DNA from: Comamonas terrigena NBRC 13299
Lineage (GTDB): Bacteria; Pseudomonadota; Gammaproteobacteria; Burkholderiales; Burkholderiaceae_C
DNA length: 64,000 bases
Direction of reading: 5' to 3'
Assembly: GCF_006740045.1 (NCBI RefSeq)
Contig: NZ_AP019749.1
Location: 1,631,001-1,695,000, forward strand
The notes beneath the pieces were generated by a model, which worked only from the letters and a program-made list of their open reading frames with translations, did not search any database and had not been told where the DNA came from. The position numbers were made by a program, and so were the translations under genes. Shown here piece after piece: positions 1 through 64,000 of this stretch; positions within the stretch are counted from its first letter, which is position 1, and each line of letters starts with the position of its first letter.

Positions 1-770
1 TCCACTGGTATGGCCTGACCTACCTGGCTGCCTTCGGGCTGTTTTTGTGGCTGGGCACGCGCCGCCTGCGTCACCCGCCGTTCAACCGCATGCAGGGCGA
101 GACCGCTTGGTCGCGCAAGGATGTGGAAGACATCCTGTTTCTGGGCGTTCTGGGGGTGATCGTGGGCGGGCGTCTGGGCTACTGCCTGTTCTACAAGCCC
201 GGCTTTTACCTGGCCAACCCGCTGCAGGTGTTTGCGGTGTGGGAAGGCGGGATGAGCTTCCACGGCGGTCTGCTGGGGGTGGTGGGGGCCATGCTGTGGT
301 TTGCCCATTCGCGCAAGCGCCACTGGCTGCAGGTGGCCGACTTTGTGGCGCCCTGCGTGCCCACAGGGCTGGCGGCCGGGCGCCTTGGCAATTTCATCAA
401 TGGCGAGCTGTGGGGCCGCTTTGCCAGCCCGGATCTGGCCTGGGCCATGGTGTTCCCGCAAAGCGGCTCCATGCAGCCGCGCCACCCTTCGCAGATCTAC
501 CAGTTCCTGCTGGAAGGCCTGCTGCTGTTTGTGCTGCTGTGGCTGTATGCACGCAAGGAACGCCGCCAGGGGCAGGTGGCTGCGGTGTTCCTGCTGGGCT
601 ATGGCGCCTTCCGCTTCATTGCCGAGTACTTCCGCGAACCCGACGATTACCTGGGTCTGCTGTCGCTGGGCATGAGCATGGGCCAGTGGCTGTGCGTGCC
701 GATGATCGTGGCCGGTGTGGCGCTGTGGCTCTGGTCGGAGCGCACCCAACCGCTGCCGCAGAAGCTGTGA
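1..770 (+). CDS. lgt: Prolipoprotein diacylglyceryl transferase (5' end cut off)
   Basis: Transfers a diacylglyceryl group from phosphatidylglycerol to the lipobox cysteine of prolipoproteins at the inner membrane, the first step of lipoprotein maturation. The frame is open from base 3 to the TGA at 768-770, and the true start lies left of the window. Visible family marks are the Lgt signature [14 protein letters not shown] near bases 380-420, an FHGGLLG loop near 255-280, HPSQIYQ near 484 and YFREPD near 630. Several hydrophobic segments alternate with these polar loops, as expected for a multi-pass membrane enzyme. Assignment is secure; only the N-terminus is missing. Confidence 0.95.
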
Positions 771-991
771 CCGCTTGGCGACAATTTGTTGCCTAATTTG
801 TTTCTGGGGCGCTCTGTTACTGCGTAAGATGCTATGGTTGTGGTAGTGATGGCGGCGTAGGTAGTGTTGCGGACTTGCCTCCGAAGTGACCGCTACGCTG
901 CCGATCTGCCACCCATAATGGATACGTGCATTGCCCCGCATGCAAAAGCGGCGGTGGTGCGCTACAGCCAATGCCTCGCAGGATCGCCTCC

Positions 992-2425
992 ATGAACGTT
1001 GCTTCCGAATGGTTCTCGCGCAGCATGTCCTTGCTGCGCAAATCTCCCCCGGCTACCGAAGCAGGTGCCGACACCGTCCGCCCGCTGGCGCAGCGCCTCA
1101 AAGCCACGCTGCGCCGTGGTGCCGAAGCCAATCCTCCCCATGTGTTGCGCAAGTTGCTGGAAGACCTGCGTGCTGCGGCCGATGAGCAGGTCAGCGAGGT
1201 CGAAGGTGCGCGCCATGCCAAAGAGGTGATGGCTTGGTACGCACAGGCCACCGCCGCGCAGCGCCAGGACCTGTGGCTGCTGCTGTGTGAACTGTTTGGC
1301 CCGGATGCCCAGCGCATCGAAGCGGCCCGCGCCCAGTACGAAAAAGCCAAGACCCCCACCGAGCAAGGCCAGGCCGAAATTGCCCTGCGCAAGGCGCTGG
1401 TGTCGGCGCGCACGCGGGTGCTGCAGCGCTTTTCCGTGCCCGAAGGCGGCATGCGCTTTCTGGTGAACCTGCGTGCCGAGCTGCTGGCCTTGCCCAAGAG
1501 CGACAAGCGCTTTGCCGCCCTGGACGCCGAGCTGGAATACCTGTTCTCCACCTGGTTCGATGTGGCGTTTCTGGAGCTGCGTCGCCTGAGCTGGGATTCG
1601 CCCGCTTCGCTGCTGGAAAAGCTGATCCAGTACGAGGCCGTGCACGACATCCGCAGCTGGGCCGATCTGAAGAACCGACTGGACAGCGACCGCCGCTGCT
1701 ACGGTTTCTTCCATCCGCGCCTGCCCAACGAGCCGCTGATCTTTGTGGAAGTGGCGCTGCTGGACCACATGGCCGCCAGCATCACGCCCCTGCTCGACGA
1801 AACGGCCGCGCCGGTGGATCTGGCCAAGGCCACCACGGCCATCTTCTATTCCATCAGCAACACCCAGACCGGTCTGCGTGGGGTGAGCTTCGGCAATTCG
1901 CTGATCAAGCATGTGGTCGAGACCTTGCTGGCGGAGTTCCCCAAGCTCAAGCATTTCGCCACGCTCTCGCCCATTCCCGGCCTGCGTGGTTGGTTGTCCA
2001 AGCAGGGCGATGCTCTGCTGGCGCAGTGGGACGACAAGCGCCACCAGGAAGTGGCCAAGGCGCTGAAGACGCAGGCCCCTGTCAAGGTGGCCGATCTGAT
2101 CGTCGCCGCCGACGGTGCGCTGGAGTGGAAGGAAGACACCGTGCTGCGCAAGGCCCTGGCCTGGTGTGCGGCGCAGTACCTGGCCAAGGAGGTCAAGGAC
2201 AGCCGTCCGCTGGACCCGGTGGCACGCTTTCACCTGGGCAACGGCGCCCGGGTGGAGCGCTTGAACTGGGGCGGCGATCCATCGACCAAGGGCATGAAGC
2301 AGGCGTTCGGCTTGATGGTCAACTACCTGTACGACCTCAAGCGCCTGGACAAGCACCGCGCCCTGCTGGCGCAGGGCAAGCTGCCAGTGTCGGCCGAGAT
2401 GGAATCTCTGTGCAAGGGTAAATGA
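992..2425 (+). CDS. Malonyl-CoA decarboxylase
   Basis: Decarboxylates malonyl-CoA to acetyl-CoA and CO2. The 477-residue protein matches the MCD family along its length, with an N-terminal helical part and a C-terminal acetyltransferase-like catalytic part. It includes the stretch FYSISNTQTGLRGVSFGN (about residues 288-305) and the HLGNGARVERLNWGGDPS region near the C-terminus that ends the family's catalytic domain. A start at 992 is chosen because AGGA lies about 9 bases upstream and the family homology begins soon after; an in-frame ATG at 926 would add 22 low-quality residues. It heads a run with a Bug receptor 15 bp downstream and a crotonase-family enzyme, which suggests a malonate or dicarboxylate utilisation operon. 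The usual malonyl-CoA synthetase is not next to it. Confidence 0.9.
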   Translation: MNVASEWFSRSMSLLRKSPPATEAGADTVRPLAQRLKATLRRGAEANPPHVLRKLLEDLRAAADEQVSEVEGARHAKEVMAWYAQATAAQRQDLWLLLCELFGPDAQRIEAARAQYEKAKTPTEQGQAEIALRKALVSARTRVLQRFSVPEGGMRFLVNLRAELLALPKSDKRFAALDAELEYLFSTWFDVAFLELRRLSWDSPASLLEKLIQYEAVHDIRSWADLKNRLDSDRRCYGFFHPRLPNEPLIFVEVALLDHMAASITPLLDETAAPVDLAKATTAIFYSISNTQTGLRGVSFGNSLIKHVVETLLAEFPKLKHFATLSPIPGLRGWLSKQGDALLAQWDDKRHQEVAKALKTQAPVKVADLIVAADGALEWKEDTVLRKALAWCAAQYLAKEVKDSRPLDPVARFHLGNGARVERLNWGGDPSTKGMKQAFGLMVNYLYDLKRLDKHRALLAQGKLPVSAEMESLCKGK

Positions 2426-2440
2426 TGATGGGGTGGATGC

Positions 2441-3460
2441 ATGCCTGAGCTAGATCGCCTGCGTCGACAGCTGCTGGGAGCACTGGGCGCCGCAGGCATC
2501 GGTACCGTCGCCCCGGCGTGGGCGCAAAAAACCGCGCCGCTGCCGCCTGCTGTGGGCCGCTGGCCGCAGCAGGAGGTGGAGTTGACCGTGCCGTTTCCGG
2601 CCGGCGGCAATTCCTCTTTGCTGGGCAAGACCATGGCGCGCCAGTTCGCCCGGGAGACGGGCCAGCCCATGCGTCTGGAATACCGTGGGGGCGGCGGCGG
2701 CACCGCCGGTGCCACCTACGTGGCCAAAGCCCCGGCCGATGGTTCGCACCTGCTGATGGGTGGCGTCAGCATGCTGGCCTCCCGCGCCGTGCAGCTGCAG
2801 CTGGATGTGGATCTGTACGAGGATTTCGCGCCGCTGGCGCTGGTGGCCCAGATGCCGCTGGTGCTGCTGGTCAGCCCGCGCCGGCTCAATGTGCGTACCT
2901 GGCCCGAGCTGCTGGCCGAGCTGCGGCGCAAGCCCCAGCGCTATCGCTATGCGTCGGCCGGCATTGGTACCTCCAACCATGTGGCCGGTGAATGGTTCAA
3001 GCTCGAGACCGGCGCCTTGCTCGAGCATGTGCCCTACAAGGGCTCGGGGCCGGCCATGCTGGATGTGGCGCAAGGCAATGTGGAGCTGATGCTGGACGGC
3101 CTGGCGTCGGCCCTGCCGCACCTGCAGGCGGACCGGCTGCGGGCGGTGTTTGTCACCGGCCCGCAGCGTTCGCCGCTGCTGCCCGATGTGCCCACGGCCC
3201 ACGAGCTGGGCCTGGACGATTTCCAGTCCATGCCCTGGTATGGCATTTTTGCCCCCAGAGCCACTCCTGCTTCGGTGCAGGCGCGGGCCATCGAGGTGTT
3301 CCGCAGCATGGCGGGGGCGCCCGCAGTGCAGAAGGAGTGGCGGGCCATGGGGGCCACCTGGCCGGGGCTGTACGGCCCGGAATTCAAGCAGTTTCTCCAG
3401 GACGAGATGAAGCATTGGGCGCGCATTGTGCGGGAGACCGGCGCAGCGGCGCGGCCCTGA
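2441..3460 (+). CDS. Bug-family (TctC-like) periplasmic solute-binding protein
   Basis: Extracytoplasmic receptor of the Bug/TctC family, which binds carboxylates and other small acids. The 339-residue protein has an N-terminal signal (RRQLLGALGAAG, then an AWA-Q cleavage region near residue 29; the paired arginines leave Tat export possible). The mature part begins with the family pattern VELTVPFPAGG. GTSNHVAGEWFKLETG and HVPYKGSGPAMLDVAQG are also typical, the latter being the carboxylate-pinning loop. It follows malonyl-CoA decarboxylase by 15 bp and precedes an enoyl-CoA hydratase by 18 bp, so malonate or a related acid is a reasonable ligand guess. No TctAB membrane partner is in the window, as is common for Bug proteins. 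Confidence 0.88.
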   Translation: MPELDRLRRQLLGALGAAGIGTVAPAWAQKTAPLPPAVGRWPQQEVELTVPFPAGGNSSLLGKTMARQFARETGQPMRLEYRGGGGGTAGATYVAKAPADGSHLLMGGVSMLASRAVQLQLDVDLYEDFAPLALVAQMPLVLLVSPRRLNVRTWPELLAELRRKPQRYRYASAGIGTSNHVAGEWFKLETGALLEHVPYKGSGPAMLDVAQGNVELMLDGLASALPHLQADRLRAVFVTGPQRSPLLPDVPTAHELGLDDFQSMPWYGIFAPRATPASVQARAIEVFRSMAGAPAVQKEWRAMGATWPGLYGPEFKQFLQDEMKHWARIVRETGAAARP

Positions 3461-3478
3461 GATACCGAAAGCACCACC

Positions 3479-4258
3479 ATGACAGGACAGATCACGCTGC
3501 GCCCCTGGAGCGCGCAGCCGCAGCATGCCGGCATCTGGCGTGTAGGCATCGACCACCCCGGCAAGCTCAATGCCATGTCGCGTGCCATGTGGGTGGCGCT
3601 GCGCGAGACCCTACAGGCCGTGAACGCCCGCAGCGATGTGCGCTGCCTGGTGGTGCAAGGGGAGGGCGCGGCTTTTTGCGCTGGCGGCGATATCGCCGAG
3701 TACCCGGGCTTTCGCTTTGACGAGGCGCAGCTGACGCATTTCCACGAAAGCGAGGTCTGGGGCGGGTTGCAGGCCTTGCTGGACTGCCCGGTGCCGGTGG
3801 TGGCCGCGATCCGCGGCGCCTGCATGGGGGCCGGGGTGGAAATCTCCAGCTGCTGCGATCTGCGCGTGGCGACCGAGGACGCCAAATTCGGCGCACCGAT
3901 TGCCAGGCTGGGCTTTCCGATGGCACCCCGCGAACTGGAGCTGGTGGTGCGGGAAGTGGGCAGCATGGTGGCGCGCCGCATGCTGCTGGAAGCGGCCGTG
4001 TTTTCTGCCGCCGAGATGGCGCAGCACGGTTTTCTGGGACCGGTGGTGGCTGCGGAGCAGCTGGACGCCGTGGTGCAGGACACGGCCGAGAAGGTGGCGG
4101 CCTTGTCCCCACTGGCTGCGCGCCTGAACAAGCAGGGGATGCGCAGCCTTGCCCAAGGCGGGGTGCCGGCGGTGGCGCAGCCCTATGCCTATGCCGATGA
4201 TGCGGAACACCGCGAAGGCATTCACGCCTTTCTGGAAAAACGCAAACCGCAGTTCTGA
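3479..4258 (+). CDS. Enoyl-CoA hydratase/isomerase family protein
   Basis: Crotonase-superfamily enzyme of 259 residues acting on a CoA thioester; the exact reaction cannot be told from sequence. The two oxyanion-hole segments are present: GEGAAFCAGGDIAEY (about residues 61-75) and IRGACMGAGVEISSCCDLRVA (about 109-129). The first acid/base glutamate position is kept in GAGVE. The second region reads LGFPMAPRELE rather than the classical GTIPGAGG form, so it may be an isomerase or hydrolase rather than a standard hydratase. It is the third gene of the malonyl-CoA decarboxylase run and ends before a bidirectional terminator at 4368-4391. Confidence 0.85.
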   Translation: MTGQITLRPWSAQPQHAGIWRVGIDHPGKLNAMSRAMWVALRETLQAVNARSDVRCLVVQGEGAAFCAGGDIAEYPGFRFDEAQLTHFHESEVWGGLQALLDCPVPVVAAIRGACMGAGVEISSCCDLRVATEDAKFGAPIARLGFPMAPRELELVVREVGSMVARRMLLEAAVFSAAEMAQHGFLGPVVAAEQLDAVVQDTAEKVAALSPLAARLNKQGMRSLAQGGVPAVAQPYAYADDAEHREGIHAFLEKRKPQF

Positions 4259-4367
4259 TCGGGTGTGGTGCACGGTGTGCGGTGGGTGTGACGACATCGC
4301 TGCGGCCTGCTGCTGCCGCAAAGCAAGCACCGCACAACCTGCACGAAGCAAGCAACAAACAAGCACC

Positions 4368-4391
4368 AAAGGGGCCGCATGCGGCCCCTTT
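4368..4391. terminator. Perfect 24-bp palindrome, bidirectional terminator
   Basis: The sequence AAAGGGGCCGCA followed by its exact complement forms an A-rich-to-T-rich GC hairpin between two convergent genes: the crotonase ending at 4258 and the usp gene ending at 4435. It can terminate on both strands. Confidence 0.75.
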
Positions 4392-4434
4392 GTCACATTA
4401 AGGCCGCATTAGCGACCCAGCAGGGGTCTGTGCC

Positions 4435-4878
4435 TTAGCGCAGCACCAGCACGGGGATCTGCGAGTGCGTGAGAACATGCTGCGTCTCGCTGCCCAGCAG
4501 CAGGCGCTTGAGGCCCTTGCGGCCGTGCGAGGCCATCACGATCAGGTCGGCTTTTTGCTTGGTGGCTGCCGACATGATGGCTTCGGCCACGAGGTCGGAC
4601 TTGGCAATGCTGGTCTTGACCGTCACGCCCACGGCTTTGCCTTCGGCCTTGACCTTGTCCAGCATGGCTTGCGCCTGCTCGGCCCACTGCGCCTCGATGC
4701 GCTTGATTTCGGCGTTGTCCACGGTGACACCGCCTTCCAGGTAGCTGCGCGGATAGCGGGGAACCACTTTCAAGGCCACCAGCGAGGCACCGCAGAGCTT
4801 GGCCAGCGACAGGGCGTTGGCGACAGCTTTGTCGGAAAGGGGGGAGCCGTCGGTGGCCACCAAAATGCGTTCGTACAT
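4435..4878 (-). CDS. Universal stress protein, UspA family
   Basis: Single-domain, 147-residue cytoplasmic stress protein. It starts with MYERILVATDGSPLSDKAV, the typical first strand and nucleotide-binding turn. It ends with ASHGRKGLKRLLLGSETQ followed by IPVLVLR, the ATP-binding glycine-rich loop of the ATP-binding Usp subgroup. A clear AAGGAG precedes the ATG. The gene is divergent from ccoI, and a perfect Fnr-type box at 4940-4953 lies about 68 bp upstream (centre to start codon). This fits activation under low oxygen, as known for several proteobacterial usp genes. The precise cellular role is unknown. Confidence 0.92.
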   Translation of the reverse strand: MYERILVATDGSPLSDKAVANALSLAKLCGASLVALKVVPRYPRSYLEGGVTVDNAEIKRIEAQWAEQAQAMLDKVKAEGKAVGVTVKTSIAKSDLVAEAIMSAATKQKADLIVMASHGRKGLKRLLLGSETQHVLTHSQIPVLVLR

Positions 4879-4939
4879 GAGTTATCTCCTTAATGGCAAG
4901 TGGACAGGTCAAAGCTTAGAGCGATCGCCAAGGGTGGTC

Positions 4940-4953
4940 TTGATGCACATCAA
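4940..4953. promoter_or_regulatory. Perfect Fnr/Anr box between usp and ccoI
   Basis: TTGATGCACATCAA matches the TTGAT-N4-ATCAA consensus exactly. It sits in the 108-bp divergent region between the universal stress gene (minus) and ccoI (plus). For usp, placing the centre at -41.5 would put the start of transcription near 4905, 27 bases before the ATG, with a TAAGCT -10-like hexamer around 4912-4917. For ccoI the same geometry gives a start at about 4988, at the annotated ATG. ccoI may therefore begin at the next in-frame ATG (5020) or use another promoter. Confidence 0.85.
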
Positions 4954-4986
4954 TACGCTTATCATCGCGCCCATTACGCTTGAACC

Positions 4987-7431
4987 ATGTCCCACGAAAC
5001 CCTGAATCCATCGCAGGCAATGGAGCGGACCGTGCTTGATTCAGGCCGCCTGGAGGTCCCCGGCAACATCGCCCTGCTCGATGATCCGCTGGAGTGGGGC
5101 TCGTTCGGGCGCCCTGCAGGTGCGCCCGCTGCGCAGGCCGACGTCGCCGATCCGCTGCAGGTTCCCCTCTGGGAATCGAACGTGGTGCTGGGCGGCATGC
5201 ACTGCGCCACCTGCGCGCTGACCATCGAGGAAGCCTTGCGCACCGTGCCCGGCGTGCAACGGGCCGATGTCAGCGGCTCCACCCACCGCGCCAAGGTGCA
5301 GTGGAACCCCTCTCTGGTACGCCCTTCCCAATGGATGGCCGCCATCCAGAAAGCGGGCTATGGGGTGTTGCCTGCGCGCGACGCCCATGCGCGCGAGCTG
5401 CGCCAGGCCGAAAACCGCCGTGCACTGTGGCGCTGGCTGGTGGCCGGCTTTTGCATGATGCAGGTGATGATGTACGCATGGCCGGCCTATGACGCCAAGC
5501 CGGGCGATCTGACGCTGGAGATGGAAACCCTGCTGCGCTGGGCTTCGTGGGTGATCTCCATCCCCGTGGTGCTGTTTGCCTGCGGCCCTTTCTTTCGCAG
5601 TGCGTGGCGCGATCTGCGCACGCGCAGCATCAGCATGGACCTGCCGGTGGCGCTGGGCATGCTGATTACCTTTGTCGTCAGCTCCATGGGCACGTTCGAT
5701 CCGGCGGGCCCGTTCGGCAAAGAGGTCTATTACGACTCGCTGACCATGTTCGTGTTCTTCCTGCTGTCCGGCCGCTGGCTGGAGCTGCGCCTGCGCGACA
5801 AGACGGCTGGTGCATTGGAGGCGGTGATGAACCGCCTGCCCGACAGCGTGGAGCGCCGCCTGCCCGATGGCTGCTGGGAGCGGGTGACGGTGCGCCGGCT
5901 GCAGGCCGGCGATGTGGTGCGGGTGCTGGCGGGAGAGGCTTTCCCGGCCGACGGGCAGCTGGTGCAAGGCCAGACCCATGCCGATGAAGCGCTGCTGACC
6001 GGTGAGTCCACGGCCGTGCGCAAGGTGGTGGGCGACACGGTGACGGCCGGCAGTTTCAACCTGGGTGGCCCGGTCGAAGTAGCTGTCGACATGGTGGGCG
6101 CGCAGACCCGCTTTGCCCAGATCGTGGAGCTGATGGAAAGCGCGGCTTCGCAAAAGCCGCGCCTGGCACAGCTGGCGGACCGTGTGGCCAAGCCCTTCCT
6201 GGTGGTGGTGATGCTGGCGGCACTGGCCGCCGGCGTGTACTGGTGGCCCAGCGATCCGGGTCACGCCATGATGGTGGCGGTGGCCATTCTGATCGTGACC
6301 TGCCCCTGCGCACTGTCCTTGGCCACGCCGGTGGCCATGCTGTCGGCAGCGGGCAGCCTGGCGCGCCACGGGGTGCTGGTGCGCAATCTGCAGGCCCTGG
6401 AAACCCTGGCCGAGGCCGATACCCTGGTCTTCGACAAGACCGGCACCTTGACGCAGGACGGCATGCGCGTGCTGCAGGTCCAACCCGCTGCCGGGCAGGC
6501 ATCTGCACCTGTGCTGGCGCTGGCGGCCCTGGTGGGCGCGCAGTCGGTGCACCCGGTGTCGCGGGCCGTGGTGCAGGCGGCGCGCGAACAGGCGGTGGAT
6601 GCGCCGGGCTGGACACTGCTGGAGGCGCAGGAAGTGGCCGGCGCCGGCATGCGTGCGCGGGTGCAGGATCCGCAGGGCGTGGTGCATGCACTGCGTCTGG
6701 GGTCCTGGCCGTTTGCGGGCCAGGGCCAGCCCCAGGATGGCCGCCAGTGCGTGTATCTGGCGGCCGAGCAGGGCGATGCGGCCGTGCAGCCCTGGGGTTT
6801 TCTGGAGTTGAGTGAAGGCCTGCGCCCCGAAGCGCAGGCCACTGTGGCCGCGCTGGCGCATTCGGGCATGGAGATCCACCTGCTTTCCGGCGACCGCGAT
6901 GCGGCCGTGCAGCAGATGGCGCGCGCCGCTGGCATTGCCCATGTGCAAGGCGAGTGCTCGCCGGAAGACAAGCTGGATGCCCTGCGGGCGCTGCAGGCCC
7001 AGGGTCGGCATGTGGCCATGGTGGGGGACGGCCTGAACGATGGCCCGGTGCTGGCGGGCGCCCATGTGTCCTTTGCCTTTGGCCGCTCCGTGCCGCTGGC
7101 GCAGTCCCGCTCGGATTTTGTGGTGCTGGGCGATGACCTGGGTCTGATTGCCCAGACCGCGCTGCTGGCGCGCAAGACGCTGCGCATCGTGCGCCAGAAC
7201 CTGCTGTGGGCCGCCGGCTACAACGCGCTGAGCATTCCCCTGGCGGTGATGGGCTGGATGCCGGCCTGGCTGGCCGGGCTGGGCATGGCGCTGAGCTCGC
7301 TGCTGGTGGTGCTCAATGCGGCGCGCCTGACCCGGCAATTACCTGTTTTGCATACCTCGGATGCAGCGGCTGAAAGTGCACAGCGTGCTGTGACTGCGCC
7401 GGCTGCGCCCCCGCTTCTTGGAGTCCGTTGA
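4987..7431 (+). CDS. ccoI: Copper-type P1B ATPase for cbb3 oxidase assembly (CcoI/CopA2-like)
   Basis: Inner-membrane P-type ATPase of 814 residues that exports copper for assembly of the cbb3 oxidase CuB centre. Visible parts are an N-terminal heavy-metal domain with CxxC (Cys73, Cys76 in GGMHCATCA), eight predicted membrane spans, the CPC ion-binding motif (about residues 439-441), the phosphorylated DKTGTLT (Asp483) and the GDGLNDGP hinge (about 680). It is followed by ccoS with a TGATG overlap and then by ccoNOQP, the standard cbb3 assembly context, which argues for CcoI rather than a detoxifying CopA. ATG 5020 is an alternative start. A perfect Fnr box lies 34 bp upstream. Confidence 0.93.
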   Translation: MSHETLNPSQAMERTVLDSGRLEVPGNIALLDDPLEWGSFGRPAGAPAAQADVADPLQVPLWESNVVLGGMHCATCALTIEEALRTVPGVQRADVSGSTHRAKVQWNPSLVRPSQWMAAIQKAGYGVLPARDAHARELRQAENRRALWRWLVAGFCMMQVMMYAWPAYDAKPGDLTLEMETLLRWASWVISIPVVLFACGPFFRSAWRDLRTRSISMDLPVALGMLITFVVSSMGTFDPAGPFGKEVYYDSLTMFVFFLLSGRWLELRLRDKTAGALEAVMNRLPDSVERRLPDGCWERVTVRRLQAGDVVRVLAGEAFPADGQLVQGQTHADEALLTGESTAVRKVVGDTVTAGSFNLGGPVEVAVDMVGAQTRFAQIVELMESAASQKPRLAQLADRVAKPFLVVVMLAALAAGVYWWPSDPGHAMMVAVAILIVTCPCALSLATPVAMLSAAGSLARHGVLVRNLQALETLAEADTLVFDKTGTLTQDGMRVLQVQPAAGQASAPVLALAALVGAQSVHPVSRAVVQAAREQAVDAPGWTLLEAQEVAGAGMRARVQDPQGVVHALRLGSWPFAGQGQPQDGRQCVYLAAEQGDAAVQPWGFLELSEGLRPEAQATVAALAHSGMEIHLLSGDRDAAVQQMARAAGIAHVQGECSPEDKLDALRALQAQGRHVAMVGDGLNDGPVLAGAHVSFAFGRSVPLAQSRSDFVVLGDDLGLIAQTALLARKTLRIVRQNLLWAAGYNALSIPLAVMGWMPAWLAGLGMALSSLLVVLNAARLTRQLPVLHTSDAAAESAQRAVTAPAAPPLLGVR

Positions 7432-7568
7432 TGGACATTCTGTATTTACTCATTCCTCTCTCGGTAGCACTGGTGCTGGCGATTCTGGCGGCCCTGTGGT
7501 GGGCGGTGTACCGCGGTCAGTTTGAGAGCGTGGAGCAAGAAGGGGAGCGCATTCTTCGTGACGATTGA
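7431..7568 (+). CDS. ccoS: Cbb3-type cytochrome oxidase assembly protein CcoS
   Basis: Small single-span membrane protein of 45 residues needed for cofactor insertion into the cbb3 oxidase. The start overlaps the ccoI stop (TGATG), so translation is probably coupled. It begins MDILYLLIPLS, continues with a hydrophobic helix to about residue 26, then WAVYRGQFESVEQEGERIL, where the family's conserved G-Q-F/Y-D/E-x-x-E pattern after the helix is recognisable. Length and position between ccoI and ccoN are typical. The end of the gene overlaps a second Fnr-like box. Confidence 0.9.
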   Translation: MDILYLLIPLSVALVLAILAALWWAVYRGQFESVEQEGERILRDD

Positions 7569-7578
7569 TGATCGTCAA
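7565..7578. promoter_or_regulatory. Fnr/Anr-like box upstream of ccoN
   Basis: TTGATGATCGTCAA differs at one position from the TTGAT-N4-ATCAA consensus and overlaps the ccoS stop codon. With the centre at -41.5, transcription would begin near 7613, about 19 bases before the ccoN ATG. The geometry is right for class II activation of ccoNOQP. Confidence 0.7.
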
Positions 7579-7631
7579 CACACCAAAACGCGAAACGGTG
7601 AACACTTTCAGTGCTAATTAAGAGGTACCCG

Positions 7632-9071
7632 ATGGATTCTCTAAAAACTAATGCTGTCCATTACGACGATACAGTTGTTCGGCAGTTTTCAATCATGGCC
7701 GTGGTATGGGGGGTGGTTGGTATGGCAGTGGGCGTGCTCGTCGCGTCCCAGCTGGCCTGGCCCGAACTCAACTTCGGTATTCCCTGGCTGAGTTTCGGCC
7801 GTTTGCGACCACTGCATACCAATGCGGTGATTTTTGCGTTTGGTGGCTGTGCGCTGTTTGCGACCAGCTACTACGTGGTGCAGCGAACCTGCCACACGAA
7901 GCTTTTCTTGCCCAAACTGGCGGCCTTCACCTTCTGGGGTTGGCAGCTGGTGATTTTGCTGGCCGCCATCACGCTGCCGCTGGGCTACACCTCCGGCAAG
8001 GAATATGCCGAGCTGGAGTGGCCCATCGACATCCTGATCGCAGTGGTGTGGGTGGCCTACGCCGTGGTGTTTTTTGGCACCATCGGCATCCGCAAGGTCA
8101 AGCACATCTATGTGGCCAACTGGTTCTTCGGCGCCTTCATCATCGCCGTGGCCTTGCTGCACATCGTGAACAGCGCCGCCATCCCGGCCGGCCTGCTCAA
8201 GAGCTACTCGGCGTACGCCGGTGTGCAAGACGCCATGGTGCAATGGTGGTACGGCCACAATGCCGTGGGCTTCTTCCTGACCGCAGGTTTCCTGGGCATG
8301 ATGTACTACTTCGTGCCCAAGCAGGCAGGTCGTCCCGTGTACTCGTATCGCCTGTCGATCGTGCACTTCTGGGCCCTGATCTTCACCTACATGTGGGCGG
8401 GTCCTCACCATCTGCACTACACCGCGCTGCCGGACTGGACCCAGTCCGTGGGCATGCTGTTCTCGCTGATCCTGCTGGCTCCCAGCTGGGGCGGCATGAT
8501 CAACGGTGTGATGACCCTGTCGGGCGCCTGGCACAAGCTGCGTGACGACCCCATCCTGCGCTTCCTGATCGTGTCCCTGTCGTTCTACGGCATGTCCACC
8601 TTCGAGGGCCCGATGATGGCCATCAAGACCGTGAATGCCCTGTCGCATTACACCGACTGGACCGTGGGCCACGTGCACTCCGGTGCCCTGGGCTGGGTGG
8701 GGCTGATCACCATGGGCTCGCTGTACTACCTGGTGCCGCGCCTGTTCGGCCGCGAAAAGATGCACTCCGTGCCTGCCATCGAGCTGCACTTCTGGATGGC
8801 CACCATCGGCATCGTGCTGTACATCGCTGCGATGTGGATTGCCGGTGTGATGCAAGGTCTGATGTGGCGCGCTGTCAATCCCGACGGCACCCTGACCTAC
8901 ACCTTCGTGGAAAGCGTGAAGGCGACCTATCCCTTCTACGTGATCCGTGTGGTGGGTGGTCTGCTGTACCTGGCCGGCATGCTGGTGATGGCATGGAACG
9001 TCTGGATGACTGCAATCTCGGGCCGAGCCGTCAAGGTGCCCGTGGTGGCCGTGAACCCCGCACACGCCTGA
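7632..9071 (+). CDS. ccoN: Cytochrome c oxidase cbb3-type, catalytic subunit I
   Basis: Catalytic haem-copper subunit (479 residues, about twelve membrane spans) that binds the low-spin haem b and the haem b3-CuB centre and reduces oxygen with high affinity. Conserved stretches include [14 protein letters not shown] with a haem ligand histidine near residue 57, [18 protein letters not shown] with the CuB-site histidine, and [14 protein letters not shown] with the paired CuB histidines. [15 protein letters not shown] follows and carries the remaining haem ligands. ATG 7632 is preferred over a GTG at 7611 because AAGAGG lies six bases before it. It is first in the ccoNOQP operon, behind an Fnr-like box. 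Confidence 0.96.
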
Positions 9072-9086
9072 TCTTGAGGAGCCAAT

Positions 9087-9710
9087 ATGTCTGCATCTAA
9101 TAACAAGGGCTTTTCCCACGAGAAGGTGGAAACCAGCAACTTCCTCATGATCGTCCTGATCCTGTTGGTGGTGGCGGTGGGTGGCCTGGTGGAAATCGTG
9201 CCGCTGTTCTTCCAGAAGTCCACGACGGAAGCCGTGCAAGGCGTCAAGCCTTATGCGCCGCTGCAGCTGATGGGCCGCGACGTCTATCTGCGCGAAGGTT
9301 GCTACAACTGCCACTCGCAGATGATCCGCCCCTTCCGCGCTGAAACCATGCGCTACGGCCACTACTCGGTGGCAGGCGAGTTCGTGTACGACCACCCCTT
9401 CCAGTGGGGCTCCAAGCGTACCGGTCCCGACCTGCACCGCGTGGGCGGCAAGTACAGCGATGAATGGCATCGCATCCACTTGAACAACCCGCGTGACGTG
9501 GTGCCCGAGTCCAACATGCCTGCGTACTCGTGGCTGGCCACCAGCGCGGTGGACCACACCGTGGTGGCACAGCGCATGAGCGCACTGCGCAATGTGGGCG
9601 TGCCTTACACCGACGAGGAAATCGCTGGTGCCGAGGAACAAGTCAAGGGCAAGACCGAGATGGAGGCTGTGATCGCCTACCTGCAAGGTCTGGGCACCGC
9701 ACTGAAGTAA
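9087..9710 (+). CDS. ccoO: Cytochrome c oxidase cbb3-type, monohaem subunit II
   Basis: Membrane-anchored cytochrome c subunit (207 residues) that passes electrons from CcoP to CcoN. One N-terminal span (about residues 19-42) is followed by a periplasmic domain with the haem c motif CYNCH (Cys72, Cys75, His76) in [14 protein letters not shown], and a methionine ligand region SNMPAYSWL. The Shine-Dalgarno TTGAGGAG sits just before the ATG. It starts 15 bp after ccoN and is cotranscribed with ccoQ and ccoP. Confidence 0.96.
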
Positions 9711-9722
9711 GGGGAGAGGGTC

Positions 9723-9860
9723 ATGGATATCACCACCATGCGCATCGTGGCCACGCTGGCATCGCTGGCGTGTTTCGTGGGCATCTGGTGGTGGGCTTAT
9801 GCCCGCCGCAACCAGACCCGATTCGAAGAGGCGGCCATGCTGCCATTTGATCAAGACTGA
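9723..9860 (+). CDS. ccoQ: Cbb3-type cytochrome oxidase subunit CcoQ
   Basis: Small, 45-residue single-span subunit (CcoQ/FixQ) that stabilises the cbb3 complex. The protein begins MDITTMRIVATLASLACF, has a hydrophobic helix to about residue 24 and then the positive, polar tail typical of the family: WAYARRNQTRFEEAAMLPF. GGGGAGAGGGTC precedes the ATG. It lies 12 bp after ccoO and 26 bp before ccoP, the invariant position for this gene. Confidence 0.9.
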   Translation: MDITTMRIVATLASLACFVGIWWWAYARRNQTRFEEAAMLPFDQD

Positions 9861-9886
9861 TTTCTCCACCAGAACGAGAACATCCC

Positions 9887-10801
9887 ATGAGCGATTTCGT
9901 AAACAATTTCTGGTCGGTATACGTCTCAGGCATCACCATGGTGGGCATCCTGGCCTGCCTGATCCTGCTGTTTGTCACGGCCCGTAAGAAGGTGGTGTCG
10001 GACGAAGACAACACCACCGGCCACGTCTGGGACGAAGACCTGCGTGAGCTGAACAACCCCATGCCCCGTTGGTGGATGTGGCTGTTCATCATCACCGTGG
10101 TCTTCAGCCTGATGTACCTGGCGATGTACCCCGGCCTGGGTTCGTACACCGGCAAGCTGCAATGGAGCCAGACCGGCGCCTATGACAAGGAAGTCGAGAA
10201 GGCCAAGGCCGATCTGGAGCCGCTGTATGCGCGCTTCACGGCCATGTCGACCGAGGACATTGCCAAGGACAGCCAGGCCATGGCCATTGGCGAGCGCCTG
10301 TTCATGAACAACTGCGCCCAGTGCCACGGCTCTGACGCACGCGGCGGCAAGTCCTTCCCCAACCTTACCGATGGCGACTGGCTGCATGGCGGTACCCCCG
10401 ACCGCATCCACGAGACCATTGCCAAGGGCCGTATCGGCATGATGCCGCCGCAGGCCGAGGCGGTGGGTTCACCGGAAGACGTGCGCAACCTGGCCCACTA
10501 TGTGCTGAGCCTGTCGGGCAGCCCCCACGATTCCGTGAAGGCTTCGCTGGGCAAGTCCAAGTTCACCACCTGCGCAGCCTGCCACGGCATGGACGGCAAG
10601 GGCAACACCATGCTGGGTGCGCCCAACCTGACCGACGATGTCTGGCTGCATGGCTGGGGTGAACAAGCCATTGTGGACATGGTCACCAACGGCAAGATGA
10701 ACCAGATGCCTGCCCAGGAAGGCAAGCTGACACCGGCCCAGATCAATGTGTTGACCGCCTATGTGTGGAATTTCTCGCACAAACAGGGATCGGCAAACTG
10801 A
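9887..10801 (+). CDS. ccoP: Cytochrome c oxidase cbb3-type, dihaem subunit III
   Basis: Dihaem cytochrome c subunit of 304 residues that accepts electrons from soluble cytochrome c or directly from the bc1 complex. There are two hydrophobic segments (about 11-31 and 62-82) and two c-type haem sites, CAQCH (Cys143, Cys146, His147) and CAACH (Cys229, Cys232, His233), each followed by methionine-containing ligand regions (GMMPP, NQMPA). The two-span N-terminus is the longer CcoP form. It is last of ccoNOQP and ends 14 bases before a strong terminator. Confidence 0.96.
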   Translation: MSDFVNNFWSVYVSGITMVGILACLILLFVTARKKVVSDEDNTTGHVWDEDLRELNNPMPRWWMWLFIITVVFSLMYLAMYPGLGSYTGKLQWSQTGAYDKEVEKAKADLEPLYARFTAMSTEDIAKDSQAMAIGERLFMNNCAQCHGSDARGGKSFPNLTDGDWLHGGTPDRIHETIAKGRIGMMPPQAEAVGSPEDVRNLAHYVLSLSGSPHDSVKASLGKSKFTTCAACHGMDGKGNTMLGAPNLTDDVWLHGWGEQAIVDMVTNGKMNQMPAQEGKLTPAQINVLTAYVWNFSHKQGSAN

Positions 10802-10814
10802 TCCTCGATGAACG

Positions 10815-10841
10815 AGGCGGCACGCGAGTGCCGCCTTTTTT
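10815..10841 (+). terminator. Rho-independent terminator after ccoNOQP
   Basis: An 8-bp stem AGGCGGCA/TGCCGCCT with a six-base loop is followed by a run of seven T on the plus strand, directly after the ccoP stop. It separates ccoNOQP from ccoGH, so ccoG may rely on partial read-through or its own promoter. Confidence 0.85.
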
Positions 10842-10871
10842 CATTGGCGAGTTGAGAATGAGAGTTGCCCC

Positions 10872-12302
10872 ATGACTTCGATCAAAGAGGATAAGGCCCC
10901 CAAGAAGGTCATCCCCATCCAGGCTGCCGACCAGCCACGCAGCTTCTATGAAGCGCACAAACGTGTCTACCCACGCTCCATCAGCGGCCTCTTCATGCGC
11001 TGGCGCTGGGCTTTGGTGTTTCTCACGCAAATCATCTTCTACGGCCTGCCATGGCTGGAGTGGGGGCAGCGCCAGATGGTGCTGTTCGATCTGGGGGCAC
11101 GGCGCTTCTATCTGTTCGGCCTGGTGCTGTACCCGCAGGATTTCATCTACCTGGCGGGTCTGCTGATCATCTGCGCCCTGGCGCTGTTCCTGTTCACGGC
11201 CGTTGCAGGGCGACTGTGGTGTGGCTTCAGCTGCCCGCAAACCGTGTACACCGAAATCTTCATGTGGATCGAGCAGAAGGTCGAAGGCGAACGCAGCGCG
11301 CGCATCCGCCTGGACCAGGGGGGCTGGACGTTCGAGAAGATCTGGAAGAAATCCACCAAGCAGCTGCTGTGGATCGTCCTGTCCGTGTGGACGGGCTTCA
11401 CCTTTGTGGGCTACTTCGTGCCCATCCGCGAGCTGGGCGTGGAACTGCTGGCGCTGCAAGGCGGCTGGCAGATCTTCTGGGTGCTGTTTTATGGCTTTGC
11501 CACCTATGGCAATGCCGGGTATATGCGTGAGCAGGTGTGCAAGTACATGTGCCCCTATGCGCGTTTCCAGAGCGCCATGTTCGACAAGGACACGCTGATC
11601 GTCAGCTACGACCCGGTGCGCGGCGAGAACCGCGGCCCGCGCAAGAAGAATGTGGACTACAAGGCCCAGGGCCTGGGCGACTGCATCGACTGCAAGCTCT
11701 GCGTGCAGGTGTGCCCGGTGGGGATCGACATCCGTGACGGCCTGCAGTACGAATGCATAGGCTGCGGCCTGTGCATCGATGCGTGCAACAGCATCATGGA
11801 CAACATGCACTACCCGCGCGGTCTGATCCGCCTGACCACGCAAAATGGCGTGGCCCAGGGCTGGAAGCATGCGCAGATCCTGCGCCGTGTGCTGCGTCCG
11901 CGTGTGCTGATCTACTCCGGCATCCTGCTGGCGCTGGCCGCGGCCATGGTGGTCAGCCTGTCGCTGCGCGAGCCCTTGAAGGTGGACGTGATCCGCGACC
12001 GCGCCTCGCTGGCGCGCATTGCCGCCGGCGGCAAGCTGGAGAACGTGTTCCGCCTGCAGGTGATGAACGCGACCGAGACCGAGCAGACCTACCGGGTACG
12101 CGCCCATGGCCTGGAAGGTATCGCGGTAGCATCGGAAACCGAGGTGGTGGTGCTGCCCGCCGAAACGCGTGGCGTGGCGGTGCGGGTGCAGATTCCGTAT
12201 GGCTCGGCGCCTGCGGGTTCGCATCCGGTGTATTTCGATATCGATGCCGTCAGCGGCCAGGGCAAGGTGAGCGAGAAATCGGTGTTCATCGTGCCCCGCT
12301 GA
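10872..12302 (+). CDS. ccoG: Cytochrome oxidase accessory protein CcoG (FixG/RdxA)
   Basis: Membrane-bound iron-sulfur protein of 476 residues, proposed to reduce cupric to cuprous ions for cbb3 biogenesis. Several membrane spans lie in the first half, with a CGFSCPQTVYTEIF segment (Cys117, Cys121) and a KYMCPYARFQ segment (Cys223, Cys227) that are conserved in NapH/CcoG proteins. A ferredoxin-type domain follows with Cys271/274/277/281 and Cys295/298/301/305, enough for two 4Fe-4S clusters. The C-terminal 100 residues are an immunoglobulin-like periplasmic domain (FixG_C). It begins 70 bp after ccoP, beyond a terminator, and precedes ccoH. Confidence 0.94.
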   Translation: MTSIKEDKAPKKVIPIQAADQPRSFYEAHKRVYPRSISGLFMRWRWALVFLTQIIFYGLPWLEWGQRQMVLFDLGARRFYLFGLVLYPQDFIYLAGLLIICALALFLFTAVAGRLWCGFSCPQTVYTEIFMWIEQKVEGERSARIRLDQGGWTFEKIWKKSTKQLLWIVLSVWTGFTFVGYFVPIRELGVELLALQGGWQIFWVLFYGFATYGNAGYMREQVCKYMCPYARFQSAMFDKDTLIVSYDPVRGENRGPRKKNVDYKAQGLGDCIDCKLCVQVCPVGIDIRDGLQYECIGCGLCIDACNSIMDNMHYPRGLIRLTTQNGVAQGWKHAQILRRVLRPRVLIYSGILLALAAAMVVSLSLREPLKVDVIRDRASLARIAAGGKLENVFRLQVMNATETEQTYRVRAHGLEGIAVASETEVVVLPAETRGVAVRVQIPYGSAPAGSHPVYFDIDAVSGQGKVSEKSVFIVPR

Positions 12303-12385
12303 ACCGTGCAGGTGCCTGCGGCCAAGGGCCCGGGCACCGCAGAGAAGTTTGACCCAGGCGTTCCATGGCGCCAGAAAGACGTTCT

Positions 12386-12679
12386 ATGACGACAACAACG
12401 CAACAAGCAGTCAGCCCTGAAAAATCCGCCGCGCCGTGGTGGAAGTTTGGCCATGTGTGGCTGGTGCTGGCTGGGCCGATCATCGTGGTGATTGCCGGCC
12501 TGACCACGTTCTGGATTGCGGTGCACAGTCCCGATCCGGTGATCGAGGAGGACTACTACCGCAAGGGCATCGAGATCAACCAGACGCTGCGGAACCCGGA
12601 AAAGAGTTTTGCCCCGGCGCTCCAGAGCCGCAACCACGCCGCCACGCCGGAAGAGGCGCAGCCCAGCATGAAGCCGTGA
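12386..12679 (+). CDS. ccoH: FixH/CcoH-family assembly protein
   Basis: Small membrane protein with one N-terminal span, of the FixH family that helps early assembly of the cbb3 oxidase. From ATG 12386 it is 97 residues long: a short cytoplasmic tail, the segment KFGHVWLVLAGPIIVVIAG, then the conserved pattern DPVIEEDYYRKGIEINQTL that marks the family. An in-frame ATG at 12365 would give 104 residues; neither start has a strong Shine-Dalgarno. It lies 83 bp after ccoG and before a bidirectional terminator. The family's usual further periplasmic region is short here. Confidence 0.85.
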   Translation: MTTTTQQAVSPEKSAAPWWKFGHVWLVLAGPIIVVIAGLTTFWIAVHSPDPVIEEDYYRKGIEINQTLRNPEKSFAPALQSRNHAATPEEAQPSMKP

Positions 12680-12700
12680 GGCGCTTGGTAAGCACGCTGC

Positions 12701-12730
12701 AAAAAAGCCAACCGACCGGTTGGCTTTTTT
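12701..12730. terminator. Bidirectional terminator after ccoH
   Basis: Thirteen-base arms (AAAAAAGCCAACC and its complement) enclose a four-base loop, giving T-runs on both strands. It lies between ccoH and the convergent SDR gene. The 167 bp from 12731 to the SDR stop at 12898 hold no visible gene. Confidence 0.85.
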
Positions 12731-12897
12731 GTGGCTGTCGTGCAGGGCGTCCGGCAGTGGCGCTGCCGTGCAGAAGGGGTGCCCCGTCACGGCCTGAGCA
12801 CCTGCCGCATGGGTTTGAACGTTCCGGTCACCAAAAGCCAGATCGGCCGGAGGACAGGGGAGACGCAGCGGCTGCCGTGCCGATCTGCGGCAGTCAA

Positions 12898-13656
12898 TCA
12901 GCGCGGAGCGAGGCGGATTGCGCCATCCAGGCGGATCACCTCGCCGTTGAGCATGTCGTTTTCCAGGATGTGGCAGGCCAGCTTGGCGTAGTCCTGGGGC
13001 GTGCCCAGGCGGCTGGGGAAGGGCACGCCAGCGGCCAGCGCATCCTGCACTTCTTGGGGCATGCCGAACAGCATGGGTGTGCCAAAGATGCCGGGGGCAA
13101 TTGTCATATTGCGTATGCCGTTGCGTGCGAGATCACGGGCAATGGGCAGTGTCATGCCGACCACGCCGCCCTTGGACGCGGCATAGGCTGCCTGGCCGAT
13201 CTGGCCGTCGTAGGCCGCCACGCTGGCGGTGGAGATCAGCACGCCGCGCTCGCCGGTGCTTTCCGGCTCGTTCTTGCTCATGGCATCGGCGGCCAGGCGG
13301 ATCATGTTGAAGCTGCCTATCAGGTTCACCGTGATCACCTTCTGGTACAGCGCCAGGCTGTGGGGCCCGTTCTTGCCCACGGTCTTTTCGGCCGGGGCAA
13401 TGCCCGCGCAGTTGACCAGGCCCATCAGCTTGCCCAGCGACACGGCCTTGGCCACCACGGCCTGGCCGTCGGCTTCGTTGCTGACATCGCAGCGCACAAA
13501 GGCGCCGCCAATATCTGCTGCCACGGCTTCGCCTTTTTCCTGCTGCATGTCGGCGATGACAACGGTGCCGCCCTTGGCGGCCAGCATGCGGGCCGTGCCT
13601 TCACCCAGGCCTGAAGCGCCGCCGGTGACGATGAAAACCTTGCCTTGAATGTCCAT
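12898..13656 (-). CDS. SDR-family 3-hydroxyacyl-CoA dehydrogenase-like protein
   Basis: NAD(P)-dependent short-chain dehydrogenase of 252 residues. The cofactor motif TGGASGLG (about residues 11-18), the NCAG strand motif and the catalytic Ser-Tyr-Lys set ([11 protein letters not shown] then YAASK) are all visible. The sequence reads like the type II 3-hydroxyacyl-CoA dehydrogenase (HSD17B10-like) branch, which acts in beta-oxidation or isoleucine/2-methylbutyrate breakdown; substrate is inferred only. A perfect 14-bp palindrome lies 20 bp before the start codon and could be an operator of a branched-chain or fatty-acid regulator. Divergent partners are absent; the next gene on this strand upstream is the iron-type binding protein. 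Confidence 0.88.
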
Positions 13657-13675
13657 GGTGTCTCCTGTTGGTATG

Positions 13676-13689
13676 TGACGTATACGTCA
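13676..13689. promoter_or_regulatory. 14-bp perfect palindrome upstream of the SDR gene
   Basis: TGACGTATACGTCA is fully self-complementary and is centred about 26 bp before the ATG of the dehydrogenase. The ACGT-N2-ACGT core resembles operators described for MerR-type LiuR regulators of branched-chain amino acid catabolism. That identity is an inference from similarity, and no liuR gene is in the window. Confidence 0.5.
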
Positions 13690-13733
13690 ATTATGCGGGG
13701 TGATGGGGGGCGGCCCTGTCCCGTGAATGCAAC

Positions 13734-13756
13734 AAAAAACCCGGCCAGGGCCGGGT
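13734..13756 (-). terminator. Terminator of the binding-protein gene
   Basis: On the minus strand a CCCGGCC/GGCCGGG hairpin with a tiny loop is followed by GTTTTTT, 23 bases after the stop of the gene ending at 13779. Confidence 0.75.
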
Positions 13757-13778
13757 GGATTGCACAGGGAGGGGCGGT

Positions 13779-14828
13779 TTACTGGAAGCCGACGCGGTCC
13801 AGCATCTGCTGCACCTTGACCATGTTGGCGCCCACGGCCGAGATCGGGATGGTTTCGCTCTTGAAGGGCTTGCCCTGGGTCATGGCCTTGAGTGCGGGGT
13901 TGTCCACGGTCACGCCCTTGGCGGTGGGCCATTCGTTGTTGCCGTTGGCAAAGTAGTTCTGGGCGGCCGGGCTGGCCAGGTATTCCAGAAACTTGACGGC
14001 GTTGTCCTTGTGCTTGGCGTGCTTGGCCACCGCACCGCCGGCAATGTTCATGTGGGTACCGTAGCTGTCCTGGTTGGGGAACACCACACCGACCTTTTCG
14101 GTGACCTGCACATCGGCCGGGTTGGCCGAGCGCATCAGGCGTGCCAGGTAGTAGCTGTTGGTCACGGCGATATCGCATTCACCAGCGGCCACGGCCTTGA
14201 TCTGGTCGGTGTCACCACCCTTGGGGGCGCGGGCCAGGTTGTCCTTGATGCCCTTGAGCCAGGCTTCGGCCTTGGCCTCGCCCATGTGCTCGGTCACGGC
14301 GCCGAACATGCTCAGGTTGTAGGGGTGGGAGCCGGAGCGGATGCAGATCTTGCCCTTGTTCTTGGGGTCGGACAGCGCTTCGTAGGTGGCCACATCGGCA
14401 GGCTGCACCTTGGCCTTGTTGTAGACCACCACCCGGGCGCGGGTGGAGAAGCCGAACCAGCTGATGCCGCCATCGGCTTCGGGCTTGCTGCGCAGGTTGG
14501 CGGGGATGGCGTTGTTCAGCGCTGCCGAGTGGATGGGCTGGAACAGGCCGTCCTTCTCGCCACGGTACAGGCGCGCGGCGTCGACCATCAGGATCACGTC
14601 GGCGGGGGAGGCAGCGCCTTCGGCCTTCAGGCGCGCAATGATGCCTGCATCGTCGGAATCCACGCGGTTGACCTTGATGCCCGTGGCCTTGGTGAAGCCG
14701 GTGTACAGCTCTTCGTCGGTGTTGTAGTGGCGGGCCGAATACAGGTTCACCACCTGCTCCTGGGCCAGCGCATGGCCGGCAACGACCAGGGCACAAGCGG
14801 AAACAAGGGCTTTCAAAGCGTGCTGCAT
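13779..14828 (-). CDS. Iron(III)-type ABC transporter substrate-binding protein
   Basis: Periplasmic binding protein of 349 residues in the FbpA/FutA (extracellular solute-binding family 1) group, which capture ferric iron. A signal peptide (MQHALKALVSACALVVAGHALA) is followed by EQVVNLYSARHYNTDEELY, in which the FutA-type opening with its metal-ligand tyrosine/histidine region is recognisable; a paired-tyrosine segment VTNSYYLARL (about residues 232-241) is the usual Fe ligand site. The start is set at 14828, the methionine heading the signal peptide. No permease or ATPase gene is adjacent, so it is an orphan receptor here. No convincing Fur box was found upstream. Confidence 0.88.
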   Translation of the reverse strand: MQHALKALVSACALVVAGHALAQEQVVNLYSARHYNTDEELYTGFTKATGIKVNRVDSDDAGIIARLKAEGAASPADVILMVDAARLYRGEKDGLFQPIHSAALNNAIPANLRSKPEADGGISWFGFSTRARVVVYNKAKVQPADVATYEALSDPKNKGKICIRSGSHPYNLSMFGAVTEHMGEAKAEAWLKGIKDNLARAPKGGDTDQIKAVAAGECDIAVTNSYYLARLMRSANPADVQVTEKVGVVFPNQDSYGTHMNIAGGAVAKHAKHKDNAVKFLEYLASPAAQNYFANGNNEWPTAKGVTVDNPALKAMTQGKPFKSETIPISAVGANMVKVQQMLDRVGFQ

Positions 14829-14961
14829 GGATGGACTTTCAGTGCAAAACAAAAGAAGGAAATGAGGGCGCATGATAGTCTGAACGCGAATCTTTCTTAA
14901 CCACAAGCCCGCAGTTGTTGTGGGCGATCAAGCACTGCGACCGGCAAGCCCTGGCCGAGGC

Positions 14962-14990
14962 AAAAAAAAACCCGGTCAAAGACCGGGTTT
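14962..14990 (-). terminator. Terminator downstream of the phasin gene
   Basis: Read on the minus strand, AAACCCGGTC and GACCGGG pair around a three-base loop and are followed by nine T. It lies 145 bp beyond the phasin stop codon and upstream of the binding-protein gene. Confidence 0.75.
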
Positions 14991-15134
14991 GAAAGGATCC
15001 AAGAAACGGGGGTTTCGAGAGGATCCAAGGAGACAACTGGTGCCATGAAGCATGGTGGTGCTCCAGGCGATGGCATGATTATAGGGTAATCCCTAGATGA
15101 TTGTCAAATGCCATCGCGTCGGCATGTCCAGGGC

Positions 15135-15680
15135 TTAGCGCTTGCGGCTGGCGGCCGTAGCGGCTTGCGTGGCGGTGGAGGCCACTGCATTGATGTTGGC
15201 TTCGGTCATGTCGGAAGCTTGCTTCACCGCCTTTTGCATGCTTTCGAAGGCATTGGTGGCGGCCGACACGGCGCTCTTCATCACGGCCACGGCGGTTTCG
15301 GAGCCGGCGGGAGCGTTCTTGGCGGTGCTGTCCACCAGGCTGGAGAAGCTCTTTTGCAGCTCGGCAGCCTTTTCTTCAAAGGTCTTGGAGAATTCGCCGC
15401 TGGTGGCCGAAGCGATGTTGTACAGGTGGCGGTTGTAGGCGGCGGTCTTTTCGGCCAGGGGTTGGAACAGGTTGGCTTGCAACTGCAGCAGCTCTTGCGC
15501 GTCCTTCACGCTCAGCAGGGATTGGGTGTGGCTGGCGGCCTCGTTCAGGGCGGCGCGGGTGGCCGTCACATTCAGCTCCACCAGCTTTTCCACGCCTTCG
15601 AAGGCTTTGGAAGTCAGGCCAAACAGGGTTTCCAGGTTGGCTTTTTGTGCGCTCAGGATTTGGTCAGCGGTCAGGGACAT
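15135..15680 (-). CDS. phaP: Phasin family protein
   Basis: Small amphipathic protein (181 residues) that coats polyhydroxyalkanoate granules and limits their size. The N-terminal part reads [35 protein letters not shown], very close to the phasin_2 family opening, and the rest is alanine-rich, helical and free of cysteine, ending in a basic ASRKR tail. GGAGAACCACA precedes the ATG. The gene stands alone, with 262 bp to the divergent thioesterase. Upstream there are two TGCGCTGCA repeats that might bind a granule-responsive regulator. Confidence 0.92.
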
Positions 15681-15951
15681 TGTGGTTCTCCAGGTTGGGT
15701 GGCCATACGCTGGCCAGTTGCGTCACAACTGCGGGCTTCAAGAATTTATGTTGCGCTGCAGCATGACTGAATTTTATGCAGTGTCGGATTTCGCGCAAGT
15801 GTTTTTGCTGCGCTGCATCAAATATTTACCCAAATGCGGTTTTCTATACACAGAAAGCCGGATGGGCGGCCGGTGCCCGCGGTGTTGCGCCACCACAAAA
15901 CCACGTTTTGCCCGATAGGCGGCTTGCGAGTGGGGCCACACAATGTTCGCC

Positions 15952-16470
15952 ATGACCGACAAGCCTGTTTCCTCTTCTCAACCTTCTGCCGCTTCTTCTG
16001 CGGCCGCTGCTGCTACCGCACGGCCCAGTGCCCAGCCGCGCTCCAGCTACCCGGTGTTTCTGCCCATCACCACGCGCTGGTCGGACAACGATGTCTACGG
16101 CCATGTGAACAACGTCGTCTATTACAGCTGGTTCGACACGGCGGTGAACGCCCACCTGATTGAACAGGGCGTGCTGGACTTCCACGGTGGCGACACCATC
16201 GGCCTGGTGGTGGAGACGCAGTGCAACTACTTTGCCTCCCTGGCCTATCCGCAGAAAGTGGAGGCCGGCATCCGCGTGGCCCGGCTGGGAGGCAGCAGCG
16301 TGCGCTATGAGGTGGGCATTTTTGCCGCGGGCAGCGAGGAATCGGCGGCGGCCGGCCACTTTGTGCATGTGTATGTGGACGCCGCCACGCGCCGTCCCAA
16401 GCCGCTGCCGGAGGCGCTGCGGCGGGTGCTGCAGGCCTTGCAGCCGGCCACGGCAGCGGCCGCAGTCTGA
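15952..16470 (+). CDS. Acyl-CoA thioesterase, 4HBT hot-dog family
   Basis: Hot-dog-fold thioesterase that hydrolyses an acyl-CoA. The region TRWSDNDVYGHVNNVVYYSWFDTAVN (starting near residue 39) has the characteristic Asp before GHVNN and the Tyr-x-x-Trp-Phe-Asp helix of the 4-hydroxybenzoyl-CoA thioesterase family. The first 35 residues are a low-complexity Ser/Ala tail and likely disordered. ATG 15952 gives 172 residues, while ATG 15943, three codons upstream, is equally possible. It stands alone between phasin (divergent) and pncB. Physiological substrate unknown. Confidence 0.88.
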   Translation: MTDKPVSSSQPSAASSAAAAATARPSAQPRSSYPVFLPITTRWSDNDVYGHVNNVVYYSWFDTAVNAHLIEQGVLDFHGGDTIGLVVETQCNYFASLAYPQKVEAGIRVARLGGSSVRYEVGIFAAGSEESAAAGHFVHVYVDAATRRPKPLPEALRRVLQALQPATAAAAV

Positions 16471-16501
16471 CGCGCCAGGGCAGATCTGGTGCATGCCTGG
16501 T

Positions 16502-16518
16502 GCATGTCTTAGACATGC
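16502..16518. promoter_or_regulatory. Palindrome upstream of pncB
   Basis: GCATGTCTTAGACATGC is an inverted repeat with 8-base arms around one central base, about 180 bp before the pncB start and 32 bp after the thioesterase stop. It could be an operator; no known motif is matched and it lacks a T-tail. Confidence 0.35.
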
Positions 16519-16697
16519 CGGGGCTGTGCCCAGCGCGCAGCTGCAATGAATTTGATAGCTGCCCAGGATCACCATGGTTGCATCAGCGGTGATTTGGATG
16601 TCCATGTATGCGCCGCGCGGTTTTGCCCGGGCCCGTGCCCGCTTGGCCTACACTGTGCCCTCTGTTCCGATCGCGCCGCCATGCGGGCGCACTTTCC

Positions 16698-17906
16698 ATG
16701 ATCATCCACAGTCTGCTCGACACCGACCTGTACAAGTTCACCATGATGCAGGTGGTGTTGCACCAGTTCCCCGGTGCTGCCGTGGAGTACAAGTTCAAGT
16801 GCCGCAACCCGGGCGTGCAACTGGCCCCCCTGGTGCAGGAGATTCGGGACGAGATCCGCCAGCTGTGCAGCCTCAGCTTCACCACCGATGAGCTGGACTA
16901 CCTGCGTTCGCTGCGCTTCATCAAGAGTGATTTTGTGGATTTTCTGGGGCTGTTCCGCCTCAATGAAAAGTACATCCAGGTCACGCCACTGCCCACGGGC
17001 GAGATCGACATCACCATCCAGGGGCCCTGGCTGCACACCATCCTGTTTGAAATCCCGGTGCTGGCCATCGTCAACGAGGTGTATTTCCGCAATACCCAGC
17101 CCCGCCCGGACTGGGGCGAAGGCCGCGCACGGCTGCAGGCCAAGATTGCCCAGATGCGCGGCGAAGGGCTGGAACACCTGAAGATTGCGGATTACGGTAC
17201 GCGCCGGCGCTTTGCTCGCAGCTGGCACGAAGAGGTGCTGCGCACGCTGTGCCGCGATCTGGGTGCGGGCGAACAGCGTCCCGCACCGGGCCATGGACCG
17301 GGGCAGTTTGCCGGCACCAGCAATGTGCTGTTTGCCAAGGAACTGGGCATCTTGCCGCTGGGCACCATGGCGCATGAATACCTGCAGGCCTGCCAGGCGC
17401 TGGGCCCGCGCCTGCGCGACAGCCAGATCTACGGCTTTGAATCCTGGGCGCGGGAGTACCGTGGGGATCTGGGCATTGCGCTGTCGGATGTGTACGGCAT
17501 GAATGCCTTTCTGCGCGACTTCGACCTGTATTTCTGCAAGCTGTTCGATGGCGCCCGCCATGACAGCGGCGATCCGTTTGCCTGGGGGGAGCGTCTGCTG
17601 GCGCATTACCGCGACAACCGGGTCGATCCGCTGACCAAGACTCTGATCTTCAGTGATGCGCTGACCATCCCGCGCACCATCGAGCTGTACCGGCGTTTCC
17701 ATGGCCGCTGTCTGCTGGCCTTTGGCATCGGCACCAATCTGACCAACGACCTGGGCTATGAGCCGCTGCAGATCGTCATCAAGATGACGCGCTGCAACGG
17801 ACAGCCGGTGGCCAAGCTGTCGGACACGCCGGGAAAAAGCATGTGCGACGACCAGAAGTACCTGGCCTACCTGCGTCAGGTATTTGACATCGCTCCCACG
17901 GCATGA
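16698..17906 (+). CDS. pncB: Nicotinate phosphoribosyltransferase
   Basis: Joins nicotinate to PRPP, forming nicotinate mononucleotide in the NAD salvage (Preiss-Handler) pathway. The 402-residue protein opens with the family pattern [14 protein letters not shown]. Other marks are FKCRNPG, the active-site region [15 protein letters not shown] with the histidine that is autophosphorylated in this family, [24 protein letters not shown] and [18 protein letters not shown]. The start at 16698 is chosen because homology begins at once; 30 in-frame upstream residues look non-coding. It is followed 81 bp later by nhaD. Confidence 0.95.
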
Positions 17907-17987
17907 TCGGGCACGCAGGACGGCCCCGCGCACAGAGGGCACGCCTGCGGTCCACAACTACAAAGAGACAGAAGAAGGAGTACCCCT

Positions 17988-19415
17988 ATGAAGCATCTGC
18001 GCAGCGCGGGCCTGGGCCTGCTGGGACTGGCGGGCCTGTTGCCCGGCGCCGCCATGGCGGCGGAAATCGATGGCGCTGCGCTGTCCGTGCTCTGGGGTGT
18101 GCCTTTTGCCGGCGTGCTGCTGTCGATTGCGCTGATGCCGTTGCTGGCGCCTACGGTGTGGCACCACCATTTCGGCAAGATCACCGCCGCCTGGGCGCTG
18201 GCCTTTTTGCTGCCGTTTGCGCTGGCGTTTGGAGTCGGTGCGGCCGGTGTGCATCTGGTGCATGCGCTGGTGGCGGAGTATGTGCCGTTCGTGATCCTGC
18301 TGACGGCGCTGTACACGGTGGCGGGCGGCATCTACATCCGCGGCAATCTGCGCGGCACGCCGCTGCTGAACACCGGCATCCTGGCCATCGGTGCGGTGCT
18401 GGCCAGCTTCATGGGGACGACGGGCGCGTCCATGCTGCTGATCCGCCCGCTGATCCGCGCCAACGACAACCGCAAGCATGTGGCCCATGTGGTGGTGTTC
18501 TTCATCTTCATCGTCTCCAATGCGGGCGGCTCGCTCACCCCGCTGGGCGATCCGCCGCTGTTCCTGGGCTTTCTGAAGGGCGTGGATTTCAGCTGGACGC
18601 TGCGCCAGATCTTCCCCGAAACGCTGTTTCTGGTCGGTGTGTTGCTGGTGATCTTCTATCTGCTGGACAGCTGGTATGCCAGCCGCAATGGCGAGCGCAA
18701 GGCAGTTGACCCCACGCCGGACAACGCCACGCCCACCCAGCTGGGTTTTGATGGCAAGTTCAACTTCGTGCTGCTGGGTGTTGTCGTGTTTCTGGTGCTG
18801 ATGAGCGGGCTGTGGAAGTCGGCCGTGGTGTTCGATGTGATGGGCACCGAGGTGGGCTTGCCCGGTCTGGTGCGCGATGTGGGCCTGATCGGGGTGGCGC
18901 TGCTGTCTCTGTGGATAACGCCGGCCGTGGTGCACGAGCGCAACCAGTTCGGCTGGGGGCCGATGCAGGAAGTGGCCAAGCTGTTTGCCGGCATCTTTCT
19001 GACCATCATCCCGGTGATCGCCATGCTCAAGGCTGGGGTGGACGGCCCGTTCGGCGCCATTGTGCGCGCCGTCACCAACCCGGACGGCACGCCCAACCCG
19101 GCCATGTACTTCTGGGCCACGGGCGCGCTGTCGTCCTTTCTGGACAATGCGCCCACCTACCTGGTGTTCTTCAATACCGCCGGCGGCGACGCGCAGGTGC
19201 TGATGACCAGCATGGCGGCCACGCTGTCGGCCATCTCGGCCGGTGCCGTGTTCATGGGGGCCAACACCTACATCGGCAACGCGCCCAACATGATGGTCAA
19301 GGCCATCGCCGAAGACCGGGGCGTGCGCATGCCCAGCTTCTTCGGCTACATGGCCTGGTCGTTCGGCATTCTGGTGCCGTTGTTTGTGGTGATGACCTTC
19401 ATCTGGTACCGCTGA
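17988..19415 (+). CDS. nhaD: NhaD-type sodium/proton antiporter
   Basis: Inner-membrane Na+/H+ exchanger of the ion-transporter superfamily, 475 residues with a signal-like first segment and about twelve further spans. Recognisable parts are IYIRGNLRGTPLLNTGILAIGAVLASFMGTTGASMLLIRP, FIVSNAGGSLTPLGDPPLFLGFL and the late GALSSFLDNAPTYLVFFN, conserved in NhaD and related ArsB-type carriers; TPLGDPPL and LDNAPTYL carry ion-pathway residues. AAGGAG precedes the ATG. It lies behind pncB. A sodium-proton role is the best reading, but substrate cannot be proven from sequence. Confidence 0.88.
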   Translation: MKHLRSAGLGLLGLAGLLPGAAMAAEIDGAALSVLWGVPFAGVLLSIALMPLLAPTVWHHHFGKITAAWALAFLLPFALAFGVGAAGVHLVHALVAEYVPFVILLTALYTVAGGIYIRGNLRGTPLLNTGILAIGAVLASFMGTTGASMLLIRPLIRANDNRKHVAHVVVFFIFIVSNAGGSLTPLGDPPLFLGFLKGVDFSWTLRQIFPETLFLVGVLLVIFYLLDSWYASRNGERKAVDPTPDNATPTQLGFDGKFNFVLLGVVVFLVLMSGLWKSAVVFDVMGTEVGLPGLVRDVGLIGVALLSLWITPAVVHERNQFGWGPMQEVAKLFAGIFLTIIPVIAMLKAGVDGPFGAIVRAVTNPDGTPNPAMYFWATGALSSFLDNAPTYLVFFNTAGGDAQVLMTSMAATLSAISAGAVFMGANTYIGNAPNMMVKAIAEDRGVRMPSFFGYMAWSFGILVPLFVVMTFIWYR

Positions 19416-19512
19416 TGGCGGCGCGCGGGGCGGTGGATGGGGCGCGGACCTGATCCGGCCATGGCCTCTTTTCCACTACCATCGTTTCTATGATCCAGCC
19501 GGAGAGCTTTTC

Positions 19513-20877
19513 ATGAGCAGCGCACGTGACGACGCCACCTTGGCCACCGCCATTGCGGCGCTGCACAACAACGTCCACTATCTGGGCGCCATTGCCCAGA
19601 TGGCAGGCCAGCGGCAGGTGGTGGTGACGGAGACCGTGGTGTCGGACAGCGGAGCGCCCTTGCTGGAAAAGGGCACGGTGCTGGGGGGGGATCTGCTGGC
19701 GCTGCTGGCCGGACACCGCTTGCCGGCACCGCTGGATGCGCAGCTGGAAGTGAGCGAGCCGGTCGACATCGGCCTGCTGCATGTGGAGATGACGCGCCTG
19801 CTGTCCGAGCACCCGCTGGGCCGTCTGCTGGCGGCTGACCTGGGGGCCGAAGGGGCCATACTGGGCCGCGCGCTGCGGCTGATGCCCTGGCCGCACGCCG
19901 CGCGCTTCAAGATGACGGTGGTGCAGGTCCAGCTGCCCCTGCTGTTCGAGCATAGTGTGCTGATGGCCATGGTGTCGGTGTTCCTGGCCATTCGTGCGGG
20001 TTGGGACGAGGCCCAGTGCGCCAGGCTGGCGGCTGCGGCCCTGCTGCACGATGTGGGCATGCTCTATATGTCCACCGCCTGGGCCGACGCCGGGTACCGG
20101 CTTTCCGAGCGCGAGCGTGTCCAGCTGGCCGCGCACTCCATCACCGGCTCCATGGTGGTGCAGAGCATGGGCGCCTACCCCTTCAGCGTGGAAGACGCGG
20201 TGCTGGAACACCATGAATGCATGGACGGCAGCGGCTACCCGCGCCACCTGATGGGCGAGGCGATCTCGCCCATGGGGCGCATCCTGGTGGTGGCCGAAGT
20301 GGTGTCGGCTTTCTTTGGCAAATACAAGGCCATGGCCGGCGAGCGCCTGTCACTGGCACTGCGCCTGAATTCCCGGCGCTATCCGGCGGAGCAGGTGGCG
20401 CCGGTGCTGGCGCTGCTGCAGCGCGATGCCGCCGCCGCCGCGCCGCTGGCCGTGGAGGTGGTGCTGCGGGATTGCCTGGCCGTGGCCACGGTGTTCCAGT
20501 ACTGGGCCTCCTGCAAGCGCGTGCTGCCCGAGCAGTGGCAGGCGCAGTCCGGCAGCCGGGCGCTGATGTGGGTGGATGCCCGTATGCGCGCCATTGAACT
20601 GTCCCTGACCGAATCCGGTGCCCACCCGCGTTCGCAGGACGACTGGCGCGCCATCTTTGCGCAGATGCCCGAGAGCGTGGCCGAGCTGGGCCTGATCCAC
20701 CGTGAAGTGCTGTGGCAGATGGACAGCTGCATGGACACCTGCCAGCGCCGCTGGCCGCCCACGCAGCCCGCGCAGTCCACCGCGGAGCGCGCCTTGTGGA
20801 CCTGGATCCACAGCAGCCGCAAAGTCCTGGGCCAGGGCACTGCGGCCACGGAACCCGATGCGCCGCAGCCACAGTGA
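19513..20877 (+). CDS. HD-GYP-like domain protein with altered HDxGK motif
   Basis: Protein of 454 residues with a central HD-GYP-type phosphohydrolase domain, the class that degrades cyclic di-GMP. Putative metal ligands are His147, His179-Asp180, His208 and His233-His234, and the GYP region reads HHECMDGSGYP (to residue 243). The usual HD-x-G-K is HDVGM (Lys to Met), and the late VAD aspartate is Glu (LVVAEVV), so activity is uncertain. The first 130 and last 170 residues match no domain I recognise. GGAGAG precedes the ATG. It is followed by a hydroxyacid dehydrogenase 57 bp away with no obvious link. Confidence 0.8.
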   Translation: MSSARDDATLATAIAALHNNVHYLGAIAQMAGQRQVVVTETVVSDSGAPLLEKGTVLGGDLLALLAGHRLPAPLDAQLEVSEPVDIGLLHVEMTRLLSEHPLGRLLAADLGAEGAILGRALRLMPWPHAARFKMTVVQVQLPLLFEHSVLMAMVSVFLAIRAGWDEAQCARLAAAALLHDVGMLYMSTAWADAGYRLSERERVQLAAHSITGSMVVQSMGAYPFSVEDAVLEHHECMDGSGYPRHLMGEAISPMGRILVVAEVVSAFFGKYKAMAGERLSLALRLNSRRYPAEQVAPVLALLQRDAAAAAPLAVEVVLRDCLAVATVFQYWASCKRVLPEQWQAQSGSRALMWVDARMRAIELSLTESGAHPRSQDDWRAIFAQMPESVAELGLIHREVLWQMDSCMDTCQRRWPPTQPAQSTAERALWTWIHSSRKVLGQGTAATEPDAPQPQ

Positions 20878-20934
20878 CTGTGTGCTGCGGATGTGATTTT
20901 TCAACAGAGAACCGACCTGGAGACTCCCCTCGCC

Positions 20935-21936
20935 ATGCCCCGACAAAGCATTCTGATCGCCCGTGCCATCTCGTCCGAAGTGGTGGATTTCTTGCGCCAG
21001 CACTTTGATGTGCACACCAACCAGGACGATGTGGTCTGGAGCCCCGAAGAGCTGGCCCAGCAGCTGCAGGGCAAGGATGGCGTGCTGACCACGGGCTCGC
21101 AGAGCATCAATGCGGCCCTGCTGGCCGCTTGCCCGCAGCTCAAGGTGGTGTCCAACATGGCCGTGGGCTACAACAACTTTGACGTGCCGGCCATGACCGC
21201 TGCCGGCGTGCAGGGCACCAATGCCCCGGATGTGCTGACCGAAACCACGGCGGACTTCGGCTTTGCATTGCTGATGGCCACGGCCCGCCGCGTGACCGAG
21301 AGCGAGCACTACCTGCGTGCCGGTCTGTGGAAGGAATGGCGTTACGACCTGTTTGCCGGCAGCGAGGTGCATGGCAGCACGCTGGGCATCATCGGTATGG
21401 GCCGCATCGGCCAGGGCATTGCCAAGCGTGGTGCACATGGCTTTGGCATGAAGGTGGTCTACCACAACCGTTCGCGCCTGACGCCGGAGCTGGAAGCCGA
21501 ATGCAAGGCCAGCTACGTCAGCAAGGAAGAGCTGCTGAAGACCGCCGACCATGTGGTGCTGGTGCTGCCTTTCACCCCCGAGAACCGCCACACCATCGGT
21601 GCGGCCGAGCTGGCGCAGATGAAGCCCACGGCCACGCTGATCAATATTGCGCGTGGCGGTATCGTGGACGACGCGGCCCTGGCCCAGGCGCTGCGTGCCA
21701 AGACCATTGCGGCCGCCGGCCTGGATGTGTTTGAAGGCGAGCCTGCCGTGCACCCCGATCTGCTGACGGTGCCGAATGTGGTGCTGACCCCGCACATCGC
21801 CAGTGCCACCATGACCACCCGCCGTGCCATGGCGCAGCTGGCGGCGGACAACCTGGTGGCCGTGCTGGGCGGCCAGGCACCGCGTACGCCGGTGAACCAG
21901 CCGGACGCCGCGGCGCGTGCGCTGCGTTGGGCATGA
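20935..21936 (+). CDS. D-isomer-specific 2-hydroxyacid dehydrogenase (glyoxylate/hydroxypyruvate reductase type)
   Basis: NAD(P)H-dependent reductase of 333 residues, most like GhrB/GyaR enzymes that reduce glyoxylate or hydroxypyruvate, or act on 2-keto-D-gluconate. Visible are the substrate loop NMAVGYNNFDV, the Rossmann motif GIIGMGRIGQGIAKR (about residue 147), the catalytic arginine in NIARGGIVDD, the glutamate in FEGEP, and TPHIASAT, which carries the catalytic histidine. ATG 20935 is chosen over GTG 20893 since homology begins at MPRQSILIARAI; GGAG lies 12 bases before it. It stands alone. Substrate choice is inference. Confidence 0.9.
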   Translation: MPRQSILIARAISSEVVDFLRQHFDVHTNQDDVVWSPEELAQQLQGKDGVLTTGSQSINAALLAACPQLKVVSNMAVGYNNFDVPAMTAAGVQGTNAPDVLTETTADFGFALLMATARRVTESEHYLRAGLWKEWRYDLFAGSEVHGSTLGIIGMGRIGQGIAKRGAHGFGMKVVYHNRSRLTPELEAECKASYVSKEELLKTADHVVLVLPFTPENRHTIGAAELAQMKPTATLINIARGGIVDDAALAQALRAKTIAAAGLDVFEGEPAVHPDLLTVPNVVLTPHIASATMTTRRAMAQLAADNLVAVLGGQAPRTPVNQPDAAARALRWA

Positions 21937-22200
21937 CATCCCACCGCTCTGAGCGGTTGCCCGGCTGAACGCTGTTCTCGATCCGACTGTGCCGGAGCAG
22001 GATGGCAGGCGCACGGCGGGGTGCCCATGTGCAGTGTCCTGGTGTGACGGGCATGCGTTCCTGGCGGTGTGCCGCAGCAGGCCTCTTGAAAAAGTGAGCT
22101 TCGAGCCCCGCTTTGGAGCTGCTTTTGGCGCGGTGCCATGCCGAAATTGACGACAATCTTCTGCGGAAAGTTGGCAATTCTTTAGAGCAAGGAGCAGGCA

Positions 22201-23667
22201 GTGGTGCACGCGTGGATGGTCTGGCTGGTACTGGGGTTGCTCCTGGCCGTGTTGTTGTTGCAGCTGTGGCTGGCATTGCGCCCGCGCGCCGGCGGCGATG
22301 CGGCACTGGCCCCACAGCTGCTGGCGTTGCAGCAGGCGGCGCAGCAGACGCAGCTGGCACTGGCCAGGAACGACGGCGCCATGGAGCACATGGCCCAGCA
22401 GTTGCTGGGTTTGAGCCACCAGCTGAGCCAGCACCAGCAAGCGGCCAGCGACAGCCTGCGCAAGCTGGTGGACGGTCGCATGGCGCAAAGCCTGGCCGAG
22501 GCGCGTGCCAGCCGCCAGGAACTGCAGCAGCATTTCCAGCAACTGCAGGAAGCCATGGCCCAGCAGTTGCATCGGCTGCAACAAGGCACTCTGCACAATG
22601 CCGAGCAACTGCGGACCACGCTCAACGAGCGACTGTCCGCCATCCAGACCGACAATGCCGACAAGCTGGAGGCCATGCGCCGCACGGTTGACGAAAAGCT
22701 GCACGAAACACTGGAGCAGCGCCTGGGCGAATCGTTCAAGCTGGTCAGCGACCGGCTGGAGCAGGTGCACAAGGGCCTGGGCGAGATGCAGTCGCTGGCC
22801 GGCAGCGTGGGCGATCTGAAGCGTGTGATGACCAATGTCAAAACGCGGGGCACCTGGGGCGAGGTGCAGCTGGGCGCGATCATCGACAACGTGCTCACCC
22901 CGGCGCAGTACGCCAGGAACGTCAAGACCGTGCCGGGCAGCGATGAGCTGGTGGAGTTTGCCATCCGTCTGCCGGGGCAGGGCGGGATGGACGATGTGCC
23001 GGTGTGGCTGCCCATCGACGCCAAGTACCCGGTGGAGCATTACCAGCGGCTGCAGGATGCGCTGGATGCTGCCGAGCGCGGGGCGATCATGGCTGCGGGC
23101 AATGCGTTCGAAACCTCCATCCGCGCCGAGGCCAGGAAGATCGCCGCCAAATACCTGGCACCGCCCCACACCACGGACTTTGCCGTGATGTACCTGCCCA
23201 CCGAAAGCCTGTTTGCCGAAGTGCTGCGGCGCCCGGGCCTGGTGGAGAGCCTGCAAAATGACAGCCGTGTGGTGGTGACCGGGCCGGCCAATCTGGCGGC
23301 CATGCTCAACAGCCTGCAGATGGGGTTCAAGACGCTGGCCATCGAGCAGCGCTCTTCCGAAGTCTGGGCTGTGCTGGGCCAGGTCAAGACCGAATTCGCC
23401 AAGTTCGGCGAGGTGGTGGAGGCCACGCGCAAATCCATTGACGCTGCGGCGCGCCGCTTCGAACAGGTGGACGTGCGCACCCGGGCCATCCAGCGCCGCC
23501 TGCGTGGCGTGCAGGAGCTGCCCAGTCCCGCATCCTCCGATTCCATCGATGCCGCAGACTTGTTGGGGTCCGCAGCTTCCATGGCCTCCGCACCAGGACT
23601 TGCTTCCACCAGCGCTGCCGCTGCGCCTGGGAAGGCTGCGCAGGGCCCCGAGGACGACGCTGAGTGA
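22201..23667 (+). CDS. rmuC: DNA recombination protein RmuC
   Basis: RmuC homologue (488 residues), a nuclease-fold protein that limits recombination at inverted repeats in E. coli. An N-terminal membrane anchor (about residues 5-22) precedes a long glutamine-rich coiled coil (about 40-190). The conserved core follows: GTWGEVQLGAIIDNVL, then WLPIDAKYPVEHY and IAAKYLAPPHTTDFAVMYLPTESLFAE. The C-terminal 40 residues are Ala/Ser-rich and disordered. It starts with GTG, supported by AAGGAG six bases upstream. The stop overlaps the GTG of the next gene by four bases, so an MFS transporter is probably translationally coupled. Confidence 0.93.
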   Translation: MVHAWMVWLVLGLLLAVLLLQLWLALRPRAGGDAALAPQLLALQQAAQQTQLALARNDGAMEHMAQQLLGLSHQLSQHQQAASDSLRKLVDGRMAQSLAEARASRQELQQHFQQLQEAMAQQLHRLQQGTLHNAEQLRTTLNERLSAIQTDNADKLEAMRRTVDEKLHETLEQRLGESFKLVSDRLEQVHKGLGEMQSLAGSVGDLKRVMTNVKTRGTWGEVQLGAIIDNVLTPAQYARNVKTVPGSDELVEFAIRLPGQGGMDDVPVWLPIDAKYPVEHYQRLQDALDAAERGAIMAAGNAFETSIRAEARKIAAKYLAPPHTTDFAVMYLPTESLFAEVLRRPGLVESLQNDSRVVVTGPANLAAMLNSLQMGFKTLAIEQRSSEVWAVLGQVKTEFAKFGEVVEATRKSIDAAARRFEQVDVRTRAIQRRLRGVQELPSPASSDSIDAADLLGSAASMASAPGLASTSAAAAPGKAAQGPEDDAE

Positions 23668-24869
23668 GTGCGGCGTTGCTGCGCCTGATCCTAGCGCAAA
23701 TCTCCATCCATGCCTGCATGACGGGCATGCGCATGGCCACCCCCTTGCTGGCCTTGCGTGAAGGTTTTTCGGCGGCATCGGTCGGTTTTCTGCTGGCGCT
23801 GTTTGCGCTGACCCAGGTGTTTCTGTCGCTGCCAGCCGGCCGCTACGCGGACCGCCATGGCCTGCGCCGCCCGTTGGCGCTGAGCGTGGCCATTGCCGTG
23901 CTGGGGGCCGGCGCCGCTGCAGCGTTTCCTGTCTATCCGGTGCTGTGTCTGGCGGCACTGCTCACCGGAGGCGCTTCCGGCACCGCCATCATCGCCCTGC
24001 AGCGCCATGTGGGGCGCAGTGCGCACGACAAGGCCCAGTTGCGCAAGGTGTTCAGCTGGCTGGCCATTGGCCCGGCCATCTCCAATTTCCTCGGTCCGTT
24101 CTGTGCCGGTCTGCTGATTGACTATGCCGGGGGGGAGGCCGCCAGCACCACCGGGTTTCGCGCCGCGTTCCTGCTGCTGGCGCTGCTGCCGCTGAGTGCC
24201 TGGTTTCTGTCACGCAGCGTGCAGGAGCTGCCGCCGGTGGAAGTGCCTGCTGCTGCAGCCAGGCCGGCCACGGCCTGGGACCTGTTCCAGAACCAGGGCT
24301 TTCGCCGCCTGCTGCTGATGAACTGGGCGCTGTCGTCCTGCTGGGATGTGCACACCTTTGTGGTGCCCATACTGGGGCACGAGCGCGGGCTGTCGGCCTC
24401 GGTGATCGGGACCATTCTGGGATCGTTCGCCATGGCTGCGGCGGCCATCCGCCTGCTGGTGCCGCTGCTGCCCGAACGCATCGGCGAATGGCAGGTGGTG
24501 TTCACGGCCATGGTGCTGGCATCGGTGCTGTTTCTGCTGTACCCGCTGATGCCGGGTGCCTGGAGCATGGGGGCATGCTCCATCTTGCTGGGGCTGGTGC
24601 TGGGATCGGTGCAGCCCATGGTGATGAGCATGATCCACCAGATCACCCCGCCGCACCGCCATGGCGAAGCGCTGGGCCTGCGCATGATGGCCATCAACGG
24701 CTCCAGCGTGCTCATGCCCCTGATCTTCGGTTCGCTGGGCGCGGTGGTCGGGGTGTCGGCCCTGTTCTGGGCCGTGGGAGCGCTGGTGGGCAGCTGCGCA
24801 CGCCTGCCATGGTTGATCGGGCGGGATGATCTGCCCGGTCACCCCACGCAGCTGCCGCCATCGCGCTGA
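23664..24869 (+). CDS. Major facilitator superfamily transporter
   Basis: Inner-membrane carrier of 401 residues with about twelve hydrophobic segments in two halves. The MFS loop 2-3 motif appears as GRYADRHGLRRPLAL (about residues 59-73). The start is GTG 23664 inside the rmuC stop (GTGA overlap). Substrate is unknown; overall the protein looks like a drug or metabolite efflux member. A bidirectional terminator at 24900-24937 separates it from the convergent LOG gene. Confidence 0.85.
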   Translation: MSAALLRLILAQISIHACMTGMRMATPLLALREGFSAASVGFLLALFALTQVFLSLPAGRYADRHGLRRPLALSVAIAVLGAGAAAAFPVYPVLCLAALLTGGASGTAIIALQRHVGRSAHDKAQLRKVFSWLAIGPAISNFLGPFCAGLLIDYAGGEAASTTGFRAAFLLLALLPLSAWFLSRSVQELPPVEVPAAAARPATAWDLFQNQGFRRLLLMNWALSSCWDVHTFVVPILGHERGLSASVIGTILGSFAMAAAAIRLLVPLLPERIGEWQVVFTAMVLASVLFLLYPLMPGAWSMGACSILLGLVLGSVQPMVMSMIHQITPPHRHGEALGLRMMAINGSSVLMPLIFGSLGAVVGVSALFWAVGALVGSCARLPWLIGRDDLPGHPTQLPPSR

Positions 24870-24899
24870 GTGGTCTGCTAGCTGCCCATCGGGGGCATG

Positions 24900-24937
24900 A
24901 AAAAAGCCCGTGGCGCTTTGCAGCGCACGGGCTTTTT
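24900..24937. terminator. Bidirectional terminator between MFS and LOG genes
   Basis: Arms AAAAAGCCCGT and ACGGGCTTTTT, extended by an inner GCGC pair, give T-runs on both strands between two converging genes. Confidence 0.85.
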
Positions 24938-24951
24938 CGGGGATGGGGAGG

Positions 24952-25830
24952 TCAGTCCTGCAGGTTGTAGAACTTCTTGATGATGCTCCAGGCGCTGGCA
25001 GGATCGTCCACGTAGTGGAACAGCTCCAGATCCTTGGCCGAGATCATGCCTTCTTCCACCAGCATGTCGAAGTTGTAGAGCTTCTTCCAGAAGGCCGAAT
25101 CGAACAGGATGATGGGCACGGGCTTGACCTTGGTGGTCTGCACCAGCGTCAGCACTTCGAACAGTTCGTCCATGGTGCCAAAGCCGCCCGGGAAGGCCAG
25201 CAGGGCCTTGGCGCGCATCATGAAGTGCATCTTGCGCAGCGCGAAGTAATGGAACTTGAAGCTCAGGCCCGGTGTGATGTAGCGGTTGCCCGACTGTTCG
25301 TGCGGCAGCAGGATGTTCAGGCCCACATTGGGTGCACCCGCTTCGTAGGCGCCGCGGTTGGCCGCTTCCATGATGCCCGGGCCACCCCCGGTGCAGATGT
25401 AGATGCGCTGGTCCTTGGGCTGGCGCAGGCTGTGCTCCGCCACCAGGCGCGCAAATTCACGGGCCTGGTCATAGCGGCGGGCATTGCGCACGCCTTGTTC
25501 GGCCGCCTTGATGCGCTGGGCATCGCCGCTGGATTTGGCCTCCAGCAGGCGCTGGGCCGCCACATCCGGGGCCACGAAGCGGGCGCTGCCATACACCACG
25601 ACGGTGTGGTCAATCCCGAACTCGGCCTGGCCGATATCGGGCTTGAGCATTTCCAGCTGAAAGCGGATGCCCCGGGTTTCACGGCGGGCCATGAATTCCG
25701 GATCGGCAAATGCCAGGCGATAGGAGTCAGGCTGGGTCAGGTCAATTTGCTCTGCGGCCTGGGTGGATGCTTCCAGATCCACCAGCGATTCGGCGAGCGA
25801 GCGGTCGTGCAGGGAAAGCGTTGCGTCCAT
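24952..25830 (-). CDS. LOG family protein (TIGR00730-type)
   Basis: Rossmann-like protein of the LOG family, whose tested members release free nucleobases from nucleoside 5'-monophosphates (cytokinin-activating in plants). The signatures GGGPGIMEAANRGA and PGGFGTMDELFEVLT are both intact. At 292 residues it is longer than minimal LOG proteins because of an N-terminal extension of about 90 residues, as in the larger bacterial subgroup. The start at 25830 (MDATLSLHDR) has GGAG just upstream; 41 in-frame residues before it look non-coding. It stands alone. Bacterial function is not established. Confidence 0.88.
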   Translation of the reverse strand: MDATLSLHDRSLAESLVDLEASTQAAEQIDLTQPDSYRLAFADPEFMARRETRGIRFQLEMLKPDIGQAEFGIDHTVVVYGSARFVAPDVAAQRLLEAKSSGDAQRIKAAEQGVRNARRYDQAREFARLVAEHSLRQPKDQRIYICTGGGPGIMEAANRGAYEAGAPNVGLNILLPHEQSGNRYITPGLSFKFHYFALRKMHFMMRAKALLAFPGGFGTMDELFEVLTLVQTTKVKPVPIILFDSAFWKKLYNFDMLVEEGMISAKDLELFHYVDDPASAWSIIKKFYNLQD

Positions 25831-25984
25831 AGGGCTCCAGAAAACTCCGTGTATCGAGGAATCCATCTTCGCAGAAGCCAGGGCCCTGCGCAGGCTTCTG
25901 CGCGGATTTCTTTGACTGGACGGCATGGACATCTGCCGTGCACAAGCGCACAAAGCACAATGGCGTGCGGTGCCGTGCCGCAGT

Positions 25985-26362
25985 TCAGGCAGGGCGCAGA
26001 CCGGAGAGGGTGGCGATGCCCGCCATGGTCAGCAGCAGCGACGCCAGCAGGTGCGATGCCGCCCAGGCCGTGGCCATGCCCCAGCGGCCTTGCTGCAGCA
26101 GCTCCACCACCTCGGCGGAGAAGCTGGAAAACGTGGTGAGGGCACCAAGAAAACCCGTGACCAGTGCCAGGCGCCAGACGGGATCCAGACCGGGGTGGCC
26201 CTGGAAAAAAGCCACGCACAGACCGATCAGATAGCCGCCCATGGCGTTGGCCGCCAAAGTGCCCCAGGGCAGAGATCCCGGGCTGCTGAGCCACTGGCCC
26301 AGCTTCCAGCGGGCCAGGGCGCCCAGGCAGGCGCCCGCACAAATTGCCAAAGCGTGTTGCAT
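25985..26362 (-). CDS. crcB: Fluoride channel CrcB/Fluc
   Basis: Small dual-topology fluoride exporter of 125 residues with four membrane segments. Family marks are GACLGALARWKLGQW at the start, WGTLAANAMGGYLIG with the channel-lining asparagine, and TGFLGALTTFSSFSAE, the Phe-box motif. It is downstream of mnhG on the same strand by 34 bp and may be co-transcribed with the antiporter operon. No fluoride riboswitch is visible in the short upstream gap. Confidence 0.92.
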   Translation of the reverse strand: MQHALAICAGACLGALARWKLGQWLSSPGSLPWGTLAANAMGGYLIGLCVAFFQGHPGLDPVWRLALVTGFLGALTTFSSFSAEVVELLQQGRWGMATAWAASHLLASLLLTMAGIATLSGLRPA

Positions 26363-26396
26363 GGCCGCAGTGTATGCGTCTGCGCGGCTGCCGGGC

Positions 26397-26795
26397 TCAG
26401 CCCTTGCTGTCCTGGGCCGCTTCTTCTTCGGTCAGTGGTTCGTTGAGCACGATGCCGCTGACGCTGGGAGGCACATTGCGTCCCGCGCGGCGCGCGCGGA
26501 ACAGTGCGGCACGCATCAGGAAAATGGTGGTGATGGGGACGGTGACGGCAATGAACACGGCAATCAGCAGCGGGTGCGCGGCAAAGCCATGGCCGGAAAC
26601 CGAAAAGAAGATCACCAGGGCCCACATGATGAGCCAGCAGCCCAGGGTGGCAATGATGGAGGGGGCGTGCACCCGCTCGAAATAGGACTTCAGTCGCATC
26701 AGGCCCAGCGAGCCCAGCAGGGCAATCAAGGACCCGGCCAGCACCAGCACGGCAATGGCCACTTCGGCCCACAGCGGCAGCATGATTTCGTTCAT
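26397..26795 (-). CDS. mnhG: Mnh/Pha cation antiporter subunit G
   Basis: Membrane subunit (132 residues, three spans) of the multi-subunit monovalent cation/proton antiporter. It carries the MnhG pattern GSLGLMRLKSYFERVHAPSIIATLG. The start at 26795 overlaps the mnhF stop by four bases (ATGA). The C-terminal tail is polar and acidic. Last of the six-gene operon. Confidence 0.9.
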   Translation of the reverse strand: MNEIMLPLWAEVAIAVLVLAGSLIALLGSLGLMRLKSYFERVHAPSIIATLGCWLIMWALVIFFSVSGHGFAAHPLLIAVFIAVTVPITTIFLMRAALFRARRAGRNVPPSVSGIVLNEPLTEEEAAQDSKG

Positions 26796-27070
26796 TCGAT
26801 CACCTCGCCGCGCAGCAGGAATTTGGCCATGGCGGTGGAGCTGACGCAGCCGAACAGGGCAATCAGCAGAGCCGCCTCGAAGTACATGCTGGAGCTGTAG
26901 GTGATGCCCAGCACCAGCATCAGCAGCATGCCGTTGATGTACATGCAGTCCAGCGCCAGGACCCGGTCCTGGGCCGTGGGGCCCTTGAGCAGGCGCACCA
27001 GGCAGCAGGCCATGGCGGCCGTCAGCAGGAACAGGGCCAGGGTCAGGGTGTAGGTGAACCACAGGCTCAT
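26792..27070 (-). CDS. mnhF: Mnh/Pha cation antiporter subunit F
   Basis: Three-span membrane subunit of 92 residues with the MnhF/MrpF core LVRLLKGPTAQDRVLALDCM and an alanine-rich last helix. It overlaps mnhE and mnhG by four bases at either end, so the three are translationally coupled. Needed for a functional Mrp-type complex in characterised systems. Confidence 0.9.
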   Translation of the reverse strand: MSLWFTYTLTLALFLLTAAMACCLVRLLKGPTAQDRVLALDCMYINGMLLMLVLGITYSSSMYFEAALLIALFGCVSSTAMAKFLLRGEVIE

Positions 27071-27555
27071 TCGAAAATCTCCATCAGAGGGCGCTCGTAG
27101 CTACGCTTGATGTGGGCCACGATGGCATCGGCATCGCCAACTTCCAACACGTGCAGCAGCAGCATGGAACGGTCGCGCGACAGCTCGGCCCAGGCCGTGC
27201 CGGGGGTGATGCAGACGATCATGGCCAGCACCGCCAGCGCGTTGGGGTCGCGCACTTCCAGCGGGATGTACACAAAAGCCGATGGATGCCTGCGCAGGCT
27301 TGGGAACAGCAGAAAGCGCAGCACGGCCAGGTTGGAAGCGGTGGTGTCCTTGACCACGGTGGCCGCCAGAGTGATGGCCGTCCATGGGTGTCGAATGCGC
27401 ACCGGCAGCGGACGCAGGCCGCGCAGCAGGATGGGAATCAGCAGTCCCAGAATGGCGCCCAGCACCATGTGGCCTGCGCTCAGGGAATGGTTCAGCAGCA
27501 GCCACGCGCCAAACAGGAAGATGGACAGCAACGGGGCAGGCAGGATGTGCTTCAT
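27067..27555 (-). CDS. mnhE: Mnh/Pha cation antiporter subunit E
   Basis: Subunit E (162 residues): two to three N-terminal spans and a cytoplasmic domain containing VYIPLEVRDPNALAVLAMIVCITPGTAWAEL, the MnhE signature, then a soluble C-terminal part. Four-base overlaps with mnhD and mnhF. The start at 27555 is fixed by the overlap with mnhD. Confidence 0.9.
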   Translation of the reverse strand: MKHILPAPLLSIFLFGAWLLLNHSLSAGHMVLGAILGLLIPILLRGLRPLPVRIRHPWTAITLAATVVKDTTASNLAVLRFLLFPSLRRHPSAFVYIPLEVRDPNALAVLAMIVCITPGTAWAELSRDRSMLLLHVLEVGDADAIVAHIKRSYERPLMEIFE

Positions 27556-29333
27556 GGTGCTGCTTTCTCCGTGGTAGGCAAGGGCGCAGCCAGCGGTTCG
27601 AGGACTGCGGCAGGTGCTGCCGTCTGGGCCGGTACCGCCGTGTCGGGTTTGGGCTCCTTTGGTGGATTGGGCACCGGATCCTGCTGCATCACGGCTAGGA
27701 TGTAGGTCGATGGCGTATGCAATGCGTTGGCCGCGTTCTGTGTGAACTCCATCACCGCATGGGCATGCATGGTCAAGGCCACGCACAGCGCCATCAGGCC
27801 TGCAATCGGCGCACCTTCCAGCACGCGCAGCTCGGGCTTGGTACGGTCGTGCGTGGCCCAGAAATGGCGGATGCCGGCGCGTGTCAGTGCAATCAGCGCA
27901 AACAGACCGGTGGTGATCAGCAGGGCGACCAGTACCCAGCCCAGGTTGCCAGCCTGATAGCCTGCGGACTGGCCCAGACCCACCGGATTGACCAAGTTGG
28001 TGAGCATGGCAAATTTGCCGATGAAGCCCGACAGCGGCGGCAGCCCGGTGACCACCAGGGTGCACATGATGAAGACAATGCCCAGGAACGCGGCAGCAGC
28101 AGGGATCACGCGGCCGATCAGGACTTCTTCGTGTTCGTCCAGGTTCAGCGACTTGGTGGGTACCAGCTCGGGGTTGAGGAAGGGGGCGTCTTCATCGCCG
28201 AAATCATTGGCGCTGGAGCCATCGTTGCGCCAGCGGTCCATGATGTCGGCCAGCATGAACAGAATTGCCACGGCCAGCGTGGAGCTGGGCAGGTAGTACA
28301 GCAGGCCGGCGGTCAGCATGTTCTGACCAAAACCGGTGGCCGCCAGCAGCGTGCCGGAGGACAGGATGGCCGCATAGCCTGCCAGATAGGTCAGGCGCTG
28401 TGCGCCCAGCATGCCGAAGGCGCCATAGGCCATGGTCACCATGCCCATCACGGTGAGCCACTGGCCACCGAACAGGGCCGAGTCGCCGGCTTCGCTGGAG
28501 AACAGCAGGGTCCACAGCCGCAGGATGGTGTAGACGCCCACCTTGGTCATCAGCGCGAACAGGGCGCCAACGGGGGCGCTGGCCGCGCTGTAGGCCGGCA
28601 CCAGCCAGAAGTTCAGCGGCCAGATGGCCGCCTTGATCAGGAAGGCGATGGCCAGGATGGCGGCGGCCGTGTGCAGCAGGCCCCGGTCGGCGGGGCTGAC
28701 ATGGGGAATGGCCTGGGCCAGATCCGCCATATTGAGCGTGCCGGTGATGCCATACAGCATGGACACGCCGACCAGAAACAGCGAGGACGCGGCCAGGTTG
28801 ATGGCGATGTAATGCAGACCGGACTGCACGCGCAGGCGCCCGGAACCATGCAGCAGCAGCCCATAGGAGGCGGCCAGCATGATTTCGAAGAACACGAACA
28901 GATTGAACAGGTCGGCCGTCAGAAAGGCGCCCGACAGGCCCATCAGCTGGAACTGGAACAGCGGGTGGAAGTGCACCCCTGCCTTGTGCCAGCGGGCAAT
29001 GGAGAACATGCCGGCGGCCAGGGCCACGCAGTAGGTCAGCACCAGCATCATGGCCGACAGCCGGTCCAGTGCGAGCACGATGCCGAACGGCGCTTTCCAG
29101 TTGGCAGCCAGGTACACGCCCATGGCGCTGGGTCCGGCTTGTTCGTCGCTCCACTGCAGCAGCGCCACCGCAATGCACAGGCCTATGGTAGTGGACGCAA
29201 TGTTCAACACCACCTTGAGGCGCAGGTGCTCTTCCCGCAACAGCAGCATCACGGCGGCCGTGAACATGGGCAGCAGGATGGGCGCCAGAATCAGGTGCGG
29301 CATCAGAGAAGTGGTCAGCCAGTCCAGCATCAC
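27552..29333 (-). CDS. mnhD: Mnh/Pha cation antiporter subunit D
   Basis: Large, 593-residue, proton-translocating subunit homologous to respiratory complex I subunits NuoM/NuoN, with about fourteen spans. Typical features are FQLMGLSGAFLTADLFNLFVFFEIMLAASYGLLLHG with the conserved glutamate in helix 5 and FLIKAAIWPLNFWLVPAYSAASAPVGALFALMTKVGVYTI with the lysines of the transport path. The last 60 residues are Pro/Ala-rich and cytoplasmic, longer than in most relatives. Overlaps mnhC and mnhE by four bases. Confidence 0.93.
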   Translation of the reverse strand: MMLDWLTTSLMPHLILAPILLPMFTAAVMLLLREEHLRLKVVLNIASTTIGLCIAVALLQWSDEQAGPSAMGVYLAANWKAPFGIVLALDRLSAMMLVLTYCVALAAGMFSIARWHKAGVHFHPLFQFQLMGLSGAFLTADLFNLFVFFEIMLAASYGLLLHGSGRLRVQSGLHYIAINLAASSLFLVGVSMLYGITGTLNMADLAQAIPHVSPADRGLLHTAAAILAIAFLIKAAIWPLNFWLVPAYSAASAPVGALFALMTKVGVYTILRLWTLLFSSEAGDSALFGGQWLTVMGMVTMAYGAFGMLGAQRLTYLAGYAAILSSGTLLAATGFGQNMLTAGLLYYLPSSTLAVAILFMLADIMDRWRNDGSSANDFGDEDAPFLNPELVPTKSLNLDEHEEVLIGRVIPAAAAFLGIVFIMCTLVVTGLPPLSGFIGKFAMLTNLVNPVGLGQSAGYQAGNLGWVLVALLITTGLFALIALTRAGIRHFWATHDRTKPELRVLEGAPIAGLMALCVALTMHAHAVMEFTQNAANALHTPSTYILAVMQQDPVPNPPKEPKPDTAVPAQTAAPAAVLEPLAAPLPTTEKAAP

Positions 29334-29695
29334 GGCATCTCCTGCTCGTCACGCGAATGGCTGCCATCCACATGGTCGGTGCCGGACATGCCGCGCGAGG
29401 CCAGCAGCACCACCAGGAACAGCGCCGTCATGGCAAAGCCGATCACGATGGCGGTCAGCACCAGGGCCTGGGGCATGGGGTCGGCGTAGTTGGCCAGGGT
29501 CTCGGCCAGACCGGCCTGCATCACCGGCTCCTTGTCGATGGCCAGGCCCTCGCGGCTCATGCTGAAGATGAACAGATTGACGGCATACGACAGCAGGGAC
29601 AGGCCGATGATGACCTGGAAGGTCCGGGGCCGCAGCAGCAGCCACACGCCAGATCCGGTGAGCACGCCAATGGTGATGGCAAGCACGATTTCCAT
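29330..29695 (-). CDS. mnhC: Mnh/Pha cation antiporter subunit C
   Basis: NuoK-like subunit (121 residues, three spans). The family pattern is seen in GLSLLSYAVNLFIFSMSREG and ADPMPQALVLTAIVIGFAMTALFLVVL, the latter carrying the buried acidic/charged helix region of NuoK homologues. Its ATG abuts the mnhAB stop (TGATG arrangement) and it overlaps mnhD by four bases. Confidence 0.92.
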   Translation of the reverse strand: MEIVLAITIGVLTGSGVWLLLRPRTFQVIIGLSLLSYAVNLFIFSMSREGLAIDKEPVMQAGLAETLANYADPMPQALVLTAIVIGFAMTALFLVVLLASRGMSGTDHVDGSHSRDEQEMP

Positions 29696-32655
29696 CAGCG
29701 GACCCCTTCCTGCAAAGCGGCGATCGTGGCCTCGGTTTCTGCCTGTTCTTTTTCTTCCATCAAGCGTGCGTGGTAACGGTGGCCGCGCACCGATTGGTGG
29801 GCAATGGCCGTGAGGATGAGCAAGACGGAGCCTACGACCAGGGCAAAGACACCGACGTCAAAGAAGGTGGCGCTGGCCAAGTGCATCTCGCCCACCAGAG
29901 GGAGGGTGAAGTGGAAGGTGTGGCTGGTCAGGAAGGGGTAGCCGGCATACACCGCACCCAGGCCGGTGCCCAGGGCACACAGCAGGCCCACGGCAATCCA
30001 GCGGCGCGGGAACAGCGGCATGTGCGCTTCCACCCACTGCGTGCCCGAGATGATGTATTGCAGCAGCAGGGCCACCGAGAACACCAGGCCGGCCACAAAG
30101 CCGCCGCCGGGCTCGTTGTGGCCGCGCACAAAGATATATACCGCCACCAGCGTGGCGAAAGGCAGCAGCAGGCGCACCAGCACAGCGGGCACCATCAGAT
30201 AGCCCACGGCGGTATCGCTGGCATTGCGCGGGTTCAGCAGATCGGTCTGCAGGTCCCCCGGCAGGAAGCGCTGTTGCTCCGGCAGGTCCATGGTTTCGCG
30301 CGCCGGGCGGAAGCGCCGCAGCAGCGCATACACGGTCAGCGCCACCACGCCCAGCACCACGATTTCGCCAAAGGTGTCGAAGCCGCGGAAGTCCACCAGC
30401 ATCACGTTGACCACATTGCTGCCGCCGCCTTCCGGAACGGCCCGCTCCAGGAAGAAGGTGGAGGTGCTCTGCGAGAACGGGCGGCTCATCATGGCAAACG
30501 CCAGCCAGGCCATGCCGCCGCCAGCGGCCAGGGCCAGCAGCAGATCGCGCAGGCGCCGGCTGCGTGCCAGCAATTCGGTGGACAGGGCGGGGATGCGCAG
30601 GTTCTTGTCGCGCTTGGGCAGCCAGCGCAGGCCCAGCAGGATCAGGATGGTGGTCACCACCTCCACCACCAGCTGGGTCAGTGCCAGATCGGGGGCGGAG
30701 AACCACAGGAAGGTCAGCACCACACACAGGCCCGCGCCGCCGAGCATGATCAGCGATGCCATCCGGTGGTACTTGGCCTTCCAGGCCGCGCCCAGTGCGC
30801 ACAGACAGCCGATCACCCACAACACCAGGAAGGCGGGCGACAGCGGCAGGGGCGGGCGATTGCCCAGGTCCAGGCCGCGGATCCACAGCGGCATGAAGCC
30901 GCTCAGCAAGGCAATGGAGACCAGCCAAAGCATCTGCCACTGCAGGCGGTGGGTGGTCAGTGCGCGGCGCAGATGCTTGGCCAGCAGGCTGATGCGGGCC
31001 AGCACGTTGTCGAAGATGCGCTTGCCGTTGATGTGCTGCAGCACGGGAACGGCGTCGTCGATGCTGCCGTTGTTGCGCAACAGTCGCAGTGCCGTGTACA
31101 GCGCAATGCCGCCCACCAGCGCCACGAAGCTCATGATGAGCGGCGTATTCACGCCATGCCACACGGCCAGGCTGAATTCGGGCAGGGTGCCGCCCACCAC
31201 GGGAGTCGCGGCTGCATTCAGGAACGGGCCCACCGACCAGGCTGGCAGCACGCCCACCACCAGGCAGGCCAGGACCAGCAGCTCCACCGGCACGCGCATC
31301 CAGTGCGGTGGCTCGTGGGGCTTGTGGGGCAGGTCGGTGGCCTTGGGGCCGAAGAAGACATCGACGGTGAAGCGCAGCGAATAGGCCACGCTGAAGATGC
31401 CGGCCAAGGTGGCGACCACGGGCAGCACGATCCGCAGCCAGTGGGCGGCGTCAACGAACACGGTTTCTGCAAAGAACATTTCCTTGGACAGAAAACCGTT
31501 GAGCAGCGGCACCCCGGCCATGGCCGCACTGGCCACGCAGGCCAGCGTGGCGGTGATGGGCATCATCTTGCGCAGGCCGGACAGGCGACGGATGTCGCGC
31601 GTGCCGCTTTCATGGTCCACAATGCCGGCCGCCATGAACAGCGAGGCCTTGAAGGTGGCGTGGTTCATGATGTGGAAGACGGCGGCCACGGCGGCCAGCG
31701 GGCTGTTCATGCCCAGCAGCAGGGTGATCAGGCCCAGGTGAGAAATGGTGGAGTAGGCCAGCAGTCCCTTGAGGTCGTGCTGGAACATGGCCAGATAGCC
31801 GCCCAGCAGCAAGGTGGCAGCACCCGCGCCGCCAACAATCCAGAACCATTCGTCCGTGCCGCTGAGCACCGGCCACAGCCGCGCCAGCAAGAACACGCCG
31901 GCTTTCACCATGGTGGCCGAGTGCAGATAGGCCGACACCGGGGTGGGGGCCGCCATGGCATGGGGCAGCCAGAAGTGGAACGGGAACTGCGCGCTCTTGG
32001 TGAAGGCGCCCAGCAGGATCAGCAGCAGCGTCGGCACATAGAGCGCATGGTCGCGCACCTGCTGGGCCGCCGCCAGGATGTTGTCCAGGTCGTAGCTGCC
32101 GACGATGTGCCCCAGCAGGATCATGCCCGCCAGCATGCACAGGCCGCCGGTGCCCGTGACGGTGAGTGCCATCCGCGCACCGCGGCGGGCATCCTGGCGG
32201 TGGTGCCAGTAGCCGATCAGCAGGAAGGAGAACAGGCTGGTCAGCTCCCAGAAAAACACCAGCTGGATCACATTGCCCGACAGCACGACGCCGGTCATGG
32301 CGCCCATGAAGGCCAGGAAGAACGAGAAGAAGCGCGGCACCGGATCGGCGGGCGACATGTAGTAGCGCGCGTACAGCACCACCAGGGCGCCAATGCCCAG
32401 CACCAGCATGCAGAACATCCAGGCAAAGCCGTCCATGCGCACCACGATGTTCAGTCCCAGCGCAGGCAGCCACGGAATCTCCTGGCGCAGCACGCCGCCG
32501 TGGGCTATTTCGGGAAAGAACAAAGCGGCCTGTACCAGACAGACCAGGGCGATCAGACCAGCCAGCGTGGATTCGGTGTTGCGTGCGTTGGCAGGCAGCA
32601 CCGCGGCCATCAGGCTGCCGATGAAGGGCAGGAGGATGAGTGCGATCAGGGGCAT
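29695..32655 (-). CDS. mnhA: Fused Mnh/Pha cation antiporter subunits A and B
   Basis: A 986-residue protein that joins MnhA (NuoL-like proton channel subunit plus the NuoJ-like MnhA C-terminal part) to an MnhB domain. N-terminal landmarks: PRFFSFFLAFMGAMTGVVLSGNVIQLVFFWELTSLFSFLLIGYW, FTKSAQFPFHFWLPHAMAAPTPVSAYLHSATMVKAGVFLLARLWP, HATFKASLFMAAGIVDHESGTRDIRRL. The B part appears after about residue 800 with RGHNEPGGGFVAGLVFSVALLLQYI. The fusion is the known PhaAB form of proteobacteria. The start at 32655 lacks a clear Shine-Dalgarno. First gene of the operon AB-C-D-E-F-G. Confidence 0.93.
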   Translation of the reverse strand: MPLIALILLPFIGSLMAAVLPANARNTESTLAGLIALVCLVQAALFFPEIAHGGVLRQEIPWLPALGLNIVVRMDGFAWMFCMLVLGIGALVVLYARYYMSPADPVPRFFSFFLAFMGAMTGVVLSGNVIQLVFFWELTSLFSFLLIGYWHHRQDARRGARMALTVTGTGGLCMLAGMILLGHIVGSYDLDNILAAAQQVRDHALYVPTLLLILLGAFTKSAQFPFHFWLPHAMAAPTPVSAYLHSATMVKAGVFLLARLWPVLSGTDEWFWIVGGAGAATLLLGGYLAMFQHDLKGLLAYSTISHLGLITLLLGMNSPLAAVAAVFHIMNHATFKASLFMAAGIVDHESGTRDIRRLSGLRKMMPITATLACVASAAMAGVPLLNGFLSKEMFFAETVFVDAAHWLRIVLPVVATLAGIFSVAYSLRFTVDVFFGPKATDLPHKPHEPPHWMRVPVELLVLACLVVGVLPAWSVGPFLNAAATPVVGGTLPEFSLAVWHGVNTPLIMSFVALVGGIALYTALRLLRNNGSIDDAVPVLQHINGKRIFDNVLARISLLAKHLRRALTTHRLQWQMLWLVSIALLSGFMPLWIRGLDLGNRPPLPLSPAFLVLWVIGCLCALGAAWKAKYHRMASLIMLGGAGLCVVLTFLWFSAPDLALTQLVVEVVTTILILLGLRWLPKRDKNLRIPALSTELLARSRRLRDLLLALAAGGGMAWLAFAMMSRPFSQSTSTFFLERAVPEGGGSNVVNVMLVDFRGFDTFGEIVVLGVVALTVYALLRRFRPARETMDLPEQQRFLPGDLQTDLLNPRNASDTAVGYLMVPAVLVRLLLPFATLVAVYIFVRGHNEPGGGFVAGLVFSVALLLQYIISGTQWVEAHMPLFPRRWIAVGLLCALGTGLGAVYAGYPFLTSHTFHFTLPLVGEMHLASATFFDVGVFALVVGSVLLILTAIAHQSVRGHRYHARLMEEKEQAETEATIAALQEGVR

Positions 32656-32741
32656 GGGCTTTTTTATTCTACGGGCAAGCGTGGAGGAGGCCGCTATGAA
32701 AACCTGAGCGTGTTGAGGCCATTGGTCATGCATTAGGCATG

Positions 32742-32761
32742 AAAAACCCGCCAAAGGCGGG
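32742..32761 (-). terminator. Terminator of the ComEA-like gene
   Basis: On the minus strand ACCCGCC, a short loop and GGCGGGT followed by five T, 22 bases after the stop at 32784 and upstream of mnhAB. Confidence 0.75.
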
Positions 32762-32783
32762 TGCAGGGCAGGGGCGTGGTGTA

Positions 32784-33137
32784 TCAGGCCGCCGGCTTGG
32801 GGGTCTTGGCCGCTGGTGCCGGGGGCGTGTTGGCGGGCTTGGCTGCGGTGGCTGGCGTGGCCGTCTTGGCCTTGTAGCTCTGGCCGTTGATGGTCAGGCC
32901 TTCGCCGGACATCTTGGCGGCATTGCCCGGGCCTATGCCCTGGACGCGCCCGATGAAGTCTTCCCAGTTCTTGAATGGGGCAGTTTTGCGCTGCTCCACA
33001 ATGCGGGCGGCAGTGGCGGGGCCTATGCCCTTGATCTGGTCCAGCTCGGCCGGGGTGGCCTTGTTGGCGTCGACGGTAGCAGCGTGTGCCAGGCCGAATA
33101 CGCACAGGGCGGCGGCGGCGATCCATTGCTTGAGCAT
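32784..33137 (-). CDS. ComEA-like helix-hairpin-helix protein
   Basis: Secreted or periplasmic DNA-binding protein of 117 residues. A signal peptide (MLKQWIAAAALCVFGLAHAA) is followed by a double helix-hairpin-helix: VDANKATPAELDQIKGIGPATAARIVEQRK and FKNWEDFIGRVQGIGPGNAAKM, the form found in ComEA, which holds DNA during uptake. The last 35 residues are a Lys/Ala/Pro-rich tail. GGAGAG precedes the start at 33137. It stands before the antiporter operon but is separated by a terminator, so no functional link is implied. Confidence 0.88.
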   Translation of the reverse strand: MLKQWIAAAALCVFGLAHAATVDANKATPAELDQIKGIGPATAARIVEQRKTAPFKNWEDFIGRVQGIGPGNAAKMSGEGLTINGQSYKAKTATPATAAKPANTPPAPAAKTPKPAA

Positions 33138-33270
33138 GCGGTCTCTCCACAAAAGAAAAGGGACGACGGCAAGAACGCCGCCCTGTACATGCTGCAGGGG
33201 GAATGGCCCCTGTGGGGGCGGGTTAACCCCAGCGCCCTGTGCCGGTAGGCGGCGCAGGGCGATGAGCCGA

Positions 33271-34257
33271 TCAGTGGCGCTCTGTGTCTGCTGCACCCGG
33301 TCGGCGCGCATAGCGGCCTGCGATCACAGCCGACACCATCAGTTGCATGGGGTGGAACAGCATCAGCGGCAGCACGATGCTGCCGACCATGCTGGCAGGG
33401 AACAGCACCTTGGCCATGGGAACACCGCTGACCAGGCTTTTTTGCGCGCCGCAGAACAGGATCGCGATTTCGTCTTCGGTGCTGAAGCCCAGGCGGCGGC
33501 TGGCGAACACGCACAGGGCCATGGAGCAGGCCAGCAGCAGTGCGCACAGCACAAACAGGCCTGCCATGGCGGGCAGCGGCATTTGCGACCACAGGCCGGC
33601 GACCACGGCGCCGCTGAAAGCCGAATACACCACCAGCAGGATGGAGCCCTGGTCCACCACCTTGATGGATGTGCCCATCCACTGGACGATGGGGGCCACC
33701 CAGGGGCGCATCAGGTGGCCGACGATGAACGGTACCAACAGCTGCAGCGCAATCTTGCCGATGGCGGCCAGCGGATCGGACGACGAGGCGCTGACATGCA
33801 GCAGCATACCCACCAGCAGCGGGGTGAACAGAATGCCCAGCAAAGTGGAGCCCGATGCACTGCAGATGGCCGCAGGCATGTTGCCGCGTGCCAGTGCCGT
33901 CAGTGCAATGGCGGACTGCACGGTGGCGGGCACGGTGCACAGGAACAGAATGCCCAGGTACAGGTCGGGTGTGACCAGGGGCTCCAGCAGCGGGCGCAGC
34001 GACCAGCCCAGAATGGGGAAGGCCACAAAGGTGATGGCCGTGATCACCAGGTGCAGGCGCCAGTGGCCGATGCCGGCCAGAATGGCCGGGCGTGACAGTT
34101 TGGCGCCATGCAGAAAGAACAGCAGCACGATCACCACGGTGGTGGCAGTGTTCAGCCACTGTGCGGGAACGCCCGAGGCGGGGAAAAAGCTGGCGAGGGC
34201 CACCGTGGCCATCAGCATCAGGGTGAAGTTGTCAGGAAGAAAGCGCGGGCGGGACAT
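33271..34257 (-). CDS. Bile acid:sodium symporter-like protein (SBF-like/YfeH type)
   Basis: Membrane carrier of 328 residues with about ten spans, closest to the SBF-like (YfeH) branch of the bile acid:sodium symporter superfamily. Features are FFLHGAKLSRPAILAG, LFLCTVPATVQSAIALTALARGNMPAAICSASGSTLLGI and AILFCGAQKSLVSGVPMAKVLFP, the two crossing-helix regions of the fold. The start at 34257 follows loss of coding character upstream. Substrate unknown; a carboxylate or organic anion is likely. Downstream lies a GC-rich hairpin region of 133 bp before the ComEA gene. Confidence 0.85.
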   Translation of the reverse strand: MSRPRFLPDNFTLMLMATVALASFFPASGVPAQWLNTATTVVIVLLFFLHGAKLSRPAILAGIGHWRLHLVITAITFVAFPILGWSLRPLLEPLVTPDLYLGILFLCTVPATVQSAIALTALARGNMPAAICSASGSTLLGILFTPLLVGMLLHVSASSSDPLAAIGKIALQLLVPFIVGHLMRPWVAPIVQWMGTSIKVVDQGSILLVVYSAFSGAVVAGLWSQMPLPAMAGLFVLCALLLACSMALCVFASRRLGFSTEDEIAILFCGAQKSLVSGVPMAKVLFPASMVGSIVLPLMLFHPMQLMVSAVIAGRYARRPGAADTERH

Positions 34258-34517
34258 GGACAGGCGGTAGAGACAGAGGGCGGACTGCGGATTGTCGGGG
34301 AATAATCCGCAGGTTGCAGTCTGCAGCCGGTTGTGGGCGGCCATGGCCCGCCGTGGCATGACCGCATTGCGGCATAGGGTGTGGAGTTGTCCCGCGGCGC
34401 ACTTGGGAGTGCAGCGTGGAGGCGGCCAACGCCAGCGCACCAAAAAAATGGATGCAGCCCTAAACTTTGCTGCAAAGTTGTCGATGAGGACACATCACAG
34501 CTGAAAAAAGGAATGCC

Positions 34518-34784
34518 ATGTTGGTCATCAATCCAGGTCAAGCCGAAGGCCAGCAGGCCCCCTATACCCGTGGTCACACCTTCCAGATGCCGGTGTTCAA
34601 GCCGGGTGTGCGTGTCATGCACGCAGGCCGCTCCGAGACCGTGAGCCATGTGGTGCTGCGCCGCCGCGAAATGATGGTGCATCTGGTGGGGCGCGACGAA
34701 CCGGTCAAGCCCGAGCGCCTCACGCTGACGCCCACGATGTTCACCACCGAGCGCCGTCCCGAAGTGCTGAGCTGGTTTCTGTAA
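34518..34784 (+). CDS. Small conserved-looking protein, unknown function
   Basis: An 88-residue protein that I do not recognise. It is basic, has no membrane segment and no cysteine, and is predicted mostly beta (TRGHTFQMPVFKPGVRVMHAGRSETVSHVVLRRREMMVHL). An AAAAGGA Shine-Dalgarno sits at the right distance before the ATG, and codon use is like its neighbours. It has its own promoter space (260 bp divergent from the symporter) and a long hairpin 26 bp after its stop, so it is a genuine monocistronic gene. Confidence 0.7.
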   Translation: MLVINPGQAEGQQAPYTRGHTFQMPVFKPGVRVMHAGRSETVSHVVLRRREMMVHLVGRDEPVKPERLTLTPTMFTTERRPEVLSWFL

Positions 34785-34809
34785 GCCCGTCTCTGGCGCC
34801 AGTGGCGCA

Positions 34810-34850
34810 CCAAACACAACAGGCTGCCTATGGCAGCCTGTTGTGTTTGG
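34810..34850. terminator. 19-bp perfect inverted repeat between convergent genes
   Basis: CCAAACACAACAGGCTGCC, a TAT loop and the exact complement. It lies between the 88-residue gene and psd. It is longer than a usual terminator stem and has no uninterrupted T-run, but TTGTGTTTGG follows the stem on both strands and a bidirectional terminator is the simplest reading. Confidence 0.65.
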
Positions 34851-34889
34851 CGAAGGGGCCGAGAAGGGCAGGCGCGCGCCTGCAATGCT

Positions 34890-35732
34890 TTAGTCGGCCA
34901 TGGGTTCGCCCAGGCGCACCGCCGTGGCAGCATCCCAGCCGGCGTTGAAGGCATTCAAGGTGCCTGCCGGCATCAGCATGACCACGGTGGAGCCGAGCAG
35001 AAAGCGCCCCATTTCCTCGCCTTTGTGCAGCGTGATCTGCTGGTCTTCGTAGCGCCAGTCGCGGATGTCGCGGGTGCGCGGCGGGTTCACCACGCCGTGC
35101 CAGACGGTGGCCATGCTGCCCACGATGGTGGCACCCACCAGCACCAGGGCAAACGGGCCTTGCGCGCCTTCAAAGATGCACACCACCCGCTCGTTGCGGG
35201 CAAACAGGCCGGGCACACCACGTGCCGTGGTGGGGTTGACCGAGAACAGATCCCCCGGCACATAGATCATGCGCAGCAGCCGTCCGGTCTGCGGCATGTG
35301 GATGCGGTGGTAATCGCGCGGGCTCAGGTAGATGGTGGCGAAATGCCCGTTGTCGAACTGGCTCGCCAGCGCCGCATCGCCGCCCAGCAGTGCCTGGCTG
35401 GAATAGTGGTGGCCCTTGGCCTGGAAGATCTGGTCGCCGGCAATGGGGCCGATCTGGCTGACTGCGCCGTCCACCGGGCAGATCCATCGGCTGTCGCTCA
35501 GCGGGCGCGCACTTTCACGCAGCGGGCGCGTGAAGAATTCATTGAAGGTGGCGTAGGCCGCGGGGTCCGGGTTGGCCGCTTCCTGCATATTGACCTGGTA
35601 GCGCTGAATGAACCAGCGGATCACCGATGTGGTGAGCGAGCCCGCCTGCTTGCCGGCCAGGTGGCCCATGAGCATGGTGAGGGCCTGTTTGGGGATCAGG
35701 TATTGCGGGAGTACGGCAAGGCGGTCGGACAC
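34890..35732 (-). CDS. psd: Phosphatidylserine decarboxylase proenzyme
   Basis: Inner-membrane enzyme that decarboxylates phosphatidylserine to phosphatidylethanolamine. The 280-residue precursor cleaves itself at the LGST motif (residues 246-249), whose serine becomes the pyruvoyl group; the motif is intact in GRFLLGSTVVMLM. The other catalytic residues are seen as PVDGAVS (Asp88) and SPRDYHRIHMP (His142). The start is GTG 35732 (VSDRLAVLPQY, the normal family opening), with GGAG about 11 bases upstream. It is monocistronic and divergent from the HPP-CBS gene. Confidence 0.94.
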   Translation of the reverse strand: MSDRLAVLPQYLIPKQALTMLMGHLAGKQAGSLTTSVIRWFIQRYQVNMQEAANPDPAAYATFNEFFTRPLRESARPLSDSRWICPVDGAVSQIGPIAGDQIFQAKGHHYSSQALLGGDAALASQFDNGHFATIYLSPRDYHRIHMPQTGRLLRMIYVPGDLFSVNPTTARGVPGLFARNERVVCIFEGAQGPFALVLVGATIVGSMATVWHGVVNPPRTRDIRDWRYEDQQITLHKGEEMGRFLLGSTVVMLMPAGTLNAFNAGWDAATAVRLGEPMAD

Positions 35733-35880
35733 AGGCAGAGGGCTCCGGAAGAGGGCAGTTGGCAACAAGTGGCGTAAGTGTGGGCGCGATTCTATCGGTG
35801 CTGTGCGCAGGGCTAACCCGTGGTTGCTATGATTTTGAGCATGTTTCCAGTGAAAAAAACTGCGGAGAGCGGAGCATCCC

Positions 35881-37113
35881 ATGTCTGAAACCGACCAGCG
35901 GCCGCATGCTGCGGCCCCCGGCTCCGGGCCAAGCCCGGCGGCGCCAGTGGTGCGAGAGTCTGCGCAGATGCCCACGCCGCTGGGCTCCCAGCATGCCCAG
36001 CTGACGCGTTGGGCGCTGTGGCTGCGCAATTTCTGGCCTGGCCCGGTGCGCATTGATCTGCAGGAGCTGCTGCGCATGGCGTTGGGTGTGGCACTGGGGC
36101 TGCTGGTGACGGGCATGTTGTCGCGCTGGTGGACGGATGTGCCGACCAGCACCTGGATGGTGTCGTCGCTGGGGGCCAGTGCGGTGCTGCTCTTCGGTAT
36201 GCCGGCCAGCCCGCTGGCGCAGCCCTGGCCGGTGCTGGGCGGGACTGTGGTGTCGGCCCTGGTGGGCGCGCTCTGCCAGCGCCTGGTGCCGGATCTGGCG
36301 GTGGCGGCCGCCCTGTCGGTGGGGTTGAGCATCTTGCTGATGGTGCCGCTGCGCTGCATGCACCCGCCAGGCGCCGGTTTTGCCGCTTTCGTGGTGCTGG
36401 AGCATGCCGATGGCGTGGCGCTGGTGGCCTTCCCCATTCTGTTCAATGTGGCGGTGCTGGTGCTGTGCGCCGTGGTCTACAACACCTTGACCGGCAAGCG
36501 TTATCCGCATCCGCAGCACAGCTACAAGGGCGCCGGGTCGGCGCGCTTTGTCTCGGCCGACCTGGATGCCGCGCTGTCCCATTACAACCAGGTGCTGGAC
36601 ATCAGTCGGGCCGATCTGGAAGGCTTGCTGCACATGGCGGGCAAAGCGGCTTTTCAGCGCACCCTGGGCGATCTGCGCTGTGCAGACATCATGTCCCGGC
36701 CGGTGTTTGCGGTGGAGCCGCAGGTGGCACTGAAAGAGGCCTGGGCGCTGATGCGGCAGGAGCAGGTCAAGGCGCTGCCCGTGGTGGATGCGCAACACCA
36801 GGTGCTGGGCATTGTGTCGGTGACCGACTTCATGCGGCTGGCCCAGCTCGATGTGCGCGACGGCCTGGGTCAGCGGCTCAAGCACCTGGTGTCCTGGCGC
36901 AGCAACAGCCAGGGAACGGTGGGCGACATCATGTCCCAGGATGTACAGGTGGCCGGTGACGACGGGCTGGTGACGACGCTGATCCCCTTGTTTTCGGAAG
37001 CCGGTCACCACCACCATATTCCCATCGTGGATGCGCAGCGCCGGCTGGTGGGCATCGTCACCCAGACCGATCTGGTCCGCACTCTCAGCAAAACCATCGG
37101 CTCGGGTGACTGA
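35881..37113 (+). CDS. HPP family membrane protein with two C-terminal CBS domains
   Basis: Membrane protein of 410 residues. Four or five spans (about residues 66-210) form the HPP domain, named for the motif HPPGAGFAAF (161-170). A CBS pair follows at about 262-320 (DIMSRPVFAVEPQVALKEA) and 345-405 (DIMSQDVQVAGDDGLV), likely adenosine-nucleotide sensing. HPP-domain proteins have been linked to nitrite transport in plastids and cyanobacteria; the bacterial CBS-fused form has no settled role. The first 45 residues are Pro/Ala-rich and cytoplasmic. GCGGAGAGCGGAG precedes the ATG. Monocistronic. Confidence 0.88.
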   Translation: MSETDQRPHAAAPGSGPSPAAPVVRESAQMPTPLGSQHAQLTRWALWLRNFWPGPVRIDLQELLRMALGVALGLLVTGMLSRWWTDVPTSTWMVSSLGASAVLLFGMPASPLAQPWPVLGGTVVSALVGALCQRLVPDLAVAAALSVGLSILLMVPLRCMHPPGAGFAAFVVLEHADGVALVAFPILFNVAVLVLCAVVYNTLTGKRYPHPQHSYKGAGSARFVSADLDAALSHYNQVLDISRADLEGLLHMAGKAAFQRTLGDLRCADIMSRPVFAVEPQVALKEAWALMRQEQVKALPVVDAQHQVLGIVSVTDFMRLAQLDVRDGLGQRLKHLVSWRSNSQGTVGDIMSQDVQVAGDDGLVTTLIPLFSEAGHHHHIPIVDAQRRLVGIVTQTDLVRTLSKTIGSGD

Positions 37114-37205
37114 GCGGCGCCGACACGCAGCAGCGGTCGTGCCATATTTTTGCCATCGTGCGGGCGTTTCCTGGCGTGGACGCGAAAAAAGGCAGCGGTC
37201 AAAAA

Positions 37206-37234
37206 AAGACAGTGCCTGTTGCAGCAGGTACAAT
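37206..37234 (+). promoter_or_regulatory. Possible sigma-70 promoter for infA
   Basis: AAGACA and TACAAT hexamers are spaced by 17 bases in the 338-bp region 37114-37451 between the HPP gene and infA. The leader to the infA ATG would be about 210 bases; nothing else is recognisable in the rest of the gap. Confidence 0.35.
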
Positions 37235-37451
37235 TGAAGGATTTTCCTCGAGCAGTGCCAAGCCTTGCCCGGGAAGCGTGTGGAAGGCCGAATGCACGGC
37301 CTGGAGCGCCTTTCCGTCTGATCTGCGCCGTGGCTGGCGCAGTGCACCCGCTGTCTGTCTGAAGGAAAGGGCCGTCGCTTGTGGCCCGGCAGGTGGTTGT
37401 GGCCCACCTTGCGCTGGCACCGCTGACACAGATTGAACTGAAAGAATTGAA

Positions 37452-37703
37452 ATGGCTAAAGAAGAACTGATTGAAATGCAAGGCTCGGTCACCGAAGTGC
37501 TGCCCGACTCGCGTTTCCGCGTGACCCTGGAAAACGGTCACCAGCTGATTGCCTACACTGGCGGCAAGATGCGCAAGCACCACATCCGCATTCTGGCCGG
37601 CGACAAGGTGTCGCTGGAAATGTCGCCCTACGATCTGACCAAGGGTCGCATCACTTTCCGTCACCTGGCAGGTCGCGGTCCAGGCCCCAACTCTTCGCGC
37701 TAA
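37452..37703 (+). CDS. infA: Translation initiation factor IF-1
   Basis: S1/OB-fold protein (83 residues) that occupies the ribosomal A site during initiation. [35 protein letters not shown], then [30 protein letters not shown], is near-invariant in betaproteobacteria, and the C-terminal extension ([13 protein letters not shown]) is typical of the extra infA copy many of them carry outside the ribosomal protein operon. GAACTGAAAGAATTGAA precedes the ATG. It lies 82 bp upstream of tRNA-Pro. Confidence 0.96.
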
Positions 37704-37768
37704 AGCGTTGGCGCCGCACAAAATGTGCATTTCGCGCCAACCAAGCCAAAAACCGTGTTGTGAGCACG

Positions 37769-37774
37769 TATAAT
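37769..37774 (+). promoter_or_regulatory. Consensus -10 of tRNA-Pro copy 1
   Basis: TATAAT, preceded by CG so not extended, ends 11 bases before the tRNA-Pro 5' end. No strong -35 is visible, and TTGTGA at 37758 is too close to serve. Confidence 0.55.
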
Positions 37775-37785
37775 CACATCTTTGT

Positions 37786-37862
37786 CGGAGCGTAGCGCAG
37801 CCTGGTAGCGCATCTGCTTTGGGAGCAGAGGGTCGCGAGTTCGAATCCCGCCGCTCCGACCA
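37786..37862 (+). tRNA. tRNA-Pro (anticodon TGG), copy 1
   Basis: A 77-base tRNA with encoded CCA. Acceptor CGGAGCG pairs with CGCTCCG; the anticodon loop is CTTTGGGA with TGG, reading CCA and by wobble other proline codons; the T-arm is GAGTTCGAATCCC. Identical over all 77 bases to the copy at 38929. A TATAAT -10 lies just upstream and a terminator follows. Confidence 0.97.
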
Positions 37863-37869
37863 TTGATTC

Positions 37870-37906
37870 AAGGGGTTAGCTCAATTGGGCTAACCCCTTT
37901 TGTCTT
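37870..37906 (+). terminator. Terminator after tRNA-Pro copy 1
   Basis: An 11-bp stem AAGGGGTTAGC/GCTAACCCCTT is followed by TTGTCTTTT, eight bases after the tRNA 3' end. Confidence 0.85.
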
Positions 37907-38074
37907 TTCTGGCCGCGCTGCAGGGTGCGTGCCTGCATCCCCTCCTGTCCGTTGTGTTCCAGCTCCGGTGCCATCTTTGTGTGGCCTGGCGGCTTTTGGG
38001 GTGCGGTTTTCGCTGCTTCCTGGCTTCGGTCTGAGATGGCTTTGTTACGATCCATTCCAACAATAGGAGAGGGT

Positions 38075-38338
38075 ATGTTCATAGCCATTGTCTGGGTGGC
38101 GCTGGTGTTCGCGTGCGGATGGCTGGCTGCAAAGCGGGGGCGATCGGGAGTGGGCTGGTGCGTGGCCGCCTTGCTGGCGAGTCCTTTCATTGCAGGCATG
38201 CTGGTGCTGCTGCTCCCTGTGCAGGCCAGTGTCGAAATGCGCCGCCAGCAAAAGCGCTGCAAACAGTGTGACCCCAAGGGGCGGCGCAGCGCCGGAGAGT
38301 GCACGCAGTGCCTGGCGTCGGCGCCTTTCAATCTCTGA
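38075..38338 (+). CDS. Small membrane protein with paired CxxC motifs, unknown function
   Basis: An 87-residue protein with two hydrophobic segments (about residues 1-18 and 28-49) and a cytoplasmic tail carrying CKQCDPKG and CTQC, two CxxC pairs 12 residues apart that could bind zinc as a small ribbon. AGGAGAGG lies just before ATG 38075, a very strong ribosome site, which decides the start. It sits alone between the two identical tRNA-Pro genes. I do not recognise the family. Confidence 0.65.
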   Translation: MFIAIVWVALVFACGWLAAKRGRSGVGWCVAALLASPFIAGMLVLLLPVQASVEMRRQQKRCKQCDPKGRRSAGECTQCLASAPFNL

Positions 38339-38575
38339 AGCCCGGTAGGCCTTCCAGGGCCTTGCGCACGCAGTACATCGCCCGAAGCCCGCTCGCGGTT
38401 TTTTTGCGCCGGGACCTGCCCAGGGTGGTGCACAGCGGCTGTCTGCCGGGGACCGGTGTCTGACAGAATTTCACAAAGCGTGCGATCTGCCGCACATCTC
38501 TACCAAAATGATGCGGATTCGCTTCTATAGAAATTTCTGAATCGATAGCATTTCTCTGAAATACGGAAGGCTATC

Positions 38576-38872
38576 GTGATCGAGCAGTTGTGGGATGAGG
38601 TCTTTGAAGCGGCGCTGAAGCTTCATAAGCGCCTGGATGTGGAGCAGTTGGATGGCATCCCTGCAGAATTTTTGCAGCAACTGAACGCGGCACAAAGCCA
38701 ATGCTGTGCATTTGCAGAGGAGTTGATGCAGCAGACGCCCGGCCGCTTGGTCGCGATGGCTGCCGATCCGGAAGTGAACCACCGCGGGCTCCAGCTTGCG
38801 CATGCCTATGCCAGCCTGGTGCTGGAGGCTGCCCGGTTGCGTCGCACCCTGCCGCAAGCAGGGCGCGACTGA
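38576..38872 (+). CDS. Small helical protein, unknown function
   Basis: A 98-residue, mostly alpha-helical soluble protein (MIEQLWDEVFEAALKLHKRLDVEQLDG and LQQLNAAQSQCCAFAEELMQQ). It starts with GTG, with GGAAGG five to six bases upstream. The leader (about 38500-38570) is clearly AT-richer than the surroundings, which may reflect a promoter or foreign origin. It is enclosed by the two tRNA-Pro copies together with the CxxC membrane protein. No family recognised; acidic and without membrane segment. Confidence 0.6.
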   Translation: MIEQLWDEVFEAALKLHKRLDVEQLDGIPAEFLQQLNAAQSQCCAFAEELMQQTPGRLVAMAADPEVNHRGLQLAHAYASLVLEAARLRRTLPQAGRD

Positions 38873-38912
38873 AACAGTGCATCCATCGGGCCGATGGGTG
38901 GCGTAAATCGGG

Positions 38913-38918
38913 TATACT
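38913..38918 (+). promoter_or_regulatory. -10 element of tRNA-Pro copy 2
   Basis: TATACT ends 10 bases before the second tRNA-Pro. The flanking bases differ from copy 1, so the two genes have separate promoters. Confidence 0.5.
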
Positions 38919-38928
38919 TCTCGCTGTC

Positions 38929-39005
38929 CGGAGCGTAGCGCAGCCTGGTAGCGCATCTGCTTTGGGAGCAGAGGGTCGCGAGTTCGAATCCCGCCGCTCC
39001 GACCA
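38929..39005 (+). tRNA. tRNA-Pro (anticodon TGG), copy 2
   Basis: A 77-base tRNA with encoded CCA, identical in sequence to the copy at 37786-37862. The identity stops at the tRNA boundaries: upstream and downstream bases differ. It has its own -10 element and its own terminator. Confidence 0.97.
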
Positions 39006-39010
39006 AGATC

Positions 39011-39046
39011 AACCCCATCGAGTGAAAGCTCGGTGGGGTTTTTTCA
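39011..39046 (+). terminator. Terminator after tRNA-Pro copy 2
   Basis: A 12-bp stem AACCCCATCGAG/CTCGGTGGGGTT with one G-U pair runs into six T, six bases after the tRNA. Confidence 0.85.
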
Positions 39047-39212
39047 TGCTCATTTAATCCTGGTCAGTCCGCAAACCGGCAGAAAGCTGACAGTGGTGTC
39101 AGTTTGTACTGGCGATTTGTACTGCTATGGTCATAATTGGATTCATATATAAATTCAATGTGACCGCGGTGTTAGCTTGTCGCGCACCGCAGCAGATCCC
39201 TCACTGATACCC

Positions 39213-40553
39213 ATGCCCATTCCACATGCGCGATACACCCGCCAATGGGCCGGCCTGTTGGACGCCGTCACCCCTGCCGTGCGCGAGGCCGTGCGCTCCG
39301 TGGCGCAGGGCCATGCCGAGGAGCTGGCGCGGCGTTTTTACCAGGACATGTCGCAGGAAGAAGGGGCTGTGCTCTTTCTGTCGAACATCCCTTTGCGCCA
39401 GCGGCTGGAGCAGTCGCTGCAGCGCTGGATGCGCAGCGTGTTTGACGGCTCCAGCCTGCAGCTGGAGCAGAAGGTGGCGCAGCAGGTGCATGTGGGCGAG
39501 GTGCATGCCCGCATCGATGTGCCGGTGCACCTGGTGCTGCAGGGCGCGCGCGGGCTGAAGGTGCATCTGCATCAGTTGCTGTTGCAGGCCGACGGCGCAG
39601 CCCAGCATGCGGCCGTGCTGGTGGATCTGTGTATGGAGATCATGAGCCAGGCCTATGCCCGTTCGATGGAGCGCACGGCCCGCACCAAGGACGCCTACCG
39701 CCTGCACGCGATCACCCACAACCTGGGCACCGAGCGCGAACGCCAGCGCGCGGCGCTGCTGGAATGGGAGAACCAGTTGCTGTGCGAGCTGGCCATGGAG
39801 CGCTCCGGTGCACAGCTGCCGCGCATGGCCGTGTCCGACTTTGGCCTGTGGTTTCACCACAAGGGCGAGTTCGTGTTCCGCGGGGCGCAGGAGACGCGCC
39901 GCATCGAATCGGCGATGCAGGACGTGGATGTGGTCTGGCTGCCCGCGTTGGAAGCGCTGGAGCCGGGGGCTCCGCGCATGCAGCAGCTGCGTCAGCTGCG
40001 GGACGAGGTGCGCCGCATCAACTACCACCTGGCCGCACTGTTCGAGCAGCACCAGGAGCTGGATGCCGGGCGCGATGTGCTCACCCGGCTGCTGAACCGC
40101 AAGTTTCTGCCTGTGGTGCTGGGCAAGGAAATGGGGCATGCCCAGCAGCACAGCGAATCCTTTGCCGTGCTGGTGGTGGATGTGGACCATTTCAAGCAGA
40201 TCAACGACCAGCATGGCCACGATGGCGGTGACCGTGTGCTGCAGCAGGTAGCGGATGTGCTGCAGTCTGCCTGCCGTGGTGGCGACTATGTGTTCCGCCT
40301 CGGCGGTGAGGAATTTCTGCTGCTGCTGGTGGATGTGGGCCAGGCCCAGGCGGTGGCGCTGGCCGAGCGCTTGCGCCAGCGCATGCAGCATGAGCCCATG
40401 CGCCTGCCGCAGGATCGCAGCACCCAGGTGACGGTGAGCATTGGCGTGGCCCTGTATGACGGCCACCCGGACTACCAGCGCATGCTCCAGCGTGCCGATG
40501 CGGCGCTGTACCAGGCCAAGGAGAAGGGGCGCAACCGGGTGGAGTTGGCGTAG
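39213..40553 (+). CDS. dosC: Globin-coupled diguanylate cyclase, DosC/YddV-like
   Basis: Haem-based oxygen sensor that makes cyclic di-GMP. The sensor globin covers about residues 10-160; numbered from ATG 39213, Tyr43, Leu65 and His98 fall exactly at the distal Tyr, distal Leu and proximal His of E. coli YddV, in RRFYQDM, RQRLEQS and VGEVHARIDVP. A helical middle domain (about 170-285) leads to a GGDEF domain with active-site GGEEF (364-368) and the inhibitory I-site RGGD (355-358), five residues before it. The residue match supports ATG 39213 over an in-frame TTG at 39177. No DosP-type partner is adjacent. A TATATAAAT stretch near 39147 may hold the promoter. Confidence 0.92.
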   Translation: MPIPHARYTRQWAGLLDAVTPAVREAVRSVAQGHAEELARRFYQDMSQEEGAVLFLSNIPLRQRLEQSLQRWMRSVFDGSSLQLEQKVAQQVHVGEVHARIDVPVHLVLQGARGLKVHLHQLLLQADGAAQHAAVLVDLCMEIMSQAYARSMERTARTKDAYRLHAITHNLGTERERQRAALLEWENQLLCELAMERSGAQLPRMAVSDFGLWFHHKGEFVFRGAQETRRIESAMQDVDVVWLPALEALEPGAPRMQQLRQLRDEVRRINYHLAALFEQHQELDAGRDVLTRLLNRKFLPVVLGKEMGHAQQHSESFAVLVVDVDHFKQINDQHGHDGGDRVLQQVADVLQSACRGGDYVFRLGGEEFLLLLVDVGQAQAVALAERLRQRMQHEPMRLPQDRSTQVTVSIGVALYDGHPDYQRMLQRADAALYQAKEKGRNRVELA

Positions 40554-40707
40554 CAGGCTGCCGCCCCAGCCTGCGCTTGGCGCTGCGGGTGATCAGGCGA
40601 TTATGGGAAAGGCGGGTGACCTGCTGCCAGTGCTTGGTGGGCACCAGATGGGGTGGTCCGGTCAGTGCTGCGCAGGCCAGGCGCACTCTGGCGCTAGGAG
40701 GTTGTGC

Positions 40708-41787
40708 TCAGTCTGCGCTGTGCACGCCCAGCAGGGCATGCAGATGGCTGCTGCTGGTGGTGTATTGCAGCAGCGGGGCCTGGCCGCTGAGTTGCTCGGC
40801 CACGGCAAAGGCGGCCAGCGTGGCTTCGTGGAAGCCGCACAGAATCAGCTTGCGTTTGCCGGGATAGGTGTTGATATCGCCCACGGCATAGATGCCGGGC
40901 TCGGCCGTGGCAAAACGGGCCGTGTCCACGGGCAGCTGCTTGCGTTCCAGCTCCAGCCCCCATTCGGCGATCGGGCCCAGCTTGGGTGAAATGCCCAGGT
41001 AGGCCAGCAGCAGATCGGCGTGCAATGCCTGGGTGCTGCCGTCGGGCAGCGCCACTTCCAGCGCTTGCAGGCGGCCATCGGCGGCCTGCTGTAGTGCTGC
41101 GGGCTGGCCTGCCACCACCTGGATACGGCCCTGGGCGCGCAGGTCGGCCAGCTGGGCCAGCAAGGCATCGGGGCCGGTGAACACATCGCGGCGGTGCAGC
41201 AGCGTGGTGCTGGCGGCGTCCTGTGCGGTGGCGCAGGCCACGGCAGCGGCCACGGCGGTTTCGTCGCCACCCAGTACCACCACGTGGCGGCTGCGGGCAT
41301 GGCCCAGCTGGTGCGGGTGGTAGAAGAGCTGGCTGCCCACCAGGGCATCCGCCCCCTCTACCTTGAGTGCACGCGGCACAAAAGCGCCCACACCAGCGGC
41401 CAGGATCAGGCTGCGGGCGGCAAAGCGGGTGCCGGTGTGGGTGGTCAGCAGCAGGCGGTCATCGGCCAGACGCTGCAGCTGTTCCACCTGCTGGCCCAGG
41501 TGGTAGACCGGGGAAAACGGTGCGGCCTGCTGCTGCAGGCGCTCCGACAGCTCCCGGCCGGTGCAGGCGCGGATGCCGGGAATGTCGTAAATCGGTTTGT
41601 CGGGATAGAGCTCGGCGCATTGGCCGCCAGCATGGGGCAGGGCGTCCACCACATGGGCCCGCAGGCCCAACAGCCCCAGCTCGAATACCTGGAACAGCCC
41701 CACCGGGCCGGCACCTACGACCACCACGTCGGTGGTGATCGGTGCGGCAGTGTCGGCGGGTTGCGCCGCAGCGGCTTGCAGGGGCAT
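40708..41787 (-). CDS. Ferredoxin--NADP reductase, thioredoxin-reductase-like type
   Basis: FAD-dependent NAD(P)H oxidoreductase (359 residues) of the FNR type found in low-GC bacteria, Rhodopseudomonas and betaproteobacteria. The FAD motif VVVVGAGPVGLFQVFELG (about residues 21-38), GGQCAELYPDKPIYDIPG, the NADPH-site VVVLGGDETAVAAAVA, and the C-terminal YAVGDINTYPGKRKLILCGFHEA are all present. There is no CxxC redox pair, which separates it from thioredoxin reductase. It starts 13 bp after fdxA and is surely co-transcribed with it, so FdxA is its likely redox partner. Confidence 0.9.
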   Translation of the reverse strand: MPLQAAAAQPADTAAPITTDVVVVGAGPVGLFQVFELGLLGLRAHVVDALPHAGGQCAELYPDKPIYDIPGIRACTGRELSERLQQQAAPFSPVYHLGQQVEQLQRLADDRLLLTTHTGTRFAARSLILAAGVGAFVPRALKVEGADALVGSQLFYHPHQLGHARSRHVVVLGGDETAVAAAVACATAQDAASTTLLHRRDVFTGPDALLAQLADLRAQGRIQVVAGQPAALQQAADGRLQALEVALPDGSTQALHADLLLAYLGISPKLGPIAEWGLELERKQLPVDTARFATAEPGIYAVGDINTYPGKRKLILCGFHEATLAAFAVAEQLSGQAPLLQYTTSSSHLHALLGVHSAD

Positions 41788-41800
41788 GGCGGCGTGGCGC

Positions 41801-42130
41801 TCAGCGGATCAGGTCGTTGATCTTGCCGGGCGTGCCGTTGAAGCTGTCGGCGTCAGGCAGCGAAGCCTTGCGCTTGGTGATGCTCTTCCAGCCCTTGGCC
41901 AGCGACAGCTCGGCATTCAGCTTGATGAAGGCCAGTTGGTCGGCAGGCACATCTTCTTCGGCAAAGATGGCGTTGGCCGGGCATTCGGGAATGCACACGG
42001 CGCAGTCGATGCACTCATCGGGATCGATGACCAGGAAGTTCGGGCCTTCGCGGAAGCAATCCACAGGGCACACATCCACGCAATCGGTGTATTTGCACTT
42101 GATGCAGTTTTCGGTGACGACGTGAGTCAT
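41801..42130 (-). CDS. fdxA: 7Fe-type ferredoxin FdxA
   Basis: Small electron carrier of 109 residues with a 3Fe-4S and a 4Fe-4S cluster. The first cluster region is [18 protein letters not shown] and the second [12 protein letters not shown]; the spacing is that of the Azotobacter-type seven-iron ferredoxins. AAGAACAACC precedes the ATG. It is transcribed with the reductase at 40708-41787 and begins 130 bp downstream of cysN on the same strand, which makes it a candidate electron donor for CysI. Confidence 0.94.
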
Positions 42131-42259
42131 GGTTGTTCTTATGGGGTTCGGTGAAACCCCAGGATTTTAGGTGTTTTCCCAAGTCCCTCCAGCAGGCGGG
42201 GCGGAACAAGGGTTAAAGAGACCCGCCAGACCGGTGCCTGGCAGGGTCCGGGCTGTTGC

Positions 42260-43627
42260 TCAACGCACCAGGGCCGCGCCGGCGGTGGCATTGCTGGCAG
42301 TGTCCACCAGAATCAGCGAACCCAGCTGGCGTGCACGGGTGAAGGGGGCTGCAGGAATGGCTTCCTGCAGTTGCAGTTCGACCTGACCGATGGCGTTGGC
42401 TTCCAGCTGCTGGGCCTCTTCCTGGTCCAGGGTGTTGATGTTCAGGCGGTAGGCCACGCGGCGCGCCTTGGCCTTGACCCAGCGGTGGCCATGCAGCGCC
42501 CAGTAAACGCGGCCGGGAACCAGCGGCTCGTTGTCCATCCAGGCCACGGTGGCGGTGATGTCGCGGCTGGCCGGCCAGGGGCTGACGGCGGTGGGGGTAT
42601 CAAAGTCGTCCTCGGCCATGGCGGACTGCACGGGGGCGGCCACGATCCAGTCGCCACGCGAGACATCGACCTCGCGGTCCAGCGTAATGCCAGCGGACAA
42701 GCCGGCTTCCACGCCCTTGGGTGCGCGGGCATGGTCAATCACCTGGGCGATGGTGGCCAACTGGCCGCTGGGCAGAATCTGTGCCAGTGCCCCGACCTGG
42801 GCGCTGCCGGCAGCCACACGGCCCCAGAACACGCGGCGGCCCTGGGTGGTGACGGCACTGTCATGGAATTTCTCCACCCACTGCACCGGGAAGGCCAGCG
42901 GCAGCTGTACATCGGCCGGGGTGTTGGGCAGCTCTTCCAGCAGTTGCAGCAGGCTGGGGCCTTGGTAACCGGCCCAGCCGGCTTCGCGGTTCACCACGTT
43001 GAAGCCCTTGAGGGCCGAGACGGGAATGGTGGCGGCCACGGCAATGCCCGCGTCCTGGGCAAATTGCGCCAGTGCGCCGCGGATGTGGGCAAAGGCCAGT
43101 GCCGGGTCGGCCACGGCGTCGAGCTTGTTGACGGCAAACACTAGCGAATGCACGCGCAGCAGATGGGCCAGCAGGCTGTGGCGGCGGGTCTGGGGCAGCA
43201 GCTGCAGGCTGGCGTTCTGCCAGTCGAGCTTGGTGGCGTCCACCAGCACCACGGCGGCATCGGCGCTGGAGGCTGCGGTGACCATGTTGCGGGTGTACTG
43301 CTCGTGGCCGGGGGCGTCGCCGATGATGAACTTGCGGCTTTCGGTGGCGAAGTAGCGGTAGGCCACATCGATGGTGATGCCCTGTTCGCGCTCGGCAGAC
43401 AGGCCGTCGGTCAGCAGTGCCAGGTCGGTTTCACCGCTCTTGGTCACGCCGGCCAGCTGGTCCTGCAGCACGGCGCGGGTGTCCACCAGCAGGCGGCCGA
43501 TCAGCGTGGATTTGCCGTCGTCCACCGAGCCGCAGGTGATGAAGCGCAGCGCGGATACATGGTCATTCAGGTCTGCTGTGCCATCGGCACCGGCCTGGGC
43601 CGCTGTGGAGTTGATCGTTTCAGTCAT
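42260..43627 (-). CDS. cysN: Sulfate adenylyltransferase subunit 1 (GTPase)
   Basis: GTPase subunit (455 residues) of ATP sulfurylase, which with CysD activates sulfate to adenylyl sulfate. The translation-factor-like G motifs are clear: GSVDDGKSTLIGRLL (P-loop, about residues 33-47), DVAYRYF, DAPGHEQYTRNM and NKLD. The protein ends after the elongation-factor-like C-terminal domains, without an APS kinase (CysC) fusion, which matters because the neighbouring CysH looks PAPS-specific. It lies 117 bp after cysD. Confidence 0.94.
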   Translation of the reverse strand: MTETINSTAAQAGADGTADLNDHVSALRFITCGSVDDGKSTLIGRLLVDTRAVLQDQLAGVTKSGETDLALLTDGLSAEREQGITIDVAYRYFATESRKFIIGDAPGHEQYTRNMVTAASSADAAVVLVDATKLDWQNASLQLLPQTRRHSLLAHLLRVHSLVFAVNKLDAVADPALAFAHIRGALAQFAQDAGIAVAATIPVSALKGFNVVNREAGWAGYQGPSLLQLLEELPNTPADVQLPLAFPVQWVEKFHDSAVTTQGRRVFWGRVAAGSAQVGALAQILPSGQLATIAQVIDHARAPKGVEAGLSAGITLDREVDVSRGDWIVAAPVQSAMAEDDFDTPTAVSPWPASRDITATVAWMDNEPLVPGRVYWALHGHRWVKAKARRVAYRLNINTLDQEEAQQLEANAIGQVELQLQEAIPAAPFTRARQLGSLILVDTASNATAGAALVR

Positions 43628-43744
43628 CGCATTCTTTCAGTGTTCAAACACGTCCCAGGTCGGGACCGCCGCGCTGGCGGTGTCGCCCTTCCGGCAGTAC
43701 GCCCTGCCTGGGAAGGGGCAGGCGCGCAGCGCCTCAGGGCTGTG

Positions 43745-44677
43745 TCAGAAGTACCCATCCTTTTTGCGCTTTTCCATCGATGCCTCGCTGGTCTTGTCGT
43801 CCATGCGGGTGGCACCGCGCTCGCTCACATCGGCGGCCAGGGTTTCGACCACGATGTCGGCGGCCGTGGCGGCCGTGCTCTCCACGGGGCAGGTGCAGGT
43901 GATGTCACCCACAGTGCGAAAGCGCACATCGCGCTGCACCACCTGCTCGCCATCCTTGGGCGGCGTCAGCGGCGTGACGGGCACCAGCAGACCCTTGCGC
44001 TCCACCACATCGCGCTGGTGCGTGTAGTAGAGGCTGGGCAGGGCGATCTGTTCGCGGTCGATGTACTGCCACACATCCAGCTCGGTCCAGTTGCTGATGG
44101 GGAAGACGCGGAAATGCTCCCCCTGTGCAATGCGGGTGTTGAACAGCGTCCACAGCTCGGGGCGCTGGGCCTTGGGCTGCCATTGGCCAAAGCTGTCGCG
44201 GTGGCTGAAGATGCGTTCCTTGGCACGGGCTTTTTCTTCGTCGCGGCGGGCACCGCCAATCAGCGCGTCAAAGCGGAATTCCTCGATCGCTTCGAGCAGC
44301 GTGACCGACTGGTGCACGTTGCGCGATTCGCCGGGGTGGGCCAGGCGCACCGTGCCGCGGGCCATGGAGTCTTCCACGCTGCGCACGATCAGCTCGGCGC
44401 CCAGTTCCTGGGCACGGAAATCGCGGAAATCGGTCACTTCCGGGAAGTTGTGGCCGGTGTCGATCATCAGCAGCGGATAAGGGATGCGGCCCGCACCAAA
44501 GGCCTTTTCCGCGCAGCGCAGCATGACCAGCGAATCCTTGCCGCCCGAAAACAGCAGGGCGGGGCGTTCAAAAGCGGCAGCCACTTCACGCAGGATGAAG
44601 ATGGTTTCCTCTTCCAGCGCATCCAGGTGGCGGTTGCTGAGGTGGCTCAGCACGGAAGTATCCACACGGGCGTTCAT
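43745..44677 (-). CDS. cysD: Sulfate adenylyltransferase subunit 2
   Basis: Catalytic N-type ATP pyrophosphatase subunit of ATP sulfurylase (310 residues). The PP-loop is LLFSGGKDSLVML (about residues 40-52); other marks are LMIDTGHNFPEVTDFRD, IGGARRDEEKARAKER and FPISNWTELDVWQYI. The C-terminus carries the usual SEASMEKRKKDGYF. The start at 44677 is the first methionine with homology; 30 upstream in-frame residues are non-coding. It follows cysH by 65 bp. Confidence 0.95.
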   Translation of the reverse strand: MNARVDTSVLSHLSNRHLDALEEETIFILREVAAAFERPALLFSGGKDSLVMLRCAEKAFGAGRIPYPLLMIDTGHNFPEVTDFRDFRAQELGAELIVRSVEDSMARGTVRLAHPGESRNVHQSVTLLEAIEEFRFDALIGGARRDEEKARAKERIFSHRDSFGQWQPKAQRPELWTLFNTRIAQGEHFRVFPISNWTELDVWQYIDREQIALPSLYYTHQRDVVERKGLLVPVTPLTPPKDGEQVVQRDVRFRTVGDITCTCPVESTAATAADIVVETLAADVSERGATRMDDKTSEASMEKRKKDGYF

Positions 44678-44742
44678 AAATACACTTTCAAGCGAAACAG
44701 GTCTCTGGCGCTGACGCAGCAAGCGCCAGAAGCCAATGTTTT

Positions 44743-45378
44743 TCAGTGGGCGATGTGCAGGCCGCACTCGCGGTTGTCTTCGCCCTTGGTGGGGTCCACG
44801 TAGTCGAAGTTGTTGGGCAGGCCATGCTGTTCGCAGTATTCGTACAGGTCCTTGGACGACCAGTGCAGCAGCGGCGCCACCTTGATCAACCCGTCGGGGT
44901 TGATGCTCACGGGATCCATCTGGGCCCGCACGGCGGTGTCGGTGGCGCGCAGCGCGGTGAACCAGACCTTGGGCGCGGTCTCGCGCAGGGCGCGGGCAAA
45001 GGGCTCCAGCTTCACTTCTTCGGTGAAGGCAGCATGGCGGGGATCATCCAGCGCCGGCGTGGCGCCTTCCACGGCTTCGCGGTGGGCGCGGGAGCGGCGC
45101 GGCAGGTAGATCTTCAGATTCAGATTCAGCTGCTTGGTGACCGCATCGGCGAACTGGTAGGTGGCTTCGGTGTTGTAGCCGTTGTCCATCCACACCACGG
45201 GGACGCCGGGCTGGGCCTGGGCGACCAGGTGCAGGATCACGGCCTCGAACGGGCGGAAGTTGGTGGTGACGATGGTGGGCTGGTTCAAACCCACGGCCCA
45301 GCGCACCAGGGCCTGGGCGTCACGGCCCAGCTCGGTGTTGATGCGGGCCAGATCCAGAGCGGGGGCGAGCTGGCTCAT
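44743..45378 (-). CDS. cysH: Phosphoadenylyl-sulfate reductase-like CysH
   Basis: Thioredoxin- or glutaredoxin-dependent reductase giving sulfite (211 residues). The catalytic C-terminal ECGLH (Cys205) is present and followed by IAH. The paired Cys-Cys and Cys-x-x-Cys motifs that hold a 4Fe-4S cluster in APS reductases are absent; the only other cysteine is Cys182. That points to PAPS specificity, yet the loop GYLSVGDTH seen in E. coli CysH is replaced by FDYVDPTKGED, so it is an unusual member. It overlaps the DUF934 gene by four bases and precedes cysD. Confidence 0.88.
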   Translation of the reverse strand: MSQLAPALDLARINTELGRDAQALVRWAVGLNQPTIVTTNFRPFEAVILHLVAQAQPGVPVVWMDNGYNTEATYQFADAVTKQLNLNLKIYLPRRSRAHREAVEGATPALDDPRHAAFTEEVKLEPFARALRETAPKVWFTALRATDTAVRAQMDPVSINPDGLIKVAPLLHWSSKDLYEYCEQHGLPNNFDYVDPTKGEDNRECGLHIAH

Positions 45379-45761
45379 GCTTGCTCCTCGGCGAAATGGG
45401 GCTTGGTGTGCACGGCATCGGCCTGGTAGTAGCCGCCAAAGCGCTCGAACTGGCGCTGGGCATCGGCCGCATCCACGTCTGCACGCAGCACGGCAGAGCT
45501 GAAGCCGGTGCGCTCCATCTGCACCAGCTGGTCGATCAGCACATCGCCGGTGGCGCGGATGTCGCCGGAAAAGCCACGGCGGCGGCGCAGCAGATAGGCC
45601 TGGCTGAAGGCGCGGCCATCGGTGAAGTTGGGGAAATGCAGGTCAACCTGGGTGATGCCGTCCAGATTGGCTTCCAGGGCATTCGCATCATTGGCCAGCA
45701 CCAGCACGCTGGTGTCGCCTTCGGCGGGGCCGGCGTAGGCGGAGTGGGTCAGGATTTGCAT
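45375..45761 (-). CDS. DUF934 protein associated with sulfite reduction
   Basis: A 128-residue protein of the DUF934 family, regularly found beside cysI in proteobacteria. The hallmark is FTDGRAFSQAYLLRRRRGFSGDIRATGDVLIDQL (about residues 46-79). It has no predicted membrane segment or cofactor motif and its biochemical role is unproven. It begins 27 bp after cysI and overlaps cysH by four bases (ATGA), so it is an integral member of the operon. Confidence 0.9.
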   Translation of the reverse strand: MQILTHSAYAGPAEGDTSVLVLANDANALEANLDGITQVDLHFPNFTDGRAFSQAYLLRRRRGFSGDIRATGDVLIDQLVQMERTGFSSAVLRADVDAADAQRQFERFGGYYQADAVHTKPHFAEEQA

Positions 45762-45788
45762 AGGGGTTCCTTGTTCTTGTTCTGGCGC

Positions 45789-47573
45789 TCAGGCTGCCGC
45801 TTCTTCCTCTTCGGCAGCGGGGTGGCGCGCGGCCTTGCCGGCTTCCTTGAACGGGTCCAGGCCAATGCGGCGCACGGCATCGATGAAATGCTCGCCGGGC
45901 TGGCGCAGGTTGCGGTAGGTGGTCAGGACAGCTTCCAGCACGTCGGGCACCTCGGCGGCACTGAACGAGGGGCCGATCACCTTGCCGGCCACGGCTTCGC
46001 CCGACAGGCTGGAGCCGTCCGAGCCGCCCAGCGTGACCTGGTACCACTCCTTGCCATCCTTGTCGACGCCCAGAATGCCGATGTGGCCGCTGTGGTGGTG
46101 GCCGCAGCTGTTGATGCAGCCGCTGATGTGCAGGTCGATCTCGCCGATGTCGTCCAGCTCGTCGAGGTCCTGGTAGCGCTGTGTGATGGCTTCGGCAATC
46201 GGCAGGCTGCGGGCATTGGCCAGAGCGCAGAAGTCGCCGCCGGGGCAGGCGATCATGTCGGTCAGCAGCGCCACGTTGGTGCTGGCCAGACCCAGGGAGC
46301 GGGCCGCCTGCCACAGCGCGTGCAGCTGGCTGACCTGGACCCAGGGCAGCATCACGTTCTGGTCGTGGGTCACGCGGGCTTCGCCGGCAGAGAAGCGGTC
46401 CACCAGCTGGGCCAGGGCATCCAGCTGGTCGCTGGTGGCATCGCCGGGGGCCTGGCCGGTGCGCTTGAAGGACAGCGTCACGGCGCGCAGGCCGGCCAGC
46501 TTGTGGGCGTGGACGTTGCGGCTGATCCAGCGCGCAAAAGCGGGCTCCTGCGCGGCCTGGGCAATCAGGGTCTGTTCATCGGCTGCCGCGTCGGCCACGG
46601 CGGGCAGTGCGGGCGTGGTGAACATGGCAGCCACGCGGTCGAATTCGGCCTGGGGCACGGTGTGGGGGCCACCGTCGACTTCCACGATCTGGCGGAATTC
46701 CTCTTCCACCGCATCGATATAAGCCTGGCCTTCGGCCTTGACCAGAATCTTGATGCGGGCCTTGTACTTGTTGTCACGGCGTCCCAGCTCGTTGTAGACG
46801 CGGACGATGGCCTCGATGTAGTTCATGATCTGGTTCCAGGGCAGGAACTCACGGATCACCGTGCCGATCACCGGCGTGCGGCCCATGCCGCCACCCACAA
46901 AGACCCGGAAGCCCACTTCGCCGGCTGCGTTCTTGAGCACATGCAGGCCCACATCGTGCCAGCCGGTGGCAGCACGGTCTTCGGCGGCTCCGGTGATGGC
47001 GATCTTGAACTTGCGCGGCAGGAAGGCGAACTCCGGATGCAGCGTGGTCCACTGGCGCAGAATTTCTGCGTAGGGGCGGGGGTCGACCACCTCGTCGGGC
47101 GCAATGCCGGCCAGCGCATCGGTGGTGGTGTTGCGGATGCAGTTGCCGCTGGTCTGGATGCCGTGCAGGTTCACGGAAGCCAGCAGGTCCATCACATCGG
47201 CGGCCTTGGACAGCGGAATCCAGTTGAACTGCACATTGGTGCGCGTGGTGAAGTGGGCGCAGTGCGTGGGCAGGAAGGTCGTGCCCAGCTTGCCCTGGCC
47301 TTCCATGGCGGCCTTGAACACGGCGGCTTCGGGTTCGTCGTACTCGCGGGCGACGCGGGCCAGCACGCGGATCTGGTCGGAATTGATTTCCCCATAGGGC
47401 ACGGCCACACGCAGCATGGGGGCGTAGCGCTGCACGTACCAGCCGTTTTGCAGGCGCAGCGGGCGGAAGTCATCTTCCGGGAGCTTGCCGCTTTGCCAGC
47501 GCTCCAGCTGGTCTCGGAACTGGTCAGCGCGCTGCTGGACGAAGGCTTTGTCGAAGTCGGTGTATTGGTACAT
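45789..47573 (-). CDS. cysI: Sulfite reductase hemoprotein (CysI-type nitrite/sulfite reductase)
   Basis: Sirohaem and 4Fe-4S enzyme that reduces sulfite to sulfide (594 residues). Two ferredoxin-like half domains are visible, with HFTTRTNVQFNWI in the first repeat. The cluster ligands are in ACPGGDFCALAN (Cys-x5-Cys) and GCINSCGHHHSGHIGI (Cys-x3-Cys). The Pseudomonas-type length and the absence of cysJ suggest electrons come from ferredoxin or another reductase rather than a CysJ flavoprotein. First gene of the cysI-DUF934-H-D-N run. The last residues are acidic and alanine-rich. Confidence 0.93.
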   Translation of the reverse strand: MYQYTDFDKAFVQQRADQFRDQLERWQSGKLPEDDFRPLRLQNGWYVQRYAPMLRVAVPYGEINSDQIRVLARVAREYDEPEAAVFKAAMEGQGKLGTTFLPTHCAHFTTRTNVQFNWIPLSKAADVMDLLASVNLHGIQTSGNCIRNTTTDALAGIAPDEVVDPRPYAEILRQWTTLHPEFAFLPRKFKIAITGAAEDRAATGWHDVGLHVLKNAAGEVGFRVFVGGGMGRTPVIGTVIREFLPWNQIMNYIEAIVRVYNELGRRDNKYKARIKILVKAEGQAYIDAVEEEFRQIVEVDGGPHTVPQAEFDRVAAMFTTPALPAVADAAADEQTLIAQAAQEPAFARWISRNVHAHKLAGLRAVTLSFKRTGQAPGDATSDQLDALAQLVDRFSAGEARVTHDQNVMLPWVQVSQLHALWQAARSLGLASTNVALLTDMIACPGGDFCALANARSLPIAEAITQRYQDLDELDDIGEIDLHISGCINSCGHHHSGHIGILGVDKDGKEWYQVTLGGSDGSSLSGEAVAGKVIGPSFSAAEVPDVLEAVLTTYRNLRQPGEHFIDAVRRIGLDPFKEAGKAARHPAAEEEEAAA

Positions 47574-47633
47574 GGCTACGGTGCTTGCGTGGGGGGCACG
47601 GGCCGTGCATGCGATGCCGGCCTGACTCTATGG

Positions 47634-47720
47634 GGCCGCACTGTAGAGAAAGCTTATATGGAAACAAACTATTGTTTTTTCCTTCATGTATATCTGTTTG
47701 TGTATATAGAACTGTCATGC
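47634..47720 (-). promoter_or_regulatory. AT-rich promoter region of the cysI operon
   Basis: This interval upstream of cysI is strikingly AT-rich compared with its flanks, with TATATAC, TTGTTT and ATATAAG stretches on the minus strand. CysB-type activators bind such AT-rich sites, so it is the probable CysB region. No exact CysB consensus can be claimed. Confidence 0.45.
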
Positions 47721-47747
47721 ACGCTGACTAGCGCTGACAGGCGGTGC

Positions 47748-47771
47748 AAAAAAGCCCGCGCAAGGCGGGCT
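47748..47771 (-). terminator. Terminator after the membrane protein gene
   Basis: On the minus strand AGCCCGC, a five-base loop and GCGGGCT are followed by six T. It lies about 115 bp past the stop at 47886 and shields the cys promoter from read-through; the gap 47772-47885 shows no gene. Confidence 0.75.
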
Positions 47772-47885
47772 GGATGGGCCAAGTAGGGCTTCAGGCGGCC
47801 TGCATGTGCCAGCCAACTGGATACGGACGGTCAAGACGACCGGACAAGGCGAAAGCCCGGCGTGCCGATTGGTGCCGGCCGGCGC

Positions 47886-48251
47886 TCAGAACGGCTTGGC
47901 GCCCATGATGGCGGCCGTGGCCAGCAGAAACACCAGTTGCAGCACCAGCACCAGGCGGCGTGTGCTGGGGTTGGGCGCCGTCAGCAGCCGCTTGGCAACG
48001 CCGCAGCACACGCCGTGCACCACGTACAGGATCAGGCCGATGTAGGGATACATCATCTGCTGCCAGGGGCCGACAAAGGTGACGGCCAGGCCGGTGAGCG
48101 CAGCCAGGCCGCCAAAGACCCGGGTGAAGCCATAGCTGAGCGTGGCCTTGCGTGCGGGCAGTGCCTTCCAGGCCAGTGCAGTGAACAGCAGGGCGCACAG
48201 CAGGGTCAGCACGGCCAGCAGCATGTGGGAATGTTTGAGAGCGATGTACAT
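47886..48251 (-). CDS. Four-span membrane protein, possibly SirB-like
   Basis: A 121-residue integral membrane protein with about four helices. It opens MYIALKHSHMLLAVLTLLCALLFTAL, where the KHSHM histidine pattern and overall layout resemble the SirB family; the similarity is partial. It lies between the cys cluster and an Lrp regulator and is transcribed toward cysI, with its own terminator. Role unknown. Confidence 0.65.
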   Translation of the reverse strand: MYIALKHSHMLLAVLTLLCALLFTALAWKALPARKATLSYGFTRVFGGLAALTGLAVTFVGPWQQMMYPYIGLILYVVHGVCCGVAKRLLTAPNPSTRRLVLVLQLVFLLATAAIMGAKPF

Positions 48252-48356
48252 GGGGTGATACGGTGTGGAAGTTCTTATGAAAACAGGAGCTTGCTGTGCA
48301 CTGTTGGTATGGTTCTGCAGACTATTTTGCGTGGAAAAAATGCTTGCAGCTGCCAG

Positions 48357-48824
48357 TCAGCTATCTGTGGGCGGTGCTGCGGCGGCGCTGGCCGTGGTGC
48401 GCAGCGTCTCCAGGTGGATGCTGGTTTCGGAGTGGCTGATGCCCTTGATCAGGCGGATGCGCTCCAGCGCCCGCGCCAGTTCGGGCAGGGTGGCCACCTG
48501 CAGCTCGGCCAGCAGGTCCCACTGGCCGTTGGTGGCGTGCAGGGCCTGCACGGCGGGTTCGCCCAGCAAGGTGGCGGTCACCCTGCGTGCGTCATTGCCT
48601 TCGATGGCAATGCTCATCCAGGCCTGCAGTCCGCCGGTCTCGGCTTCGGGTTTGAGGCGCAGCGTGTAGCCCACGATCACGCCTTCGTCTTCCAGGCGGC
48701 GCAAACGGTTGGTCACGGTGCCGCGCGACACCTGCAGCCGCGCGGCCAAGGTGGCCACGCTTTCACGGGCGTTGTGGCGCAGCAGGGCAATCAGGCGCTG
48801 GTCGATCTGATCCAGATTGAACAT
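48357..48824 (-). CDS. Lrp/AsnC-family transcriptional regulator
   Basis: DNA-binding regulator of 155 residues with an N-terminal winged helix-turn-helix (LDQIDQRLIALLRHNARESVATLAARLQVSRGTVTNRLRRLEDEGVIVGY) and a C-terminal ligand-binding RAM/AsnC domain (about 68-140). It is divergent from ornithine cyclodeaminase and arginase with a 141-bp shared upstream region that holds phased T-tracts, so it probably controls arginine or ornithine catabolism. The start at 48824 is set by family homology. The C-terminal ASAAAAPPTDS tail is extra. Confidence 0.92.
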   Translation of the reverse strand: MFNLDQIDQRLIALLRHNARESVATLAARLQVSRGTVTNRLRRLEDEGVIVGYTLRLKPEAETGGLQAWMSIAIEGNDARRVTATLLGEPAVQALHATNGQWDLLAELQVATLPELARALERIRLIKGISHSETSIHLETLRTTASAAAAPPTDS

Positions 48825-48842
48825 AGTGGCAACGATGGCTGT

Positions 48843-48888
48843 CGATATGGCAGATTTTTGCCGATTTTGAACAGTTTTTGGCGATATG
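48843..48888. promoter_or_regulatory. Candidate Lrp-type operator with phased T-tracts
   Basis: Between the regulator and ornithine cyclodeaminase, two direct CGATATG repeats (48843-48849 and 48882-48888) enclose three T-tracts at 48855-48859, 48865-48868 and 48875-48879, spaced exactly 10 bp. Such helical phasing bends DNA and is common where Lrp-family octamers wrap promoters. Assignment to this regulator is by position. Confidence 0.5.
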
Positions 48889-48965
48889 AATTGCCGCTGG
48901 CCTGTGTCACGCTCATGCCATCTCTTCCGCGCACCCTGGGTGCTGCTTTGCCGGAGGCAATTTTC

Positions 48966-50099
48966 ATGACTGCACTGACCGCTGTACACCGCCTGCCGAG
49001 CGCCCAGGTACACACCGACTTCCTGAGCGCCACCGATGCCGCGCGCCTGGTGGCGCGCGTCGGCGTGGTCGAATGCGTGCGCCGCATCACCCAAGCGCTG
49101 GAGGCCGACTTCGGCCGCTGGAACGACTTTGACAAGACCGCACGCACGGCAGCCCATTCCGCGCAGGGTGTGATCGAACTCATGCCCGTGGCCGATGCGC
49201 ACGATTACGCCTTCAAATACGTCAACGGCCACCCCGTCAACACCCAGCACGGCCTGCCCACGGTGATGGCTTTTGGCGCGCTGGCCGATGTGGCCACCGG
49301 CATGCCGCGCTTTGTCAGCGAACTGACGCTGACCACGGCCTTGCGCACCGCCGCCACCTCGGTCATGGTAGCGCGCACGCTGGCCCGGCCTGGCAGCCAC
49401 CGCATGGCATTGATCGGCAACGGCGCCCAAAGCGAATTCCAGGCCTTGGCGTTTATCGATCAATTGGGGGTGCGTGAACTGCGGCTGTTCGATGTGGACC
49501 GTGCCGCCAGCGCCAAGCTGCAGCGCAACCTGGCACCGTTTGCGGCCCTGTATGGGGTCGAGGTGCAGATGGTGGACAGCGTGCATGCGGCCGTGCAGGG
49601 CGCCGATGTGGTCACCACCGTCACCGCCGACAAGCGCAATGCCGTGGTGCTGGACGCCAGCGCACTGGCGCCGGGCATGCACATCAACGCCGTGGGCGGG
49701 GACTGCCCCGGCAAGACCGAGCTGGATGCCGAGGTGCTGGCACGCAGCAGCGTCTTTGTCGAATATGAACCCCAGACCCGGCTGGAGGGTGAGCTGCAGC
49801 AGATGCCGGCCGACTTTGCCGTGACCGAGTTCTGGCGGGTGCTGAGCGGCGCGGCGCCCGGCCGGGTGTCGGATGCCCAGATCACCCTGTTTGATTCCGT
49901 GGGCTTTGCGCTGGAAGATTATTCCGCCCTGCGCACCATGCAGGCGCTGGGCCGGGAGGCGGGGCTGCTGTCGCGCATCGAGCTGGTGCCCACGCTGGCA
50001 GATCCCAAGGATTTGTTTGCCCTGCTGCACCAGGGTGAGGATATGCACCAGGCAACGCTGCCCTCCGTGGAGCGCGCGGCCTGGCACAAAGTGGCGTGA
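48966..50099 (+). CDS. Ornithine cyclodeaminase
   Basis: Converts L-ornithine to L-proline and ammonia using bound NAD+. The 377-residue protein belongs to the OCD/mu-crystallin family, of the longer proteobacterial form: YVNGHPVNTQHGLPTVMAFGALADVATGMPRFVSELTLTTALRTAATS carries the substrate lysine/arginine region. The Rossmann part includes MALIGNGAQSEFQALAF (about residues 137-153), and INAVGGDCPGKTELD has the catalytic aspartate. GGAGG lies nine bases before ATG 48966. It is followed by arginase two bases after the stop, so the pair makes an arginine-to-proline route. Confidence 0.93.
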   Translation: MTALTAVHRLPSAQVHTDFLSATDAARLVARVGVVECVRRITQALEADFGRWNDFDKTARTAAHSAQGVIELMPVADAHDYAFKYVNGHPVNTQHGLPTVMAFGALADVATGMPRFVSELTLTTALRTAATSVMVARTLARPGSHRMALIGNGAQSEFQALAFIDQLGVRELRLFDVDRAASAKLQRNLAPFAALYGVEVQMVDSVHAAVQGADVVTTVTADKRNAVVLDASALAPGMHINAVGGDCPGKTELDAEVLARSSVFVEYEPQTRLEGELQQMPADFAVTEFWRVLSGAAPGRVSDAQITLFDSVGFALEDYSALRTMQALGREAGLLSRIELVPTLADPKDLFALLHQGEDMHQATLPSVERAAWHKVA

Positions 50100-50101
50100 G
50101 G

Positions 50102-51064
50102 ATGGAAATGCTTCAGAAAGACGAGTTGGCCGTGCAGGTGCACCAGGCCGTGACGCTGATCGGTGTGCCCACGGACGTGGGCGCGGGGCGCCTGGGTGCT
50201 GCCATGGGGCCGGATGCCCTGCGCGTGGCCCAGCTGGGCCCGGCCTTGGCGCATTTTGGCGTGGATGTGCAGGACATCGGCAACCTGGCCGGCCCGCCCA
50301 ATCCGCGCGGTGCACGCGATGCGCAAGGCCTGCGCAACTATGCCGAATGCCAGGCCTGGAACCAGGCCACGCACGACACCGTGCTGGCGCAGCTGCAGGC
50401 TGGGCGCATGCCCATCATGCTGGGCGGCGACCACACGCTGGCCACCGGTTCCATCAGCGCCGTGGCGCGCTACTGCCGTATGGCGGGCAAGCGCCTGCGC
50501 GTGCTGTGGCTGGATGCCCATGCCGACTGCAACCTGCCCGACATCAGCCCTACCGGCAATCTGCACGGCATGCCCGTGGCCAGCCTGTGCGGTCACGGTC
50601 CGGCTCCGCTGGCCGGCATGGCCGGCTTCACGCCCGCGCTGCAGGGGCCAGACATCTGCCAGATCGGCCTGCGCAGCGTGGACGAGGTGGAAAAACGCAT
50701 GATCCAGCGCCTGGGTCTGGAAGTGTTCGATATGCGTGCCATTGACGAGCAAGGCATGCGTGCCGTGATGCAGCAGGCCCTGGCCGGGCTGGAAGGGCCT
50801 GAAGGCGACGATGTGCACCTGCACCTGAGCTTTGATGTGGACTTTCTGGACCCCGATATCGCTCCCGGCACCGGCACCACCGTGCGCGGCGGGCCGAACT
50901 ACCGCGAAGCCCAGCTGTGCATGGAAATGATTGCCGACACCGGCCGCCTGGCATCGCTGGACATTGTGGAGTTGAACCCGGCTCTGGACATCCGCAACCA
51001 GACGGCCGAGCTGGTGGTGGATCTGGTGGAAAGCCTGTTCGGCAAGAGCACGCTGGTGCGCTAG
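50102..51064 (+). CDS. rocF: Arginase
   Basis: Manganese enzyme that hydrolyses arginine to ornithine and urea (320 residues). The three metal-binding signatures are intact: GGDHTLATGSI (about residues 108-118), WLDAHADCNLP (about 135-145) and SFDVDFLDPDIAPG (about 241-254). TPGTG-like ending is seen as GTGTTVRGG. The ATG at 50102 lies two bases after the cyclodeaminase stop; a GTG at 50096 overlapping it is possible but less likely. It supplies ornithine to the preceding gene's product. Agmatinase is excluded by the overall arginase-type pattern, with modest certainty. Confidence 0.93.
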   Translation: MEMLQKDELAVQVHQAVTLIGVPTDVGAGRLGAAMGPDALRVAQLGPALAHFGVDVQDIGNLAGPPNPRGARDAQGLRNYAECQAWNQATHDTVLAQLQAGRMPIMLGGDHTLATGSISAVARYCRMAGKRLRVLWLDAHADCNLPDISPTGNLHGMPVASLCGHGPAPLAGMAGFTPALQGPDICQIGLRSVDEVEKRMIQRLGLEVFDMRAIDEQGMRAVMQQALAGLEGPEGDDVHLHLSFDVDFLDPDIAPGTGTTVRGGPNYREAQLCMEMIADTGRLASLDIVELNPALDIRNQTAELVVDLVESLFGKSTLVR

Positions 51065-51187
51065 TGCGAAGCAGCCCGGGCTGACGTGGTTCCGCTCCGT
51101 CGCCCCATCCCGTCTCACCATCTGCGTTCCGGCATTCCCGGTGCGCTGCCGCAGGACGCCGTAGCGGCGTCCTTGCATCTGTGCTGC

Positions 51188-53155
51188 TCAGCCGCGCCGC
51201 TGCAGCCGTTCCGTTCCCAGGTGCAGCGCCAGCTTGGCGTCCAGCGGCAGTGGTTCACCGTGCAGGCGCGCGGCCAGCAGCTCGCCGCAGAGGATGGACA
51301 GCGTCAGCCCGCGCGCGCCCAGGGCGGTGAGGGCCCACAGGCCTGCCAGGTTCTCCCCGGTGTCGTCTGAGCCAGCCCCCGGGGCTGCAGAGCCCACCGC
51401 GTGCGCAGTTGCCGCCGGCCCCACCGGCCCCACGATCGGCAGCCGGTCGTGGCTGGCCACCCGCACCCGGCCCCAGGTCGGGCTGCAGCGGGCATCTTGC
51501 GGGTCAAACCAGGGGGCCATGGCTGCGCCGCTGGCGGGCAGCAGTGTGGACAGCTTGCCGTGGTTCACCGCGTGGGCGGCCGCCTGGTCGGCTGCGGAGA
51601 TGGGCATGGCGGTCACATCGCGCTCGAAGGTGGAGCCCATGACCCAGATTTCACCATGCTGCGGGTCTTGCGGCTGTGGAATATGGGTGACCAGATTGCC
51701 ATTGCCGTTGACCGGGAAGGGCGGCAGGGCGCTGGCGTTGTCTGCGGTGTGCAGCCCCCAGCTGATCTGCCCGCGGATGGGTTGCAGCGGCCACGGTTGC
51801 CGGTGCGGCAGCAAGTCAGCCGTGGCGGGGCCGCAGGCCAGTACCGCCAGGTCGGCCTCGGCCAGGATGCGGTCGTCTGCGTCCAGCGCCTGCCAGCGGC
51901 CATCTGCGCTGCGCTGCAGGCGGGCCACCACGGCATGCGCCTGCACACGGATCTGCGGGTGATGCAACTGGGCCTGCACCAGCTGGGCCGGGCGCACCCA
52001 GCCGGCTTGCTGGTGCCAGCAGGCCACGGTGTCCGGTGGGAGGCCGGCCCGGGACAGCTGGGTGGCGCTGGCGCTGTGGCTCCAATCGTCCCCCGGGCCG
52101 CCGGCCCAACTGGCCGGAAGGCCGGTGCCGCCATCGGTGCAATGCTCCAGCACGCCGCTGTGGCCCCAGTCCGTGCCTTCCTGGCACAGGTCGCGCAGGC
52201 GCTGCAGCGTCTGGCGCACCCCGTTGCGTGACAGGCGCGAGAGCACACTGTCATCGGGCGATACATGCGGGCAGAACAGGCCGGCAGGCAGGCCGGAGGC
52301 GCCGTCCGCCGGGCCGTCACCGGCTACCAGCACCTGCACCTGCCAGCCACGCAGCGCCAGGCTGTGGGCGGCGGCACTGCCGGCCAGGCCGGCACCCACC
52401 ACCAGGGCCGTGCCGGCTTGGGCCACCGGGGATGGACCCGTCTGGGCGCGCACGCGCGGTTCCCAGGCCGGGTTGAAGCAGGCCTGCAGGTTGTCGCGCT
52501 TGGGGGGCACGCCAGGCACCTTGCGCACTTCAAAGCCGCATTGCGCCAGCTGGTCGCGCACCGCGCGCGCAATGGTCCAGGTGGCCAGTTGCGTGCCGCG
52601 CCGGCAGTGGCGGGCCAGGGCTTTCAGGGTGTGGGCATCCCAGATGCCGGGGTTGGCGCTGGGGCTGAAACCGTCCAGGTAGATGCTGTCGGCCACCGTG
52701 GTCTGCTGGCGCAGCATGGCCTGGGCATCGCCAATCCACAGCGTCAGCTGCACGCGGCCGTCTTCAAAGCCCAGGCGGTGCACACCGGGCAGCAGACCAT
52801 GAAAGCGCGCGGCCAGCTGTTCGGCCAGCGGGCGCAGCAGGGGATCGGTGGGGGCAGCGCGCAGCAGGTCGGCGGCGCTGACCGGGTAGGCCTCGACCGA
52901 GGTGAAATGCAGCATGCGCGGGCGCTGCGGATCGGCCTTCCAGGCCGCCCAGGTCACCAGAAAGTTCAGGCCCATGCCAAAGCCGGTCTCCAGCACGCGC
53001 CACTGTGCCTGGTCGGCCCAAGCCGCAGGCAGGCCACAGCCTGCCAGAAACACCTGGCGCGCCTGGTTCAGTCCCCCGAGTTCGCTGTGGTAGCGGTCCT
53101 CAAAACGGGGGCTGTAAGGAGTGCCATCGGGCAGCCAGGCAATCGGTTCGGACAT
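51188..53155 (-). CDS. mnmC: Bifunctional tRNA 5-methylaminomethyl-2-thiouridine synthase MnmC
   Basis: Two-domain enzyme (655 residues) finishing the mnm5s2U34 modification of tRNA wobble positions. The N-terminal methyltransferase has PYSPRFEDRYHSELGGLNQARQVFLAG, the SAM-site FGMGLNFLVTWAAWK, and YLDGFSPSANPGIWD. The C-terminal FAD-dependent oxidase has GAGLAGSAAAHSLALRGWQVQVL (about residues 255-277), and the closing ALGARGLTLSILCGELLAARLHGEPLPL. The start at 53155 (MSEPIAWLPDG) follows the family opening; upstream in-frame codons are non-coding. Monocistronic, or last of a run with the TRIC gene 82 bp upstream. Confidence 0.95.
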   Translation of the reverse strand: MSEPIAWLPDGTPYSPRFEDRYHSELGGLNQARQVFLAGCGLPAAWADQAQWRVLETGFGMGLNFLVTWAAWKADPQRPRMLHFTSVEAYPVSAADLLRAAPTDPLLRPLAEQLAARFHGLLPGVHRLGFEDGRVQLTLWIGDAQAMLRQQTTVADSIYLDGFSPSANPGIWDAHTLKALARHCRRGTQLATWTIARAVRDQLAQCGFEVRKVPGVPPKRDNLQACFNPAWEPRVRAQTGPSPVAQAGTALVVGAGLAGSAAAHSLALRGWQVQVLVAGDGPADGASGLPAGLFCPHVSPDDSVLSRLSRNGVRQTLQRLRDLCQEGTDWGHSGVLEHCTDGGTGLPASWAGGPGDDWSHSASATQLSRAGLPPDTVACWHQQAGWVRPAQLVQAQLHHPQIRVQAHAVVARLQRSADGRWQALDADDRILAEADLAVLACGPATADLLPHRQPWPLQPIRGQISWGLHTADNASALPPFPVNGNGNLVTHIPQPQDPQHGEIWVMGSTFERDVTAMPISAADQAAAHAVNHGKLSTLLPASGAAMAPWFDPQDARCSPTWGRVRVASHDRLPIVGPVGPAATAHAVGSAAPGAGSDDTGENLAGLWALTALGARGLTLSILCGELLAARLHGEPLPLDAKLALHLGTERLQRRG

Positions 53156-53237
53156 GGGGGCAGGGTTCAGAGGAGTAAGACTAGGGGGCACCCGGGCCGA
53201 CGCCGCAGCGGCGGTACGCCGCGCCACAGGGATCCGC

Positions 53238-53903
53238 TCAGTCCCAGCGTTGCTGGTAGGAAAACGTGGGCAGCCGCCAGTGAAAGCGGATGGCGGCCAG
53301 CCGGAACAGCAGCCCGCCCGCAAAGCACACCAGGGTGCTGATGTTGGGGCCGACATCCAGCGCGCGCAGGCCCAGGAACAGCAGGCAGACGGCCAGGGAC
53401 ACGCTGGCATACAGCTCGCGGCGGAAGACCACCGGCACCTGGTTGCACAGCACGTCGCGCAGAATGCCGCCGCTGATGCCGGTGATCATACCGGCCATCA
53501 CCACCACCACGCCGGGGTAGCCCAGCTCCAGCGCCACATTGCAGCCGATCAGCGAGAAGGCGATCAGGCCCATGGCGTCCAGCAGCAGGAACACCTGCTT
53601 GAGGTGGATCATGTAGCGTGCCACCACCGTGGTCAGCAGGCCGGCGGAAATCACCAGGTACACATATTCGGGGTGCTGCGTCCAGCCAATGGGGTAGTGG
53701 CCCAGCACCATGTCGCGGATGGTGCCGCCGCCCAGTGCGGTGACGAAGGCGATCACGACCACACCAAAGATGTCCATGTTGCGGCGGCCTGCCGCCAGTG
53801 CGCCGGACATGGCTTCGGCCGTGATGGCGATCAGGTAGATCACCAGCATGACGGTGAGATTGGACAGCTGGAACGATTCCAGCAGGGAAACAGATGGAAG
53901 CAT
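53238..53903 (-). CDS. TRIC/UPF0126-family membrane protein, probable glycine-linked transporter
   Basis: Seven-span membrane protein of 221 residues made of two repeats, each with the conserved glycine-rich turn: LGGGTIRDMVLG (first) and ISGGILRDVLCNQVP (second), typical of UPF0126/TRIC proteins. A tandem glycine riboswitch and terminator lie directly upstream, so expression follows glycine; a role in glycine movement is the natural inference and fits what has been suggested for this family. The start at 53903 is preferred, though ATG 53933 inside the terminator stem is also in frame and neither has a strong Shine-Dalgarno. Confidence 0.88.
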   Translation of the reverse strand: MLPSVSLLESFQLSNLTVMLVIYLIAITAEAMSGALAAGRRNMDIFGVVVIAFVTALGGGTIRDMVLGHYPIGWTQHPEYVYLVISAGLLTTVVARYMIHLKQVFLLLDAMGLIAFSLIGCNVALELGYPGVVVVMAGMITGISGGILRDVLCNQVPVVFRRELYASVSLAVCLLFLGLRALDVGPNISTLVCFAGGLLFRLAAIRFHWRLPTFSYQQRWD

Positions 53904-53918
53904 GGCGGACCCATACGT

Positions 53919-53954
53919 GAAAAAACCAGGCATGGATGCTGTCCATGGCCTGGT
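53919..53954 (-). terminator. Terminator of the riboswitch expression platform
   Basis: On the minus strand ACCAGGCCATGGA and TCCATGCCTGGT pair around CAGCA with one bulged C, followed by six T. The 5' arm begins directly after the closing strand of the second aptamer, as expected for a glycine-controlled transcription terminator. Confidence 0.8.
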
Positions 53955-54158
53955 GCGCCTCTCCCGCTGTCCTTTGTACCTGAGAGTTGCGTGCGCGCAG
54001 CCCGGTGCTGCGGCACTTGCCCCTTCGGTGAGCCGGGCCGGGTGGCACGGGCTGCTCTCCAGTTGGCGAATCTTTGCTGCGGTACGTCGGCCTGAGCGAT
54101 TATGGGAGTTTGCGCCTTCGGCGGAGGCCGGCTGTGCAGCTGCCTCGCTCTCCCGCAG
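53953..54158 (-). promoter_or_regulatory. Tandem glycine riboswitch
   Basis: Two glycine-type aptamers read leftward. Aptamer 1 (about 54158-54061): GGGAGAG opening, CCGCCGAAGGCGCAAACTCC, then ATCGCTCAGG and GTACCGCAGC. Aptamer 2 (about 54060-53953): GGAGAGC opening, CACCGAAGGGGCAAG, then AACTCTCAGGTACAAAGGACAG and closing GGGAGAG. The linker between them is only a few bases. These conserved blocks are the known gcvT-motif cores. An intrinsic terminator follows at once, then the TRIC gene, so glycine is expected to change read-through. Upstream bases to 54241 show no gene. Confidence 0.9.
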
Positions 54159-54241
54159 AAAGCGGCGATTCTAGGCGCTTTTGTGCAGCGCAGAGGCTGC
54201 AGGGGCGTTGGTGCGGGGGAAGCGGCTTGCAGGCTGCGGGC

Positions 54242-54274
54242 AAAAGAAAGCCCCAGGGCCTGAAGCGCTGGGGC
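54242..54274 (-). terminator. Terminator after yggX
   Basis: On the minus strand GCCCCAG, an 11-base loop and CTGGGGC run into TTTCTTTTG, 45 bases after the yggX stop. Confidence 0.75.
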
Positions 54275-54319
54275 GGGTCTTCACGCAGTGCCCACCGCAC
54301 TGCGTTGGGCACGCTGCAA

Positions 54320-54598
54320 TTACTGCGCGCTGGGGGGCGGCACAAAGCCGGCTGCGGCATCGGCGCCAGCGCCGAAGAAATGGTTTTCCATCTGGCGGGC
54401 CAGGTACTGGCGGGCGCGGGCATCGGCCAGGTTCAGGCGGTTTTCGTTGACCAGCATGGTCTGGTGCTTGAGCCAGTCGGCCCAGGCTTGCTTGCTCACG
54501 CTTTCGAAAATGCGCTTGCCCAGCTCGCCGGGGTAGGGCGGAAAGTCCAGGCCTTCAGCGTCTTGGCCGAGCTTGATGCAGTGAACGGTACGTGCCAT
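54320..54598 (-). CDS. yggX: Fe(2+)-trafficking / oxidative damage protection protein YggX
   Basis: Small cytoplasmic protein (92 residues) that protects iron-sulfur enzymes from oxidative damage in enterics. The opening [39 protein letters not shown] carries the conserved Cys7, and [26 protein letters not shown] is the helical family core. The start at 54598 is set by the universal MARxVxC beginning. Divergent from the sulfate-binding protein gene. Confidence 0.95.
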
Positions 54599-54634
54599 AG
54601 GGGAAATCCTGTCTACGGATGTTTTGGTAATAAC

Positions 54635-54661
54635 AAACTGAAATCTTATTGGTTTCAGTTT
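54635..54661. promoter_or_regulatory. Inverted repeat in an AT-rich region upstream of the sulfate-binding gene
   Basis: AAACTGAAA and TTTCAGTTT are separated by nine bases, inside an AT-rich segment between yggX and the sulfate-binding protein. By position it is a candidate binding site for CysB or a related LysR-type regulator; it matches no strict consensus. Confidence 0.4.
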
Positions 54662-54739
54662 TGAGGGTGGCATTCCAGAATGCACAGCAACGGAGCGAGA
54701 AGCCGTTTGACAACGCAACCAGAATCACCGAGACCCTCA

Positions 54740-55771
54740 ATGACAAATCGCCGCCACTTTATCAAGTTTCCCCTGCTTGCCAGCCTTTTGACCGGCTTGA
54801 CCCTCGGCGCTCTGCCGGCTCTCCCCGCACTGGCCCAGCAGCAGGTGACGCTGCTGAATGTCTCCTACGACCCGACGCGCGAGCTGTATGTGCAATACAA
54901 TCAGGCCTTCGCCAAGTACTGGAAGGCCAAGGCCGGTCAGGATGTGACGATCAAGCAGTCGCATGGCGGCTCGGGCAAGCAGGCCCGCTCGGTGATCGAC
55001 GGCCTGGATGCCGACGTGGTGACCCTGGGTCTGGCTCCGGACGTGGATGCCCTGGTCAAGCACGGCGGTCTGGTGGCGGCCGACTGGCAAAAGCGCCTGC
55101 CGCACAACTCGGCACCTTACACCTCGACCATCATCTTCCTGGTCAAGAAGGGGAACCCCAAGGGCATCAAGGACTGGGATGACCTGATCAAGCCCGGCGT
55201 GTCGGTGATCACCCCCAACCCCAAGACATCGGCTGGCGCCCAGTGGAACTACCTGGCTGCCTGGGAATACGGCAAGCGCAAGTTCGGCGGCGAAGCCGGC
55301 GCCAAGGACTATGTGAAGAAGGTCTACGGCAATGTGCCCGTGCTGGACACCGGCGCGCGCGGCTCCACCATCACCTTTGCCCAGCGCAATGTGGGCGATG
55401 TGCTGCTGGCCTGGGAAAACGAAGCCTTCCTGGTACTCAAGGAGTTTGGTGCCGAGAAGTTCCAGATCGTGGTGCCTTCCGTCAGCATCGTGGCCGAACC
55501 CACCGTCTCCGTGGTGGACAAGAACGCCGACAAGAAGGGCACCCGCGCCGTGGCCGAGGAGTACCTGAAGTACCTGTACTCGGACGAAGGCCAGGACATC
55601 GCCGGCAAGAACTACTACCGTCCCACCTCGGAAAAGGCGCGGGCCAAATACGCAGCCCAGTTCCCCAAGCTGGATCTGTTCACCATCGACCAGGCCTTTG
55701 GCGGCTGGGCCAATGCCGGCAAGCACTTTGTGGATGGCGGCAGCTTCGATCAGATCTACACCAAGAAGTAA
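54740..55771 (+). CDS. sbp: Sulfate/thiosulfate ABC transporter substrate-binding protein
   Basis: Periplasmic sulfate receptor of 343 residues. A signal peptide of about 33 residues ends near PALA-QQQ. The mature protein has the family landmarks [49 protein letters not shown] (sulfate loop), [18 protein letters not shown] and [13 protein letters not shown]. The start at 54740 removes 20 poorly coded in-frame residues. Unusually, no cysT, cysW or cysA follows; the only neighbour is a tiny ORF at 55829, so the transporter body must be encoded elsewhere. Confidence 0.95.
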
Positions 55772-55828
55772 GCACCACGCGGCGGGGTGGCGCACGTCAC
55801 CCCGCTGCACTCAACCAAGGAGCATGCC

Positions 55829-56002
55829 ATGCAAGCACAGCCTGCCTACCAGCCTTATTTGAAAAGCAATCTCGCCCCGCGCGGCAAGGCACCCCAGGAG
55901 CAGGTGCGCCAGCTCCTGCTGGTCACCGCCCGGCAATGGGGGGTGCGGGCCATGGCACAGCAGGCGGCATCAGTGGCACGGCCCTGCTGGCAGGCAGGTT
56001 GA
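55829..56002 (+). CDS. Possible small protein after the sulfate-binding gene
   Basis: A 57-residue ORF beginning MQAQPAYQPYLKSNLAPRGK, with an AAGGAG ribosome site six to eight bases before the ATG and 57 bp after the sulfate-binding gene. It is basic, has no signal peptide or membrane segment, and is followed by more than 700 bp with no gene. The ribosome site is the main support; it could also be a degraded remnant. Function unknown. Confidence 0.4.
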   Translation: MQAQPAYQPYLKSNLAPRGKAPQEQVRQLLLVTARQWGVRAMAQQAASVARPCWQAG

Positions 56003-56651
56003 GCCTGCCCGCTCCCACATCGCGTTCGTAGGGGTTGATGCCTTGTTCTTCCGAAAGGAAGGCAAGGCTTTTTTGCATGGGACCTGCAGACAGGCGGTTG
56101 CACAGGCATTTTGTGTGCGCCTTCTATTGCACTGCAGCAGAGTTTGGTGGCGCAGAAAGCGTGAGGGCTGGAAACACCTTGCACTGCACAGTTCTGTAAA
56201 CGAAAAAATACGAACCGGAGCGCGGCAGATGCGTGAAAACGGCGTGCCAAAAAATAAAGCCTGCAGCGCAAACTGCAGGCTTTTAAAAAAGAAACTGATT
56301 GAAGTTGAACTCGCTTTGAATAAGCTTGGTGATGGCCATCCAAGCTTGTTCTCGCATAGGTTCCAAACCGCAGGGCCTGCACGGTCTACCAATCGGACTC
56401 TCCCCCCTCTCGGAATCCCATGAATATTGCACACTGCGATTTGGAGCCTGAATATTAACCGATTTCTTCCCATAGGATTTCTATATGTCAGGGGAATGAA
56501 AAATCTCTGATGAAAAGCAACAAACCGTACCGAGTTAAGCAAGCCGTCAGTTTGGCGTGAGCGCGGTGTGCAATATGCACTGCGCCAATGCCGGGGTGTG
56601 AAACCGTCGGCGCATTATCGGCGCGGCCCGGGTTGGCCGTGCCTGTGCACA
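56003..56651. other. Gene-poor, lower-GC region
   Basis: About 650 bp in which I find no convincing gene on either strand. The base composition is clearly AT-richer than the window, with short open frames lacking ribosome sites and normal codon use. It holds one intrinsic terminator-like hairpin (56259-56284). It may be the residue of a lost gene, or hold an unrecognised small RNA. Confidence 0.6.
56259..56284. terminator. Orphan terminator hairpin in the gene-poor region
   Basis: GCCTGCA and TGCAGGC enclose an eight-base loop, with TTTT on the plus side and an A-rich left flank that gives CTTTATTTT on the minus strand. No complete gene ends nearby on either strand, so it may mark an untranslated transcript. 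Confidence 0.55.
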
Positions 56652-56687
56652 CCCAGGAGCAGCCCCGTGGCGCCGGGGCTGCTCCTG
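56652..56687. terminator. 14-bp inverted repeat downstream of putA
   Basis: CCAGGAGCAGCCCC, an eight-base loop and the exact complement, 73 bp past the putA stop. It has no T-run and could be a weak terminator or mRNA 3'-end stabiliser. Confidence 0.5.
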
Positions 56688-56760
56688 GCCGTTGAGGCGG
56701 CCTGACCCCCGCGCTTGACACCTTGGAAGGCGCCAGGGCGCGAAGGGCAGGGGATGCCGG

Positions 56761-59700
56761 TTACGCCATGGTCATCAGGCTGGCATTGCCGCCAGCGGCG
56801 GCGGTGTTCACACTGACGGCACGCTCCAGCAGCAGGCGTTCCAGCGGTACCGGCGCCGTGGCGTCGGCCAGGTGGCAGCAGCCCACCAGCGGTCCGCTGC
56901 GCTGGGCCAGAGCCTGCAGCAGGCTTTGCAGGCTGGCGGCGCTGCCTTGGTGCAAGACCACATCCACTTCGGTCTGGGCCAGGGCGCCGTCGTCCACCAG
57001 TTGCACGCGGGTTTGCACGGCTTCCGGCAGGCGGCTGTGCAGCAGCGCATGCTGGCTGCTCCACAGCGCCTGGCTGCCCACGGCCAGCACCGCGGCCAGC
57101 TGGCGCAGCAAGGCGATGTCGCTGTCCGCCTGGCACAGCACCTGGGCACGCGGCAGCAACTGGTAGGTGTTGCGTTCACCGGTGGGGCCGGGCAGGGCAT
57201 AGCGCAGGCCTGCAGGGGACTGGGCGGGCAGTTCCTGACCATAGGCGTGCACGGCTTCCAGTGCCGGCTGCAATGCCGACCAGCGGGACAGGGCATGCAG
57301 GGCTTCGGGTTGCTGGACGCTGTCGATAGCCGGGCTGCAGGCGCGCTCCAGCAGGGGGCGCAGCCGGCCGGGATGGCGGGCCAGCAGGCGCAGAAGGTAC
57401 AGCGGGCCACCGGCCTTGGGGCCCGTGCCCGACAGGCCTTCGCCTCCAAAGGGCTGCACGCCCACCACGGCCCCCACCATATTGCGGTTCACATACAGAT
57501 TGCCGGCGTGGGCGCGCGCCAGCACCGCCTCCACGGTTTCGTCGATGCGGGTGTGCAGGCCCTGGGTCAGGCCATAGCCGGTGGCGGTGATCTGGTCCAG
57601 CAACTGGGGCAGCCGGTCACGGCGGTAGCGCAGCACATGCAGCACGGGGCCGAAGACTTCGCGCTGCAGCTCACTGATGGCGTCAATCTCGATCAGCGTA
57701 GGTGCCACGAACGTACCGTTGCCATCCACCGCCGGAGACAGCGGTGCCTGCGTGGTGCGGTGGCCCTTGGCCTGCATGGCGGCAATATGCTGGCGGATGC
57801 CGGCTTGCGCTTCGGCGTCGATCACCGGCCCCACATCGGTGGACAGGGCGGCGGGGTTGCCGCTGGCCAGCTCCTGCATGGCGCCGCGCAGCATTTCCAG
57901 CACGCGGGGCGCGGCGTCTTCCTGCACGCACAGCACGCGCAGGGCCGAGCAGCGCTGGCCGGCACTGTCAAACGCGCTGCTCAGCACATCGCCCACCACC
58001 TGTTCGACCAGCGCGGAAGAGTCCACGATCATGGCGTTCTGGCCGCCGGTTTCGGCAATCAGCACCACCGGTTGGCCGTCCGGGCGCAGGCGCTGGGCCA
58101 CGCTGCGCTGCAGCAGGCGCGCCACCTCGGTGGAGCCGGTGAACAGCACACCTTGCACGCGGGCATCGGCCACCAGGGTGGCGCCCACGGTGTCGCCCGC
58201 GCCGGGCAGCAGTTGCAGTGCCGGTGCAGGGATGCCGGATTGCAGCATCAGCTGCGTGGCCAGGTGGGCGACCAGCGGGGTCTGTTCGGCCGGCTTGGCC
58301 AGCACGGTGTTGCCAGCGGCCAGGGCCGCGGCAATCTGGCCAGTGAAGATGGCCAGCGGAAAGTTCCAGGGGCTGATGCACACCACCGGGCCCAGCGGAA
58401 TGTGGGTGGCGTTGGAGAAGTCACGCTGGACCTGGGCGGCGTAGTAGCGCAGAAAGTCCACGGCCTCGCGCACTTCGGCCACGGCATTGGCCGAGGTCTT
58501 GCCGGCCTCGCGCTGCAGCAGGGCGATGAACTGGGGCAGCTGTGCCTCATAGGCGTCGGCGCAGGCCTGCAGCAGGCGGGCACGCTCGGTGGTGGACGTG
58601 CGTGCCCAGTCGGCGGCGCCGGCATGGGCGGACTGCAGTGCCTGCTCCACTTCCGCCAGCGTGGCATCGCGCACTGTCCCCAGCGGGTCGCCGTGGTCGG
58701 CGGGGTTGCGCACGGCCACGGGCAGGGGGGCGGACGGCGCTGTGTCGGCAGGCAGGGCCAGCAGCGGCTGGGCATGCCAGCTGGCGCCCAGTGCCTGCTC
58801 CATGGCGGCTTGCAGCTCGGGCAGCACGGTGTCGCTGCTCAGATCCAGGCCTTGCGAATTGGCGCGTTGCGGGCCGTAGAGCTGGCCGGGCAGGGGAATG
58901 CGCGGGTGGTGTGCGCCCACGCTGCCTTCGTGGATGGTGGACTGGTCCACGACGGTGACGGGGGAAACCGCCAGTTCGTGCAGGGACAGCAGGGGGTCGG
59001 CAATGCGGTGCACGAACGAGCTGTTCGCGCCGTTTTCCAGCAGGCGGCGCACCAGGTAGGCCAGCAGCGTTTCGTGTGTGCCAACCGGGGCGTAGATGCG
59101 GCAGGGGCGGCCCAGCGGGCCCACCACCTGTTCGTACAGTGATTCGCCCATGCCGTGCAGGCACTGGAATTCATACTGGCCGCGCTGGTAGCTGGCGGGT
59201 TCGGCCATCTGGTAGATGCTGGCCAGGGTCTGCGCGTTGTGGGTGGCGAACTGGGGGTAGACCGCGTCCGGTGCTGCCAGCAGCTTGCGTGCGCATGCCA
59301 GGTAGGACACGTCGGTGTGCACCTTGCGGGTGTAGACCGGGTAGTCGGTCAGGCCGTCGATCTGGGCGCGCTTGATCTCGCTGTCCCAGTAGGCGCCCTT
59401 GACCAGGCGGACCATCAGCCGGTGGCCGGTGCGGCGTGCCAGATCGACCACATGGTCGATCACGAACGGGCAGCGCTTCTGGTAGGCCTGAATGACAAAG
59501 CCCAGGCCGTTCCAGCCCGCCAGCGATGGGGCCAGGCACAGGGCCTCCAGCAGGTCGAGGGAAATCTCCAGACGGTCGGCCTCTTCCGCATCGATGTTCA
59601 TGCCGATGTCGTACTGCCGGGCCAGTTCGGCCAGCTGCAGCACGCGTGGCAGCAGCTCGGTCATCACACGGGCGTACTGTGCGCGGCTGTAGCGCGGATG

Positions 59701-60522
59701 CAGGGCGCTGAGCTTGATGGAGATGCCCGGCCCTTCATAGATGCCGCGCCCGGCCGATGCCTTGCCGATGGCGTGTATGGCATCCACGTAGGACTGCATA
59801 TAGCGCGCTGCATCGTCCTCGGTCAGTGCGGCTTCGCCCAGCATGTCATAGGAATAGCGAAAGCCCTGCGCTTCCAGGCGGCGGGCGTTGTTCAGTGCCT
59901 CGCCAATGGTCTCGCCGGTCACAAACTGCTCGCCCATCATGCGCATGGCCATGTCCACGCCTTTGCGTACCAGGGGTTCGCCGCCCTTGGAGGTGAGCTT
60001 GGCCAGTGCCGTGCCCAGGCTGCCTTCGCTGTGCGTGGCCACCAGCTTGCCCGTCAGCAGCAGGCCCCAGGCCGCGGCATTGACGAACAGCGAGGGGCTT
60101 TTGCCCAGGTGGCTTTGCCAGTCGCCGTCGCGGATCTTGTCGCGGATCAGGGCATCGCGGGTGGCGCTGTCGGGAATGCGCAGCAGCGCTTCGGCCAGGC
60201 ACATCAGTGCAATGCCTTCCTGGCTGGAGAGCGAGAATTCCTGCAGCAAGCCCTGCACCAGCCCGCTTTTGCCGCTGCCGGCCTTGCGTGCGCGCAGCTG
60301 CTGGGCCAGTTGCAGTGCCATGTCCTGCACCGCCTGGGCGGTGGCAGCGGGCAGACGGGCCTGCTCCAGCAGCGGGGCCACCGCCTGGGGCTCGGGAATG
60401 CGGCAGGCGGCGGTGATGGCGGCACGCAAAGGCGTGGCGGGGGCCGGACCGGTCGCAAAATGGCGAACCGCATCGACGGTAGTCATGGCAGAAACAGCGC
60501 CGGCAGGCAGGGGGCTGGACAT
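56761..60522 (-). CDS. putA: Bifunctional proline dehydrogenase / glutamate semialdehyde dehydrogenase
   Basis: Oxidises proline to glutamate in two channelled steps (1253 residues). The FAD-dependent proline dehydrogenase barrel covers roughly residues 230-520 (GPGISIKLSALHPRY, NIDAEEADRLEISLDLLEAL, RLVKGAYWDSEIKRAQ). The NAD-dependent aldehyde dehydrogenase covers about 620-1060, with ISPWNFPLAIFTGQIAAALAAGNTVLAKPAEQTP, FTGSTEVARLL, ETGGQN and the catalytic cysteine in SAGQRCSALR (near 858). The C-terminal 200 residues are the trifunctional-style ALDH-like tail. The N-terminal ribbon-helix-helix DNA-binding domain of E. coli PutA is absent, and a divergent Lrp regulator probably takes its place. 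GGGAG precedes the start at 60522. Confidence 0.95.
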   Translation of the reverse strand: MSSPLPAGAVSAMTTVDAVRHFATGPAPATPLRAAITAACRIPEPQAVAPLLEQARLPAATAQAVQDMALQLAQQLRARKAGSGKSGLVQGLLQEFSLSSQEGIALMCLAEALLRIPDSATRDALIRDKIRDGDWQSHLGKSPSLFVNAAAWGLLLTGKLVATHSEGSLGTALAKLTSKGGEPLVRKGVDMAMRMMGEQFVTGETIGEALNNARRLEAQGFRYSYDMLGEAALTEDDAARYMQSYVDAIHAIGKASAGRGIYEGPGISIKLSALHPRYSRAQYARVMTELLPRVLQLAELARQYDIGMNIDAEEADRLEISLDLLEALCLAPSLAGWNGLGFVIQAYQKRCPFVIDHVVDLARRTGHRLMVRLVKGAYWDSEIKRAQIDGLTDYPVYTRKVHTDVSYLACARKLLAAPDAVYPQFATHNAQTLASIYQMAEPASYQRGQYEFQCLHGMGESLYEQVVGPLGRPCRIYAPVGTHETLLAYLVRRLLENGANSSFVHRIADPLLSLHELAVSPVTVVDQSTIHEGSVGAHHPRIPLPGQLYGPQRANSQGLDLSSDTVLPELQAAMEQALGASWHAQPLLALPADTAPSAPLPVAVRNPADHGDPLGTVRDATLAEVEQALQSAHAGAADWARTSTTERARLLQACADAYEAQLPQFIALLQREAGKTSANAVAEVREAVDFLRYYAAQVQRDFSNATHIPLGPVVCISPWNFPLAIFTGQIAAALAAGNTVLAKPAEQTPLVAHLATQLMLQSGIPAPALQLLPGAGDTVGATLVADARVQGVLFTGSTEVARLLQRSVAQRLRPDGQPVVLIAETGGQNAMIVDSSALVEQVVGDVLSSAFDSAGQRCSALRVLCVQEDAAPRVLEMLRGAMQELASGNPAALSTDVGPVIDAEAQAGIRQHIAAMQAKGHRTTQAPLSPAVDGNGTFVAPTLIEIDAISELQREVFGPVLHVLRYRRDRLPQLLDQITATGYGLTQGLHTRIDETVEAVLARAHAGNLYVNRNMVGAVVGVQPFGGEGLSGTGPKAGGPLYLLRLLARHPGRLRPLLERACSPAIDSVQQPEALHALSRWSALQPALEAVHAYGQELPAQSPAGLRYALPGPTGERNTYQLLPRAQVLCQADSDIALLRQLAAVLAVGSQALWSSQHALLHSRLPEAVQTRVQLVDDGALAQTEVDVVLHQGSAASLQSLLQALAQRSGPLVGCCHLADATAPVPLERLLLERAVSVNTAAAGGNASLMTMA

Positions 60523-60599
60523 GGAAGGCTCCCAGAGAACTGGATGGTTAATGAATTGCGCGATGATTTCCGAAAATGTGACGAATAAAATTCTGAAAA
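60523..60599. promoter_or_regulatory. putA / Lrp-regulator divergent control region
   Basis: A 77-bp AT-rich spacer with TTTCCGAAAA and GAATAAAATTC stretches between the divergent start codons. Any binding site for the regulator at 60600 must lie here or in the adjoining ends of the genes; no clean consensus was recognised. Confidence 0.45.
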
Positions 60600-61118
60600 A
60601 TGACAGACGCAACGAACAATTCACCAAGCGATGCCGATGAAGGCCTGCAGCAGGACAGCGGCCTGGACCGCATCGACCGGCGCATTCTTGCCATCCTGCA
60701 GGACGATGGCCGCATCTCCAACCTGAAATTGGCCGAACGCGTGGCCCTGTCGCCCACCGCCGTGCTGGCCCGCGTGCAGCGCCTGACGCGCGAAAAGTTC
60801 ATCCTGGGCTACGAAGCCCGGCTGAACCCCCAGAAGCTGGGGGTCGGCATGCTGGTGTTTGTGGAAGTGCTGCTGGACCGCACCACGCCCAATGTGTTCG
60901 ATGAATTCAAAGCCGCCGTGCAGGTGCATCCCGAGGTGATGGAATGCCATATGGTGGCCGGCGGCTTTGACTATCTGCTCAAGACCCGCATGGCCGACAT
61001 GCACGCCTACCGCGCGTTCGCAGGCCGCGTGCTGTGGCAACTGCCCGGCGTTCGCGAGACGCGCACCTATGCGGTGATGGAAGAGGTCAAGGACGAGGCA
61101 CGGCTGCCGATGCGCTGA
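60600..61118 (+). CDS. Lrp/AsnC-family regulator, probable PutR
   Basis: Transcriptional regulator of 172 residues. After a polar 20-residue tail, the helix-turn-helix reads LDRIDRRILAILQDDGRISNLKLAERVALSPTAVLARVQRL, followed by the ligand-binding AsnC domain (LGVGMLVFVEVLLDRTTP, VMECHMVAGGFDYLLKTR). It is divergent from putA, the arrangement known for Lrp-type PutR activators in alpha- and betaproteobacteria, so proline-responsive control of putA is likely. ATG 60600 has no clear ribosome site. Confidence 0.92.
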   Translation: MTDATNNSPSDADEGLQQDSGLDRIDRRILAILQDDGRISNLKLAERVALSPTAVLARVQRLTREKFILGYEARLNPQKLGVGMLVFVEVLLDRTTPNVFDEFKAAVQVHPEVMECHMVAGGFDYLLKTRMADMHAYRAFAGRVLWQLPGVRETRTYAVMEEVKDEARLPMR

Positions 61119-61258
61119 GCAGCGGCAGGCCCCGACCTGTCCGGCCCGTCGCACCATGGCTTGTGCGGGCTCTTCAGGCCGCCGTCGAGCGACGAAGGCC
61201 GCGAAGGCACCGGCAGTCTCCCTGCCCGAGGTTGGAATGGATCGGCGGGTGATCCGTT

Positions 61259-61738
61259 TCAGTGCAGTCCGGCTTTGTCCAGCCCGAACATCTGGTCCTT
61301 CGAGCCCGGCAGGTTGCGAAAGGCCACATTGAGGCGGTTCCAGCCGTTGATGGCCACCACGCGGAAGGTGAGCTCGGAGAGCTCGGTGTCCTCGAAGTGC
61401 TCGCGGGCGGCGGCATAGAGTTCGTCCGGGACCCCTTCGCCCTGGATTCTCGTCAGCGCTTCGGTCCAGGCCAGGGCCATGCGCTCTTGCGGCGTGAACA
61501 GCGTGGACTCCCGCCAGATGGTGAGGTGGTGCAGGCGCAGCTCGCGCTCACCGTGGAGCCTGGCCTGCTTGACGTGCATGTCGAGGCAGAAGGCACATCC
61601 GTTCAGTTGCGAAGCACGAATGTCCACCAGCAGGGCGAGGCTCTGGTCCAGCTTGCCGGCCATGCCGAACGCGAGATATTTCCTGAACAGGTCGGGCGAG
61701 GTTTGCATGTAGTCGAGGCGTGGCGAATGTGCAGTCAT
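61259..61738 (-). CDS. AhpD-like carboxymuconolactone decarboxylase-family protein
   Basis: A 159-residue protein with the AhpD core: LVDIRASQLNGCAFCLDMHVKQAR, whose CxxC (Cys48, Cys51) and His55 form the peroxidase-like redox site. Members of this family are the standard genomic and regulatory partner of ECF41 sigma factors. Immediately upstream (61799-61825) is an exact ECF41-type promoter, and the sigma gene lies just beyond. AAGGAA sits six bases before ATG 61738; an overlapping ATG at 61744 has no spacing. Substrate unknown. Confidence 0.92.
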   Translation of the reverse strand: MTAHSPRLDYMQTSPDLFRKYLAFGMAGKLDQSLALLVDIRASQLNGCAFCLDMHVKQARLHGERELRLHHLTIWRESTLFTPQERMALAWTEALTRIQGEGVPDELYAAAREHFEDTELSELTFRVVAINGWNRLNVAFRNLPGSKDQMFGLDKAGLH

Positions 61739-61798
61739 GGTCATTTCCTTGGTACAGGTTGGCGTACCGGGCTTGCAGCAAGCGCGGGACATGAACAA

Positions 61799-61825
61799 GA
61801 CGACAGGGCCGGGTGCTTTGTGACA
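61799..61825 (-). promoter_or_regulatory. ECF41-type promoter of the AhpD-like gene
   Basis: On the minus strand TGTCACA (61825-61819) and CGTC (61802-61799) are separated by exactly 16 bases, matching the published ECF41 promoter pattern. Transcription would start near 61792, giving a leader of about 54 bases to ATG 61738. It lies in the 103-bp gap between the sigma gene and its target. Confidence 0.88.
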
Positions 61826-61841
61826 TGCGCACCGGATTTTT

Positions 61842-62789
61842 CTAATCCTGCACCGCCTGCTTCTGCACGATCCCGGCCAGCTTGTCCGGGTTGCGCTGTA
61901 TGTAGAGTGCGCCGATGCGGCTTTCTGCCCCGGTGGCAGGGGTGAGAGTGATGGTCTGCACCGGTGCGCCATGGTTGTGATCGTCCACGATCAGGCAGCC
62001 AGGCAGACCATTGACCACGGTCGGCACAATGCGCCAGCCACGGTTGTGCTCCAGCTTCGCCCAGCCGATCAGGGCCTTGGCAATGCCGACGCTGCCGCAC
62101 AGCGGCCTGGTGATTGCGCTGACCTTGCCGCCGCCATCGGCCACCATCACCGCGTCGCTTGCCAGCACCTGCGCCAATGCGTGGATGTCCCGGGTGCGTA
62201 TGGCCTGGGCAAAGGCTGCGGCCAGGCGCTGGCGCTCCTCGTCGGCAACTTCGCAGCGTGCGTAGCCCGCCTTGATGTGCCGGCGTGCCCGGCTGACCAG
62301 CTGGCGGCAGGCGTCGGTGCCGCGGTCGAGATGGCGGCCGATCTCTTCGTACTCCAAATCGAACACGTCGTGCAGCAGGAAGGCTGCACGCTCCAGCGGT
62401 GACAGGCGCTCCAGCGCCAGCATGAAGGCCACCGAGACGTCCTGGGCAAATTCCGTCTGCCGCTCGGGACTGGGGGCCCAGCCAAACAGCAGGTCGTCCT
62501 CGAGCAGCGGCTCGGGCAGCCAGATGCCTATGTACTGTTCGCGCCGCACCGCTGCCGACCCCAGCTTGTCGAGGCACAGATTGGTGGTCAGGCGTGACAG
62601 GTAGGCGCCCGGATTGTCGATCCCGCTCTCGTCCACCTCGACCCAGCGCAGCCAGGTGTCCTGCACGATGTCTTCTGCCTCCGCGCGCGAGCCCAGCATG
62701 CGATAGGCCAGCGCCCGCAGCCTGCGTGCATGTTCGGCGTCATAGCGGCGTGCGCGTTCGTCGGGAGAGTAGGGATTTTTCTGGATCAC
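61842..62789 (-). CDS. ECF41-family RNA polymerase sigma factor (SigJ type)
   Basis: Extracytoplasmic-function sigma factor of 315 residues with regions sigma2 (RALAYRMLGSRAEAEDIVQDTWLRWV, about 26-50) and sigma4 (ALERLSPLERAAFLLHDVFDLEYEEIGRHLDR, about 125-156). A C-terminal SnoaL-like domain (about 185-310) serves as a built-in regulator in place of an anti-sigma factor. The ECF41 hallmarks are all present: WLPEP (90-94) in the linker, DGGGK (218-222) and NPDKL (300-304). The start is taken as GTG 62789, with GAGAG nine bases upstream; it fits a 35-base leader from the promoter at 62832-62858. It regulates itself and the AhpD-like neighbour by promoter match. Confidence 0.93.
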   Translation of the reverse strand: MIQKNPYSPDERARRYDAEHARRLRALAYRMLGSRAEAEDIVQDTWLRWVEVDESGIDNPGAYLSRLTTNLCLDKLGSAAVRREQYIGIWLPEPLLEDDLLFGWAPSPERQTEFAQDVSVAFMLALERLSPLERAAFLLHDVFDLEYEEIGRHLDRGTDACRQLVSRARRHIKAGYARCEVADEERQRLAAAFAQAIRTRDIHALAQVLASDAVMVADGGGKVSAITRPLCGSVGIAKALIGWAKLEHNRGWRIVPTVVNGLPGCLIVDDHNHGAPVQTITLTPATGAESRIGALYIQRNPDKLAGIVQKQAVQD

Positions 62790-62831
62790 GGGTGCGGTCT
62801 CTCGGCTCGCCCCAAGCGGGCGCACCAGTAT

Positions 62832-62858
62832 GACGACATAGCCTTCATGGGTGTGACA
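62832..62858 (-). promoter_or_regulatory. ECF41-type promoter of the sigma factor gene
   Basis: On the minus strand TGTCACA (62858-62852) and CGTC (62835-62832) have exactly 16 bases between them, as in the promoter at 61799-61825. Transcription would begin about 62825, some 35 bases before GTG 62789, indicating autoregulation. Confidence 0.85.
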
Positions 62859-63026
62859 TGAACGGCCGCGCTGTGGCTCCGGCGGCCGGGAACAGCTGGC
62901 GCATGGCCCTGCGGGGTCAGCAGGCGGAATGCCGACCGGCTGGTGCAGGCTCTTGTCCTGTCCCTCTTTCCCAGAAGCCGTCGCAGGGGCAGGCGAATAG
63001 GTACCACATGAGACAATCGCGCCACC

Positions 63027-64000
63027 ATGAGTGACCAGAACGACAAGATTTCCCCCGATACCGAGTACGCCGCCATGCCCGCCGCCGACCCCAACCTGCC
63101 CGAGGGCTGGCTGGAGGTGGTGTCCATGGACATGGAGGCCAAGGGTGTGGCCCGCAAGCCCGACGGCAAGGTGGTGTTCATTGACGGCGCCCTGCCGACC
63201 GAGCTGGTCACGGCCAATGTGCACCGCAAGAAGAACAACTGGGAAGCCGCCAGCCTGCGCGAGATCCACCGCGAATCCGCGCAGCGGGTGAAGCCCGGCT
63301 GCCCCAACGCCGGCCTGCACGAAGGTGCCTGCGGCGGCTGCAAGATGCAGCACATGCATGTCGCAGCCCAGGTGGCCGTCAAGCAGCGCGTGCTGGAAGA
63401 CAATCTGTGGCACCTGGGCAAGGTGAAGCCTGAAACCCTGTTGCGCCCCATCGAAGGCCCGACCTGGGGCTACCGCTACCGCGCCCGCCTGTCGGTGCGC
63501 TATGTGATCAAGAAGGGCAAGGTGCTGGTGGGCTTCCATGAGCGCAAGAGCCGCTATATTGCCGACATGGAAACCTGCAAGGTGCTGCCGCCCCATGTGG
63601 ATGCCATGCTGATGCCCATGCGGGCACTGATTGCCAGCCTGGATGCGCGCGAGACCTGCCCGCAGATCGAAGTAGCCTGCGGCGACGACGTGACGGCCCT
63701 GGTGCTGCGCCACCTGGAGCCCTTGAGCGACGCCGACCTGCAGCGTTTGCGTGACTTCGGCACGCAGTACGACGTGCAGTGGTGGCTGCAGCCCAAGGGG
63801 CCGGACACCGTGCACCTGATGGAGCAGGGCGGTACCCAGCTGGCGTATTCCCTGCCGGACTTCGGCATCACCATGCCGTTCAAGCCAACCGACTTCACCC
63901 AGGTGAATCCGCACATCAACCGCGTGCTGGTGACGCGTTCGCTGCGCCTGCTGGCGGCGCAGAAGACCGATCGCGTGATTGACTGGTTCTGCGGTCTGGG
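63027..64000 (+). CDS. rlmD: 23S rRNA (uracil(1939)-C5)-methyltransferase RlmD (3' end cut off)
   Basis: SAM-dependent methyltransferase with an iron-sulfur cluster. The first 324 residues are visible: an N-terminal TRAM-like OB domain ([30 protein letters not shown]), the cluster cysteines in [18 protein letters not shown] (about residues 92-109), a further Cys near METCKVL, and the start of the methyltransferase domain with [12 protein letters not shown] and VIDWFCGLG at the window edge. The catalytic cysteine region lies beyond. It is divergent from the ECF41 sigma gene with 237 bp between start codons. Confidence 0.93.

Follow-up and report, generated by a model that had tools for sequence, protein, structure and literature searches.

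The window, the 64-kb stretch of DNA analysed here, carries what comparison with related genomes supports well as a full ECF41 module, predicted to consist of autoregulation and a single target: a sigma gene (315 codons) followed on the minus strand, after 103 bases, by a CMD gene (159 codons), each preceded by its own predicted promoter (Table 1). The pair very probably operates as a self-contained one-component switch, in which the ECF41 sigma factor would activate both its own gene and that of its CMD/AhpD-like neighbour. The anatomy of the locus, its conservation, the uniqueness of the two promoter sites in the genome and the tracking of promoter with sigma factor across genomes are results of this analysis. 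The locus adds a member to the published ECF41 kind, bringing nothing new to the family and leaving knowledge of its mechanism unchanged; what is new here is the genus-wide comparison of the promoter with the presence of the sigma factor. As an example of its family it is clean and well matched, and the literature surveyed reports no inducing signal for that family.

Table 1. Features of the ECF41 locus, with positions in the window.
Feature	Position	Strand	Details
Predicted ECF41 promoter of the sigma gene	62832..62858	-	-35 TGTCACA 62858-62852, -10 CGTC 62835-62832, spacer 16; matches the published consensus (PMC3426412)
ECF41-type sigma factor, 315 aa	61842..62789	-	sigma-2, WLPEP linker, sigma-4, fused C-terminal SnoaL/NTF2-like domain
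WLPEP motif (residues 90-94), sigma2-sigma4 linker	62508..62522	-	sequence and alignment; ECF41 signature in PMC3426412
DGGGK motif (residues 218-222), start of C-terminal domain	62124..62138	-	in 22/22 genus members
NPDKL motif (residues 300-304), ECF41 distal contact motif	61878..61892	-	role described in PMC7730460
Predicted ECF41 promoter of the CMD/AhpD-like gene	61799..61825	-	-35 61825-61819, -10 61802-61799, spacer 16
CMD/AhpD-like protein, 159 aa, predicted target	61259..61738	-	profile matches and PDB relatives
CAFCLDMH (CxxC-x3-H), residues 48-55 of the AhpD-like protein	61574..61597	-	sequence

The ECF41 sigma factor

The sigma gene begins with GTG, and its 83%-identical copy in genome G017 has ATG at the same place. 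Both sigma regions of an ECF core are present, region 2 (PF04542, 54.4 bits) and region 4 (PF08281, 47.9 bits). The protein scores above the cut-off of the SigJ profile PRK09636 (304.4 bits; cut-off 271) and below that of the SigX4 profile TIGR02957 (301.5 bits; cut-off 323.25). The genome yields 14 further matches to PRK09636, none above 43.9 bits, and so has this one ECF41 gene over the cut-off. The neighbouring genes encode the CMD protein, an Lrp-type regulator and RlmD; thus no anti-sigma gene adjoins the sigma gene, and a partner of the CMD, oxidoreductase or epimerase kind does.

The three motifs by which the preliminary description assigned the protein to ECF41 (WLPEP, DGGGK and NPDKL) were all located, WLPEP in the linker and the other two in a C-terminal extension of about 100 residues. 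The designation of DGGGK as an ECF41 C-terminal signature follows that description. An alignment of 38 sequences (the query and 37 of the 120 homologues listed) has W90-P94 and D218-G221 invariant (38/38) and K222 conserved in at least 90%; within the distal motif, N300, P301, K303 and L304 are likewise invariant, and D302 reaches at least 90%. Among the ECF41 members of the genus, 21 of 22 have NPDKL and one has NPEKL.

The same description had called the C-terminal domain SnoaL-like, a statement that is supported by sequence and fold comparison and finds no counterpart in Pfam, where SnoaL_2 gave no match to the sigma factor at E ≤ 0.001. Residues 22-310 match SigJ of Mycobacterium tuberculosis (5xe7) by sequence (E 8.5e-37), the closest solved structure by that measure, with which the SnoaL_2 tail is shared, although identity in fold alignments is 28-31%. 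The predicted model is of moderate confidence (mean pLDDT 69.3, pTM 0.49); across residues 201-310, nine of eleven 10-residue blocks have pLDDT 73-87, one 68 and one 49. Its fold matches are 7qh5, 5xe7 and the SnoaL-like 3dxo. The top match, 7qh5, is Streptomyces SigG1 of group ECF56, which has a SnoaL_2 tail in common with the window's protein but differs in being without NPDKL and in having a separate antagonist, RsfG (PMC7730460). Together, the 5xe7 sequence match and the modelled fold support a C-terminal SnoaL/NTF2-like domain. The WLPEP linker has a pLDDT of about 30, so the model is uninformative on contact between linker and tail.

The CMD/AhpD-like partner

The downstream gene encodes the kind of AhpD-like partner that had been proposed for it: the product matches PF02627 (CMD, 65.8 bits), passes the cut-off of the AhpD core domain TIGR00778 (48.8 bits; cut-off 27.8) and has a CxxC-x3-H motif. 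Its relatives in the PDB include PA0269 (2o4d), also 2ijc and 7xw1, and Atu0492 (2gmy). PA0269 and Atu0492 are clear sequence relatives with solved structures, labelled hypothetical proteins; in alignments the CxxC is common to the window's protein, 2ijc and 2o4d.

Through its CxxC-H site, the enzyme probably removes a reactive compound, which, speculatively, might perhaps be the inducer itself. Counting against an antioxidant role, Wecke et al. (2012) reported that two ECF41 systems showed no phenotype under hydrogen peroxide, organic hydroperoxides or paraquat (PMC3426412). Their paper gives no inducing signal for ECF41, and what the preliminary description says on signal and AhpD substrate agrees with this literature. 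PMC3426412 also relates that a sigJ mutant of M. tuberculosis has a slight increase in H2O2 sensitivity. The Burkholderia CMD gene BCAL3214 was up 35-fold under hypochlorite (PMC2830190), which is a lead at most.

Alternatively, the CMD/AhpD-like protein could regulate the sigma factor, as anti-sigma factor or sensor, rather than be its output enzyme. The tight genetic association of the two across phyla (PMC3426412) would suit such a role, and a small thiol protein could conceivably sense redox state; nevertheless, we consider this reading highly improbable, given that co-expression of the CMD protein YdfG with Ecf41Bli left promoter activity unchanged and that the C-terminal extension explains inhibition (PMC3426412), and given that sigma factor and CMD are unlinked in six relatives (see below). 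On the published YdfG/Ecf41Bli data, we reject an anti-sigma role of CMD.

The predicted promoters and the proposed switch

TGTCACA-N16-CGTC occurs exactly, with the identical 16-base spacer, at both positions given for it in the preliminary description (62858-62832 and 61825-61799, minus strand). Allowing the published spacer of 16 ± 1, each of the two genes has the promoter, in both cases as an exact N16 site. The first ends 42 bases before the GTG start of the sigma gene, and the second lies 16 bases past the end of the sigma gene and 60 bases before the ATG of the CMD gene. In a scan of the window with spacers of 14-18, these were the 2 matches in 64 kb, against 0.20 expected from 100 shuffles, of which 1/100 reached 2. 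No intrinsic-terminator-like site was found in 61050-63150, an absence of little weight since shuffles give just 0.8; with no such site between the genes, transcription from the first promoter is likely to run on into the CMD gene.

We propose that the SnoaL/NTF2-like tail would keep the sigma core of the same protein weakly active, with the distal motif touching the WLPEP linker, and that a small-molecule or redox signal would shift the conformation of the tail. The activated factor would then drive its own promoter, in positive feedback, as well as the CMD/AhpD-like promoter; transcripts from the first promoter would probably continue into the CMD gene, such that CMD would be made in excess over sigma factor and could clear the reactive compound. 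Tail inhibition, sigma-dependent CMD transcription and the identity of the promoter have been reported for relatives, and we infer the activation step or ligand release, autoregulation and read-through for this locus. A conformational mechanism of ECF41 is described in a review (PMC8999054).

Wecke et al. (2012) described the ECF41 promoter, WLPEP and the C-terminal motifs, the inhibitory extension, the CMD partner and a single-target regulon (PMC3426412). The window's locus resembles their systems, Ecf41Bli/ydfG of Bacillus licheniformis and Ecf41Rsp/RSP_0606 of Rhodobacter sphaeroides, in the sigma-2/4 core, WLPEP linker and C-terminal extension, and also in the CMD partner with CxxC, TGTCACA-n16-CGTC and the one-target regulon (PMC3426412). 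It differs in that the sigma gene is upstream and each gene has its own exact promoter. RpoE9/SMb20029 of Sinorhizobium meliloti likewise combines an ECF41 sigma factor, a single CMD target and a matching promoter, but there the CMD gene is upstream of the sigma gene, the two likely in one operon with one promoter (PMC6180224).

Extent of the regulon in the genome

The genome (one contig of 4,673,011 bases) was scanned for TGTCACA-N16-CGTC, as the preliminary description had suggested, and has two exact sites, both already in the module. The pattern as such is not enriched: its reverse, used as a control, has 4 exact N16 matches in this genome against the 2 true ones, and 52 (the sum of the control columns) against 65 in 53 genomes of the genus. 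It is the placement of the sites, not their raw count, that is non-random.

A wider regulon, in which the sigma factor would drive unlinked genes through imperfect sites, is unlikely, though less so than the other alternatives weighed here. The genome has 33 N16 sites with one mismatch, to which exact boxes with two N15 spacers and one N17 spacer can be added (the last three within the published 16 ± 1); elsewhere, an exact site precedes a second CMD gene in genome G032, and the lateral flagella of Azospirillum are reportedly under the control of an ECF41 factor (PMC12826043). Set against this, the N16 sites with no more than one mismatch total 35, the two exact ones included, compared with 60 for the backwards pattern. 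Of the 28 one-mismatch sites inspected among the 33, 27 fall in open frames that are 100 codons or longer and 21 in frames of 300 codons or more, with both strands considered, counts to be read knowing that long chance open frames are common in such GC-rich DNA. Moreover, three near-consensus promoters of B. licheniformis were not activated (Wecke et al., 2012; PMC3426412), and S. meliloti RpoE9 has one target (PMC6180224). The "closed regulon" of the preliminary description therefore applies to the exact N16 sites of this genome (2/2) and is too strong as a general statement in view of the one-mismatch sites, the second CMD site of G032 and the Azospirillum flagella. At the level of the consensus, the regulon is predicted to consist of these two genes, with weaker targets conceivable from the sequence.

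With spacers of 14-18, the genome has four further exact-box sites (two N15, one N17 and one N18), against 8 for the backwards control. The N18 and both N15 sites were rejected as targets, lying inside open frames of at least 307 codons on one strand or the other; by our reading, L005, one of the N15 sites, may be close to where a rhodanese-like gene begins. The N17 site (L183, G000:C1:4343770-4343797) is followed by a 30-codon frame, and the next long gene begins some 185-190 bases on, a distance that speaks against a wider regulon; we treat the site as probably chance. That gene resembles, by eye, one for an iron-siderophore binding protein, and before it lies a palindrome that we take to be Fur-box-like.

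Promoter and sigma factor across the genus

Among 53 genomes of the genus, ECF41 genes (E ≤ 1e-30) were found in 22, one copy each, and relatives of the window's CMD gene (E ≤ 1e-10) gave 47 matches in 41. All 22 sigma genes and 47 CMD matches were checked for the promoter, with spacers of 15-17, in the 300 bases upstream and the first 45 of the matched stretch. An exact N16 site precedes 20 of the 22 sigma genes, and the remaining two (G002 and G033) have an N16 site with one mismatch. Every ECF41 genome but G008 (21 of 22) has at least one CMD gene with an exact site. Counted by gene, 22 of the 27 CMD matches in ECF41 genomes have an exact site; the five without are that of G008, two in the window's own genome and one each in G017 and G020. 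G008 (L133, C17) carries the most divergent ECF41 of the genus, with DGGGK and NPDKL kept and no exact WLPEP; its sigma promoter is exact, and its CMD gene directly follows the sigma gene, with no site of its own.

None of the 20 CMD matches in the 19 genomes without ECF41 has an exact site or one within two mismatches (0/20 for both). Their best sites have 3-4 mismatches, similar to the bulk of shuffled stretches of the same base composition, which peak at 3 mismatches, followed by 4. For the association of ECF41 presence with CMD-site presence, Fisher's test gives p 8e-11, a value that overstates independence, since the genomes are related, and is descriptive. Many CMD matches in ECF41-lacking genomes are distant and probably belong to other CMD subfamilies, and the contrast may thus be partly one of paralogy; the nearest such copies (G027 and G039, 60% identical) are also without the site. 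The genus provides a natural control, in which ECF41 genomes nearly all have a promoter-bearing CMD gene and no promoter was found at the CMD matches of sigma-less genomes.

The genus has 65 exact N16 sites, 42 of which stand before these genes (20 + 22); the other 23 amount to about 0.4 per genome. The spacers vary (mean identity 0.50 for 24 sigma promoters and 0.51 for 23 CMD promoters) and the box columns are 96-100% constant for sigma genes; the 100% for CMD genes holds by construction, exact sites alone having been entered.

These data bear on the possibility that a different promoter provides most transcription of the sigma gene, with 62858-62832 a minor or inactive relic and CMD the sole true target. 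In the 2012 survey, fewer than 30% of sigma genes in sigma-upstream loci had the motif, and about 20% of such loci had it at both genes (PMC3426412), which would favour a relic. In this genus, by contrast, both sites are exact in 15 of the 16 linked loci, and none of the 22 sigma genes has more than one mismatch in its site; the boxes have been kept while the spacers drift, unlinked copies included. Furthermore, no sigma-70-like promoter was found on either strand of 61050-63150, which weighs little given that shuffles yield just 0.2. A relic promoter thus appears improbable, and transcription of both genes by the sigma factor remains our preferred reading.

Certain of the other exact sites recur. 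One shared by G028, G048 and G049 lies antisense within a frame of TetR type by eye and is probably kept by coding, and was rejected as a target (L104 and L105 were inspected, and L106 has the same 27-mer and downstream frame). Another, in G015, G021 and G023, was rejected as an ECF41 target in that these genomes are without ECF41 at E ≤ 1e-30. In two ECF41 genomes (L099, G048:C1:220163; L107, G007:C1:195369), an intergenic exact site stands roughly 75 bases upstream of a gene that encodes some 399 residues; it is a candidate further target, although the two stretches are nearly identical.

Linked and unlinked pairs

Sigma and CMD genes are adjacent, with sigma first, in 16 of the 22 ECF41 genomes, and apart in six (G001, G002, G032, G033, G051 and G052). 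In G052, the two are on one contig, about 152 kb apart; in the other five, they are on different contigs of drafts (that of G033 being 59% complete), and no CMD match was found in the sequence next to the sigma gene. The CMD site is exact in all six unlinked pairs, and the sigma site is exact in four and has one mismatch in two. Because the sites are exact or nearly so even where the genes have parted, the comparison supports a genuine pairing of sigma factor and promoter. The six unlinked members form one group in the CMD tree (100/100), and five of them group in the sigma tree (82/85), in which the placement of G032 is unsettled and several forks are weakly supported; a single separation event likely lies behind them.

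We regard it as slightly favoured, on balance, that the ECF41 factor of the genus governs a trans-acting, separable one-sigma regulon, given that the pairing was kept after the split, that no such promoter was found at the 20 CMD matches examined in sigma-less genomes and that the regulon of G032 may have gained a second CMD gene. If so, ECF41 would be a small evolving network and not a fixed two-gene cassette. For experiments, convenient copies are that of G017, which has the same two promoters, and the unlinked versions, which lend themselves to tests in trans. The second CMD gene of G032 (L171, G032:C22:255990-260343; CAHCIDIH), with exact TGTCACA-N16-CGTC upstream, lies on a contig apart from both the ECF41 gene and the first CMD gene, and is a possible recruited target.

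Close copies and the genomic slot

G017 has the sole close copy in the genus (sigma 83% and CMD 89% identical), the sigma factors of the other 20 ECF41-bearing members being 41-46% identical. From 399 sampled genomes of the order, G288 (69%) and G387 (64%) can be added at E ≤ 1e-90. G017, G288 and G387 all keep both exact N16 sites, and their spacers are identical to the window's at 12, 5 and 5 of 16 positions, respectively, for the sigma promoter and at 14, 6 and 7 of 16 for the CMD promoter.

The G+C content of the cassette (64.9%) is that of the window (64.8%), and its third-position G+C is like that of its neighbours; a foreign origin thus finds no support in composition, which is native. 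Judged by sequence comparison, the cassette occupies a variable slot. Between the conserved flanks, the Lrp-type gene and rlmD (61119-63026), G035, G036 and G037 have other genes in its place: by eye, an acyltransferase-like frame in G035 (L243), a transposase and others in G036 (L242) and other genes in G037 (L245). The G017 cassette (L246, G017:C1:2046000-2064000) has a different location, some 0.4 kb from a gene that looks by eye like one for a permease and the counterpart of which is about 3.3 kb from the window's cassette, on the far side of rlmD. The lrp and putA genes of G017 are far from its cassette, and gene order has been rearranged around the cassette relative to the window (61255-62862).
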